DNA of 53,572 bases from Candidatus Zhuqueibacterota bacterium (GTDB taxonomy: Bacteria > Zhuqueibacterota > Zhuqueibacteria > Oceanimicrobiales > Oceanimicrobiaceae), in NCBI GenBank assembly GCA_029262035.1, contig JAJDAE010000059.1, forward strand, positions 1-53,572. Direction: 5' to 3'. Below, piece by piece: positions 1 through 53,572 of this stretch. Position 1 is the first letter of the stretch, and each line of letters starts with the position of its first letter. A program made the translations under genes and the position numbers. The notes beneath the pieces are model-generated. The model ran no database searches, was not told where the DNA came from, and was given only the letters and a program-made list of their open reading frames with translations.

Positions 1-659
1 GTGAAAATACTTCGGTTTAACCAAAGGTGATAAACTGGAACAACAAATTCAAATCGTCGACTAATAAGCCGATGCCAAACTATCAAAAAACAGCGAGCAG
101 AAAAAGCTTTACTAAACTACCGCGCATGCGGTTTCGTTCAACATATTTTATCAATAGTACAGAAACCATTGGATTTTTTTTGACTTCTATGGCAGCAACA
201 GGAAGCGATTAAGAGAAACTCTATCCAAATATTAACCCTTGGATCCAAGTTTCAAATGCGACAAAATTATTTTCAAACAACTCTTTTGGAGTATTAAATT
301 GAAAAGACTTTCTTGATAGTATACTAAGAGATATTATAATCAGCCAATCGATACATGTTAGCGCTTCTTCACGAAAATCTCAATTTTCTTTTGATGTTTT
401 CTAAGTGTTACTCTACATATTTCTTGACAAATTCGTAAAATATTCTAATATATTAGTAGTTCTCACCACATGCAAAATTATTGGATTTGATAACATTACA
501 TCGATTGATGCGTTGGTTAATTCTAAAATGTCTCTTTCCATGTTGAAAGACTGATGCAAGTATGGATATTTCTATCTATTAATTGTAAAACAAAATAATT
601 CAAAAAAGCCACTTTATTTAGTGAGCACTTACTTTATTAGTATTAATATGGAGGATAAC

Positions 660-1238
660 ATGAAAACAGCCTTAATAGTTATCGATGTTCAAAAAATCTA
701 TACTGATCCAGATTCCGAAATGTTTTGCGAAGACTCCAAAGCTACAGTAACAAGAATAAATAATCTGATTGAGAACTTTCGTAAAAACGGATCACCTATT
801 TATTATGTAAGACATGTCCATAAGTTAGACGGTTCGGATACAGGTCATCTCTTTGATTTCGATGGAGAAGCGGAAGAAGATTTTAATTTTAAAGAGGGCT
901 CGTCGGAGGTTGAATATGATGGTGCTTTAATTAGAGCAGAAGATTCTATTGAATTTGTAAAGACCAGATACTCCGCGTTCGCAAATTCTAAATTGAATGA
1001 ACAACTAAAAGAAGACGGCGTTAAGCGAGTTGTAATATGTGGCTTTATGACGAACTTTTGTTGCGAATCAACAGCCCGTAACGCGTTAGATTTTGACTAC
1101 TATGTTGACTTCATCATTGATGCAACTGGGACACCCGGAACGGAAAATATGGATGAAAACGAAATCAGGAAGGTTGTTGGTGAATTAATGGAATCAGGGT
1201 TCGCAAGGGTTCTTTCAACTGATGAATATATTCATTAA
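660..1238 (+). CDS. isochorismatase-family cysteine hydrolase
   Basis: MKTALIVIDVQ (catalytic Asp), KTRYSAF (Lys), GFMTNFCCESTARNA (Cys). ATG at 660 follows a GGAGG at about 650; the ORF track opens at 621. Confidence 0.85.
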   Translation: MKTALIVIDVQKIYTDPDSEMFCEDSKATVTRINNLIENFRKNGSPIYYVRHVHKLDGSDTGHLFDFDGEAEEDFNFKEGSSEVEYDGALIRAEDSIEFVKTRYSAFANSKLNEQLKEDGVKRVVICGFMTNFCCESTARNALDFDYYVDFIIDATGTPGTENMDENEIRKVVGELMESGFARVLSTDEYIH

Positions 1239-1266
1239 TGGACTGTAATAAAACTGAGGGTATTGT

Positions 1267-2769
1267 ATGCATTTTGGAATATCTGAGGCAGTTTCACACT
1301 GGGGTAGATATAAACCTGACAATCCCGCGCTGTATTATAACGGTAAGGTAGTGACTTATAAAGAGTTTGATTTGGCCATTAGCTTTATAACTAATTGTAT
1401 AGCCGAATCAGATTTCAAGAACAATAGAATAGGACTAGCAGTAAAGTCCAAATATCATTTCTTAATTTCACTTCTTGCAATTTTGACGACAGGAAAATCC
1501 GTTGTACTTTTAAATACAGGTCTACCATTCGAAGCAGTAAAAACAAACATAGAAGACACGGAAACAAAAATAATTATTCACGATTATTTTTTCGAAAATA
1601 TTGCTCAATTATCTAACATCGAGAACTCAATAAACATTGAAAAACGGATTCAAACCATAAAAAAATTTCCTGAGCGCCCCTCATTTTATACATCGAGTAT
1701 GCCAACTGATGAATGGGGGGTTTTATTTTCTTCCGGAACAACCGGGATTCCTAAAGGTATCGTTCGTGATCATTATTCCATGGTTATTGAAATATTAGGT
1801 TGGTGTATTGAACTTCAGCTTAATCGGAAAACAACTTTTTATGTTGGTCGACCAATTTTCTATACAGGGGGGCTTGTCCTGTCTCTTTCTACGCTTCTTG
1901 TGGGAGGTTCAATCTTTATTAACGACTATAGAGACTATAACGATAGCAAAGTGATATGGTTAGACTATCAACGAGAGCTAGCCAAAGCATCTATTGACTG
2001 GGCTTTTTTTGTACCGGATCAAATAAGAGAGTTTGTTAGAATCTGCACAGTCGGTAGCCAAGGACGATCTAAAGGAGCAAAAACTTTACTAGTAATGGGC
2101 GCTCCTATCAGTGGTGAAGAGAAAGTACAGGCTGCCAAAGTTCTGGAATCACAAATCGTAGAATCTTGGGGAAACTCTGAATCATTGGGTACAATTACTG
2201 ACCCAGAAGATATTCAGACAAGACCTAACTCTATCGGACGCCCTTTCTTAACGGATGAACTTTTCATTATAGACGACAATCGTGAAATTTTAGAACCAGA
2301 AAAGGATGGCAGATTAGCTGGAGGAGAAGAAGCCAGTTTCAATTATTATTGCAACCGGCCTGACGAAACAAAAAAGGTTAAGCAAAATCGATTAATAATA
2401 TCTGACGATTTGGGGTACATGGATAAAGATGGCTATTTTTACGTTTTAGGGCGGCAACAAGATTGTGTTCTTATTGATAAAAAAACGGTTTACTTAACTA
2501 GCATTGAAATGAAGATTAAAAAGAGTCCGAATATTCAAGACTGTGTTGTGATTGCTCATCCTTTAAATGAATCTAAGATTGAATTAGTTGGAGTTATCGC
2601 TCCACTCAAGAAGAAGGCAGTAAATGCAAAACAACTTAGAAAGTCTTTAAATAGTGTCTTAAAATCTGAAGAAAAGTTGAGTAGAGTTTTATTTGTCAAC
2701 ACATTACCTAAACTTCCATCTGGAAAAATTAATAAATTAAAGATAAAAGAAATGGTTACTAATAAGTGA
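1267..2769 (+). CDS. ANL-superfamily AMP-dependent acyl/aminoacyl synthetase
   Basis: A3 motif FSSGTTGIPKG, A8-like GYMDKDGYFYVLGR, A10 LPSGKINK with catalytic Lys; overlaps the next ORF by 4 bp. Confidence 0.88.
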   Translation: MHFGISEAVSHWGRYKPDNPALYYNGKVVTYKEFDLAISFITNCIAESDFKNNRIGLAVKSKYHFLISLLAILTTGKSVVLLNTGLPFEAVKTNIEDTETKIIIHDYFFENIAQLSNIENSINIEKRIQTIKKFPERPSFYTSSMPTDEWGVLFSSGTTGIPKGIVRDHYSMVIEILGWCIELQLNRKTTFYVGRPIFYTGGLVLSLSTLLVGGSIFINDYRDYNDSKVIWLDYQRELAKASIDWAFFVPDQIREFVRICTVGSQGRSKGAKTLLVMGAPISGEEKVQAAKVLESQIVESWGNSESLGTITDPEDIQTRPNSIGRPFLTDELFIIDDNREILEPEKDGRLAGGEEASFNYYCNRPDETKKVKQNRLIISDDLGYMDKDGYFYVLGRQQDCVLIDKKTVYLTSIEMKIKKSPNIQDCVVIAHPLNESKIELVGVIAPLKKKAVNAKQLRKSLNSVLKSEEKLSRVLFVNTLPKLPSGKINKLKIKEMVTNK

Positions 2770-3965
2770 AATTTTCATGGCCTGAAACAATTAAGAAGTC
2801 GGTTTCAAAACATGAGACTCCCTTTTATCTTTTTGCATGGAGGCCTGTATTATCCGCTTTAGATGAACTTCTTGTTCTTAACTTTGACATCCCTATAAAA
2901 CATTGGCTATCTTTTAAAACACAACCCGTAGCTCCGCTGATACGTAATTGGAAAAAATTAGGTAACGGTATTGAAGTTGTGAGTGAATATGAATTTCTAG
3001 CCGCTATTAAAGAAAATTATCGTATTGATCAAATACTAGTCAACGGTGTTGCAAAACACAACTGGCTTCACAAATATGATCTGGAAGGAATAAGGGTTCA
3101 CTTCGATTCCATTACTGAAACGAATAAACTATTGTCGAAAGCCTTAAAAAATAGTTGGCGGGTGGGGTTAAGGTGCCATGTATCCGAAGAATTTGATCCT
3201 GACGAACCTGAATATGGTGGACAATTTGGCATGACAATCGAAGAATCAATACAGGCAATTTCACTACTAAAAAAAAGTAAAGCAAATATCGAAAGTCTAC
3301 ATTTCCACTTAAGAAGCAATGTTCGATCATGGGACTCTTATAATCTTTCAATAAACGAAGTAAAAAATATCTGTGAAAAAGCTGATTTTTCACCCACATA
3401 CCTAGATATTGGTGGTGGGTTCCCCGTCTCAGGGGAATCCACCACAGATGAACCAAATTCAACAAAACTTCTTGACCTAGCTGACGTAAGGCAGGGCTTA
3501 TTAGAACTACGTCAGAAGTTTCCAAACTTAAAAGAAGTTTGGTTTGAAAATGGTCGTTTCATTACCTCTCGTTCAGGTGTTTTAGTTTTAAAAATCATCG
3601 ATCTAAAAATAAGGGAAGATTCAAGATATTTAATCTGTGATGGAGGTAGAACCAATCATGCGCTAGTTTCTGACTGGGAAATACATGATTTTATTATGTT
3701 TCCAGAAAGAGGTGGCCAGAAAATACACACTACGGTTTGCGGTCCTACTTGTATGGCATTTGATAGATTACTCAGGGCTGATTTGCCCGAAGATATCCAA
3801 ATTGGTGACTATTTTATTTGGATGAATGCAGGTGCATACCACTTACCGTGGGAAACTCGATTCTCCAAAGGATTATGTAAGGTTTTATGGTTTGATGAAA
3901 ATAATGAAATCACCATTGCGAGAAATGAAGAAGAATTTATCAATTGGTGGCAATATTGGTTATAA
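2766..3965 (+). CDS. fold-type III PLP-dependent decarboxylase (Orn/DAP/Arg decarboxylase group 4 family)
   Basis: LSFKTQP (PLP Lys region), HFHLRSN, DIGGGFP, ENGRFI, CGPTCMAFD; family-wide motif order is intact. Confidence 0.83.
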   Translation: MKFSWPETIKKSVSKHETPFYLFAWRPVLSALDELLVLNFDIPIKHWLSFKTQPVAPLIRNWKKLGNGIEVVSEYEFLAAIKENYRIDQILVNGVAKHNWLHKYDLEGIRVHFDSITETNKLLSKALKNSWRVGLRCHVSEEFDPDEPEYGGQFGMTIEESIQAISLLKKSKANIESLHFHLRSNVRSWDSYNLSINEVKNICEKADFSPTYLDIGGGFPVSGESTTDEPNSTKLLDLADVRQGLLELRQKFPNLKEVWFENGRFITSRSGVLVLKIIDLKIREDSRYLICDGGRTNHALVSDWEIHDFIMFPERGGQKIHTTVCGPTCMAFDRLLRADLPEDIQIGDYFIWMNAGAYHLPWETRFSKGLCKVLWFDENNEITIARNEEEFINWWQYWL

Positions 3966-3980
3966 TTTAGGGATACAAAA

Positions 3981-4847
3981 ATGGGATTAAAAAGAATAAC
4001 TCCTAATTTTTTGAGACGAATTTGGGCTGGACGAAATATCGGATTTGCTTCACTACTTACTTCAGTAAGCATAACTGGAGTAATAATTGGTGGAATATCT
4101 GCAACTGGTAACAATGTGTCAATCAACTTTATTATTATTTGTGGGCTTTTTTGTATTACTATTGCGTTCATATTTGCCTACTTAAGAGGTAATATGCAAT
4201 TAGTTCCCGATTCCTTCCTTGATGAAATGGGTTCTGATGGTCGTTATTTTTGTGACTTTTGTTCATCAGACAATCTTAATGAGGCCTGTAACCTCACAAA
4301 GCCATTCTACGGACATGAATATGTTGATTTTACTACTGTTGAAAACTGGCGCCAAAAAAACCTCAAAGGTTTCGTGCAAATAACTAACTCGAAAGGCATT
4401 TTATGTGCTTGTTTTGGTATTCTTGCGTTGACAGATAGCTTCATGGAACAATTCATTGCAGGAAGATTATCAGATACCCAACTAGCTTCAGATTGCATCC
4501 GCGATTTTGAGGAATCAAAAAAATGTTCATCTTTATACATTAGCGGTATTATTGTACGAGATCCCTCAACCTATGCTGGATGTAAAAGGGCACGGGTTAT
4601 GATTTGGGCAATGCTCTATTATATAAAAAAACTTTACGGCCTACAAAAACATCGTGTTTTGTACGCAATTGGAGTAACAAAAGAGGCAGAGAGATTGATG
4701 GACAACTTTGGTTTTCAGCTTATTCAGGAAGGTCGAAATAGAACAGATAAATGCAATTTATATACGTATGAGTTATCAAAGGACACTTGGTCAAAGTTAT
4801 TGGCCAATGTCGGAGACTTTTCTATGATGGCAACTGTTTCCTTTTAA
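3981..4847 (+). CDS. N-terminal two-TM protein with GNAT-like C-terminal domain
   Basis: Two hydrophobic segments near residues 20-70, then a soluble domain with SSLYISGIIVRDPSTYAGCKRARVMIWAML resembling GNAT beta4/alpha3; co-oriented with the upstream three genes, 15 bp gap. Confidence 0.5.
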   Translation: MGLKRITPNFLRRIWAGRNIGFASLLTSVSITGVIIGGISATGNNVSINFIIICGLFCITIAFIFAYLRGNMQLVPDSFLDEMGSDGRYFCDFCSSDNLNEACNLTKPFYGHEYVDFTTVENWRQKNLKGFVQITNSKGILCACFGILALTDSFMEQFIAGRLSDTQLASDCIRDFEESKKCSSLYISGIIVRDPSTYAGCKRARVMIWAMLYYIKKLYGLQKHRVLYAIGVTKEAERLMDNFGFQLIQEGRNRTDKCNLYTYELSKDTWSKLLANVGDFSMMATVSF

Positions 4848-4861
4848 TGTTATTTATATAT

Positions 4862-5956
4862 TTACTTATTTGATCCATTATTAATTTTTATTTTAATTGC
4901 AAAGCAGAAAATCCATGGTTCGCAATAAGAAGGAATAAACACACTTTTAAATTCGACTCCAGAAAAGTATTTTTTTATTATTTTTAATAGCATTTCTTTC
5001 GTTTTCAAGTCATGTGCAGAACAACATTGCATACTTAGAATACCATTTCTATTTAGGCATTTCTTAATTTTCAATAATATTTTATCATAAAACTCCTGTC
5101 TATTTTTATTTGTCAGTTCTTCTGGGAACATGGTTAAATCACAGATTATGGCGTCATACTCAAAGTTATTCTCGAGAAATCTATTTGCATCCTCGATTTG
5201 AATCTTTACATTTGGCCTTTCAAAAGGATGCTCGTTGGCTTTGTAAAAATATTTCTTTGATAGAGAAACAACCTCCTCGTCAATGTCAACAAGGGTTATC
5301 TGTTTGAAGTTGTAGCGAAGTAATTCGTTAAGCACACCACCATCACCACCGCCTAAGATCGCGACTCTATTAACACTCTCTTTCCTTTTTAAACACTCTA
5401 CCAGAGTCTGTGAATAGAGCAGAAGGTCGCTTTCAGATAACTGCAAATCTCCATCCAAAAAAAGCATTTTCCCAAAAATATCATTTTCAATAATATCAAT
5501 TTTCTGGTAACGACTTCTCTTTGAGATTATGTTATTTTTAATATGATAATGTATTTCGATTCCATAGTTTGCCTTTGAAATAATATAATCATTATCTTTT
5601 GCCTCTAACTCATTTCCCCTACAAACCTCTAAAAGTTTGATCTCCTTTGCTTCAAGCTGCAACTTAAGAAAATCAAGGAGTTTGTACAATTGATGTGGTT
5701 TAGTGGAACAATGAAAAACGTCAATCGATACATGCTGGGTTTCGGGATATGTGTGGATTGCAATATGTGACTCAGATATAATCGCAATAATTGTAACTCC
5801 ATATGGTTCAAATGTATGACCATGGATATCAATAAGATTCAAACCATATTCCTTTATACCTCTGCCAAGTATAATTTCTAGCTTTTTACAGTTACTTAAT
5901 AATACTGGAGAACAATTCTGCATCTCAGCTAATATCTGAACACCTTGTGTTATCAA
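4862..5956 (-). CDS. AdoMet decarboxylase (SpeD) - aminopropyltransferase (SpeE-like) fusion
   Basis: SpeD half: SESHIAIHTYPE (pyruvoyl Ser) and VFHCS; SpeE half: YQKIDIIEND, FLDGDLQLSESD, ILGGGDGGVLNELLRY, LVDIDEEVV. Confidence 0.88.
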   Translation of the reverse strand: MITQGVQILAEMQNCSPVLLSNCKKLEIILGRGIKEYGLNLIDIHGHTFEPYGVTIIAIISESHIAIHTYPETQHVSIDVFHCSTKPHQLYKLLDFLKLQLEAKEIKLLEVCRGNELEAKDNDYIISKANYGIEIHYHIKNNIISKRSRYQKIDIIENDIFGKMLFLDGDLQLSESDLLLYSQTLVECLKRKESVNRVAILGGGDGGVLNELLRYNFKQITLVDIDEEVVSLSKKYFYKANEHPFERPNVKIQIEDANRFLENNFEYDAIICDLTMFPEELTNKNRQEFYDKILLKIKKCLNRNGILSMQCCSAHDLKTKEMLLKIIKKYFSGVEFKSVFIPSYCEPWIFCFAIKIKINNGSNK

Positions 5957-6149
5957 TATTGCGCAACTCCTTCAATGATAATATGCTATGAAACAAAAAT
6001 ACTGGGGATGTAAGATTATGGGTAAAGTTAGAAAGAATCTAAAAAAATAATGCTAATTTAACAACAAAAAAGTTGATACAATTTTTTTTGTTTCCAAAAG
6101 ATTATCTGCATAAAATTGAAGAGACAATCTTGAGATAAAGAAAAAATAC

Positions 6150-6407
6150 TTATCTTCCCAAAATATCAGTATGCGTGCCGACATGTCTCAAAACATAGGC
6201 ATCAGTTGCAATGCTAAAAGTCAACCGGTAATTCATGGTGATGCTCAGCTCAAAAATATCTTTTTCACCTTTAACTTTTTTAAGCCGGAGAGACGGATGT
6301 CTGGGATTGGCTATTAAAAATTTGAGTTTCCGGTCAGTCTGTTTCTGAATTTTTTCCGGTAACTTCTGATAATCTTTAACAAACGGCTTGGTCCATTGCA
6401 GCTTCAT
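6150..6407 (-). CDS. RelE/ParE-superfamily toxin
   Basis: 85 aa; WTKPFVKDYQKLPEKIQKQTDRKLKFL...HPSLRLKKVKG...YRLTFSI pattern typical of RelE/YafQ-like toxins; overlaps upstream AbrB-like ORF by 4 bp. Confidence 0.75.
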   Translation of the reverse strand: MKLQWTKPFVKDYQKLPEKIQKQTDRKLKFLIANPRHPSLRLKKVKGEKDIFELSITMNYRLTFSIATDAYVLRHVGTHTDILGR

Positions 6408-6871
6408 ACTTTAGTTTTTTTAAGTGCTGCCAAAGCTGTATCAACATCGTCGTATTTTTCACTCAAATCCCCCTCTTGGATGTCCCTTTCTGCTTCCCGC
6501 TCTTTTTTCTGCCATTCTTCGGTCCAGTACCAGGTTTGTTCCGGGTCAATCAAGCCGACCTTAACTCCCACTTTAATTTCCCCTGTTGTTAAACCTTTGG
6601 AGTTGAGCTTATCATTGGCAATAGCTGAAATTTTCTTTTGGACAGCTCTTAAAATTTTCTGCTCTGCTTGGGTTAGCTTAGGAACAGAAGTTTTAGCCGT
6701 TAATTTCTGCGGTACCAAAACACCTTTGCCGTTCTCAACGTTAATTTCCAACAAGTCCCCTACCTCAAGGTCGAGCGCTTTAAAAACCTTAACCGGGATC
6801 GTGATTTGCCGTTTGGTGCTTACTTTCGTCAATGGCATGGCTTGATTCCCTTTTTCATTTATGTTACTCAT
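6404..6871 (-). CDS. AbrB/SpoVT-like antitoxin
   Basis: TKVSTKRQITIPVKVFKALDLEVGDLLEINVENGKGVLVP is an AbrB swapped-hairpin domain. Confidence 0.8.
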   Translation of the reverse strand: MSNINEKGNQAMPLTKVSTKRQITIPVKVFKALDLEVGDLLEINVENGKGVLVPQKLTAKTSVPKLTQAEQKILRAVQKKISAIANDKLNSKGLTTGEIKVGVKVGLIDPEQTWYWTEEWQKKEREAERDIQEGDLSEKYDDVDTALAALKKTKV

Positions 6872-6906
6872 GTAGACTATGATTAGTTTCCTTGAAGTAA
6901 AGAATA

Positions 6907-6929
6907 AGGGATTCTGGTAAAATTGTCAA
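6907..6929 (-). promoter_or_regulatory. sigma70-like promoter upstream of the AbrB-like gene
   Basis: Minus strand TTGACA-17 nt-TATTCT, followed by an AAGGA-containing leader. Span is approximate. Confidence 0.5.
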
Positions 6930-7224
6930 GTGAAAAGAATTTACTGGTTCTACCCCCACCTATACTTTAAAGTTATAGCTGGTTTAATGTTAGTATTTAT
7001 CGGCAAGAATTTATTCCATCAGTAGCTTTCTTTTATTTTGACCAGAATACAAATTCGAAAATACGACCTCATGGAACTATTACAAAAGATGAAAGTTGTA
7101 ATATTGTTTGGTGGCAGCCAGAAAGATATAGATGCGAGAACCCTTCTCGTGTTAGTCTTTTTGATGGAGGGCCTCGGGAGACGACTTCCAGCCACCAAAC
7201 TTTTTATTTCCCATACTATCTTTC

Positions 7225-7491
7225 CTAAGCAGCAGTACACGGGTTGAGCGACCCATTGGCGGCAATGTAATACCAGATCCGGTCTAACTCACATTCCCCG
7301 GCGAAAGCAAATTTGTAAAACGGACATTTGGGGTGGGCGGAGATTTTGACAACAGCTTCCTCGGAAGGCAGAATCGCGATGTTATCCTGAAGGAATTTAC
7401 TGATTAGAGAACTTGCAGAGACATGAAGGAAGTCTTGCGGTTTTTGCTTTCTTTCGATAAGCCCGGAGCGGCGTAGGAAATGGGTCATCAA
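7225..7491 (-). CDS. hypothetical protein
   Basis: 88 aa ORF with no overlapping better candidate; no recognised motif. Confidence 0.35.
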   Translation of the reverse strand: MMTHFLRRSGLIERKQKPQDFLHVSASSLISKFLQDNIAILPSEEAVVKISAHPKCPFYKFAFAGECELDRIWYYIAANGSLNPCTAA

Positions 7492-7720
7492 AGGTTATCC
7501 TGTTTTATCGGGTGGTATAATTTACACCAATATTAATAAAACGCAAGAAACTTATCGAAGAAAAAAGATTATTGAGGGGATGTTTTCAAGTTTCGGGAAG
7601 GTATCACACCATTACAACAAAGGCGTGTAATGTAAAACAAAAGCACGAGCAGGTTACAATAGCTGTCGGTAACAGCGATATAACACAAAGTCAAGCCCGA
7701 AGCCCATCTTCGACCTTTCC

Positions 7721-8101
7721 TTATCCACCCAGTTGCTTCGCAAGCCTTGACTTTGTATTAGAAGATTGGGATGATTGCTTCTCTCTCCTACTATGACGAC
7801 TCGGCCAGTCTAATGGTTCAAAAGCATAGTCAAATTTTTGCTGAATTTTTTTGGCCTGCGGAATAGTAGCCAGCTTCCACTTAATTTTCTGGTGAGGTTT
7901 CTTCTTGAGCATTGATTCATAATAAAAAGCTTCTCTGACAGTGGGAAATTGACGAACATCCAATAAATGCCAACGCCGGCCACGCGTCCAACCAGTGTTT
8001 TCAGGTGAATTGTGGTCCCGTAGTCGCACTCGTAGATTGTTAGTTGCACCGAGGTAAACCTCACCACGTTCACTCAAAATTAAATATGTCCAGCCTGGCA
8101 T
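7721..8101 (-). CDS. GIY-YIG-like nuclease domain protein
   Basis: WTYLILSERGEVYLGATNNLRVRLRDHN matches the GIY-YIG fold start; SD-like AAGGTG upstream. Confidence 0.8.
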   Translation of the reverse strand: MPGWTYLILSERGEVYLGATNNLRVRLRDHNSPENTGWTRGRRWHLLDVRQFPTVREAFYYESMLKKKPHQKIKWKLATIPQAKKIQQKFDYAFEPLDWPSRHSRREKQSSQSSNTKSRLAKQLGG

Positions 8102-8541
8102 TTTAACTTTACACCTTTATTTATTTGTTAAATTCGCCTGTGTTCTTTTTACATACATAAATTAATTGAAAAAGATGTTAAAAAATAAAAGGAAAGTCAA
8201 CCTTTATTCGTTCATATAATCTTTTCTAAATTTACTACTAACGCCCCCTTTACGTCCAAGACAGCCTACCGGCCGTCTCTTCCCCACTTAAAAGTCTGTT
8301 TCATCAAGTTCAAGATACTCAGCTAAGGCAAACGCGTGGCCAAGCTTGGTAGATTCCATTTGTTTAAAACGCGCACGCCGTTAGCATCGCAACATGAACG
8401 TGATGATTATTGTTGGATAAAATTAAAGCCCAGCCTTGAATAATATTGCGTGCCTCCAGTTAGTTGAAGTTTCCTCCATCCCTGATATACTTAATTCTGA
8501 AATACGAATTACTTTCATTTAAAACAAAATTAGGAGGGATA

Positions 8542-9000
8542 ATGAATGATGAACAAGCCAAACTTGTGCTTGATAAGATGTTAACCATATGTCTGCAAAA
8601 CTGCAAATGGAGAATGCAAAATTGCGGTCTGATTGACCAGAGAGTAATCGGCTTGTGCGGTACTCCGGCAAAGCCGGAAAAGATTGATTTCAGATACATA
8701 GAATTCAACGGTAATGAAGGTAAGGCTGCCCTGGTGGCACATTTACAAGGGCGTTTTAGAGCAGAGCAGGCCTGGGGTTACCTACTGGCGTTTGAGACAC
8801 GATTATTCGAAGGTCAAGGTCAAAACCAAAAACGCCATGAGGCTATTGTTGTGGCGGCGATTATGCGCGGTTATCACCGTGGCGTTGCTGCAATTTTCGA
8901 ACGTAAGCCAGGCCTCACTGAAAGAATCGTCTTTACTAAAGATGTACCTATTGAGTCCGAGGAACCACTGCTCGGCCTGTTTGCAACCTTGCTTGATTAA
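8542..9000 (+). CDS. hypothetical protein
   Basis: ATG at 8542 preceded by AGGAGG; compact soluble protein with no recognised family. Confidence 0.6.
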   Translation: MNDEQAKLVLDKMLTICLQNCKWRMQNCGLIDQRVIGLCGTPAKPEKIDFRYIEFNGNEGKAALVAHLQGRFRAEQAWGYLLAFETRLFEGQGQNQKRHEAIVVAAIMRGYHRGVAAIFERKPGLTERIVFTKDVPIESEEPLLGLFATLLD

Positions 9001-9018
9001 ACCAGAGAGGTGAAATAT

Positions 9019-9324
9019 ATGTGGAATAAACCGGCAATAGAAGTATTGGATGAGTTGCCTAAGCTGTACGAGACCGATGGTGTAGTTGACTGTAAAGATA
9101 AGGTCGTCCGGTTGCATTTTTTTATTGGTGGTTGTGATTGGTATGTTGTGGAATTCGATGGCAAGGACACTTTCTTTGGCTTTGTTAATCTCAACGACCC
9201 AATGAACGCTGAGTGGGGTTATTTCACTCTCAGCGAACTGGACAATATAAATATCAATGGCGCTGAGGTTGATTGTGATTTATTTTGGACGCCTAAAAAG
9301 TTCTCTGAAATAGAGATAACATAA
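9019..9324 (+). CDS. DUF2958-like protein
   Basis: WNKPAIEVLDELPKLYET...LHFFIGGCDWYVVEFDGKDTFFGFVNL..EWGYFTLSEL resembles DUF2958 proteins of mobile elements. Confidence 0.65.
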   Translation: MWNKPAIEVLDELPKLYETDGVVDCKDKVVRLHFFIGGCDWYVVEFDGKDTFFGFVNLNDPMNAEWGYFTLSELDNININGAEVDCDLFWTPKKFSEIEIT

Positions 9325-9339
9325 AATAGCCACCTGCAC

Positions 9340-9372
9340 CAACCCCGATTAAATAACATCGGGGTTTTTACT
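9340..9372 (+). terminator. intrinsic terminator
   Basis: aaccccgattaaataacatcggggttttta stem-loop with T tract after the DUF2958-like ORF. Confidence 0.75.
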
Positions 9373-9388
9373 TCCTAAATATCTCTAC

Positions 9389-9417
9389 TTGACACCGATA
9401 TCACCTTGATATATAAT
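9389..9417 (+). promoter_or_regulatory. full-consensus sigma70-like promoter
   Basis: TTGACA (9389-9394), 17-nt spacer, TATAAT (9412-9417). Confidence 0.8.
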
Positions 9418-9423
9418 GAATTT

Positions 9424-9627
9424 ATGAGATGGCATTACGAATTGGGCAAAAGTTTGTTTAATTTAGCAAATACAATAGCTTCAGGTTTAATCATTGGTGT
9501 GTTAATCAATGTTGCCCTTGACGAGGTGGAAGCCTTAGCAGCAGCTATTATTTTCACCATTGGCCTGTTGTCGACAATTACAATTTATGCCTACGCTATT
9601 AAATATCTAAAACAAGTTAATCATTAA
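9424..9627 (+). CDS. small two-TM membrane protein
   Basis: MRWHYELGKSLFNLANTIASGLIIGVLINVALDEVEALAAAIIFTIGLLSTITIYAYAIKYL; ATG lies 7 nt after the -10 element. Confidence 0.6.
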   Translation: MRWHYELGKSLFNLANTIASGLIIGVLINVALDEVEALAAAIIFTIGLLSTITIYAYAIKYLKQVNH

Positions 9628-9632
9628 AGTCT

Positions 9633-9767
9633 TATGAACTCACAAATTTTCGTTGCTATTTTTGCCTTCATTGGTATTGCTTTGTTTGGTTTCCTTGTAT
9701 CTAAAATTGCAGATAGAAAATCAAAGTCACAAAAAAACAACACTGAATATTTTCCCATCGAGCAATA
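9633..9767 (+). CDS. small single-TM protein
   Basis: MNSQIFVAIFAFIGIALFGFLVSKIADRKSKSQKNN... read from sequence; not in the supplied ORF list because of its length. Confidence 0.4.
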
Positions 9768-9791
9768 ACCAAAATTGATAGTTTGTAGAAA

Positions 9792-9826
9792 AATCCCGCT
9801 TCATACGAGCGGGATTATTCTTTTGT
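9792..9826 (+). terminator. intrinsic terminator
   Basis: aaatcccgcttcatacgagcgggattattctttt stem-loop. Confidence 0.7.
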
Positions 9827-9879
9827 GGTAAACGACCTAATGATTGTTCCAAAGTTTACCTGATAGGTGGACTTCTTTT

Positions 9880-10941
9880 TTACGGCCTGAAAATATCTAC
9901 TGGCGAGTCGCCTGCCACTGGCGTTTGCCAAATGGATTCCGTAATTTTTTGAACCGGGTTTTGGCCAAGCTCTTCATATCGAAGAAATAGAAACAATCGA
10001 AGTCCGATTTTCTTCTCATCGATATCACGTGCCAAAGCGATAAGATTTGTATGCTCTTCCTGGCTCATGCCTTCGGTTACAAACAATACTCGCAAATTCT
10101 GCGGCTCTTTAATAGCTGCATACTTGCGTTTTTTGACCTCTGCCCAAGCTGTCCATCTTTGCTGCTTATAAAAATAGTAGTATGCTTCGAGGCGGTGCCT
10201 GAGACTTTTATAGCGTGAGCGCAAGCGTTTGGGGCTCTTTACAGCGCCCTTGCTACGCTGTAATTCCAGGAAAAAATTCCGAACTTGCAACAGGTTCCCC
10301 TGTTCGTCTTTCCCATTGGCAAGTGCAAACATCCAATCCGGGACGAGGTGATACATGGTATCGCGGCCTACCTGTCCCCTATCCGTGCTGACCTGCCTTT
10401 GTGCTCTAAAGCGGTCAACAAACTCTCTATCCTGAAATTCATAGGGTACTATCAAACCCTGCTCTGTGGCAGCCCGTTTGATGATTGCACGAATTTCGTT
10501 AAGCAGCACGGTATGCATCAGAAACGGGTGGTAACCAGCCGCCAGGCGTTTGGCTTTCACTCGCTTTTTTGTATATTTTCGGAGTTCGGCAGCCCCCAAT
10601 TCATCCAAATAGTAGACGCATGGCTGGCTACCGCCGGTATAGGTATGCGGCGGATGCCAGCGAGCCAGATAACCGTGATGATACAGTTTCTGCAAGCGAT
10701 GCTGCAATGAATTAAGTGAACGACCAAGTTGCCAGGAAATACCCCTGGCGGTCAAGTATTCGAACCAGTGCTCACGGCCAAAAAGCTCAAGAATGGCAAG
10801 GTCTCGTTTTTCAAAACGAATCGGTGTGAGTTCATCCGCAGGTGGTTTTTTGTAGCGGGATTGTTTATTTGCGGGCATAGGCTTGACAGTTTTTGTCATT
10901 TTAGCAATTAACGGTGATGCCGGCAAAGATTTTTCTCTCAA
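9880..10941 (-). CDS. replication-relaxation family protein (Replic_Relax; possible MOBC-type relaxase)
   Basis: FEKRDLAILELFGREHWFEYLTARGISWQLGRSLNSLQHRLQKLYHHGYLARW...YYLDELGAAELRK wHTH layout characteristic of Replic_Relax. Confidence 0.7.
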   Translation of the reverse strand: MREKSLPASPLIAKMTKTVKPMPANKQSRYKKPPADELTPIRFEKRDLAILELFGREHWFEYLTARGISWQLGRSLNSLQHRLQKLYHHGYLARWHPPHTYTGGSQPCVYYLDELGAAELRKYTKKRVKAKRLAAGYHPFLMHTVLLNEIRAIIKRAATEQGLIVPYEFQDREFVDRFRAQRQVSTDRGQVGRDTMYHLVPDWMFALANGKDEQGNLLQVRNFFLELQRSKGAVKSPKRLRSRYKSLRHRLEAYYYFYKQQRWTAWAEVKKRKYAAIKEPQNLRVLFVTEGMSQEEHTNLIALARDIDEKKIGLRLFLFLRYEELGQNPVQKITESIWQTPVAGDSPVDIFRP

Positions 10942-11067
10942 TCCCGCGATACATCTCTAAGAGATGTTGAAAAAAGGATGCTCATCCCCACTCTATTCGA
11001 AGCAAATTTGTTATTATAAAAGTATACCATCCGGTAATTTATTGCTTCTTTTCCGTGGCGACGAGCT

Positions 11068-11360
11068 GCGCGCGCGTCGATGGCCTAGGCCCTCGACTAC
11101 CCCAAAATCCATCCGAGAACCACGCTCAGTAACCCAACAATCTGCAAAAACTACCACCTGTGTATAACTTCGCTTGCGTGTGTTTCCCGGACTTGGTACT
11201 GAAGCTGGTAAAGCGCTCAGTACCCGCGGGTTTCGCTTTGCTCAACCTGGATTTTGGGGTAGTCGAGGCCCCGTAGTCTGGTGGGCTATTCTAAATCTGA
11301 TGACTGAAAAAGGAGAGACTTATTCGGAAACTTTCGGAAATACGGCCTCGACGCGCGCGC
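11068..11360. repeat. nested inverted-repeat noncoding region, oriT/origin-like
   Basis: Outer arms gcgcgcgcgtcga (11068-11080) and tcgacgcgcgcgc (11348-11360); inner 21-bp arms around 11091-11111 and 11248-11268 (tggattttggggtagtcgagg); central acccgcgggt palindrome. Confidence 0.7.
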
Positions 11361-11423
11361 TAAAAAATGAGACCCTTTGCGGTTGACGGGTAGCGATAAT
11401 ATCTATGACTTTCTGAAATATGA

Positions 11424-11429
11424 TATAAT
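11424..11429 (+). promoter_or_regulatory. extended -10 promoter element for RadC-like gene
   Basis: TGATATAAT ending 6 nt before the ATG at 11436. Confidence 0.6.
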
Positions 11430-11435
11430 TAACCT

Positions 11436-11894
11436 ATGGATTATTTGAAACAGCTAAAAATCGAATATATCAAAACTGACATTCCGAACCCTATCCGCGG
11501 TCAGGTCGAAAAACCTGAAGACATTTACGTATTATTTAAGGATATGGAACGGTCGGATAAGGAGAAGGTCGTTGGTGTTTATTTGGATGCACGCATGCTT
11601 ATCAACAGCTTTGAGATTGTTAGCATTGGTTCCAACAACCTTGCTTTAGTTGCGCCTAAAGAGGTCTGCAAAGGCGCTATCCTGACCAACTCGCCGAATT
11701 TCATCGTGCTGCATAACCATCCGTCCGGCGATCCTGAACCAAGCCCCAGAGATAGGCGCGTCATCATTCAGTTGCAATCCGCAGCAAAAGCTCTAGATTT
11801 GCGTTTGATAGACTTCATCATTATTGGCGATGGCCGTTATTGGAGTTGGAAAGCCGGTGAGTATTTCGCGAAAGATTCGGATGAGAGAGGTTAG
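11436..11894 (+). CDS. RadC-like JAB/MPN+ domain protein
   Basis: FIVLHNHPSGDPEPSPRDRRV is the RadC metal-binding signature. Confidence 0.88.
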   Translation: MDYLKQLKIEYIKTDIPNPIRGQVEKPEDIYVLFKDMERSDKEKVVGVYLDARMLINSFEIVSIGSNNLALVAPKEVCKGAILTNSPNFIVLHNHPSGDPEPSPRDRRVIIQLQSAAKALDLRLIDFIIIGDGRYWSWKAGEYFAKDSDERG

Positions 11895-12181
11895 TGAATT
11901 CCACCATTGGATTGTCATAAGGAAAAGGCCTGTGCTTATGCACCCAGTTACTGATAATCTTGATATGGGCAAGAATGCGGTTATAGTATGGTCGTTTCTA
12001 GCGGCTGGTTCCTATACCGGCAGTCTCTTGGTGCAATGTGGTTAGAAGATGAAATTGACTGTAACAAATATGTTTTGGATGGCAACATGTTAAAGGATAA
12101 TGCAGCGTCAAAATTGGGGCTATAGATAAGAAGGATTGTGCCTCTCATGAGCCATAGCTTATGTCTTCCAGAGATTCTCCT

Positions 12182-15100
12182 TCATTCCTTAGCGTCTCTT
12201 ACCGTCCCCTCAAAATCATCACAAAGTTTATCAACTAGGTCTTCTGTTTCTTTAAAGAAGTAATCTCCAACAGTTTGTCGGTTAAGTGCCTTATAGCGAC
12301 GATAGATTTTGGAAAAATCATCATAGATTTCAGCTTCAGAAACATGTGATTTAATTTTTACAATCAATCGCTCACCCTCGCTAGTCTCACGAACATAGCG
12401 AAAAAAGTCTAAAATCTTAGACTCAAAGTCCTTAATCAACAGTCCTATTTGGGTTTCATGATCATTACGGGCGGCGATGATTTCGAGAATATCAAACTGG
12501 CCGTTTCCCCATCGTTTTTTACCCTCAGCTACCTTCAGCTGTTTTTTCTTTTTTGGTTGCGGTTCATAAACCTCTACCTCAATAATTCCAATCTGATTAT
12601 CAAAATATACCTCTATTGGGTCTTTCACATCTTCAGTACGATTCATCATGTTGTAGAGCGTATTGAACTTGCGCCAGAAGAACAAAAATCTCGGCTCGCT
12701 GAACTTGGTATCTAATTCAATCACATACTCTATACGATTAAGGATAGTGAAATACTGGGCAGCTTTCGCTTTCGTATCTGCGGTACGTTGTGGATTCGCA
12801 TCGATATATTTTGTCAAACTGTTTTCAAAATCCAAATAGCTTTCAGGATTATCACGCCTAGCCGCATCCTGGTAAATAGCCATGAACACTGTGAAAAACT
12901 TATCAAAGGTGTCGGATTTTTTAAGCTCTATCAGGAGAATCTCCAAAACCTTCTTATCACTAAAAGGATCAAAATCACTCACTACTATATTTGAGAAGTG
13001 TTCAAACGCATCTTTAATGTTTTGCACATTTATGTTGTTGTATGAAAAGTCAATAATTTTACAATCGTTTTTGTATTTAGTGGTGCGATTGACACGGGAA
13101 ATTGTCTGAATAGCGCTGATACCAGTAATCTCTTTATCGAGAAACAATGTGTGGAGTTTTCTTTCATCAAATCCGGTTTGTAACTTCGCCACGACAATCA
13201 TTAAACCATTTTTATTCAGAGCAAAACTCTCCAAAACCTTTTCTTCGGTCATGCCATCATTCAATCCTGATGCACTTTGCTCATCCTGATTACTGGAATA
13301 CGCTACATGAATCGGTGCATCAGCATATTTAGCATATTTAGAGTCCTTCACTATGATATTAAAATGTTTTGTCACTGCTTGTATATACGCGATAGCTGAT
13401 TTAATGGAATAAACGGCCAGCATTGCTTTACCAGTGCCGCGTATTTGGCGATACACATCTTTCACTAACAAATCAGCCACATATTTGGCAATGGCGTCAA
13501 TACGTTCACGGTTCTCATAAATTTGTTTTTTCGGTGCATCTTTAAATTCCTGTTCTGTAAAACCCTCAAGCATGTTACTTGGTAAATCAAACAACATTTT
13601 CGAAGCAATTGGTACAATATTTTTAAGTGGATTAAGGATAAATCCATCCTCAATCGCTTCTTTCATTGTGTAGCTATCAAATGGTCGCCAAAGCTTTTCA
13701 CTTTCGGCATAACCGCTGAATTCACCAAATCTTGCCAATGCATGGTCATTAGGTGTCGCTGTGAAACCGACAATCAGGTTTTTTTTTGTTCTGATTTTTG
13801 AATAGTTAACATCATCAAAAGGGCTTTGAAGTTCATCAAAAATACTTATCATATCTTCATGCTGGTCGCCAGTGTTTGAGCGATGAATCTCATCGATTAG
13901 AAATACAATGCGCATTTTGGCGAGTTCTTCCAGCACTTCCTTGTCTAGCATTTCCCGTACGGAGCCAAACTTTTGCAGATTAACAATCACCAAACGGGTA
14001 TCGGATGCAAGGGCTGTTTTAAAGGTTTTCTTATTCGTCGCTTCCTTGAACATACGTCTATCAATATTCATGTTCAGCATTAGGGAATCAATTTGACTGC
14101 GGAGTTGCAGCCTGTCCACCACAATCATGATTTTGTCATAGACGTATTTACCGTTTCGTCTTAAGTCTTTCAATTGCAAAGCCGACCAGCCGATGATATT
14201 GGACTTGCCGAAGCCTGCCGCATATTGCATGAGTAAAGAGTAGACGTTTTTATTATTGCAGTATGATTTTCGTTTTTCCAACAGCTCTTTCCTCTTGACT
14301 TCCGATACATCTGCCAGTTGTTTTTCCAATAACTTCTCAAAATAGTCAGGCTCTTTTTCATGTGCTAAAAATTCATCAATTTTGGCCAGAATTTTATCAG
14401 TGCCGAACTTTTGTTTGGGGCGTGGCGAAATTAAACGGCCGACTTCACTCTTAACCTCTTTAACACCCTTATTTATGTAGACATCACGTTCGATAAAGTT
14501 GTAATACAGAATCTCTTTTTCCATGAAGAACTTGCCATAGTGGGCAGTAAAAAGCTCTTTTATCTTATCTTTTTTTTCAGCATCCGGATTCAGCAATGGA
14601 TAGGGCTTAAATACTTTGTATGCCTTCTTTTCAATTTCCTCACGGTCAATTTTTCCTTCACGGCAGGCAATCAACATCTCATCAAAAAAATCTGCAATGG
14701 TTCGGATCACATAGGTTTCACCAATATCTGTGGCAGTGATATGAATAGCTTTTTCAAAAATCTTGAGGTAATCTTTGCGGAGGGCTTGTCTTTCTGTATC
14801 GCTCAACATAGAGTTGCTATCTACGTATTGGTGATATATTTTCACAGCCTCAAAATAATCTTTTATAACTTTACCTCGGCCGTTTTTTCGGGCGTTTTGG
14901 TTGGTATAGTTGGATTTTAGTTCGCTGTAGCCTAAATAGATGCCATTAACAAACATCACGATGTCCGGGCGAAAAGCAAAAATCTGTTTGCCCTGGTATT
15001 TATACTTATAGGGCAGCTCTTGTACAACGGAAAAAATATTCTCATTAAATAACGAATTGTCGTGAATCACACTATCACTGGTGTAAAACAAATACAGCTT

Positions 15101-15400
15101 CACACCCTGCAAAGTGATTGATTTATTTGCATTGATAAACAACGCCATATTCCGGCTGCTTGTGATTCGTTCCTGAATCAGAGCAATCAAATCATTCAGT
15201 AATTGTTTATCATTACCATGATATTTTTTTAGCAGTAATTCATAGGATTTTATGTTCAGACTTGTGCATGAAATAAATGCTTGCAGGTCTTCTTCAATAA
15301 TCAGCGATTGGGTGATAGTGTTGGCTTTGATTTCCTGGTAGCCCAGGCCTTCTCGGAAGAATGGAATTAAAAACCGGTCTTGCAGGTGTAATTCGTTCAT
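12182..15400 (-). CDS. hsdR: type I restriction enzyme R subunit
   Basis: 1072 aa; PD-(D/E)XK-like N-terminus, helicase motifs (IVFLIDEIHRSNTGD, IVGFTATPND, QTISRVNRTTK); clustered with hsdM and hsdS. Confidence 0.92.
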   Translation of the reverse strand: MNELHLQDRFLIPFFREGLGYQEIKANTITQSLIIEEDLQAFISCTSLNIKSYELLLKKYHGNDKQLLNDLIALIQERITSSRNMALFINANKSITLQGVKLYLFYTSDSVIHDNSLFNENIFSVVQELPYKYKYQGKQIFAFRPDIVMFVNGIYLGYSELKSNYTNQNARKNGRGKVIKDYFEAVKIYHQYVDSNSMLSDTERQALRKDYLKIFEKAIHITATDIGETYVIRTIADFFDEMLIACREGKIDREEIEKKAYKVFKPYPLLNPDAEKKDKIKELFTAHYGKFFMEKEILYYNFIERDVYINKGVKEVKSEVGRLISPRPKQKFGTDKILAKIDEFLAHEKEPDYFEKLLEKQLADVSEVKRKELLEKRKSYCNNKNVYSLLMQYAAGFGKSNIIGWSALQLKDLRRNGKYVYDKIMIVVDRLQLRSQIDSLMLNMNIDRRMFKEATNKKTFKTALASDTRLVIVNLQKFGSVREMLDKEVLEELAKMRIVFLIDEIHRSNTGDQHEDMISIFDELQSPFDDVNYSKIRTKKNLIVGFTATPNDHALARFGEFSGYAESEKLWRPFDSYTMKEAIEDGFILNPLKNIVPIASKMLFDLPSNMLEGFTEQEFKDAPKKQIYENRERIDAIAKYVADLLVKDVYRQIRGTGKAMLAVYSIKSAIAYIQAVTKHFNIIVKDSKYAKYADAPIHVAYSSNQDEQSASGLNDGMTEEKVLESFALNKNGLMIVVAKLQTGFDERKLHTLFLDKEITGISAIQTISRVNRTTKYKNDCKIIDFSYNNINVQNIKDAFEHFSNIVVSDFDPFSDKKVLEILLIELKKSDTFDKFFTVFMAIYQDAARRDNPESYLDFENSLTKYIDANPQRTADTKAKAAQYFTILNRIEYVIELDTKFSEPRFLFFWRKFNTLYNMMNRTEDVKDPIEVYFDNQIGIIEVEVYEPQPKKKKQLKVAEGKKRWGNGQFDILEIIAARNDHETQIGLLIKDFESKILDFFRYVRETSEGERLIVKIKSHVSEAEIYDDFSKIYRRYKALNRQTVGDYFFKETEDLVDKLCDDFEGTVRDAKE

Positions 15401-15414
15401 GAGATTTTCCTGTC

Positions 15415-16734
15415 TTACACGACTTTTATTTTACCGGTGACTACATTATTAATTAAAGTTTTGCGCAGCTCTTTAAGTTTTTCTATTTCTGTATTGATGG
15501 TTTCAACAACACGATCAATTTGGTCAGTTTTTTGGTCGAGGTAATCTGCAATATCCTTTTGCTCTTCAATAGTAGGGATAATAAAAGGTAATACTTTTAT
15601 ATCTTCGAATTTCATTGAAGATCGTAATCCGCTTCCAAGCCAATAGAAAACTTTTGACAAATCATAAACATGCAGAAGATAATAAGCAAATACTGGGTTA
15701 ATCATTTTTAAGAAATGCAGACATAAATAAGCAGAAGTAATAATTCCTCTTTCTCTTGCTAGTCCGACTCTGAGGCTTGTCCAATCGTTTTGTAAATCTG
15801 TTAAGCGGAGAATAATATTCCCTTGATTGACAATCTGATAGGTCTCAAAGGATTCTGGCAATAAGCCAAAACTCGTCTCGATATTTTTTCTCTTCAACTT
15901 GCCATAACTTAATGAGAGCAGATTTTTTTCGCGTAAGCCTGTGTTTTTTATTTTCTGTTTAGCTGCAATATCATTAATTCTTGGCACCTCCCAATGCGCT
16001 GGCACTTCGCCAATCCACTCAACGCCGCTGTCTTTCATAGGGGCGTTTTTATCTAATCCGCGGGTAACAGTTTCGTTTATGAGAGATTGTTTGAGTTTAC
16101 CATACTGCTCGGCCTTTTGGCTGAGTAGGTCTATTTTGCGATCAATTTGTGTGGTTTTGGTGTCGAGGTAGTTGGCGATGGCGGTTTGTTCCGTTAAAGA
16201 AGGAACTGGAGTCAGTGAATCGGCTATTGCCGATTGACCGAGTCCAACACGAGTAATACCTTTTGCTGATATAACAAAACGGAATCCATAATTTTTAGAC
16301 TGAAAAAGTCTAAATAAATAAGATCCTAAAAGCAATTTATCGTTTGTTCTTAACTGCGCTAGGTGATATCCACAAAGAACTTTATCTAGAGATTCGTTTG
16401 CCAATGCTGGCACAGCTATATCATCGCAGGTTTCAGAATCTTTAGTTATCAAAACGTCATTTTTTTTTATTATAAATCGCTTGATCTCGGATTCATCAGC
16501 AGTTGCCCACATAAAATTCAATGTTGCGTTGATAAATTCATTTTTATAAACATCAACGTAATTGCAAAGCTGAATAGTCAATTCGTTTTCAAGTGATTTT
16601 TTATCCACATTACTATTTTGAATATTTGATAATTCTTTCAGGCGGCGAATATCCCAATATGCAGGCATTTCACCCAGCCACTCAACCTCACTATCTCTAT
16701 AAGCATCATACCGCTCAAATTTTGTATGGCTCAT
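15415..16734 (-). CDS. hsdS: type I restriction-modification specificity subunit
   Basis: Two repeated half-sites (DSEVEWLGEMPAYWDIRRL and DSGVEWIGEVPAHWEVPRI) and LTEQTAIANYLD / IEEQKDIADYLD conserved regions. Confidence 0.93.
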   Translation of the reverse strand: MSHTKFERYDAYRDSEVEWLGEMPAYWDIRRLKELSNIQNSNVDKKSLENELTIQLCNYVDVYKNEFINATLNFMWATADESEIKRFIIKKNDVLITKDSETCDDIAVPALANESLDKVLCGYHLAQLRTNDKLLLGSYLFRLFQSKNYGFRFVISAKGITRVGLGQSAIADSLTPVPSLTEQTAIANYLDTKTTQIDRKIDLLSQKAEQYGKLKQSLINETVTRGLDKNAPMKDSGVEWIGEVPAHWEVPRINDIAAKQKIKNTGLREKNLLSLSYGKLKRKNIETSFGLLPESFETYQIVNQGNIILRLTDLQNDWTSLRVGLARERGIITSAYLCLHFLKMINPVFAYYLLHVYDLSKVFYWLGSGLRSSMKFEDIKVLPFIIPTIEEQKDIADYLDQKTDQIDRVVETINTEIEKLKELRKTLINNVVTGKIKVV

Positions 16735-18773
16735 AATGCCAGTTCCGCTTCTAATTGCTTTAATTTTTCATCTAGCGTATCAATCTCTCCCAAAATCTCG
16801 CTTACTTCCCGCAGCTTTTCTGGTTTATAAAAGACCTTGTTGAAGTTAATCTCCACGCCCACCACATTTTCTAAATACTCAAAGGGTTTACTGACGTATT
16901 TGGCCATAAAAGCTGCAATGGTTTTTTGGTTTTCCGTTTCGTTTTTAAAAAAAGGGATAATCTCGTAATCTTTTTGGAAATCGGGCGTGAGTTCAACGCT
17001 TATATCAATACGTTCCGGCTGGATTTTACCGGCTTTTTTAAAGGTGGCTTTGACAACGATTTTACCACAGCCTAAAGCTTCTTTATTACCTGCGGATTGT
17101 TTTATCAAAGTTTCCTGCTTGGTATCAAAAAAATATAGCTCTTGGCTGGTGGTCACAACCAATGACTGCTCTTTGTAATCCAGGCTAGTTATAAAGGGTT
17201 TGATGTCCTGCTCAAAATAGTCGGCAAGCGAAGTGTATTGCCCCGAATCAAAAGTGGTGGTTACAAATTCGGTGATTTCACGTTCGCCATTCATGAGTTT
17301 TAAAGGCGTCAGTTTTTCGTTGGACTTTCCATCTTGCAATTGAGATTCAAAGCTGTTGCCGTGTTCATCCACATTGATGAGTTTAATGGCCTGTTTGTTG
17401 AAGTAAAAGAATTCTTTATCAAATACACGGGCGAAGTCGTTATCCTGGCAAGCGTTGAGCGTGGCGACAATCTCAAGGCGGTTGACTTCATCCACTTCTT
17501 TGCGTTTGGAGCCTTTGCTTTTTTTCAGTGGTTTGAATTTTTCACTGGCGTTGATGAGCATCACTTTGTCTTTGTGGTGAGCCTGCTTGTTTTTATTGAG
17601 CACCCACAAATAAGTGTAAATGCCAGTGTTAAAGAATTCATCTGTCGGCAATTGAATCACTGCTTCCACGATGTCGCTGTCTAACATCCATTTGCGGATA
17701 TTACTTTCTGCCGAGCCTGCATCGCCGCTAAATAGCGTCGAACCATTATGTACCACCACGCCCATGCCGACACTATCGAGCTTGGAGATGAGGTGCTGCA
17801 TAAACAGCAGTTGCCCGTCTGAGATTGATGGCACGTATTTAAAACGCTCAGTTTTATCGTTTCTGATATCCTTTTCGTAGCCTTTCCAGCTCACACCATA
17901 AGGCGGATTGGCGACAACCACATCGAATTCTTCATTATAAAACTTGTCTTCCACCAGCGTGTTGCCATGTTCGATTTTGGAATCAGCACGAAAACGGCTT
18001 TCAATTTTGGCCAATGCGTAGAGTGCGTCGTTCCAGTCCTGGCCAAAGGTCTGGGTCAGGCGTTTAAATTTTTGGTTAATGCGGTCTTCTACGCCAAACA
18101 GCATATTGCCGCCGCCGCAGGTACAGTCGTAAATTTTCAACAGTGTGTTGGATTCTTCAATCTTAGAGGCAATGATTTCGGCAATCAATGCAATGACATC
18201 GTCGGGCGTGTATTGCTCCCCCGCGGTTTCTGCAGAGATATCCGCCCACTTACGTTTAATGTGTTCTTCCAGCGTGGTGATCTCGGAATTGTTAAAAGGC
18301 TTAAGATCAATCTCTGCCCATAATTTGGTGTAACCCAACAAAACTTTTTTAGCTTTGAGCTTGCTGATCACGCCTTTGATATCGAGGAATTTTTCGCCCT
18401 CGGTAGCATCCACACCAAGCAAGTCTTTGGTTTCGCCATCAAAGCCCTGAAGGTAGGCTTCGAAGTCAATCTCGAACGATTTATCGTTTTTGCAGATGTC
18501 GGTTAACGACTGGTCTTTTTCAAATATAAAAAAATTGTAGCCTTGCCCCTCATCGCGAATAAGATTATAGAGATCATCTTTTTCTATTTTTTTAAATTTC
18601 TCCTCACCGATATCTTTTTTGAGTTTATCAAACATACGCAGCAAACGGCTTTCAATCATCGCGAGGGCAAAAAACGGCATCATAAAGGACGGCCATTCTG
18701 ACTCTTTAATGCCAGAACCACGCAACAGGTCGGCAGTAGCCCAGATTTTAGATTCGTATTGGAGAATGTTCAT
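16731..18773 (-). CDS. hsdM: type I restriction-modification N6-adenine methyltransferase subunit
   Basis: VVANPPYGVSW motif, EQYTPDDVIALIAEII, CGGGNMLFG; overlaps hsdS by 4 bp. Confidence 0.93.
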   Translation of the reverse strand: MNILQYESKIWATADLLRGSGIKESEWPSFMMPFFALAMIESRLLRMFDKLKKDIGEEKFKKIEKDDLYNLIRDEGQGYNFFIFEKDQSLTDICKNDKSFEIDFEAYLQGFDGETKDLLGVDATEGEKFLDIKGVISKLKAKKVLLGYTKLWAEIDLKPFNNSEITTLEEHIKRKWADISAETAGEQYTPDDVIALIAEIIASKIEESNTLLKIYDCTCGGGNMLFGVEDRINQKFKRLTQTFGQDWNDALYALAKIESRFRADSKIEHGNTLVEDKFYNEEFDVVVANPPYGVSWKGYEKDIRNDKTERFKYVPSISDGQLLFMQHLISKLDSVGMGVVVHNGSTLFSGDAGSAESNIRKWMLDSDIVEAVIQLPTDEFFNTGIYTYLWVLNKNKQAHHKDKVMLINASEKFKPLKKSKGSKRKEVDEVNRLEIVATLNACQDNDFARVFDKEFFYFNKQAIKLINVDEHGNSFESQLQDGKSNEKLTPLKLMNGEREITEFVTTTFDSGQYTSLADYFEQDIKPFITSLDYKEQSLVVTTSQELYFFDTKQETLIKQSAGNKEALGCGKIVVKATFKKAGKIQPERIDISVELTPDFQKDYEIIPFFKNETENQKTIAAFMAKYVSKPFEYLENVVGVEINFNKVFYKPEKLREVSEILGEIDTLDEKLKQLEAELAL

Positions 18774-18983
18774 TTACTAATGATTCCAGTTTTGACAAAT
18801 AAAATTAGCAACAACTATTTAGTTTGGTCTTGGGGTTATAACACAAAAGCTATTTCTCAAATAGAGGCCAGACGGTTACTACTCATAGTGGCAGTTCTCC
18901 CCACAAGTTTTAATTTGAAAAAGCACTAAAAGAGATTGTCCAATTGAACTTATGGATATTATATCTTCGTAACTATCCACCTA

Positions 18984-20471
18984 TTAATTCTTTTTCAAAA
19001 CTAGTGCCAATTCCCCTGCAATCTCAGCAATTGACTTTGTTTGCGTGATGATTGCAACGATACTGGCGAGTATAGGACTGGATTTCACAACGTCCTCTTT
19101 AGTAATATTGTGCCATAAAGGAAGGATCACCTTTTGCCCATTTGCTTCCTTCGCAGTTAAACCTCCAAGTTCTTTGTTCGTCCACTCCTTCTTGAAGAAG
19201 TGCTTCGATAAGACCACAATTCCGTACCTTGATTTGGTTAAGCCATCATCTATTCTTTCTAACAATTTATCTCCTACAGTTAATTCGTATTCATCATACC
19301 AGATAGAAAAGCCAATTCGTATTAACTCTTCAGCCAGAGGACGTACGAAATCCTTATCTTCACTAGCATGTGAAATAAATACATCACGCTTTGACATTTT
19401 CTCGTTTTCTTTTTTCATGAATTCGATGTAGTCCTTGTCTACCTTTACTAATTGACTTTGTAAGTTCTTATAAACAGGATCAAGGGATCCCTTTACCATC
19501 CGAAGAAATTCAAGCTTTCCTTTTAGTACCATTGCGAAAGACGGCACATCACCTTGTACCCTTCTCTTTTTTGTATAGTATTTTTCAGCATGCTCCTTAT
19601 CGGCTGAATCATAGCCATATTTATCCCATGCATGAATCATAGCTCGGATTTGCCGCACATACTTTCTTGGTAAATTAGGTATGCGGTTTACTGTTAGCCC
19701 TGTCACGGATTGCCGCGTTTTATTATTCTGCAACCGTACTTTATTTTGATTTATTTTAAAACCGTTAGTTTCAATGATTTGAGTTAATTCGTTGCCTACG
19801 TTAGTTACACCAGTTGAATCAACATAGCCTATCCCTGACGGAAATGATAGGCTCGTTTTTGAGAATGTAATGTCATCAGCATATCTCGTATACGTACAGT
19901 AATACATCCCAGCTAGTCTCTGTAAATCGCTATCTAACCTTGAGCAGATCATGTTAGAAACAGTAGGTGAGGTTGGTGCTCCCTGAGGCAATTCGTTATT
20001 GTGACAACATATCTGGCCCAAAACCGTCGCTACTTTCGCACTCAGGGAGTATGGTTTCGCCATGAACATACCTCTCACCCTACCAAAATTTATTGTTGCG
20101 AAAAAATCCTTCAAATCCACATTGAAAACAAATCTTTGTCTTACGTGTCGTTTTGCGTTAGTTACGACACTTCTGTGGTTAATAAAACCATGCGCGGAAG
20201 GCTTTACTTTGTAAACCAGTTCTAGGACATGATTTAATTTTTGTTGCACAATTTTGATATGCGAGTTCGGAGCATTTATGGTACGAGGGTTCCTGCATGT
20301 TTTTTTGTGTACGTCGAACGAACGATATCTTACTGAAACTGGTAGTATATAGATATAGTATTTCAAATGATTATAGTTGACATCCAACAGGTTCGCGATA
20401 TCTTGAGGGGATTGCAGGTCAAAAAATTTCTCTCGTAACTCATCAGATTTTTCAAGCAACTCTATACTCAT
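18984..20471 (-). CDS. retron-type reverse transcriptase fused to C-terminal TIR domain
   Basis: RT motifs LPQGAPTSP, YTRYADDITFS, VTGLTVN; C-terminal KRDVFISHASEDKDFVRPLAEELIRIGFSIWYDEYEL...SKHFFKKEWTNKELGGL (TIR_2 type with candidate catalytic Glu). Confidence 0.92.
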   Translation of the reverse strand: MSIELLEKSDELREKFFDLQSPQDIANLLDVNYNHLKYYIYILPVSVRYRSFDVHKKTCRNPRTINAPNSHIKIVQQKLNHVLELVYKVKPSAHGFINHRSVVTNAKRHVRQRFVFNVDLKDFFATINFGRVRGMFMAKPYSLSAKVATVLGQICCHNNELPQGAPTSPTVSNMICSRLDSDLQRLAGMYYCTYTRYADDITFSKTSLSFPSGIGYVDSTGVTNVGNELTQIIETNGFKINQNKVRLQNNKTRQSVTGLTVNRIPNLPRKYVRQIRAMIHAWDKYGYDSADKEHAEKYYTKKRRVQGDVPSFAMVLKGKLEFLRMVKGSLDPVYKNLQSQLVKVDKDYIEFMKKENEKMSKRDVFISHASEDKDFVRPLAEELIRIGFSIWYDEYELTVGDKLLERIDDGLTKSRYGIVVLSKHFFKKEWTNKELGGLTAKEANGQKVILPLWHNITKEDVVKSSPILASIVAIITQTKSIAEIAGELALVLKKN

Positions 20472-20495
20472 ATAATTATAATTTCATTTTGAAAT

Positions 20496-20652
20496 GGCAG
20501 CCGCAGGTCAATTTCACCTATCGCGTACACTAGAGAATATTAACTAGTAAAAAACTAAAAGTATAAAATATAGTCTGTAGCGCATAAAGCTAACGTTGTT
20601 TTCTTCAGGTCGCAGGATCAACGACCTAACAATTAATTGACCTGCGGTGCCA
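20496..20652 (-). ncRNA. predicted retron msr-msd RNA
   Basis: 13-bp perfect inverted repeat ccgcaggtcaatt (20501-20513) / aattgacctgcgg (20635-20647), extended by 5 bp with one bulge (tggca/tgcca), lying 30 bp upstream of the RT start; internal hairpin aggtcg...cgacct after a TTAGG. Confidence 0.8.
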
Positions 20653-21120
20653 AGTTTTAATTCCTTCTCTTAATCTATTTGTAAAGCTAAATACCATCGC
20701 CTTTTGGAGACGTTGGACACCTATCTGTTCCTCCTCAACATACTTGAAATTAAGAAAAGAAGACAAAAAGTCAAATTATATCGCAAAAGAAACAAACAAG
20801 AGAATTGATAGTTCAGTTATGTTTCATTATCAGCCGAAAAATTCTCCTAGTTCATTTCGCGTCCTCCTTGAAACCCTGCCTAAGAGTGATTTTTAACAAG
20901 CCCTATCCTTGGGACATCAAGCACAATTAGCTTTTAGTGAAAGCAATTAAATATACAGACAAAATCTGTATTGTGCATCTCTTATTTACAATAAAGTATT
21001 TTTGAAAAATGACCGCAGCCAAAGACCACCCTTTGGGTAGTCTATCCCCTACCGCATTGTTGAAACGGCAAAGCGCAGATACTCGCTGCACTCGGAACAG
21101 CTTTTGCCGTTGAAATAAAA

Positions 21121-21146
21121 AAAGCCAACCGTTGATCAGTTGGCTT
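21121..21146 (-). terminator. intrinsic terminator after DNA methylase gene
   Basis: Minus strand agccaactgatcaacggttggct followed by TTTTTT. Confidence 0.7.
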
Positions 21147-21152
21147 GGTGGT

Positions 21153-21923
21153 TTAGGTTGGTTTCTCGAATACCGGCAAATACTCATGGGCGATGAGCAG
21201 GAAATTAAGCTTCTGGCTGGTGTTCTGCCATTTCTCTGTCATTTTGCAGTTGTGCTGTTCTTTGATGATGATTTCTTTGAGAATGAACCCGGCGCGCAGA
21301 TAGACGCGCATGAGCATAAAACCCAACGGCACGACCCGTTTGTTTTTTCTGGTGTCGCCAATCAGGAAGGCACAGCATCTACCTGGCTTCAGTACCCGGA
21401 AGTTCTCATTGGCCACGAAGTGCATTTCCTGCAGGAAATCATCAACTCCAAAGTGGGATAAATCCTCTGTTGTGTCTTTCGAGTACTGGATGATGTTGGC
21501 GTACGGTGGATGCGTGCAGATAAGGTCGATGGTGTTATCTTTGATTTTGGATAAATCTCTGGCATCTCCTGCCCTGACATCCGGCTTATGGTAACGCCAT
21601 TCTTTCGGTAATGCAAAGGCCAGGTTTTGTTTGGTGAGTTTGATGGCGTTGTCATTGATGTCGATGGCGATACTTTTGCGACCCAGGAGCTTGGCTTCTA
21701 TAATTGTGGTGCCGCTACCGCAGAAACAATCCAGAATGGTTTCACTACTTTTTGAGTATTTAAAAATGAGGTTGCGCGGTACATACGGGCTCCAGTTGCC
21801 GCGATACTTACCGGTTTGTGCATGAGTTGCCCAACTGCCTCGCTCCGGAAAGCTCCATACCGTGGTGGATTGCGGTTGAAAGTCATTAGGTTCGAGTATT
21901 TCAGGTAAATCTTTTTTGTTCAT
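21153..21923 (-). CDS. DNA methyltransferase (N4/N6 amino-methylase type)
   Basis: ETILDCFCGSGTTIIEAKLLGRKSIAIDIN SAM-binding motif and ICTHPPYANI catalytic motif; likely start MNKKDLPE. Confidence 0.85.
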   Translation of the reverse strand: MNKKDLPEILEPNDFQPQSTTVWSFPERGSWATHAQTGKYRGNWSPYVPRNLIFKYSKSSETILDCFCGSGTTIIEAKLLGRKSIAIDINDNAIKLTKQNLAFALPKEWRYHKPDVRAGDARDLSKIKDNTIDLICTHPPYANIIQYSKDTTEDLSHFGVDDFLQEMHFVANENFRVLKPGRCCAFLIGDTRKNKRVVPLGFMLMRVYLRAGFILKEIIIKEQHNCKMTEKWQNTSQKLNFLLIAHEYLPVFEKPT

Positions 21924-22131
21924 TTCGTACCTCCTGTTGATTTTGATTTTCATCTTCAGTAACTATCACATCAATATTTTCTTGGTGTTCACACTCATGA
22001 CAGCGCTCATAGATGACTTGCACGTACGTTTGCGCCATTTCATGAAATTCTGCATCCACTCCGTTGACGATGGAGACGAGCTGTTCCATATCACCGCAAC
22101 CATTGGGACATTCCATTTTTATACCCTCCAT
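21901..22131 (-). CDS. small zinc-ribbon-like protein
   Basis: MECPNGCGDME...YERCHECEHQ gives two CxxC-like knuckles; overlaps the start of the methylase gene. Confidence 0.6.
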   Translation of the reverse strand: MEGIKMECPNGCGDMEQLVSIVNGVDAEFHEMAQTYVQVIYERCHECEHQENIDVIVTEDENQNQQEVRNEQKRFT

Positions 22132-22235
22132 ATTTTTTATTGTGATTCAGTGGCAGTATAACCCAAAACAGCAGGTTTTAACAGGCTATCTGTTTTGGCG
22201 GTTTTATCAGGCATGGCATTACCGGTGGGGTTAAA

Positions 22236-22360
22236 TAAAAAAGGGAAGCATTGTTTTTAGACTTCCCTTTGTTTTCGGCGGCAACAGACCACCGTTTAAT
22301 GCGTCCGGCTATCCCTGGTGGGTTGCTCCGCAGCAGTGCCCACGTCTGTTTCACCGGGTA
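22236..22360 (-). ncRNA. candidate small structured RNA A
   Basis: Own promoter (22366-22394), 7-bp closing helix aacagac/gtctgtt, hairpin gtggg...cccac, terminator aagggaag...cttcccttttttt. Lies between two minus-strand genes with no ORF. Confidence 0.6.
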
Positions 22361-22365
22361 TTTTT

Positions 22366-22394
22366 ATTATAGGTCTCAAAGTGTTTTCTGTAAA
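22366..22394 (-). promoter_or_regulatory. sigma70-like promoter for candidate RNA A
   Basis: Minus strand TTTACA-17 nt-TATAAT. Confidence 0.7.
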
Positions 22395-22427
22395 TTCTGT
22401 TCATGCACTCAAAATACGGGCAGAAAA

Positions 22428-22462
22428 AAATCCCGCTCACGATATATAGTAAACGGGATGGG
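22428..22462 (-). terminator. intrinsic terminator after ssb
   Basis: Minus strand cccgtttactatatatcgtgagcgggattttttt. Confidence 0.7.
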
Positions 22463-22514
22463 CTATCTTGTGCCGATGTCGCCACCGAATTTAGAACGCT
22501 GAATCGTCAGTTTT

Positions 22515-22922
22515 CTACGATTCATTTTCATCAACTGGAACATCCGTGTCCGCAGCAATGGCACTCTCGGCCGCTGCATTTTTGCTATCCAGCATAGTGA
22601 GTTTTTCGCCAAGGATTTCGGTCACAGTGCGTTTATTGCTCTCCGCGTCTTCCCAAGTGCGGGTACGCAAGCTACCCTCGACAAAAATCTTACTGCCTTT
22701 TTTGAGATGTTCGGCGGCAATCTCAGCCAAACGGCGCCAGAAAATCACCCGGTGCCACTCGGTTTGGTCGTGTTTCTCACCATCGCGGTTTTTACGGATT
22801 TCGTTGGTGGCAAGCGTCAGGGTGATGACGCTCGTGCCATTGTTGGTTTGTTTGAGTTCCGGGTCGGCGCCCAGGTTGCCCACCAGGGTGACTCGGTTAA
22901 CAGAGCCTTTTCCTATAGCCAT
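22515..22922 (-). CDS. ssb: single-stranded DNA-binding protein
   Basis: GSVNRVTLVGNLGADPELKQTNNGTSVITLTLATNE...EWHRVIFWRRLAEIAAEHLKKGSKIFVEGSLRTRTWED. Confidence 0.93.
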   Translation of the reverse strand: MAIGKGSVNRVTLVGNLGADPELKQTNNGTSVITLTLATNEIRKNRDGEKHDQTEWHRVIFWRRLAEIAAEHLKKGSKIFVEGSLRTRTWEDAESNKRTVTEILGEKLTMLDSKNAAAESAIAADTDVPVDENES

Positions 22923-23059
22923 AAAGTTTACCTCCAAAGTTAATTTAAGTGACCTTTGCTTTAAGTTTATAATAGGAATAAGCGGTCGTCAAGCATGCCA
23001 TCAAACAGAATCTTGTTTTTACTTTTTTATCGCCCCCAACATGTGCTATACTAAAACCT

Positions 23060-23240
23060 CAAAAAAGCAAGAGGCGCAGGTCTTGCTCTGATGCAGACTG
23101 ACGGCAAGTAGTCTGCAGCTACTCCTCAGGTTGCCATCCAACCTCAGGGGCGGTGCGAATCCTGGGATGGTCAGGCTCTTTATGCCGCCAAGGCGTGTCT
23201 CATAAAAAAAATCCCCGTCCATGTGGCGGGGGTTTTGTTT
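23060..23240 (+). ncRNA. candidate structured RNA B with terminator
   Basis: Extended -10 TGCTATACT at 23044-23052; helices gcagact/agtctgc (23093-23099 / 23110-23116) and ggcgg/ccgcc (23149-23153 / 23185-23189); terminator ccccgtccatgtggcggggttttgttttttt. Confidence 0.6.
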
Positions 23241-23278
23241 TTTGTCCCTTCTAGTTTATCCTTATCCGATGTTGAAGA

Positions 23279-24559
23279 CTACTGCAAAAAGCGGCTGATT
23301 TTGGCTTCTACCTGGGCACGGGGACGGCCGTAACGTTGGCGTGAAACCTGCAGGAGTTGTTCCTTATGGACGGTTAAATCCAAAACAGGTGGACTAGGCG
23401 GTGGTATGGTCATGCCTTGATAAGGCTTTTGCACTGTACCGTTGCGTATGAGTTTATAATAGATTTCGTAGGGATTCAGGTTAACCAGGTTGCTCACCGG
23501 CCATTCTGAGCCGAATTCCTTGCCGAAGGTTTCCGCATCATCGGCGCCGAGGCGAAACAGCGCCAGGATACCAATATTGGCCAGCACGGAATTGCGGATA
23601 TTGTCGGTGAGTTGGTCGAGGTACTGATGTGCCAGGATAAAACTTAAACGATATTTCCGAATTTCCGAAAGGGCGCCGGCAAAGGCATCGGTGGTGAAAT
23701 TCTGAAACTCATCGATATAAAGGTAGAAGTCCCGGCGCTGGTCTTCGGGCTGGTTGGCTCTGGCCATGGCTGCTTGTTGCAGGCCGGAAACGATAAACGA
23801 ACCGAGCAGATTAGCGGCTTCTTCACCGAGGCGGCCTTTGGCCAGGTTGACAATCAGGATACTTTTCTGATTGATGATGTTACCAAAATGAATGCTGCTC
23901 GCACTTTGGCCGAGAATATTGCGCAAAGGGCGGTTACTCAGGTAAGCGCCGATTTTGTTTTGCACCGGTGAGATAACTTCTGTGCGCATGCGTTCGGGAA
24001 ACGCTGCAAATTCCTTTTCCCAATAATGCCGTACAAATGGGTCGCTGAGATTGCGCACCAAACGCAGCCGGTATTTTTCATCGGTCAGTAGTTTGGGTAT
24101 GGCGAGCAAGGTACTGCCTGAATTTTCTAACAAAACCAGCAAGGTATTACGCAACAGATACGCCATGCGTGGTCCCCACGAGTCGTGCCAGATTTTTTGA
24201 AAAATCGATAACAGGTTTTCAGCCACCAGGTGGCGTTCGTTTTCGTTAACTTGTCCCAGCAGATTCAGAGCCACCGGGTAGTCTAGGTCGGTCGGATTGA
24301 TATAGACCAGGTGTTTGCGTCGGGCTTTGGGAATGAACGGCAACACCGCTTCGGCCAGGTCGCCGTGCGGGTCGATGAGTCCGACCCCACGACCGGCCTG
24401 GATATCCTGTACCAGCATGTTAAGCAACAAACTGGATTTACCAGTACCGGTTCTGCCGGTTGCCAGAAAATGAAACCGCCGGTCGGTCTGGGTGATACCG
24501 ATTTTCTGGTTATTGTTCGCCCAGTCCAGGGCAAAGTAAGTGAGTTCCTGCGCAGGCAT
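23279..24559 (-). CDS. VirD4/TraG-like (HerA-FtsK superfamily) coupling ATPase
   Basis: FLATGRTGTGKSSLLLNMLVQDIQAGRGVGLIDPHGDLAEAVL (Walker A), DFYLYIDEFQNFTTDAFAGALSEIRKYRLSFILAHQYLDQL (Walker B and sensor). Confidence 0.9.
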   Translation of the reverse strand: MPAQELTYFALDWANNNQKIGITQTDRRFHFLATGRTGTGKSSLLLNMLVQDIQAGRGVGLIDPHGDLAEAVLPFIPKARRKHLVYINPTDLDYPVALNLLGQVNENERHLVAENLLSIFQKIWHDSWGPRMAYLLRNTLLVLLENSGSTLLAIPKLLTDEKYRLRLVRNLSDPFVRHYWEKEFAAFPERMRTEVISPVQNKIGAYLSNRPLRNILGQSASSIHFGNIINQKSILIVNLAKGRLGEEAANLLGSFIVSGLQQAAMARANQPEDQRRDFYLYIDEFQNFTTDAFAGALSEIRKYRLSFILAHQYLDQLTDNIRNSVLANIGILALFRLGADDAETFGKEFGSEWPVSNLVNLNPYEIYYKLIRNGTVQKPYQGMTIPPPSPPVLDLTVHKEQLLQVSRQRYGRPRAQVEAKISRFLQ

Positions 24560-24565
24560 TTTATC

Positions 24566-25414
24566 TTAAGGGTTAGCGTTTGTCTCTTGCCATTCTGGTG
24601 CAGATGCTTCCTGGGGTTGCGCTGGTTCCGTATACAAACTGTGAGCGGGTTCTTCGGGTTGTGACTGCGATGACGAATCTGGGCTGCTATTTTCGGTTGG
24701 TACGATTTCGCCCGGTGTGGTTCCCTCAGGAGTTTTTTCGGTACCATTCGCTTGTGGTTGCTCTGGTGTGCCATCTTGTTGCACGGGTGCTTGTAGTTGT
24801 TTGATTTGGGTTTCCAATTGCCCCAGTTGATAGCTGGCGTGCTTCAAATCTTTAAACAAACTGTCGTTGGATTCGCGCAGTTGCTTGATGAACATATCTT
24901 TCGCCTTGTTGGTAATCCGCAGGTCGAGGATTTCTGCTTCCAGTTCCTTGCTGTTGCCTGGTTGAGTCTGGTTGTCGAGGTCTTCAGCAGCTTTCGGAAG
25001 GGTTCGGAAAGAATCTGGTGGTGTTCCGAATGCTTCGGAATCATTGTTGGGGGTTTCGGAAGGATTACGGGGCGTTTCCGAGGGCAGAGTTTGCCTCTGT
25101 ATTTTCAGTTTATTCTGCTCTTCCTGGATGACGCGATTAACCGAATTCGGGGTGATGTAATATTTGTTATCGTTGCGTTCAAAATAACAATCGAGGCGGG
25201 GAACTTTGTTCGGCTTATCCTGGCACCAGTTGATGATACTGCGTTCGGTACGGGTTACTCCTGCATTTTCAAGCATTTTGGCCACCTCGCGCACGGTTAA
25301 AGAATGCAGGTCGCCTTCTTCCGAAACGTGCGGAAGGGTTCCGAAGTTTTCGGAAGATGGGTTTTGTTGTTTCCGAACTTTGCGGAAAGGTTCGGAAGGC
25401 TGTTTCTTACTCAT
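24566..25414 (-). CDS. MerR-like HTH protein with Pro/Ser-rich linker and coiled coil
   Basis: SLTVREVAKMLENAGVTRTERSIINWCQDKPNKVPRLDCYFERNDNKYYITP, then low-complexity linker and heptad-like region. Confidence 0.65.
   Translation of the reverse strand: MSKKQPSEPFRKVRKQQNPSSENFGTLPHVSEEGDLHSLTVREVAKMLENAGVTRTERSIINWCQDKPNKVPRLDCYFERNDNKYYITPNSVNRVIQEEQNKLKIQRQTLPSETPRNPSETPNNDSEAFGTPPDSFRTLPKAAEDLDNQTQPGNSKELEAEILDLRITNKAKDMFIKQLRESNDSLFKDLKHASYQLGQLETQIKQLQAPVQQDGTPEQPQANGTEKTPEGTTPGEIVPTENSSPDSSSQSQPEEPAHSLYTEPAQPQEASAPEWQETNANP
24993..25397. repeat. phased TTCSGAA palindrome arrays inside a CDS
   Basis: TTCSGAA starts at 24993, 25003, 25024, 25034, 25055 and 25319, 25339, 25349, 25371, 25391, with one-mismatch copies at 25076, 25329 and 25381. 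Confidence 0.8.
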
Positions 25415-25594
25415 GTTGATAATGTACCACCTCTGTCAAAAATGTCAAAACTCGACCGGTTGTAAAACCTGACAGTTGCATCACACGCGCTAGAATGCGC
25501 TGTGAGTGGTTTTTCGGTGCTTTAGTTAAAAAGATACCATCCCTGGAAATTGCGACGCAAATAAGGTCGTTTATTTCAATCGAAGTTTTTGGTT

Positions 25595-25623
25595 TTGGCG
25601 TCCGTTTCCGGGTGTGTTATAAT
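25595..25623 (+). promoter_or_regulatory. sigma70-like promoter
   Basis: TTGGCG-17 nt-TATAAT (25618-25623). Confidence 0.55.
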
Positions 25624-25629
25624 AAAAAA

Positions 25630-25695
25630 GCCAGGTGGAAAACCTGGCGGTCGATAGTAAGCTCGCAAGCGAGCACTTCTTTTGTTATTTGTACT
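25630..25695 (+). ncRNA. two-hairpin leader or small RNA upstream of HTH gene
   Basis: gccaggt-ggaaa-acctggc and gctcg-caag-cgagc followed by a T-rich acttctttt. Confidence 0.4.
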
Positions 25696-25755
25696 GTACC
25701 ACTGCAGAAATTTTACGTCAACCAGTGCGGTGTGAATAACCCCTACCCATGCCTT

Positions 25756-26136
25756 ATGTCACAAGACGATTTTGTAAATCTAAAAGACATCCTGCAACAG
25801 AAAAAAAATATCATTCTGGAAGGGGCTGACCTGGTGTCCCGCAAGGGGTTTACGATGGTGCCCAATCATGTATTGGAGAGCAAAAAAGTTTCACCAGGTG
25901 CCAAACTGGTTTATGCCATGTTGTTGAAGTATGCCTGGCAGAAGGATTCCTGCTTCCCGGGACAGGAGCGTTTGGCGAAAGATATGGGTGTTACAGATCG
26001 CAGTGTTCGAACCTATATCCAGGAGCTTACAAAATGCGATTTCTTGTCTGTAAAGCGTAGAGGGCAAGGTAAGCCCAATTTGTATATTTTGAAATTGACG
26101 GTTAAGGGAAGTAAAAATAAAGGTAGTACCAAGTAA
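25756..26136 (+). CDS. helix-turn-helix (HTH_36-like) replication/regulatory protein
   Basis: FTMVPNHVLESKKVSPGAKLVYAMLLKYAWQKDSCFPGQERLAKDMGVTDRSVRTYIQELTKCDFLSVKRRGQGKPNLY; ATG at 25756 in frame with the longer ORF. Confidence 0.75.
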   Translation: MSQDDFVNLKDILQQKKNIILEGADLVSRKGFTMVPNHVLESKKVSPGAKLVYAMLLKYAWQKDSCFPGQERLAKDMGVTDRSVRTYIQELTKCDFLSVKRRGQGKPNLYILKLTVKGSKNKGSTK

Positions 26137-26168
26137 TGGCTGATGTGGATAAGTCTAGGTTGTTCCGG

Positions 26169-26235
26169 TCCTGACCGGAAAATATTTCCGAACAAGAACG
26201 GAAAACCATTCACTTCCTGACCGGAAAATATTTCC
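26169..26235. repeat. 21-bp direct repeat pair (iteron-like)
   Basis: tcctgaccggaaaatatttcc at 26169-26189 and 26215-26235, exact. Confidence 0.9.
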
Positions 26236-26555
26236 TTCTAATAATATATAGATAAATATACACAATTAAGAATATTCAGTTTTAGGGGTTTTAAAAAAAA
26301 TGGGGATAATTGCCACCAACTCAAATTCATTATCCGCGTAATCAGTGACTTAGCAAATATATTGTTAAGACCTCAGACATACGCCAATCAAACCACTAAC
26401 CAAACCGCGCCATTTCCCCGATATCACTTTTTGTCAGTTAAAATATTTTTCAGGGTAAATTTTGAAACTGCCGAACACCCAATTACTAGTATCAGTGTAT
26501 CAATCGATTTTCTCCACAGACTAATTGGAAAAAACCCCAATACCCTATAAACGAA

Positions 26556-26592
26556 AAAAAGCCCCCAAAGGCAAAGCCGTTGGGGGTTCTGT
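26556..26592 (-). terminator. intrinsic terminator after cyclase gene
   Basis: Minus strand agaacccccaacggctttgcctttgggggctttttttc. Confidence 0.75.
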
Positions 26593-26624
26593 AAATGACG
26601 TCGGACAAAGGAGTTTAATGTAAA

Positions 26625-27743
26625 TCACGCTGCTTCGTGCCAACGATCCCGTCTCGAGCGATCGGCGGTAGGGCCGCGTTCGTTTTTTGAGACAATGAAT
26701 GCAACATCGTTACCAGGTTCAATAGAGTCTGGGTTGTCTCCAAGGTAGGTAAACAGATCTTGACCATTACCGTCAGAATCCATTACGCGAATAAACGCAT
26801 ATCCTTTATCGCTGACGTTGACCACTTTACCGGGCAGTTGCTGGCCGAAAACGATTAGACAAGCTGCGACCCTATTCTTGCCTTCAACCAGTGGTTCGTG
26901 TGCAAGAAAGTACACCGTTTGACCTGGCTCAAGATCTTCGGGATCAACCATAAAGCGATGGTTTATGAAGAACCATTCGTCATTTGTGCCTAAAATAAAA
27001 CCATGATCTTTTGTAGAGTCCCACGAGCGTACGATACCGCTTTGCCATTCAGTAGAATGGTTATCGACTTTAGACTGTTGCTGTGTAGTAGGATTCGATG
27101 GAGATTCCACTGCCTGTGTTATGGCGTTTGATTTGACCCCATAGAACTGCTTCTCCCAATAGATTTCATAGTATTCAACAGGAGCACTAAAGCCACGGAT
27201 TGGCTTTTTCTGCTGTGGTCCCTGATAATCCTCAGGAGAGCGACCTTCCGCCTCGCCTAGACTGGAACACACTTTACGCATTTGTGCTGTAGAAATCGTC
27301 GCTTTATCGACAAAAACTGCTTTCGGCGATGCATCATTGCACAAACGGGCTGCACGATCAACTACGCTACCAATGAAATCCTCTGCGTTACTTGGAGTTT
27401 CAATGCGAGTCACATCTCCAGAAGCTATACCTATTGAGCAGTTACACACAATCATTTTGTCTTTGACAGCCTTTGCGATGCTTTCATGAATTTTAATTCC
27501 AGCGTTAATGGCCTCGGCTGCATAATCATCATTAAAAACAGCCATGACCTCATCGCCAATATATTTTACTATAGTGCCTCCGAATTCTTGAATTATTTCG
27601 GATGCTACCTTATAAAACCACATCGTAGTATTCAACCATGATACTTCCGGGGTCTTTTCTTTCATTGCCGTTGAATCAGCCATATCAACAAACAAAACAA
27701 CTTTGAATTCTCTGCTTGTAGGATCTAAATCTACATTCTTCAT
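26625..27743 (-). CDS. class III nucleotidyl cyclase domain fused to two cold-shock/OB-like domains
   Basis: KVVLFVDMADST, GGTIVKYIGDEVMAVF, SIGIASGDV, GSVVDRAARLCNDASPKAVFV; then SGIVRSWDSTKDHGFILGTNDEWFFINHRFM and GKVVNVSDKGYAFIRVMDSDGNGQDLFTY. Confidence 0.82.
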   Translation of the reverse strand: MKNVDLDPTSREFKVVLFVDMADSTAMKEKTPEVSWLNTTMWFYKVASEIIQEFGGTIVKYIGDEVMAVFNDDYAAEAINAGIKIHESIAKAVKDKMIVCNCSIGIASGDVTRIETPSNAEDFIGSVVDRAARLCNDASPKAVFVDKATISTAQMRKVCSSLGEAEGRSPEDYQGPQQKKPIRGFSAPVEYYEIYWEKQFYGVKSNAITQAVESPSNPTTQQQSKVDNHSTEWQSGIVRSWDSTKDHGFILGTNDEWFFINHRFMVDPEDLEPGQTVYFLAHEPLVEGKNRVAACLIVFGQQLPGKVVNVSDKGYAFIRVMDSDGNGQDLFTYLGDNPDSIEPGNDVAFIVSKNERGPTADRSRRDRWHEAA

Positions 27744-27905
27744 TATTTTCTCCTTTAACTTAAGTTAGACAACTAAATTTTTGAAAAGGGTTTTATCAGC
27801 TGTGGAAAAGGATGATAGAGAAAACAGGGATTTAGATTTCAGAGACTACTTTTTGCTAACTATAGAGAAAAATGACAGCTTGGACTCGTAAGCTATTTAA
27901 AGTAC

Positions 27906-27933
27906 TTGACAATCTTACCGATTGTTATATAAT
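27906..27933 (+). promoter_or_regulatory. consensus sigma70-like promoter
   Basis: TTGACA (27906-27911), 16-nt spacer, TATAAT (27928-27933). Confidence 0.8.
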
Positions 27934-27939
27934 GAAGTA

Positions 27940-28090
27940 GCTCGAAATAAAAAAAACTGTATCCCTGTCGCGACGAGTGCTAAAACCGCTCTTCTGTGAC
28001 GACCGTACGGTATGCTCAGTAGGCTATGACGTACAGTCGGGATTACAGCGTTACATGGGCGTTGTGTAAAAAGCAATGCCCATTTAATTT
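27940..28090 (+). ncRNA. candidate small structured RNA C
   Basis: Consensus promoter, closing helix ctgta-tccc (27957-27965) with gggattacag (28039-28048), internal hairpins, terminator atgggcgttg...caatgcccat then TTTAATTT. No ORF of note. Confidence 0.65.
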
Positions 28091-28310
28091 CTCACCTCCT
28101 TTCAATTCATTTTTTGCATTCCTGAAAGATTTTACTCAAAAACAATGCCATTGAATATGTGACTATTAGGTGAGTTTTATTGAGTGTCTCTAAAGAGAGG
28201 TAAATTAAAGAGTTGTAATAAAGATTTTAGATCGGCTTAAGCCGGGCGGGTACATCTGGAGACAAAACCTATGAGTAAGTTTAAATGACGGTGTCAAAAA
28301 TAATGACAAC

Positions 28311-29771
28311 TTATTCCTGACAGATGATGTTATATTTTTTTATTTTGTTCTGCAAATTTGTACGTGATACTCCCAATAATTTTGCCGATTCGGTTTTATT
28401 GTTATTTGTTTGAGTCAACGCATCAATAATTTTATTTTTTTCATATTTTTCTACCTCGTCTTTTAGTATTATGCCATCTTCTGGTAGAATTGAACTCCCG
28501 TGAGTCGTATTAACTTTCTCGGACACAGAAATCTGTTCCTCGTGCAATATTTCTGGAAAATGTTCCGGTTTCAGTTTGCAATCAGGCTTTTCATCATTAG
28601 CAAGAAATATTGCCTTAGTTAGTAACCTCTGAAGCGTTCTCACATTACCATCTAAGAAATGGTATTTCTCAAGTAAATGGTGTGCCTCATCCGAAATCTT
28701 TCTTGGGTTTATTCCAACAGTTTTTTTTACGAGATGCTGTATCAAAAATTCAGATAAAACAGATATATCCTCTGGTCTTTCTCTAAGGGGCGGTATGCAA
28801 ATTTCTATTATATTCAATCTTTGATAAAGTTCATTTCTAAATTCATTGTTTTTTATTTTCTGTTTCAAGTCAGCGTTTGTGGCGGCAATAATTCTCACCT
28901 TCACTTTTTTTATATCATTACTTCCAAGTCTCTTTATCTCTCCGTACTCAATAGCTCTAAAAAGCTTGACCTGGGTTTCAATAGACATTTCCGCCACTTC
29001 ATCCAGAAACAGCGTGCCACCATTCATATCTTCAAAGATCCCTTTGTGTGTAGTCGTCGCCCCAGTATAAGCACCTTTTTCATAACCGAATAGCTCAGCT
29101 TCCACGAGGTTATCGGGTACAGCACCACAATTTATTCCCATATATTTTTGTTTTGCCAAAGGGCTTTTTGTGTGAATTAGTCGTGCAAACAATTCTTTGC
29201 CTGTTCCACTATCTCCTGTAATCAGTACACTTAAATCCGTCTGAGCCGCCTTACAGGTTAATTCGACAACGTCCTTCATTTTTTTTGATTGAAATATGAT
29301 TGGATCCTTACTTAGTGTAAATATTGGCTTTTGGCGTTCAATAATCGCAGCATTAGCACCTCCGAGAAGATTATCTACTATTTCATCTTCATCTAGTGTT
29401 TTCTCAATAAACCGATAAAAACCCTCATAACCACGCAACCACTTATTAATTGAATCCTTCGCGTCATACTTATCGGATACTAATAGCACTTCGAGATTCT
29501 TTCCAAGCTGTTTTTTTTGAATTTCCCTGATCAAGAATGCTCCGCCAAATGGTTTATCTTCCTTAATCGGTTTGTCGATATGACAGTTAGGTTCCATGAA
29601 TAAATCTGATATAATGAAGTGAATCTCTGGGTTTTTAGCTATTATTTCGATAGCTGCTACAGCGTTGTCTGCCAGCAAAGTTTCTTTCGCATAAGGTGCA
29701 ACGCATTTTTTATATAAATCTCTCCATCGTTCTTCGTCATCAATAATCAAGTAATTAAATTTTGGTTCCAT
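28311..29771 (-). CDS. sigma-54-dependent response regulator (REC-AAA+-Fis HTH)
   Basis: YLIIDDEE and FIISDLFMEP (REC), GDSGTGKELFARLIH, ELFGYEKGAYTGA (GAFTGA variant), LGVSRTNLQNKIKKY. Confidence 0.92.
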   Translation of the reverse strand: MEPKFNYLIIDDEERWRDLYKKCVAPYAKETLLADNAVAAIEIIAKNPEIHFIISDLFMEPNCHIDKPIKEDKPFGGAFLIREIQKKQLGKNLEVLLVSDKYDAKDSINKWLRGYEGFYRFIEKTLDEDEIVDNLLGGANAAIIERQKPIFTLSKDPIIFQSKKMKDVVELTCKAAQTDLSVLITGDSGTGKELFARLIHTKSPLAKQKYMGINCGAVPDNLVEAELFGYEKGAYTGATTTHKGIFEDMNGGTLFLDEVAEMSIETQVKLFRAIEYGEIKRLGSNDIKKVKVRIIAATNADLKQKIKNNEFRNELYQRLNIIEICIPPLRERPEDISVLSEFLIQHLVKKTVGINPRKISDEAHHLLEKYHFLDGNVRTLQRLLTKAIFLANDEKPDCKLKPEHFPEILHEEQISVSEKVNTTHGSSILPEDGIILKDEVEKYEKNKIIDALTQTNNNKTESAKLLGVSRTNLQNKIKKYNIICQE

Positions 29772-29789
29772 TGTTAATCCAAGAGATCG

Positions 29790-32700
29790 TTAATTATAAT
29801 TTTTAATTGGAAGATAAATTGCAAATTTCATACCTTTGTTAATACCATCACTACTCGGCTCAATATACCCATCGTGCAGGTCAACCGCTTCTTTAATAAT
29901 TGTTAAGCCCCATCCAGATCCCATTTCTTTGTTACTCTTATGTTGTCCTTCTTGGAAGATATTTTTTGTATCTTCTGGATTCATTCCAATACCTGTATCA
30001 GAACACTCTATTTTTTGGAAATTGCCAGCACGCTCGATAGAAAATCGCACATACTCTTTTGCTTTTCTTTTCTGTTTTTCTTGAATTGACTGGACGGCGT
30101 TTTTTGAAAGACAATAAAAGCAGTCTTCCATTCGTATTTTGGAAAATTCGTTAGTATAATCATCTGTTGGTTTAAAATAAAGTTCGAAGTAGATTGATTC
30201 ATTATTATACAATTGGTTGAAAGAATCGCATATAGTTGATAGTAGTTCTGTGACCGACTCCACTGTTAGTATTGGGAACTTAAATCTTTTGAAATACTTT
30301 TGCGGTAACTCGGCCAATTCTTTTAGTTCGTTTAATATCTCTTGTTGTCCTTTTCTGTCTCTCTGCTTTTCGAGATCTCCTATTTTATGTTGCATAGCAT
30401 GATAGGGACGAGAGATATTTAATTCAAGCATCGACTCTTTTTTACAGTGTTCATAGAGGCTACTCATTTGCAAAATTAAATAGTTAGTCATAAAGTCCCT
30501 GTTTTCAACGGGTCTTTCAAAACTCTCCAAAAACAAATTCTTTGACCTTTTCCAGTAATCTTTTTCTTTGTGAAAAGCATCAAAGTTTTCATAAGTGCTA
30601 ATCATGTATTTTAAAAATTCATTTGTTTCAGGCAGAGTACATTTAAAATTGATTTTATATTCATAGCTATCAAAATGAATTACGATGCATAAAAATGATG
30701 TCTGATTGTGCTTAGTAATAAAGTTTTTTAGTTCTTTTTCTATCTGGCTTATTTTAGGTTTTTGGATTGATTCGTAATCAAACTCACAATGTAGTTGCAG
30801 AGATATAGCCCCTTCCATCTCATCTTCATTTACAGAAAAAACTATTCTCCTTTCTAATGACAGTTTGAATATTTTAATAAGATAATTTTCGATAACTTCT
30901 TCCAGGCTTTGCAAAAAATAATTATATGTTGATGCATCCATTTTGTATACTTTTGTTGATGGATTAAATACAATTTCAGAATTTGGAATATTTTTACGGT
31001 AGCTCCTAACTTTGTAGTTAAGTTGTTGGATTAAATCTATTTGTTCGAAACTTAAGGCATACTCTTTTTTTCTGAATTTATCCCTTTCGTTCAGAAAAAT
31101 ATTAATTTCCTTTTTTAACTGTATAAGGTGATTGGTATTTACCAAGCAACTCTCTATTTCTTGCTGAATGTTATTCAGAATTGGTTGAAATTGGGCAATA
31201 GAAAATTCAAGATATGCTCCTTTTGAGGATGCGAAGTATTCTGAAACTAAATCTAAAATGTCTTCATCTTCTATTGTTTCAAGCAGACTAAATATATGAT
31301 TTACATAGTCATAAATTGAGTCAAACGATAAGCGGTCATGAAAAATATATAGATAAATCGTTTGTTTCATAAAATAGTGCGTAATTACTGCCCTTACAAA
31401 ATGTGATGAGGTAAGAAATAATTCTTCCAAAATTTTATTTATGGGTTGCTCAAAAGTGCTAATGGCTGTAATTTGCTCTATAATTTCCTTTTTTACATTG
31501 TCGGGTTGAATTTCAATCCATTCCTTAAATGCAGTTTTTACATTAGGTAGATCTATTGACTCTTTTAGCAGTTCAACAATCCTGACGATAGTGACTTTAT
31601 CCCTTGGTCTTTCTTTAATCACCTTTACAAGATTATCAAATGCCTTTTCCTTGTCACCTTTGTTATTTCTTTTCACATAGCAATCAGCCATTGAGGTTAA
31701 GGCACGAAAGTCATTTTTTTGTTCAGTTATTATTATTTCATAGGTTTGGATTGCAAATGTATAGTCACCCTTTATTTTATGTGTCTGCGCTACTTTATCC
31801 AACGCAGCAAGATGACGATTATTTGAGTTTGAACCGCTTCTAAAATAAGATTCAGTAAAATGATGGATTGCATCTGCGTGTTTCCCTTTTCTTAGATAGA
31901 TTTCACCCAAATAAAACAGGGCTATCGAATCTTCTTGGAAATTGTATATTTTCTTAATTTCACTTTCTGCTTCATCGAGTTTCTTTTCAAACATTAATAT
32001 GTTTGCATTCCTTGTAATTGCGATGGCATCATAGGGATCAATTTCTAAAATAAGATTATTGTACCTTTTACAACGTTTAAATTTCTTTCTGTCGTAAAAG
32101 TATTTTGCTATTAATTCGAGAAAAACTATATTATTTTTACTCGGTTCATTAAATTTAACATCGGTTTTTAAGGCATTAATACGTCTTTCATAAAGGGAAT
32201 CATATTTTTCGAAATCATCTTGCTTAGAATAAAGACGGAGTAGACGCTTAACTGCTGTTAAATTTTCTGGGCTCTTGTCTTCAACGATTTCTCGCCACAA
32301 TTCCTCAGCTTTTGAACGATTGCCGTCTAAAAGATGTAGTTCTGCCAATCGAAACAAATTCCATTCGTAAGATTTCTGATCATCCTTTTGGGTTGGCAAC
32401 GTAAGAATTTGGTTAACGGTATTTATGGCTTCCTTATAATCACCTTTCTTTTCGTGCATTTTAACAATTTTATCATATGCAGCTATATCTTTAGGCTTTT
32501 GCTTGATGCATTTTTGGTAGTAAGCTTTGCACTTTTCGAAATCTCCAGCTTCAAGAAATATATCACCAATTAACAAGTTTCCTGCATACCAAAATTTTGC
32601 ATTCCCCTGGCAGATCTTAATTAATCGTTCTGCTTCCTGCAATGCCTTTTCCATGAAACCGGAATCTTTTTTGGCCACCTCATAATAACAATTTGCAAGG

Positions 32701-33851
32701 CGTTCACACACGAATTTGGTATGCGTGTTAATAAAAGACTCAAAAAATGGAATTGCCTTCTTATAGTAAGTTAAAGCTAAAAGGGGATCGATTTTTTTGT
32801 AGAGGTTCCCAAGCAAACGATATGAATCACCTATGGATGTCAATTCTACGTATTTCTCAATCCGAGTTATTGTTCTATACATAGGACCAAAACTGATAAC
32901 TCTAGATAAGTACTGAATTGCTCTTTCAGAGTCGTTAAGTTTGAAATAGATTTTACCAATTGAGTAATAATTGTACAACTCGTCCGATTCCGATTCGAAC
33001 ACCATTTTTTCTAGCAGCCGAGAAATCGTCTTTTCCACTTCATTTGAATTAACCAATACCCGCGCCAAGCCATCTATAGCTTTGGAATAAACATTTATGT
33101 TTTGTCTTGGGCTATGTGACATTGAATTAATGGCTTTTTGGTAAAAATCCGCAGCAGATTCATTTTTTTCAAGTAAAGAGTAGTAGTCAGCAATGAGACT
33201 CAGGTCAAAAGCTTTAAAATCTTTACCTTCCAGACCAGTTTTTAAATCACTTATTTCCTTTTGAAAATGTTGCCTTTTTTCTTCATCAGTTTTGAAATTT
33301 CCTAGCTGTGTCGATTCATAATGTTTTATATCAAGTAAATGTTGTTCAATTAATTGATGGATTCTCTTCTGATCTTTTTCAGGGATAGAAATATCAAAGA
33401 ACATCTTTTTTGCTCTTCCAAGTGGCGATTTATTTTTTCTAAAAATTATATTTCTGTAGAATCTAACGATATTCGAAACTGTTTTTTCTATATCTTCAGT
33501 TAACTCAATGGCTTTTTTTAGACTTTGTGTAGCTTTTGACTTTTTATTGCTGTATTCGTATAAATACGCTAAATTGACTAAAACGTCGTCCTTGTTTGGT
33601 TCTCTTTCAAGCAAATACATAAAATTTGCAATTCCTTCCTCTCGCAACCTTGGATCGTTATCGTCAAACGACCGTTTAAGATAGTACTCTCTGATTTGTT
33701 TCAACAATGCAAAATCTTTGAAGGGTAGATGGTTATATTGAGGAGACAGAATTTTCTGAACGAGCACTTTTGCTCTATCAAATTCTTTAGAACCAAGGTC
33801 ACTTCTAATAACCTGTTCAAGCTCAATATTCGATAAGTTACTGTTGTCCAT
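29790..33851 (-). CDS. large soluble TPR-repeat protein with C-terminal HATPase_c domain (sensor kinase-like)
   Basis: Multiple TPR-like units across the first ~800 aa; C-terminus NAVQSI (N box), CSDTGIGM (G1), GSGWGLTIIKEAVDLHDG (G2). Confidence 0.85.
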   Translation of the reverse strand: MDNSNLSNIELEQVIRSDLGSKEFDRAKVLVQKILSPQYNHLPFKDFALLKQIREYYLKRSFDDNDPRLREEGIANFMYLLEREPNKDDVLVNLAYLYEYSNKKSKATQSLKKAIELTEDIEKTVSNIVRFYRNIIFRKNKSPLGRAKKMFFDISIPEKDQKRIHQLIEQHLLDIKHYESTQLGNFKTDEEKRQHFQKEISDLKTGLEGKDFKAFDLSLIADYYSLLEKNESAADFYQKAINSMSHSPRQNINVYSKAIDGLARVLVNSNEVEKTISRLLEKMVFESESDELYNYYSIGKIYFKLNDSERAIQYLSRVISFGPMYRTITRIEKYVELTSIGDSYRLLGNLYKKIDPLLALTYYKKAIPFFESFINTHTKFVCERLANCYYEVAKKDSGFMEKALQEAERLIKICQGNAKFWYAGNLLIGDIFLEAGDFEKCKAYYQKCIKQKPKDIAAYDKIVKMHEKKGDYKEAINTVNQILTLPTQKDDQKSYEWNLFRLAELHLLDGNRSKAEELWREIVEDKSPENLTAVKRLLRLYSKQDDFEKYDSLYERRINALKTDVKFNEPSKNNIVFLELIAKYFYDRKKFKRCKRYNNLILEIDPYDAIAITRNANILMFEKKLDEAESEIKKIYNFQEDSIALFYLGEIYLRKGKHADAIHHFTESYFRSGSNSNNRHLAALDKVAQTHKIKGDYTFAIQTYEIIITEQKNDFRALTSMADCYVKRNNKGDKEKAFDNLVKVIKERPRDKVTIVRIVELLKESIDLPNVKTAFKEWIEIQPDNVKKEIIEQITAISTFEQPINKILEELFLTSSHFVRAVITHYFMKQTIYLYIFHDRLSFDSIYDYVNHIFSLLETIEDEDILDLVSEYFASSKGAYLEFSIAQFQPILNNIQQEIESCLVNTNHLIQLKKEINIFLNERDKFRKKEYALSFEQIDLIQQLNYKVRSYRKNIPNSEIVFNPSTKVYKMDASTYNYFLQSLEEVIENYLIKIFKLSLERRIVFSVNEDEMEGAISLQLHCEFDYESIQKPKISQIEKELKNFITKHNQTSFLCIVIHFDSYEYKINFKCTLPETNEFLKYMISTYENFDAFHKEKDYWKRSKNLFLESFERPVENRDFMTNYLILQMSSLYEHCKKESMLELNISRPYHAMQHKIGDLEKQRDRKGQQEILNELKELAELPQKYFKRFKFPILTVESVTELLSTICDSFNQLYNNESIYFELYFKPTDDYTNEFSKIRMEDCFYCLSKNAVQSIQEKQKRKAKEYVRFSIERAGNFQKIECSDTGIGMNPEDTKNIFQEGQHKSNKEMGSGWGLTIIKEAVDLHDGYIEPSSDGINKGMKFAIYLPIKNYN

Positions 33852-34447
33852 ATCGACTCGAAATGTTTTAAATAACTCCCAACAGAATAATTAACTCAGG
33901 TAGCATTCCGGTGAATAGTCCCTCTTGGATTATTTATAAATTCCCGCCATTGTTGCTTCACGAAATAATTTAAAAATTTAAATTCCATCAATCCGACAAT
34001 ATTGCAAAATCAATCTTATCTAGGGGAACATTTATAGTTTTTATTTTCGAGAAGAGAAAAACGCCTTGGTGCACTACCAACAATATAACAACCAATGATT
34101 CCTTTTCAACAAAAATTTGAGGTTTTTCGCAGGTCAGGATTGTAAATTAAAAGAACTCCAGAAGGCCCTTTGCCCAACTACTTCTGATTTTACAATTTAA
34201 TATGGAAGTAAAACCGGACTTGAACTGACGCCCCCTTGCCCCCAGAAAAGTGAGCTGTCTGTAAATAACTATAACTTGCACGGACGTAAGTCAATGAAAC
34301 CCAATAAATACTACCGAAAAAAATGGTCAAGATTTGCTACCATTCACTAGCGAAAAATAGAATAAAATGGGGTAAAATAGAGTAAAATAGAAAAGGGATA
34401 CAACCGAAGCTATATCCCATAAAATTAACTAATTACTTGATTTTATT

Positions 34448-34524
34448 TGGTGGAGCCGATGGGGATCGAACCCACGACCTCATGACTGCCAGTCATGCGC
34501 TCTCCCAAACTGAGCTACGGCCCC
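34448..34524 (-). tRNA. tRNA-Ala(GGC), CCA encoded
   Basis: Minus GGGGCCGTAGCTCAGTTTGGGAGAGCGCATGACTGGCAGTCATGAGGTCGTGGGTTCGATCCCCATCGGCTCCACCA; anticodon loop CTGGCAG, G3-U70 pair. Confidence 0.97.
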
Positions 34525-34955
34525 TAATGAGGGCAAAAACATACATAATTACATTTAAAAAGTCAAGCGTTACTTCCTATAAAAAAGCTCCTTCATAACT
34601 CTTTCAGCAATCAATTCATAAATCCGTTTACTAAAATAAAAGCCATCCTCAACTTTGCTTCTTATACTTAGTATTCTTAATTCGGTGTCTTGTTCGGAAT
34701 TCTTCATCGTATTTCCAATTATTGGAGCGTTTCCGCAGTGAGAGTGAACGGATTACATTTCCCATCTAAACATCTATTATTTAAGCTATTTAGCTATGAT
34801 TCATATCGACGCTTTGTTACAAAACTTTAAAATAATAAATAAGAGAGAATTAATTCATCGTAGCAAAGATTTTTTGAAACAAAAAAATATTAAACTACGT
34901 TATTTTTTATATGAGTTCAATCTCATATAAAAGTTCCTTCCTCCTCCGAGCCGTT

Positions 34956-35786
34956 CTAATTGGACGGCTCTTTTTTTATATCCCCACCTCTCTTCCAGAA
35001 AGGATAAACAATCCTAGCCAATAAGTTTTCAGGGTAGGTTGCCTCCATACCTTCAAACCCAATTTCTTCTGGCTGTATTTCATTTTCGGGCCAATAAACT
35101 GTGCCGAAGAGCCAATCCCAAATGCTGAGCACGATTCCAAAATTCTGCCCGCCTTTGCCATGCACCTCCACATCATGGTGCCACACATGCATAAGGGGAG
35201 AATTAAAAATATACTTGAACGGACCCCAATCAATTGACAAATTGGCATGATTTAAGTTCTGCATCAGCGTGCCGATTATTGCGATTAAAAACACAATACT
35301 GCTGTCTGCCCCCATAATAACAAGAGGTAAATATGACAGGGTCTTATAAACAATAACTTCGCCCCAATGAAATCGGAAATTACCGATCCAATCTAACTCC
35401 TTAATGCTGTGGTGGAGTTTGTGAAGCTCCCACAACCAGGGTACATTATGAAGCAACCGATGGATATTCCATTCAATGAAATCTTTGGCAATAAAAAAAA
35501 TGAGAAACTGTAGCCAGAATGGTAAACCAGAAAGCAATGCAAAAGACTCTGGTAATGGCACGCCATTTGAACTCAAAAATGAATTGAATAAAAAAAGTAT
35601 TTTACCAATGGCAATCGCAAGCAGCACACCAAGGTAATGCCCGTTAAAAACCAACCAAAACAAATCCTGCCCAATGCCCTCCCGCAAAATTTTTTGTTGT
35701 TTACGCCAAGGATTGATCCTTTCTGCTAAAAAACAAAATAAAGAAATGGCCATCAGCCAGAAATAATATTGTAAATATACAGGCAT
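34956..35786 (-). CDS. sterol desaturase / fatty acid hydroxylase superfamily membrane protein
   Basis: Histidine boxes HRLLH, HKLHH, HVWHHD within a multi-TM protein. Confidence 0.88.
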   Translation of the reverse strand: MPVYLQYYFWLMAISLFCFLAERINPWRKQQKILREGIGQDLFWLVFNGHYLGVLLAIAIGKILFLFNSFLSSNGVPLPESFALLSGLPFWLQFLIFFIAKDFIEWNIHRLLHNVPWLWELHKLHHSIKELDWIGNFRFHWGEVIVYKTLSYLPLVIMGADSSIVFLIAIIGTLMQNLNHANLSIDWGPFKYIFNSPLMHVWHHDVEVHGKGGQNFGIVLSIWDWLFGTVYWPENEIQPEEIGFEGMEATYPENLLARIVYPFWKRGGDIKKEPSN

Positions 35787-35949
35787 ATTTTCCCCTTTTC
35801 TAGAAAAAAGTAAAACGCACTAATTACATCCATCGACAAAAGCGAAACATAATCCCAACTAAACAGCGCGAGGTGTACTTCCTGATTGTTCTTAACTCAA
35901 GAGCATAAAATAATTAATGCGAAGTTTAATGTCAACGGATAGAAACAAA

Positions 35950-35982
35950 AGAAAGTCCGGTCGTTACTGACCGGACTTTATA
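35950..35982 (-). terminator. intrinsic terminator
   Basis: aaagtccggtcgttactgaccggacttt, after the PorV-like operon. Confidence 0.7.
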
Positions 35983-36071
35983 GTGGGGCGCCTAAGATAA
36001 GTCTACACGCAAAAAATACTTAAATGCCGGGTTGTCTAAATTCTATTTGTATTAAATCAGTTTGGGGCAAT

Positions 36072-37352
36072 TCATAGTATATCCACATATTTATAATGTA
36101 CCCATCCAAATGCGCCATTTCTTAATTTAACTTTGACCCAATTGTATTCTTTTTTAATGAATTCTAATCTTTGATTCTTTTTAATTTTTCCTGCTTTTCT
36201 AAAGTTTGTCCCGGGGCCTGAGCGAACATTGAGCACGGTCGCTTTCACAACTACATAGCGTGTTCCTTTATATGATTTCTTATTTTTCTTGCGAACTGTT
36301 TTGCGTGTAGCTGAATAGGGTCGGTCCGGCTTAGCATAGCTTTTTTTGGGGCTTGGCGAAAAAGAAAATGTCAAAGAAACCCGATGAATATCATCATTCA
36401 AAATATGGTCATTCGTATAACCGTAGTTTAGTTCCAGGGAATGATTGGACAGCGGCATATGAACGCCAAGACCACCAGAAATTTGTTTGTCAAAATAACC
36501 TACCCGTACAGGGAACGCATCTATGGGGCGAAATTCGAGTCCAAAGTGAAAAGAAGGATCTAACCCACCGGTTTTATTAACGTCGGCCGAAAGTGTAAAT
36601 CCATCGGCTAAATCATATGCGGTGCCAAAGCGAAATGTCATCGGTACTCCTTCGGTTAGTCCACTCTTCCATCTATAATCGGTGCCAATATCCTGTGCGA
36701 GTAAGGCAAGAGAAAGCCGATCACTCACATGCAATAAAATACCGGCATCGAATCCTAAACCGGTTGCAGTGTCAGTATCCAAATTATTCTGTATGAACTT
36801 CACATTGCCGCCGAATGAAAAACTACGTCCGATTGATCGGCTGAGCGAAAAGAAAAAGGCATTCTGAGAATTACCAAAAAAATACTCCGGCTCTACGGTA
36901 TTAGCCGACCTGCCTTCAATGTCATTAATGCGTAAGCCAATCCAGCTCAATCCAACAGTCATAAAACCTCCTACCGGTAAAACGCTGCTGGCAAAATTAA
37001 ATGTCCGGTCAAAAGGTAAATCTACATTCATAAATTCAAACTGGAAATTGGAAATTTGATCGATGCCGGCAGGATTCCAAAAGGCCGCAGAAGGATCATC
37101 CGCAATCGCCGAAAAAGCCCCGCTTAACCCAAGCGCTCTTGCACCTACTCCCATGCGTAAAAAAGCGCCGGGCTGACCGTTGCTATTCTTATTTATTGCA
37201 TCGACTTTTGGATTTTGAGCAAAAACAGAACCCGTGAAAAAAAAACTTATTGAAAGTAGAACGACAAAAATATATTTATACTCGAAGTTGAATGTGCTAT
37301 GCTGCATTTTTACATCCTCTACAAAATTCTTAAATTCGTTGTCATCATCCAT
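36072..37352 (-). CDS. PorV/PorQ-like outer-membrane beta-barrel protein with C-terminal bacterial SH3 domain
   Basis: GAFLRMGVGARALGLSGAFSAIADDPSAAFWNPAGI typical of PorV/UPF0164; C-terminal VVKATVLNVRSGPGTNFRKAGKIKKNQRLEFIKK...GWVHYKYV SH3b. Confidence 0.82.
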   Translation of the reverse strand: MDDDNEFKNFVEDVKMQHSTFNFEYKYIFVVLLSISFFFTGSVFAQNPKVDAINKNSNGQPGAFLRMGVGARALGLSGAFSAIADDPSAAFWNPAGIDQISNFQFEFMNVDLPFDRTFNFASSVLPVGGFMTVGLSWIGLRINDIEGRSANTVEPEYFFGNSQNAFFFSLSRSIGRSFSFGGNVKFIQNNLDTDTATGLGFDAGILLHVSDRLSLALLAQDIGTDYRWKSGLTEGVPMTFRFGTAYDLADGFTLSADVNKTGGLDPSFHFGLEFRPIDAFPVRVGYFDKQISGGLGVHMPLSNHSLELNYGYTNDHILNDDIHRVSLTFSFSPSPKKSYAKPDRPYSATRKTVRKKNKKSYKGTRYVVVKATVLNVRSGPGTNFRKAGKIKKNQRLEFIKKEYNWVKVKLRNGAFGWVHYKYVDIL

Positions 37353-38065
37353 TAGTCATTTGATACTGCAATTTTTATAACTTTTTGTTCATTTTCAGCT
37401 TGGATCGAGCAGAAATAAACACCATTAGCAACATAATCTCCATATCTGTTTTTCCCATCCCAGAAATCTTCAGTATGCTCGCCTTGACGTTTGCCCTGTT
37501 TTTTTACGAGTGTTGTTACAATGTTTGAATTCACATCAAAAATTTTTATGGTTACTTCAGCAGATTTCTTCAACTCATATCGTATTAAAGTCTGCTCCTG
37601 TCCTACTTTAAACGGGTTTGGGAAATTATAGGCCAGCGGTTGCAAAAGCGCTTCATCTGAAACAGGAGGATCATCTGAGTTGCCATCATCTCCTTTATCA
37701 TCATCATTTTTGGGGATATATATTCCGCTTTCATCTGAAAAATTACTTTCATTACCAGACAAATCAATGGCTGTAACCGCAAAAAAATACTGGCTGTCAC
37801 TTTTCAGGCCATCAATTTGGTAAGCTGTAATATTCCCAACGTACAAAGACTCCTGATAATCACGAGAATTCGTTCCATAGTAAACTTTATAACCCGCCAG
37901 GTCGTTTTCAGAATTTGCATCCCACGACAAACTCACTGAACTTGCAAAACCAGAACTTGTAAGCAAAGTCGTAAAAAATGTTGCAAAAATTAATTTGAGC
38001 AGCTTCAAAAATCGTAAGTGATAACTTCGATGTTTAAACATGATGTTTTCCTGAACTATGAGCAT
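37352..38065 (-). CDS. secreted fibronectin type III protein with FlgD-Ig/type 9-like C-terminal domain
   Basis: VSLSWDANSENDLAGYKVYYGTNSRDY (FN3) and NFPNPFKVGQEQTLIRYELKKSAEVTIKIFD...GVYFCSIQAENEQKVIKIAV. Confidence 0.78.
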   Translation of the reverse strand: MLIVQENIMFKHRSYHLRFLKLLKLIFATFFTTLLTSSGFASSVSLSWDANSENDLAGYKVYYGTNSRDYQESLYVGNITAYQIDGLKSDSQYFFAVTAIDLSGNESNFSDESGIYIPKNDDDKGDDGNSDDPPVSDEALLQPLAYNFPNPFKVGQEQTLIRYELKKSAEVTIKIFDVNSNIVTTLVKKQGKRQGEHTEDFWDGKNRYGDYVANGVYFCSIQAENEQKVIKIAVSND

Positions 38066-38448
38066 TAAATCATCTTTTTAATTAAGGTCAAAATATGACT
38101 GGGTTTTGCTGGCTTTTCCAAAATCTGCCTATCTTTCCCAGTCGTGATTCTAATTTTATAGCCGGTTAAAAAAATAACTTTCAACCGGCTATCCTGAGCG
38201 CTAAACTGTTTTATTAATTTTAAACCATCAGAGTCGGGCAGCTTGTAATCAGTAATAATTAATTGATATTTTCCTGCTCTAAACATTTTCAAAGCACTTT
38301 TTGCGTTAAATGCAACATCTGCCTCGTACCCCTCGTCATCCAGAAAATCCTTCAAAACCAGCGCCGAATCCCGGGCATCATCAATTAGTAGTATCTTTTT
38401 TTTCATTTTTCTATAATCTTCAAAAAGTTCAGGGGAGATGAATTGCAC
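38065..38448 (-). CDS. single-domain response regulator
   Basis: ILLIDDARDSALVLKDFLDDEGYEADVAFNAKSALKMFRAGKYQLIITDYKLPDSDGLKL...VIFLTGYK. Confidence 0.88.
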   Translation of the reverse strand: MQFISPELFEDYRKMKKKILLIDDARDSALVLKDFLDDEGYEADVAFNAKSALKMFRAGKYQLIITDYKLPDSDGLKLIKQFSAQDSRLKVIFLTGYKIRITTGKDRQILEKPAKPSHILTLIKKMI

Positions 38449-38489
38449 CTAAAAGGCCCTCCCAAGATGGTTCACGTCCCCTTGAATCT

Positions 38490-39341
38490 TTAACCGACTA
38501 ATTCTTTTTCCTTTTCGTTTTCATTTTCTTCTACTAAAGGCTTATCGAGTTCAGTTTCATCCTGACCAGTAGAGAAATAATTCTGACGTAGTAATCCCGG
38601 GTCAACTTCTTTTTCCCCATCCTCGCCATCATTTTCGTCTTCTTTAATCTCTTCTAATTGATGAGCATCGCCATAATACTCAACGTTTTCAGATTTTCTC
38701 TTGCGAATAAAAAAGAAAATCCCAATTGCGAAAATTACAACCGCTACCACACCATAAAGTAACATGCTGCTTTCAGAAGCATTCTGCTCAAAATCTGCAT
38801 CTTCACTCAAATATTCCAACTCAGGGGTTTCTTCATACACAATAAGCGGCGCCTTTTCTTGAGCACTCTGGTCGGTGGCCTCCACTTCTTCAGATTGAAT
38901 TGCGGTTACAATCTCCTCATTCTGCACTAATGGTATGCTTGAAACGACGGCTTCAGATTCTATAACGGACTCGCTCACCGGTGGCCTTTCCTTGCGATGC
39001 CCTGAGGCTATCAAGCGTTCCTGGGTTTGAATCAAATCATTAACCGAGGATAGTCTTTGTGTTGTTCTGATTTCCCGCATGGCCTCGTAGCTCGGGATAA
39101 TAATATTTTCTCCCGGGTAAACTTTATTGCCATTGGGCGCCCGATTAATCAATTCCAACTCACGCCAAAAGGACGCATCCCCGTAATACTGAATGGCGAT
39201 TTTGCTCAACCATTCCCCTTCCTGAATTTGGTGATACTGGGGCTGTTCCACTAACAAAAATTTGCTCATTAAATTCCTTGCCGGTTCCAGCATAAATGTA
39301 AATACAACCAGAAAAAATGTGGCTAAAAAATACTGTTTCAT
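38490..39341 (-). CDS. membrane-anchored LysM domain protein
   Basis: YHQIQEGEWLSKIAIQYYGDASFWRELELINRAPNGNKVYPGENIIIPS is LysM; two TM segments. Confidence 0.82.
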   Translation of the reverse strand: MKQYFLATFFLVVFTFMLEPARNLMSKFLLVEQPQYHQIQEGEWLSKIAIQYYGDASFWRELELINRAPNGNKVYPGENIIIPSYEAMREIRTTQRLSSVNDLIQTQERLIASGHRKERPPVSESVIESEAVVSSIPLVQNEEIVTAIQSEEVEATDQSAQEKAPLIVYEETPELEYLSEDADFEQNASESSMLLYGVVAVVIFAIGIFFFIRKRKSENVEYYGDAHQLEEIKEDENDGEDGEKEVDPGLLRQNYFSTGQDETELDKPLVEENENEKEKELVG

Positions 39342-39407
39342 GATATCCTCCCAATAAAATTATTGATTAAAGTCAAATTCTAATCAAGCAAACGACATCT
39401 CTCTTTT

Positions 39408-39423
39408 GGCAAAAGCGGTGCCA
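39408..39423 (-). promoter_or_regulatory. sigma-54 promoter
   Basis: Minus strand TGGCACCGCTTTTGCC with GG and GC at -24/-12 spacing, about 70 nt upstream of the LysM gene. Confidence 0.75.
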
Positions 39424-39617
39424 AATAGAAATATCTTTTAAAAAGAAGAACTAATTTATGAAAGAATAGAAAAAGATATGGTGTTCTGGGATATTTTGAG
39501 GGTAAATAAACACAAGGGGCTTTGCAATTTTTTATAGAAATCTAAAGCTGTTGTTTTGAGAGAAGATAAAACCGGAGTGAAAATATGTAACGTATGTAAA
39601 AAGTACATTAATAAAAA

Positions 39618-41027
39618 CTATTCAACCTCATCATCCAAAAAATATTTATTCAGCTTATTATGCATTGTTTTCAAACTGATTCCCAGAAGCTGTGCTGCCT
39701 TTGTCTTATTATTGTTGGTCATCTCCAGTGTTTTGTAAATGACCTCTTTCTCAATTTCTTCAAGAGATTTACCGAGTTGAATGGCGTCTCCTTCCGCAGA
39801 ACTATTATTGAGATAAAATATGTGCTTCGGCAGATGAGACACTTCAATAGTATCGCCTTTGCAGAGAATAACAGCACGTTCGATAAGATTGCGCAACTCA
39901 CGGACATTGCCAGGCCAATGATACTTATTTAAAACATCCAGGCACTCATCTGAAAACCTCTTAACCTGTTTGTTATTTGACATGTTAAATTTCTTAATAA
40001 ATTCTTCAGCGAGGAGCGGCAAATCACTGATACGTTCGCGTAAAGGCGGCAACTCAATATCCATAACACTGAGCCGGAAATATAAATCTTCACGCAGCAA
40101 ACCGTCAGCAAGCGCCGTTTTAATATCTCGATTTGTTGCGGCAACAACACGGACATCAACAGAAATTTCTTTCGTGCCTCCAAGTTTCCAGAAAGTCTTT
40201 TCTTCAAGTACACGAAGTAACTTTGCCTGGGTATCAATCGGCATTTCGCCGATTTCATCTAAAAATAATGTTCCGTTATTTGCTAATTCAAAGCACCCGG
40301 CCTTTTCCTTTATTGCCCCCGTAAAAGCGCCTTTTTCATGACCAAAAAGCTCACTGTCCAGTAAATCTCGTGGAAAAGCCGAGCAATTTACAGCTATAAA
40401 CGGCTCCTTGCTGCGGCTGCTTTTATTATGAATTGCCTGGGCAACCAACTCTTTTCCCGTACCGCTTTCTCCCGTAATGAGCACGCTCGCCGTGGTATCT
40501 GCCACAGCATCAATAAGCTCGTTCACCTCAACCATGGAATCATGTTCACCGATCATCCTGGAAAGTTTTTCCAATGCAAGTTCGAGTTTTTTATTCTCCG
40601 ACGAAAGGCTTTGATTTTTTTCTACCAGATTTCGGTTCCTGGCTGCCAGGTCGTATCTTTCAAGAGCTTTAGGAACAATAGAGCGCAAACGTTTGGGCTG
40701 TACAGGCTTGGTAAGATAATCATACGCGCCCTCTTTCATGGCTTCCACAGCTGTATTAACCGTGCCTTGCCCGGTAATTATAATAACTTCAGTGGGAATA
40801 TTTTGTGCCTTGACTTCCTTTAAAATTTCCAAACCGGTGCGTCCAGGCATGTTCAAATCAACCAACGCCAACGGAATCGTTTCTTCCTTTAAGAGTGTTA
40901 ATGCGCCATCGCCGTCCCGCGCAGTTTTCGTTTTATAATCTTCTTCATTTAATAAAGCTGCAAGCCCTTCAATAATTGAAGATTCATCATCTGCGATTAA
41001 AATTGTATAATCTGTATTCGAAGCCAT
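39618..41027 (-). CDS. sigma-54-dependent NtrC-family response regulator
   Basis: REC (ILIADDESS, ALVDLNMPGRTG), GESGTGKELVAQAIHNKS, ELFGHEKGAFTGA, LGISLKTMHNKLNKY. Confidence 0.95.
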   Translation of the reverse strand: MASNTDYTILIADDESSIIEGLAALLNEEDYKTKTARDGDGALTLLKEETIPLALVDLNMPGRTGLEILKEVKAQNIPTEVIIITGQGTVNTAVEAMKEGAYDYLTKPVQPKRLRSIVPKALERYDLAARNRNLVEKNQSLSSENKKLELALEKLSRMIGEHDSMVEVNELIDAVADTTASVLITGESGTGKELVAQAIHNKSSRSKEPFIAVNCSAFPRDLLDSELFGHEKGAFTGAIKEKAGCFELANNGTLFLDEIGEMPIDTQAKLLRVLEEKTFWKLGGTKEISVDVRVVAATNRDIKTALADGLLREDLYFRLSVMDIELPPLRERISDLPLLAEEFIKKFNMSNNKQVKRFSDECLDVLNKYHWPGNVRELRNLIERAVILCKGDTIEVSHLPKHIFYLNNSSAEGDAIQLGKSLEEIEKEVIYKTLEMTNNNKTKAAQLLGISLKTMHNKLNKYFLDDEVE

Positions 41028-41030
41028 AGT

Positions 41031-42452
41031 TTAAACCGTATTTATGATAACCGTTGCGATTGTGCCCTTGCCAACCTTGCTTTCAAATTGAAGTTGGCCG
41101 CCGTTCGCCTCAACAATTCTTTTGGTTACGGGTAAACCAATTCCCGAACCTTGTTTCTTAGTCGTGTAATATAAATCGAATATTTTCTTCAGCTCTTCTT
41201 TTGCAATTCCCGCGCCATTATCTTTAATAGATATCATTATTTTTCGCGCCTTCTCCCAGGTACGAATAGAAATTTTGCTACCTTCAGGACTTGCATGAAT
41301 GGCATTGATCATCAAATTATGAAACACCTGCCCCATCTGATTTGAATCGACCATTACATTGGACATGCTTTTACCAAACCGTGTTTCAATTTTGATCTTA
41401 CCTTTCCCAGCGTCGGCAGAAGCCATTTTACAAACATCACTAACGATAGAATTAATTTGCAGTTTCTCTTTTTGCGGCACCCCGGGACGAAAATATCGTA
41501 AAAACCCGTCAATAACCTCACTCAAATGCTCAATTTCCAGCTCAATAATTTTGACATGTTTTAACGATTCTGCCTTGGCGCGTTCCTTCTGAATTTTTGT
41601 TTTCAAGACATCTGTATTGAGTACCAACGCATGAAGTGGGTTTTTTACCTCGTGCGCCATGACATCTAAATATTTAAACATTGTTCGCATTTCAGTTGTA
41701 AGAGAATTTTTCTTTTGAACAGCAGTTCTCTGCACGGAGTCGAGCTGTTCGAGCCGCATTAACGCACGATCCACTTTTTCAAAGACAAGATGGAATTCAT
41801 CAGAACTTTTACTTTTAATACGAAACCCATATTTCCGCTTATCTATTTGAGACATTGCCTTTTCAACAATTTTCATTGGTGTTCCGGCGCCTTTACCCAT
41901 AACCCCGGCAATTAAAATTGCACAAATAACCGCGCCTACACTAATCAAAAATATTTGAATCATAAACGTGCGCTTGGAATCCCGCACATTAAGGGTAGGA
42001 TTAATAATTAGATTGGCAGTGAGAAGTTCATTCGTTTTTAAGTGCCAACTGGCCTGGTAGAAGTCACTCTTTCTTTTTACGACTACTATTTCAGTTGAAT
42101 CACTTTTGGGTCTCTTTAATAACTGTGCTCCGTTAACTCTTTCCAAAAAAGAAAAGACAATTGTCGAATCTCCTGAGAAAACAAAAAAATCCTGGATTGC
42201 AGGATAGCCTCTACTAAACTCTAAAAAACGACTTCGAGTTGCTTGATTTTCTGATTGGTTCCACGCCACTTTATTTAAAGCAGTATCAGTTTCTAAAAAT
42301 GCACGTGTATCTCTCGCCAGGTAAAAAGCTTTTTCTTCAGAGAAATTATCGATAATATCATTTAATCCGAAAAAAAAGTAGTAATTGAAAGTTCCAACAA
42401 TAGTGAGAACCAAAATTAGCAGAATGAATAATTGTTTGTGAAATATCTTCAT
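41031..42452 (-). CDS. membrane sensor histidine kinase
   Basis: MAHEVKNPLHALVLNTDVL H-box, NLMINAIHASPEG N box, DNGAGIAKEE G1, GSGIGLPVTKRIVEANGG. Confidence 0.94.
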   Translation of the reverse strand: MKIFHKQLFILLILVLTIVGTFNYYFFFGLNDIIDNFSEEKAFYLARDTRAFLETDTALNKVAWNQSENQATRSRFLEFSRGYPAIQDFFVFSGDSTIVFSFLERVNGAQLLKRPKSDSTEIVVVKRKSDFYQASWHLKTNELLTANLIINPTLNVRDSKRTFMIQIFLISVGAVICAILIAGVMGKGAGTPMKIVEKAMSQIDKRKYGFRIKSKSSDEFHLVFEKVDRALMRLEQLDSVQRTAVQKKNSLTTEMRTMFKYLDVMAHEVKNPLHALVLNTDVLKTKIQKERAKAESLKHVKIIELEIEHLSEVIDGFLRYFRPGVPQKEKLQINSIVSDVCKMASADAGKGKIKIETRFGKSMSNVMVDSNQMGQVFHNLMINAIHASPEGSKISIRTWEKARKIMISIKDNGAGIAKEELKKIFDLYYTTKKQGSGIGLPVTKRIVEANGGQLQFESKVGKGTIATVIINTV

Positions 42453-42579
42453 AAGTCCTTTGTCGAAAGGATGAAATTAACATGACACTTGCAAAATGTC
42501 AAGATAAATCCCGCGCAGTTTTCGCTTGATAAAAATGTAAGGCATTTTTATTTTACAACAAAATTAAAATAGAGGCAAT

Positions 42580-43146
42580 ATGAAATACCGTATTACAAAA
42601 GTATATACAAAACAAGGGGACAAGGGCACAACCCGGCTCGGTGGTGGGCAGCTGGTAAGCAAGGACTCCATACGAGTAAAAGCCTACGGTGAAGTTGATG
42701 AGTTAAATTCAGCTATCGGTATTGTTTTGGCCTTTGAGCCAATCCCGGAGATTAAAGATGATTTGATAAAAATTCAGCATGAACTTTTTGTTTTGGGTTC
42801 GGATTTATGTGTTTTGGAGGAAGATAAATCCAATTTTAAAATGGAAGTAATTTCCGAGAAACATGTCACTTATTTGGAAAATTTGATGGATAAAATGAAT
42901 GAAGCACTGAAACCACTTGAGGACTTTATTCTTCCGGGCGGATGTAAAACCTCTGCTTTTCTTCATCAGGCAAGAACAATTTGTCGCAGGGCAGAAACAA
43001 CAGTTACAAGCTTAACAAAACAGGAAAATATAAACGCAACGGTAATAAAATACTTGAATCGCCTCTCAGATGCATTATTCGTTTTGGCAAGATATCAGAA
43101 TTTCAAAACAGGCTTTGAAGATATTTATTGGACAAAAGGCGCATAG
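42580..43146 (+). CDS. PduO-type ATP:cob(I)alamin adenosyltransferase
   Basis: KQGDKGTTRLGGGQ, KAYGEVDELNSAIG, FILPGGCKTSAFLHQARTICRRAE. Confidence 0.93.
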   Translation: MKYRITKVYTKQGDKGTTRLGGGQLVSKDSIRVKAYGEVDELNSAIGIVLAFEPIPEIKDDLIKIQHELFVLGSDLCVLEEDKSNFKMEVISEKHVTYLENLMDKMNEALKPLEDFILPGGCKTSAFLHQARTICRRAETTVTSLTKQENINATVIKYLNRLSDALFVLARYQNFKTGFEDIYWTKGA

Positions 43147-43206
43147 AGATTCAATTATTTTTAGCTGGATATATTGAAAACGAAGCACGTTGAGATTCAC
43201 GCTATC

Positions 43207-44295
43207 TCAAATCAAAGAAAATCCAACCGGAACATTGAATGCTCTTTCAACAAACCACAAAAGTCCAAAAACCAGAATTATTGAAGAAACTCCGTAAACA
43301 AATATCTTTTGCCAGCGAGGCCGCAGCCCATAAAGAATTATTGGGAAAAGTAGCCCAACTATTATAATTTGCCCAATCTCCACACCAATATTAAAAGATA
43401 GTAACGACGCTACCAGTCCCTTTTGCGGTAAACCCAATTCAGTTAAAACACTCGCAAAACCGAAGCCATGAATTAAGCCGAAAATAAATGTAATCATCCA
43501 GCGCTGCTCTGAATTCTTTACAAAAAAATTTTCAACCGCTATGTAAACAATACTTAAAGCAATGAGCGACTCAATGAATCGCGGTGGCAAAACGATGATT
43601 TGTAATGCAGACAAAATTAATGTCAGACTGTGCGCGATTGTAAAAGCTGTAACCAATTTCACCAGGTTTTTAAATTTTCCTCCCAATAAAATCACCCCTA
43701 ACAAAAACAGGATATGATCATAGCCTAGAAAAATGTGCTCAACGCCAAACCGGATAAAATGCAAACTTTTTGAGAAAACCGATAGGTTTGGATTGTCCAG
43801 CAGAAAAATATCATCAGGAAAATCTTCACTCAAAATTGCTTGCTGAGTTTGGGTTCCGAGTTTGAGCAAAATCAAGTTTTTATGAAGTGGATTTAAATTT
43901 TCATAATAATTTGTGTAAATGGCAAGCGTTCGCAGATATTGCGGTATCTCGGCTTCATAGCTGAACTTCACCAAACTTTTCCCGAGTTCGTCAATATAAG
44001 GAAGCGCCCCTAAAACTTGTAAATCCAGCTTCGTACCATTAATTTCAAAACCATACCTTTGTCGGAAATAATCTTGCATATTCACAAGTATTGAATCTCG
44101 GCGGCTCACAGTACTTTTTGAAGCTTCAAATTTATGGTTGAAAACCAAATTCAGATCGTCCTGACTCAAAGTTAGTTCGAACATGAGTTTGTTGATTTCC
44201 GGCCGAATGACGATTTCGGAGTAACTCGTGTTAATTTCGTGAGCAGATAAATAGGAGGTGAACAGAAATAATATTGTGAGGAGATACTTTTTCAA
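43207..44295 (-). CDS. HupE/UreJ family membrane protein
   Basis: GVEHIFLGYDHILFLLGVILL, TAFTIAHSLTLILS, FGLIHGFGFASVL. Confidence 0.88.
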   Translation of the reverse strand: MKKYLLTILFLFTSYLSAHEINTSYSEIVIRPEINKLMFELTLSQDDLNLVFNHKFEASKSTVSRRDSILVNMQDYFRQRYGFEINGTKLDLQVLGALPYIDELGKSLVKFSYEAEIPQYLRTLAIYTNYYENLNPLHKNLILLKLGTQTQQAILSEDFPDDIFLLDNPNLSVFSKSLHFIRFGVEHIFLGYDHILFLLGVILLGGKFKNLVKLVTAFTIAHSLTLILSALQIIVLPPRFIESLIALSIVYIAVENFFVKNSEQRWMITFIFGLIHGFGFASVLTELGLPQKGLVASLLSFNIGVEIGQIIIVGLLFPIILYGLRPRWQKIFVYGVSSIILVFGLLWFVERAFNVPVGFSLI

Positions 44296-45092
44296 GCAGT
44301 AACCGCGTCAGGTTGCGGCTCCATCTTAAATGAGTTATATAAAACATTGCGTAACCCATCCTTATCCAAATCTAAAATAAGACGACCTTCCTTGGCAATG
44401 GAAACTTTTCCGGTTTCTTCAGAGACAATGATTACTACGGCATCGGATTCTTCTGCAAGACCCACAGCCGCACGATGCCGGGTACCGAGATGTGATTCAA
44501 TATTGGTATCATGACTCAAAGGTAGAATGCATTTTGCCGCTTCAATGACATCATTTTTAATAATCAAAGCGCCATCATGCAAGGGTGATTTTGGGTTAAA
44601 TATCGAGCAAATGAGAGGTGAAGTTACTTCAGCTTGTATTTGTATGCCGGTTTCGGTAATCGCCTTAATGCCCATGTCTCGTGTAACCACAATGAGCCCA
44701 CCATATCTTCTATTGGATAGTTCAATTGCGGCTTTAACAATTTCATCAAATGCTTTTGAACTTGATACTTTTACAAAATACCGAATCAAACGACTTTGCC
44801 CAATAAATATTAACATTCGCCTGAGCTCAGGTTGAAAAATGATTACAAACGCGATAGTCCACACGGTTTTAAGGTTGTCAAAAATCCAGGTCATCGCGCT
44901 CATATTAAATAGGCGCGTCAAGAAAGAGACGATTAAAATAAGCACCAGGCCGACAAACATCTGAGCAGCACGAGATCCTCGTATGAACAAATACAACTTA
45001 TATAAAATCACAGAGACAACAAATATATCTAGCAAATCAAAAACTGTGACTTTAATAAAACCGATATAAAATAATACAAATTGTGAACTCAT
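44292..45092 (-). CDS. cdaA: diadenylate cyclase (CdaA type)
   Basis: SPLHDGALIIKND (DGA) and LGTRHRAAVGLAEESDAVVIIVSEETG (RHR) motifs with N-terminal TMs. Confidence 0.93.
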   Translation of the reverse strand: MSSQFVLFYIGFIKVTVFDLLDIFVVSVILYKLYLFIRGSRAAQMFVGLVLILIVSFLTRLFNMSAMTWIFDNLKTVWTIAFVIIFQPELRRMLIFIGQSRLIRYFVKVSSSKAFDEIVKAAIELSNRRYGGLIVVTRDMGIKAITETGIQIQAEVTSPLICSIFNPKSPLHDGALIIKNDVIEAAKCILPLSHDTNIESHLGTRHRAAVGLAEESDAVVIIVSEETGKVSIAKEGRLILDLDKDGLRNVLYNSFKMEPQPDAVTA

Positions 45093-45943
45093 ACGGACTT
45101 CCCTTTATCCGAAACTGCTGTAAAGTAATCGCTGATTTGTGCCGCTCTCTTGGCTGCCTTTACATCGTGCACTCTTAATATGTGGGCACCCCGGGTAATG
45201 GCAATCGTGTGTGCGGCAATGGTTCCTTCAAGGCATTTCTCTGGCGGCAAGTCCAGGACTCGCCCAATAAACGACTTGCGTGATGCGCCAATTAGAACAG
45301 GCCTGCCCAGCTCGGCGAAGGATTTTAAATCTAAAATAATTTTGTAGTTATCTTCTAACCGTTTGCCAAACCCAATACCCGGATCAAGAATAATATTTTC
45401 CTTTTTAATGCCTGCGCTTTCTGAAAAACCAAGTCTTTCTGTGAAATAATCTTTAATTTCCCCAATAACGTCTTCATAGTGCGGAGCTTGCTGCATGGTT
45501 TTGGGCTTACCCTTCATGTGCATCAAAATAACCGGGCACCCGCTTTCAGCAACTACGCTGACCATTTCCGAATCAAAATACATGGCGCTAATGTCGTTAA
45601 CAATTATCGCACCTGCATCCAGCGCCGCAAGAGCCACCTTCGCCTTATAAGTGTCAATGGAAACCGGAATACTACCGTTTTTCGCCAACTCCCGAATGAC
45701 TGGTATTACCCGACCAATTTCCTCATCTGCCGAAACAGGCTCCGCACCCGGCCGGGAGGATTCTCCGCCAACATCCAAAAAATCAGCCCCATCTGCCCCC
45801 ATTTGCAATCCGGACTGGATGGCTTGATTTATGGTTTGTTTACGGCTTTCCGGGAAAAATGAGTCTGGTGTACAATTTATCACACCCATTATGTGTGTGC
45901 GATTGGCAAGGTCAAATCGCTTCCCGAAACAATTTAAATACAT
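45089..45943 (-). CDS. folP: dihydropteroate synthase
   Basis: IMGVINCTPDSFFPESR, GADFLDVGGESSRPGA, DPGIGFGKRLEDN. Confidence 0.95.
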   Translation of the reverse strand: MYLNCFGKRFDLANRTHIMGVINCTPDSFFPESRKQTINQAIQSGLQMGADGADFLDVGGESSRPGAEPVSADEEIGRVIPVIRELAKNGSIPVSIDTYKAKVALAALDAGAIIVNDISAMYFDSEMVSVVAESGCPVILMHMKGKPKTMQQAPHYEDVIGEIKDYFTERLGFSESAGIKKENIILDPGIGFGKRLEDNYKIILDLKSFAELGRPVLIGASRKSFIGRVLDLPPEKCLEGTIAAHTIAITRGAHILRVHDVKAAKRAAQISDYFTAVSDKGKSV

Positions 45944-45962
45944 TGTTTTCTCTCACAAACAA

Positions 45963-46005
45963 AAAAGAGTTGAACATAGTACACGCTTATGTTCAACTCT
46001 TTTTT
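45963..46005 (-). terminator. intrinsic terminator after ftsH
   Basis: aaaaagagttgaacata-gtacacgct-tatgttcaactcttttt long perfect stem. Confidence 0.85.
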
Positions 46006-46024
46006 CAATCATCTTATGGAGTAC

Positions 46025-48016
46025 TTATTTTTTCTTGTCGTCGACAGGCTCTTTGTTCTTTTTTTTGCCATTAGAAGAGGCCTGAGGCTTTTTAACTTCG
46101 AGAGGCTTTAGTTTCTTCCCATCAAGAATCAGATCAATTTCAACTCCATCCAGGGTTTCGCGTTCAAGCAAAGCCTTGGTTAAATCGTGAAGCTTGTCGA
46201 CATGTTTTTCAATTATGCTCATCGATTTTTTCTCAGCAGAGTAAACGAACTGCTTAATTTCGTCATCGATTAACTCAGCAGTTTTTTCACTGTAATCCTG
46301 ATGTTTGTGGATTTCACGTGCAATAAATATCTCTTCATCTTGCTTACCAAATGTTAATGGCCCGAGTTTTGTACTCATTCCCCATTCGCAGACCATTTTT
46401 CTGGCAAGCCCAGTGGCACGCTCAATATCATTACCGGCGCCAGTTGTCAATTCATTCATAACCACTTTTTCGGCAGCACGTCCTCCCAAAAGATGTACCA
46501 GCATGCCTTCGCAATATGTTTTAGAATGACTATGTTTTTCATCTATGGGAAGTGACGTTGTTACGCCAAGAGCTCTTCCTCGTGGAATAATCGTCACTTT
46601 ATGAATCGGATCGGCGCTTTTCGTAAACTTGGCAACAAGAACGTGTCCCGCTTCATGATAAGCAGTCATGCGCTTTTCATCCTCGGTAATCAGCATACTC
46701 TTTCGTTCAGCGCCCATCATTACTTTATCTTTGGCGTATTCAAAATCGTCCATTTCAACAATTTTTTTGTTAAAACGAGCGGCCAAAAGCGCAGCTTCAT
46801 TTACCAGATTTGCCAAGTCGGCACCGGAAAATCCCGGTGTGCCTTTTGCAAGGGTCTTAAGATCCACATCTTTTGCAATTGGAATATTCTGGGAATGTAC
46901 TTTGAGAATACCTTCTCGCCCACGAACATCCGGACGGTCGACCACAATCTGGCGATCAAAGCGTCCCGGTCGTAATAAGGCTTGATCAAGCACATCCGGT
47001 CTGTTAGTGGCTGCGATTAGAATCACACCCTCGTTCGACTCAAAGCCATCCATTTCAACCAGAAGCTGATTTAAGGTTTGTTCGCGCTCATCATGTCCAC
47101 CACCAAGCCCCGCGCCACGATGCCGCCCGACAGCATCTACTTCATCAATAAAAATAATACAAGGCGCATTTTTTTTGCCCTGCTCAAAAAGGTCGCGTAC
47201 ACGCGAAGCACCAACTCCAACAAACATTTCAACAAAATCTGCACCGGACATGCTAAAAAATGGTACACCCGCTTCACCGGCAACTGCTTTCGCAAGTAGA
47301 GTTTTACCAGTTCCGGGAGGACCCAGTAGTAAAGCGCCTTTTGGAATTTTACCGCCTAGCTTTTGATATTTATCGGGATCCTTCAGGAATTCAATAATTT
47401 CACGTAATTCCTGTTTGGCTTCATCCGCACCGGCAACATTATCAAAAGTAACTTTTGCCTGATTTTCAGTCAGAAGCTTGGCGCGTGACTTTCCAAAAGA
47501 AAAAATTCCTTTTGCACCGCCGCCACCTTGCATTCTCCGAAGAATGAAAATCCAAAGTACACCAAAGAGAATCCATGGCAACAGATTAAAAACGTAATCC
47601 CACCAATCGTGAGAAATCTGCTTAAACTCAAGAGCAACTTCATACTCCTTGATCCACTTGTTGGCTGTTTCATCATCGGGAGCTTCAGGCAAAGTCGCTT
47701 TAAACCGACTGTAGACAACGCGCTTACCGGCAACGTTATGTGCAGCTTCAGCCCGCAACTTACCTTGGAACTCTTTGCCCTCGACTATCGCTTCTTCAAT
47801 TTCTTTATTTTCAAGATGTTTTACAAATTCGGTATAACTAATGTCCAACGCGCTTTTTTCTTCAAAGCTAAATCTTTGAGAAATCCAGATGGAAACTATG
47901 ATTATAATTAACCAAAAAGTTAGCGTTCTCGTCGCTTTTTTCCACTGAAAGTTTTCGTCTTTTTTGGGTTTATTTAAACCGGGGCGCTTAGACTTTTTCT
48001 GATTATTCTTACTCAA
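46025..48016 (-). CDS. ftsH: ATP-dependent zinc metalloprotease FtsH
   Basis: [56 protein letters not shown] zinc site. Confidence 0.97.
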
Positions 48017-48050
48017 AGTATTTTATTCCTCGTTATGATTTATCACAATT

Positions 48051-48599
48051 CTATTCCATTAGATAAACGGCTGGTAAGTTACGAAACTTTTGCGCATAAT
48101 CCAATCCATACCCAACAACAAAGCGGTCCGGAATATTAAACCCAACATAGTCGATTGAATAATCAACACGCGCTGTTCCTTCTTTTACCAACAAAGATAC
48201 AAATTTTAATGATTTTGGTTCCACTTTTCCGAGTCGTTCCCGAAGATAATTAACAGAATATCCTGAGTCCACAATATCTTCAACAACTATTACATGCCGA
48301 TTTTTTAAGTGAGCGTCAACGTCTTTTTTTAATTTAACCTCTCCGGAAGTCTGCATCGCGTCACCATAACTTGAAATCTTAATGAAATCGACTTCACAAT
48401 CAATGGTGATACTTCGAAATAAATCTGCACAAAAAATAAAACTTCCATTTAATACGCCAATTAAAATCGGAGATAGACCTTCGTAGTCGTTCGAAATTTC
48501 TTGGCCCAACCCTTTTACTTTACTATCAATAGCCTCTTTTGACAATAAAACCTTCTCATCACCACTATCAAAAAATACTTGTGTTTCGTCCGGCACCAA
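48051..48599 (-). CDS. hpt: hypoxanthine phosphoribosyltransferase
   Basis: VIVVEDIVDSGYSVNYL PRPP motif; LIGVLNGSFIFCADL. Confidence 0.93.
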   Translation of the reverse strand: MVPDETQVFFDSGDEKVLLSKEAIDSKVKGLGQEISNDYEGLSPILIGVLNGSFIFCADLFRSITIDCEVDFIKISSYGDAMQTSGEVKLKKDVDAHLKNRHVIVVEDIVDSGYSVNYLRERLGKVEPKSLKFVSLLVKEGTARVDYSIDYVGFNIPDRFVVGYGLDYAQKFRNLPAVYLME

Positions 48600-48600
48600 T

Positions 48601-49998
48601 TTACCCTTTCATCTCCATTTTCAATATCTTTTTCGTTTTCGAATTCACTTTAAATCTATCGTCGATCTGATGGCCACATACCCAGACAACCTGGTCTCCT
48701 GATTCAAGAATAGCAACATTTCTACGATCCCTTAGTGGAACCTTATTATCGGTAAAAAAATCAGAAATCTTTTTTTTACCGTTTAAATTCAATGGAATGA
48801 AATAATCCCCAGGATACGCCGGTCTTATGCTAAGTTTGGTGCCAATTTTATCATAGTCAAAATACTCAATATTTTTATTCGTATCGAAAACTATATCTGT
48901 TTCCGTTTTTACCAACGACCAATTAAATTGACAATCCTGATATCTTGTTGACTTTTTAAGTTTAAGATTAACTTCAATTTTTTTTAACGGTCGAATCTCT
49001 CTTTCAGAAATCACAACAACTTCCCGATCTACCCACAGATGAAATGTAGTATCAATTGGAAACTTTTTACCAATATCCCGTTTTTCAATTAGTTTATTTA
49101 TTTTATACAGTTTACCGTAATCCAGTTTGTCACGATCTATTCTTAGTAATTCAAAACAGGCGAACAGAATATAATTCCGAATCTGGATATTATAATCTAA
49201 AAATCCTTCAATTTCAAGATATATTTCACTTTTTTTCTGTAAAGAAACCAATGACTTACAGGCTTCTTTTGCAACTGCCTTAAGGTGATTTTCAGTATCC
49301 CGAAAAATATTCGCACTACGATTTAGCGTGGCGCCAATCTTAGAATTAAAATTCTTTTTTAAATATGGGATAAGCTCATAACGAATTCTATTCCTCTTAA
49401 AATTCAAATCCCGATTTGAACTATCTTCGCGATAGACAAGTTTTTTTTGACTTGAGTATGTTTCGAGTTCAGTCCGGGAAAAACATAACATGGGGCGAAT
49501 ATAGCAATCACGCCTTGTTTTCATTCCAGCCAGCCCAAGCATACCGGAACCACGTAAAAAATGGTCTATAACTGTTTCTGCTTGATCATCTGCCGTATGG
49601 GCAGTGGCAAGCGAATCGGCGTCAACATTGCTCAGAGTTTCTTCGAAAAACTTATATCGTAATTTACGTGCGGCATCCTCTAACGAGAGTTTGTTTTTTT
49701 TCTTAAATGTCAGCGTATCGACTGTTTTTGAAAAAAACGGCAGTTTATATTGCTCAGCCAACTCTTTGACAAAAGCCTGATCATCATCAGACTCCTCTCC
49801 CCTTAGTCCGTGATTTAAATGTAAAACGGACAATTCAATACCAAGTTCATCCTCAATTTCAAAAAACAAAGCCAACATGGTAACCGAATCCAACCCGCCG
49901 GAGACCGCAAGTATAATTTTCTGGGCACGAGAAATCAAATGCTGCTCTTTCAGAAAAGAAATTAACTTATCTCCCAAGTTTTTATTTTTGTCGGTCAT
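48601..49998 (-). CDS. tilS: tRNA(Ile)-lysidine synthase
   Basis: ILAVSGGLDSVTMLAL PP-loop, LHLNHGLRGEESDDDQAFV, TAHTADDQAETVIDHFLRGSG. Confidence 0.95.
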   Translation of the reverse strand: MTDKNKNLGDKLISFLKEQHLISRAQKIILAVSGGLDSVTMLALFFEIEDELGIELSVLHLNHGLRGEESDDDQAFVKELAEQYKLPFFSKTVDTLTFKKKNKLSLEDAARKLRYKFFEETLSNVDADSLATAHTADDQAETVIDHFLRGSGMLGLAGMKTRRDCYIRPMLCFSRTELETYSSQKKLVYREDSSNRDLNFKRNRIRYELIPYLKKNFNSKIGATLNRSANIFRDTENHLKAVAKEACKSLVSLQKKSEIYLEIEGFLDYNIQIRNYILFACFELLRIDRDKLDYGKLYKINKLIEKRDIGKKFPIDTTFHLWVDREVVVISEREIRPLKKIEVNLKLKKSTRYQDCQFNWSLVKTETDIVFDTNKNIEYFDYDKIGTKLSIRPAYPGDYFIPLNLNGKKKISDFFTDNKVPLRDRRNVAILESGDQVVWVCGHQIDDRFKVNSKTKKILKMEMKG

Positions 49999-50026
49999 CA
50001 GGAGTCAATTGCAAATAAATAGGTTA

Positions 50027-51238
50027 TTATAAATCAAGTTTATCGCCGAGAAAATATTTCAACACCAAAAGTGTCATCAGGTTTACACCAAGTAGCAATG
50101 CTTTTTCATCGATGTCAAACCTGCTTGTATGTAAATAAGTAACTTCGGCGTCCGGTTTTCTAGAGCCAAGACGAATCAAAGCACCGGGTGCCTTTTCAAG
50201 ATACCATGAAAAATCTTCGCCACCCATGCTAACTTTTTCAACTTTCACAATCTGTTCTGACGACAATACTTTTCCCGCCACATCTTCAATCAAACCAATC
50301 ATATCCGGGTGATTGTAAACGGAAGGAACAGGTGTCAGAAATTCAATCTGATAATGACCGCCCGCTGCTCTGGTAAGTGCATGCACTGTTTCTTCGAGCT
50401 GGCTTGTAATTTCCTCGAGAGAATTATCATCCAATGTCCGAATTGTCCCGGCGATATAGGCATTATCCGGGATCACGTTGGCCTTAAAACCGGCATCAAC
50501 ATGACCAATAGTTAAAACAGCAGGCATAAATGGGTTTTTACGGCTGCCAACAATGCTGTAAAGAGCTGCCAATATTTGGCTGCATAAATAAACCGTATCT
50601 ATTGCCTGATGTGGTCGCGCCGCATGTCCACTTTTACCGTGAATTGTTAACTGAAACTCTGTGCAATGCGCAGTCATAATACCGTTGCGCAACCCAATTT
50701 TACCAACTTCAACTTCAGGGTCCACATGGAAAGCGAGAATCCCATCGACGCCGTCCATAACGCCGGCTTTCATCAATTCATGTGCGCCGCTTGGGATGGC
50801 TTCCTCGCAGGGTTGAAAAATAAATCGAATGTCACCAGGCAACTCAATGTTCAATTTCTTCAAAACTTTTGCCACGCCAATTGCCATTGCCATGTGACAA
50901 TCATGTCCACATGCATGCAACACACCCGGAATCCTGGATGCGTACGGCACATCTTTCGCATCATGGATTGGTAATGCATCCATATCCGCACGGATAGCAA
51001 GGGTCTTTCCACTTTTGTTGCCAGCTAAATTAGCAACAACTGCCGTTTTACAAATATCGGTTTCTACATCAATCGAAAGCTCATTAAAAATAGAAGCCAA
51101 TTTTTTCGCAGTCTTTACTTCAACCCAACTTAATTCTGGATATTGGTGAAAATCGCGGCGAATATTTATAATTTCGGCTCCGATACTTTCTACGCAAGCC
51201 CGGATTTCATTTACCAATTCAGTACCGTTATAACTCAT
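50027..51238 (-). CDS. M20-family amidohydrolase
   Basis: RRDFHQYPELSWVEVKTA, HACGHDCHMAMAIGVAKVL, GKSGHAARPHQAIDTV. Confidence 0.94.
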   Translation of the reverse strand: MSYNGTELVNEIRACVESIGAEIINIRRDFHQYPELSWVEVKTAKKLASIFNELSIDVETDICKTAVVANLAGNKSGKTLAIRADMDALPIHDAKDVPYASRIPGVLHACGHDCHMAMAIGVAKVLKKLNIELPGDIRFIFQPCEEAIPSGAHELMKAGVMDGVDGILAFHVDPEVEVGKIGLRNGIMTAHCTEFQLTIHGKSGHAARPHQAIDTVYLCSQILAALYSIVGSRKNPFMPAVLTIGHVDAGFKANVIPDNAYIAGTIRTLDDNSLEEITSQLEETVHALTRAAGGHYQIEFLTPVPSVYNHPDMIGLIEDVAGKVLSSEQIVKVEKVSMGGEDFSWYLEKAPGALIRLGSRKPDAEVTYLHTSRFDIDEKALLLGVNLMTLLVLKYFLGDKLDL

Positions 51239-51481
51239 TTTTAATCATCGAATATAAAACAAATCCGCATACCATCAGGTTCGTAATTATTTAATCTAAA
51301 ATTGAACGCAAACGTTATTTGTAACAACTATTTAACTAAACCAAATTTAAAAAACATTCCCATAAAATCAAGCATTCAGAAACCTTTGGTCATATTTTCC
51401 TTGCACTTCGCAAAGCACAATACTATATTTTTGGTTTCAAACCTTTTATTTTGATAAATTTAAATCGCATGGAGCGTACTC

Positions 51482-53338
51482 ATGAACACTCGTTTTTTCA
51501 TCCTTTTTTCTACCCTAACTTTTTTGATTATGATTTTTCAAAATTGCACAAACCCAAAGCCTGAATTTTCCGAAGATGTGCATTCATTTTCCAATCCGAA
51601 TGATGTTGTTGTAAAACATATCGATTTGGATTTAAATGTTGATTTCGCCAACAAAATTATATCGGGGAATGCTGTGCTGACCATCGAAAATAAGACCGGT
51701 GCAAGGGAATTGCTTCTCGATAGCCGCGGCTTGAATATCATCGATGCTTTTATAGATGATGCACAAAGCACAAACTTCAAGCTCGGGGAAAGCGTAGAAT
51801 TTCTCGGCCAACCGCTATCGGTGAGAATAAAATCTAACACAAAAAAAGTAACAATTGAATATGAAACAACAGCAGGCGCAGCCGCACTACAATGGCTTGA
51901 GCCGCCACAGACTGCCGATGGTATTGCCCCATTTTTATTTACACAATCGCAAGCCATTCATGCACGTTCCTGGATTCCCTGTCAGGACACGCCCGGTGTT
52001 CGTTTTTCTTATTCAGCAAAAATTAAAACCGAGCCCGGCTTGTTGGCTCTGATGAGCGCTGAAAATCCAACTAAAAAAACCATCGATGGCGTCTATGAAA
52101 TTAAGATGACTCAGCCGATTCCATCCTACTTGCTGGCACTTACCGTCGGAGATCTCGAATTTCAAACGCTTGGGGAGCGTAGTGGTATTTACGCCGAACC
52201 ATCTGTCATCAATAAAGCGGCTAAAGAATTTGAAGACACTGAAAAAATGATCGCAGCAGCGGAAAAGCTTTACGGCCCGTACCAATGGGAGCGCTATGAC
52301 ATGATCGTGCTGCCGCCGAGCTTTCCTTATGGTGGCATGGAAAATCCACGGCTCACCTTTTTAACCCCCACGGTTTTAGCAGGCGATAAATCGCTGGTTT
52401 CTATCATAGCGCATGAATTGGCACACTCCTGGTCCGGGAACCTGGTCACCAACGCCAACTGGAATGACTTCTGGATCAACGAGGGTTTTACTACCTACCT
52501 TGAGCACCGTATTATGGAAGAGTTATACGGCAAGGATTACGCCGATATGCTGGCTTCGCTGGGCTACCAGGACATGGTTAAAGCGATGGAAATACTGGGC
52601 TATGACAGCAGCGACACCCACCTGCAAATGAATTTAAAAGACCGTGACCCGGATGAATGGGAAGCCGGTATTCCTTACGACAAAGGGCACTTTTTACTCC
52701 GAACAATCGAAGCAAAATTGGGCAGGGAAAAGTGGGATAGCTTTGTGAATGAATATTTCAAAAAATATGCGTTTAAAACTATGACTTCGGATAAGTTTAT
52801 TTCATACTTTGAATCTCAAATTTCTGACAAGGCATTGCTGGACAGCCTGAATATACAAGCGTGGATTTACGGTCCCGGAATACCAAAAAATGTCGTCAAA
52901 GTGGAATCCGATGCGTTTACAAAAGTTGAAGCGCAAATCGAAACCTGGGGCAAGGGGATACCTGCCAGCAAACTTGAAACCGATAATTGGACAACACACC
53001 AGTGGCTGCATTTTCTACGCAACCTACCCAAAGGAATGAACCGCGACCAAATGGCTGAGTTGGAAGAGTGGTTTGGGTTTACCGAGACCGGCAATTCCGA
53101 AATCAAACATGAATGGCTATTGCGCGTTATTGAGAATCAGTACGAACCGGCATACCCGGCAATTGAAGCATTTCTCACCAGCATGGGACGGCGTAAATTT
53201 CTGAAACCGATTTACAAAAAAATGTATGAACAGCCGGAAATGGTCGCCTTTGCAAAATTTATCTATCAAAAAGCCCGGCCAAAATATCATCCGATTTCTG
53301 TCGATACAATCGACCGAATTTTGGAGTGGCAGGGATAG
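51482..53338 (+). CDS. M1-family (leukotriene A4 hydrolase-like) aminopeptidase
   Basis: GGMENPRLTF, IIAHELAHSWSGNLVTNANWNDFWINEGFTTYLE; lipoprotein-like N-terminus. Confidence 0.95.
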   Translation: MNTRFFILFSTLTFLIMIFQNCTNPKPEFSEDVHSFSNPNDVVVKHIDLDLNVDFANKIISGNAVLTIENKTGARELLLDSRGLNIIDAFIDDAQSTNFKLGESVEFLGQPLSVRIKSNTKKVTIEYETTAGAAALQWLEPPQTADGIAPFLFTQSQAIHARSWIPCQDTPGVRFSYSAKIKTEPGLLALMSAENPTKKTIDGVYEIKMTQPIPSYLLALTVGDLEFQTLGERSGIYAEPSVINKAAKEFEDTEKMIAAAEKLYGPYQWERYDMIVLPPSFPYGGMENPRLTFLTPTVLAGDKSLVSIIAHELAHSWSGNLVTNANWNDFWINEGFTTYLEHRIMEELYGKDYADMLASLGYQDMVKAMEILGYDSSDTHLQMNLKDRDPDEWEAGIPYDKGHFLLRTIEAKLGREKWDSFVNEYFKKYAFKTMTSDKFISYFESQISDKALLDSLNIQAWIYGPGIPKNVVKVESDAFTKVEAQIETWGKGIPASKLETDNWTTHQWLHFLRNLPKGMNRDQMAELEEWFGFTETGNSEIKHEWLLRVIENQYEPAYPAIEAFLTSMGRRKFLKPIYKKMYEQPEMVAFAKFIYQKARPKYHPISVDTIDRILEWQG

Positions 53339-53343
53339 TTAAA

Positions 53344-53572
53344 TTAGATGCTACCTAGATCACGATAAAAACAACTGTACTCACCTGTATGACAAGCGGC
53401 GCCGATCTGCTCAACTTCGAGGAGGAGGGTGTCAGCATCGCAGTCGTACTTTATAGATTTGACATGTTGGAAATGCCCGCTGGTCTCCCCTTTCAACCAC
53501 AGCTTTTGGCGGGAACGTGAAAAGTAGCATGCCTTTTTATCCCGCAGCGTAATCTCAAGACTGTCCTGATTC
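53344..53572 (-). CDS. hisI: phosphoribosyl-AMP cyclohydrolase, partial (5' end outside window)
   Basis: Minus translation [61 protein letters not shown]. Confidence 0.93.

Follow-up and report, generated by a model that had tools for sequence, protein, structure and literature searches.

Retrons in which a single gene encodes a reverse transcriptase (RT) fused to its effector are established for Toprim, protease and TIR effectors, and RT-TIR retrons are already represented by PADLOC type XII and by NCBIfam NF042941. Retron-TIR was reportedly described by Gao et al. 2020. In Retron-Eco2/Ec67 (RT-Toprim, type I-C), the RNA is ordered as a1, branching G, short ssRNA linker, single msr stem-loop, msd and a2; the branched rG15 lies directly after a1 and is followed by a 4-nt single strand (ssRa) and the stem-loop. 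The msRNA-msDNA of Eco2 holds the RT-effector fusion as a self-inhibited trimer, which is activated on infection. For Retron-TIR, a relative from E. coli is reported to defend against phage, according to the summary of Gao et al. 2020 in PMC7699616.

We analysed a stretch of 53,572 nucleotides (the window), which carries a genuine RT-TIR retron with its RNA, a variant of an already known kind. The preliminary description had regarded the two-component make-up of RNA, RT and effector as special, a suggestion withdrawn in view of the single-gene retrons named above. As judged from the sequence, the window copy has an RT line apart from the E. coli version, a TIR class of its own and an RNA hairpin of its own. 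The protein and its domains are located as follows.

18984-20471, minus strand: RT-TIR fusion protein (retron RT plus TIR domain), 495 aa (ORF call; PADLOC; NF042941)
19692-20312, minus strand: RVT_1 domain, residues 54-260, with YADD at residues 197-200 (domain search)
19101-19382, minus strand: TIR_2 domain, residues 364-457 within the TIR region 361-492 (domain search)

The matches of RVT_1 and TIR_2 within 18984-20471 confirmed the earlier view that the RT is fused to a TIR_2-type domain in one ORF, which is the single-gene arrangement of type XII/Retron-TIR. The ORF contains LPQGAPTSP, YADD and VTG in the RT and KEWTNKEL as the Glu motif of the TIR domain, and therefore has the combination of YxDD and VTG expected of a retron RT. 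Retron RTs were the top PADLOC and PDB matches, and the best solved relative of the RT by sequence was the Retron Ec67 protein (E 1.3e-57). From an AlphaFold model with a four-sequence input, the TIR domain was usable and the RT was not, being too poor for assembly (mean pLDDT 52).

Directly upstream of the gene, the elements of a retron RNA were assigned.

20635-20652, minus strand: a1 arm, TGGCACCGCAGGTCAATT, 13 bp perfect plus a 5-bp extension (compensatory change with a2 in L003)
20630, minus strand: predicted branching guanosine (priming 2'-OH), the G of AATT-G-TTA (alignment A2; position of Eco2 rG15)
20607-20627, minus strand: msr hairpin, AGGTCG-TTGATCCTG-CGACCT, with a conserved GATCC loop (covariation across eight loci)
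20578-20600, minus strand: conserved 3' msr segment, AACAACGTTAGCTTTATGCGCTA, with a small TAGC/GCTA hairpin (kept in L003)
20514-20577, minus strand: msd-like template, A+T-rich and variable, with a conserved 3' edge, ACGCGATAGGTGA (comparison with L003)
20495-20513, minus strand: a2 arm, AATTGACCTGCGGcTGCCA, with C20500 bulged (inverted repeat; L003 comparison)

The 13-bp perfect inverted repeat noted earlier is present exactly at 20635-20647/20501-20513, and so is its 5-bp extension with one bulge (TGGCA at 20648-20652, TGCCA at 20495-20499, C20500 bulged). When the 500-nt upstream region was shuffled 300 times at the dinucleotide level, 7 shuffles held a repeat of this strength, so that it is moderately unusual and, from one sequence, suggestive only. 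For the RNA as a whole, the folding energy is -52.4 kcal/mol (z -5.55), which none of 200 shuffles equalled. The assignment of the repeat as a1/a2 was settled by L003, the locus of genome G003, which is from the same family as the window's genome and another genus, and which carries an RT-TIR protein 74% identical to that of the window. L003 keeps the repeat in the same place, and its outer arm has changed from GGCA/TGCC to GGCG/CGCC, a compensatory replacement of A-U by G-C that preserves the pairing. The window locus thus has an a1/a2 repeat around msr and msd beside the RT gene, as retrons do.

The identity between the window and L003 was 92% (70/76) over a1 and msr, 90% (28/31) on the a2 side and 43% (22/51) in the msd interior, and it was 32% over the 100 nt upstream of the RNA. 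No other protein was common to the surroundings of the two loci over 40 kb. Because the RNA is conserved as an island and no other protein is shared, the conserved unit consists of the RNA and the fusion gene and nothing more, which agrees with the earlier account of a locus made of one RNA and one fusion protein. Comparison of the two sequences thus presents the RNA as a conserved structured unit travelling with the RT-TIR gene. Conservation of the inverted repeat among homologues, on which the preliminary description had made its claim depend, held in L003 and failed in L002, a Planctomycetaceae locus with an RT-TIR protein 54% identical to that of the window, which has the msr hairpin and no clear a1/a2.

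Across eight loci, the msr hairpin proposed in the preliminary description proved real, with compensatory changes in its stem. These loci are the window, L003, L002, L017 (Planctomycetota), L012 (Herpetosiphon pHAU01, RT-Toprim) and the cyanobacterial plasmid loci L019, L020 and L022. With the structure given, 87.5% of the alignment cells pair, and two-sided changes occur in 5 of the 8 pairs. The covariation score was reached by none of 500 shuffles, and slid structures scored at most 0.18 as compared with 0.50 for the hairpin as placed. An RNA model built from the eight loci (R1) recovered those eight and nothing else reliable among 23 sources, and when 82 genomes from the phylum were searched with the RNA model, it matched only G000 and G003, the sole two carrying RT-TIR. 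Ec67-like, RT-protease and E. coli RT-TIR RNAs escaped R1, which can therefore serve as a subfamily marker only. The preliminary description saw no obvious similarity of the RNA to known ones; an Rfam search of the window returned tRNA only and no match to the element, but the hairpin is common to RT loci of cyanobacteria, Herpetosiphon and Planctomycetota. A description of a type XII retron RNA was not found in the literature searched, to which the Mestre et al. 2020 classification and Gao et al. 2020 did not belong.

The branching G is likely G20630, which is unpaired and directly follows a1, by analogy with Eco2. The order of arm, G, ATTT(T) and hairpin is shared by L019, L020 and L022, and also by L028 and L031-L033, and an msr stem-loop follows. 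This G is conserved by position in most loci, and the Herpetosiphon RT-Toprim locus (L012:2811-2846) has a T there despite its common msr hairpin. The G of TTAGG (G20626), the candidate put forward earlier, pairs with C20608 in the covarying msr stem and was rejected, since it is not the conserved unpaired G. Letters similar to the 20578-20600 segment also occur in L012, L019 and the E. coli type RNA, and on sequence grounds this segment (GTTAG) is the probable end of reverse transcription.

A helix of GCGCTAC/GTACGC had also been proposed to close an msd stem. Its letters are present, but L003 does not preserve the helix, and the folding of the predicted cDNA does not stand out from that of shuffles (z +0.63 for the window and -0.68 for L003; +0.77 and -0.29 in a second run), so the stem was discarded. 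By this comparison with shuffles, the msd DNA hairpin of retrons was not detected at the window locus. Most relatives tested were likewise without a significant cDNA hairpin; L028, L019 and L033 came closest by the shuffle measure. L034, the E. coli Retron-TIR locus, and L031 failed the same test, and therefore an msd hairpin should not be taken as a strict criterion. A decayed or domesticated retron, with RT and TIR still open and an RNA that no longer yields msDNA, would account for the missing hairpin and for the missing a1/a2 in L002. We consider it quite improbable, because the motifs are intact and because the conservation of 90-92% with a compensatory change between two genera is confined to the RNA ends.

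To place the RT, a tree of RT domains was examined. The window RT grouped with the other GATCC-hairpin RTs (support 93/97), a group of cyanobacterial, chloroflexi and planctomycete RTs that have the msr hairpin in common and mostly other effectors. The nearest RTs outside the RT-TIR group are the cyanobacterial and chloroflexi retron-like RTs (L019, L020, L022 and L012), which share the msr hairpin family but differ in their effectors: Toprim, a separate AAA ATPase, or a fused AAA_5 with a PDDEXK neighbour. The E. coli Retron-TIR RTs grouped with RT-protease retrons. A single RT-TIR clade was rejected with 20 rows (AU p=0.0205) and with 17 rows (AU p=0.004; long rows dropped, one viral-contig member added), and thus these AU tests of few rows speak against a common clade of the window RT and the validated E. 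coli Retron-TIR. With so few rows, and with weak inner branches in the group of the window, the clade result is provisional.

The E. coli Retron-TIR (WP_029365257.1, L034) resembles the window copy in being a single protein of RT with C-terminal TIR, in having a structured RNA with a1/a2 arms directly upstream and a conserved GTTAG segment, and in its location in defence and prophage regions. It differs in sequence (RT 45% identical over 271 aa, TIR 41% over 109 aa), in an N-terminal extension of about 40 aa between the two proteins, and in its msr hairpin, GAGG-TTGTTTCG-CCTC as compared with the GATCC-loop type of the window. The window retron could be a strict type XII member that shares the lineage of E. 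coli Retron-TIR and differs from it by ordinary drift in sequence. The domain order is the same, and the protein is matched in full length by both PADLOC RT-TIR_XII models (E 1.7e-149, residues 12-494) and by NF042941. However, the RT-Toprim protein L012 scores equally high with the RT-TIR_XII models (504 bits), so such a match is no proof of lineage, and the NF042941 score of 488.8 bits is under the equivalog cutoff of 600. The rejection of the common clade, the low TIR identity, and the different msr hairpins, with R1 missing the E. coli type, also speak against strict membership, which we regard as unlikely.

We lean slightly toward the view that RT-TIR retrons arose at least two times and that in the GATCC-hairpin RT line RNA and RT remain together as effectors are exchanged (AbTIR-like TIR, Toprim, AAA ATPase, AAA_5 with PDDEXK), the window being the TIR version with a short msDNA that lacks a stable hairpin. 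On this tree, two origins of RT-TIR are a hypothesis with support but are not settled; the pattern would be the same had effectors been lost or replaced in between. Genome searches within the window's phylum gave one close RT-TIR relative. L002 was the sole relative found in a genome-contig scan with the single window sequence, and no further RT-TIR was found in 294 and 398 genomes of the group of L002. In viral contigs, no match was obtained with the window, with A1 or with L003 as the query.

Several related loci were observed in passing. On the E. coli plasmid p13P484A-1 (L013:2788-4417), a Retron-TIR copy is split into two frames, and the chromosomal copy of the same strain (L034) is intact. 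On plasmid4 of Nostoc sp. HK-01 (L045:5983-10346), an RT with the same hairpin carries a fused AAA_5 (McrB-like) ATPase, and a protein with a PDDEXK_7 nuclease domain comes after it, together a possible McrBC-like retron effector; the RNA between the arms is 96 nt, arms included. On Geminocystis and Picosynechococcus plasmids (L019:1435-4065 and L044:5953-10027), the proteins that come after the RT with the same hairpin, one hypothetical and one an AAA ATPase (AAA_33, with a weak WYL in L044), may be another effector set.

The TIR domain of the window matched AbTIR, the TIR NADase of Acinetobacter baumannii, with E 1.6e-46 and 61% identity. AbTIR is a stand-alone coiled-coil TIR protein without RT, whereas the window TIR is fused to the RT; catalytic Trp and Glu are both kept, the predicted catalytic Glu being E434 in WTNKE, with W430 at the Trp position. 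Mutation of S140, R151, D167, V193, W204, E208, R215 and Y238 inhibits the NADase of AbTIR (PMC11374754). Six of these eight are kept in the window (S367, R377, D393, V419, W430 and E434), and the positions of R215 and Y238 are occupied by K441 and S464. The WxxxE Glu and the active-site residues of AbTIR-class NADases are thus found except at these two positions, and from its sequence the domain is likely of the NAD+-destroying type.

Two genes for DNA modification flank the RT-TIR locus.

16731-18773: hsdM of a type I restriction system, flanking the RT-TIR locus
21153-21953: DNA methyltransferase, on the other flank

This position would suit a functional RNA whose TIR domain is not an NADase but an adaptor or scaffold, with death brought about by another gene such as the adjacent methyltransferase or the type I restriction genes. 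We find this very doubtful, since the domain retains both catalytic residues, Glu and Trp, and most of those needed for AbTIR activity, and since none of these neighbours occurs beside the copy in G003.

We favour, with a probability of about 0.75, a compact retron of one RNA and one RT-TIR protein, in which the msDNA-bound RT would restrain a TIR NADase until phage infection; this is the most likely reading because of the homology to Eco2 and AbTIR. From RNA and protein sites whose conservation the comparisons show, we infer the following course of cDNA synthesis, restraint, triggering and NAD+ cleavage. The RT would bind the msr hairpin, and cDNA synthesis would be primed by the 2'-OH of G20630 from the template end just 5' of a2. 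With reverse transcription stopping within the conserved GTTAG segment, the msDNA would be short (about 65-90 nt). The RNA/msDNA-bound RT would keep the AbTIR-like domain in an inactive assembly until phage damage to the msDNA, or sensing through it, acts as the trigger. Once released, the TIR domains may form a head-to-tail assembly that cleaves NAD+, perhaps with a cyclic ADP-ribose isomer as product, and this would stop the infected cell as abortive infection.

Retron-Eco2/Ec67 is likewise an RT-effector fusion, but it has a Toprim RNase effector, a long msd DNA hairpin and a different msr loop. Against the restraint model stand the lack of a stable msd hairpin, unlike Eco2, as well as K441/S464, L002 and the T of L012. 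The locus is of value for its RNA anatomy and because it points to RNA and RT staying paired as effectors change. The full anatomy (arms, branching G and msr hairpin) is comparatively supported for an RT-TIR retron outside Enterobacteria, and the TIR domain is close to a biochemically tractable NADase. A two-part system of a short RNA and one protein is a simple subject for how msDNA restrains TIR. Should RNA and RT remain together as effectors are swapped, the modules for sensing (RNA/RT) and for killing (effector) would be separable.

Domain searches identified further neighbours in the window.

9880-10941: Replic_Relax protein (domain search)
11436-11894: RadC-like protein (domain search)
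23279-24559: TraD/TrwB-like ATPase (domain search)

These genes on the flanks of the defence genes suggest a mobile element of about 6-28 kb. The G+C content of the presumed mobile region is 0.37-0.49, mostly above that of the nearest flanks (0.31-0.36). No integrase or convincing attachment repeats were found in the window, and the mobile element claimed earlier is plausible only. Two perfect 21-bp direct repeats, 46 bp apart, were seen at 26169-26235, beside an HTH gene (25495-26136) at the presumed edge of the mobile region. An ORF at 26625-27743 combines a nucleotide cyclase domain with a cold-shock-like domain at the C terminus and has a weak match, below cutoff, to the retron Se72 effector model. 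At 4862-5956, an S-adenosylmethionine decarboxylase-spermidine synthase fusion ORF adjoins a decarboxylase gene.
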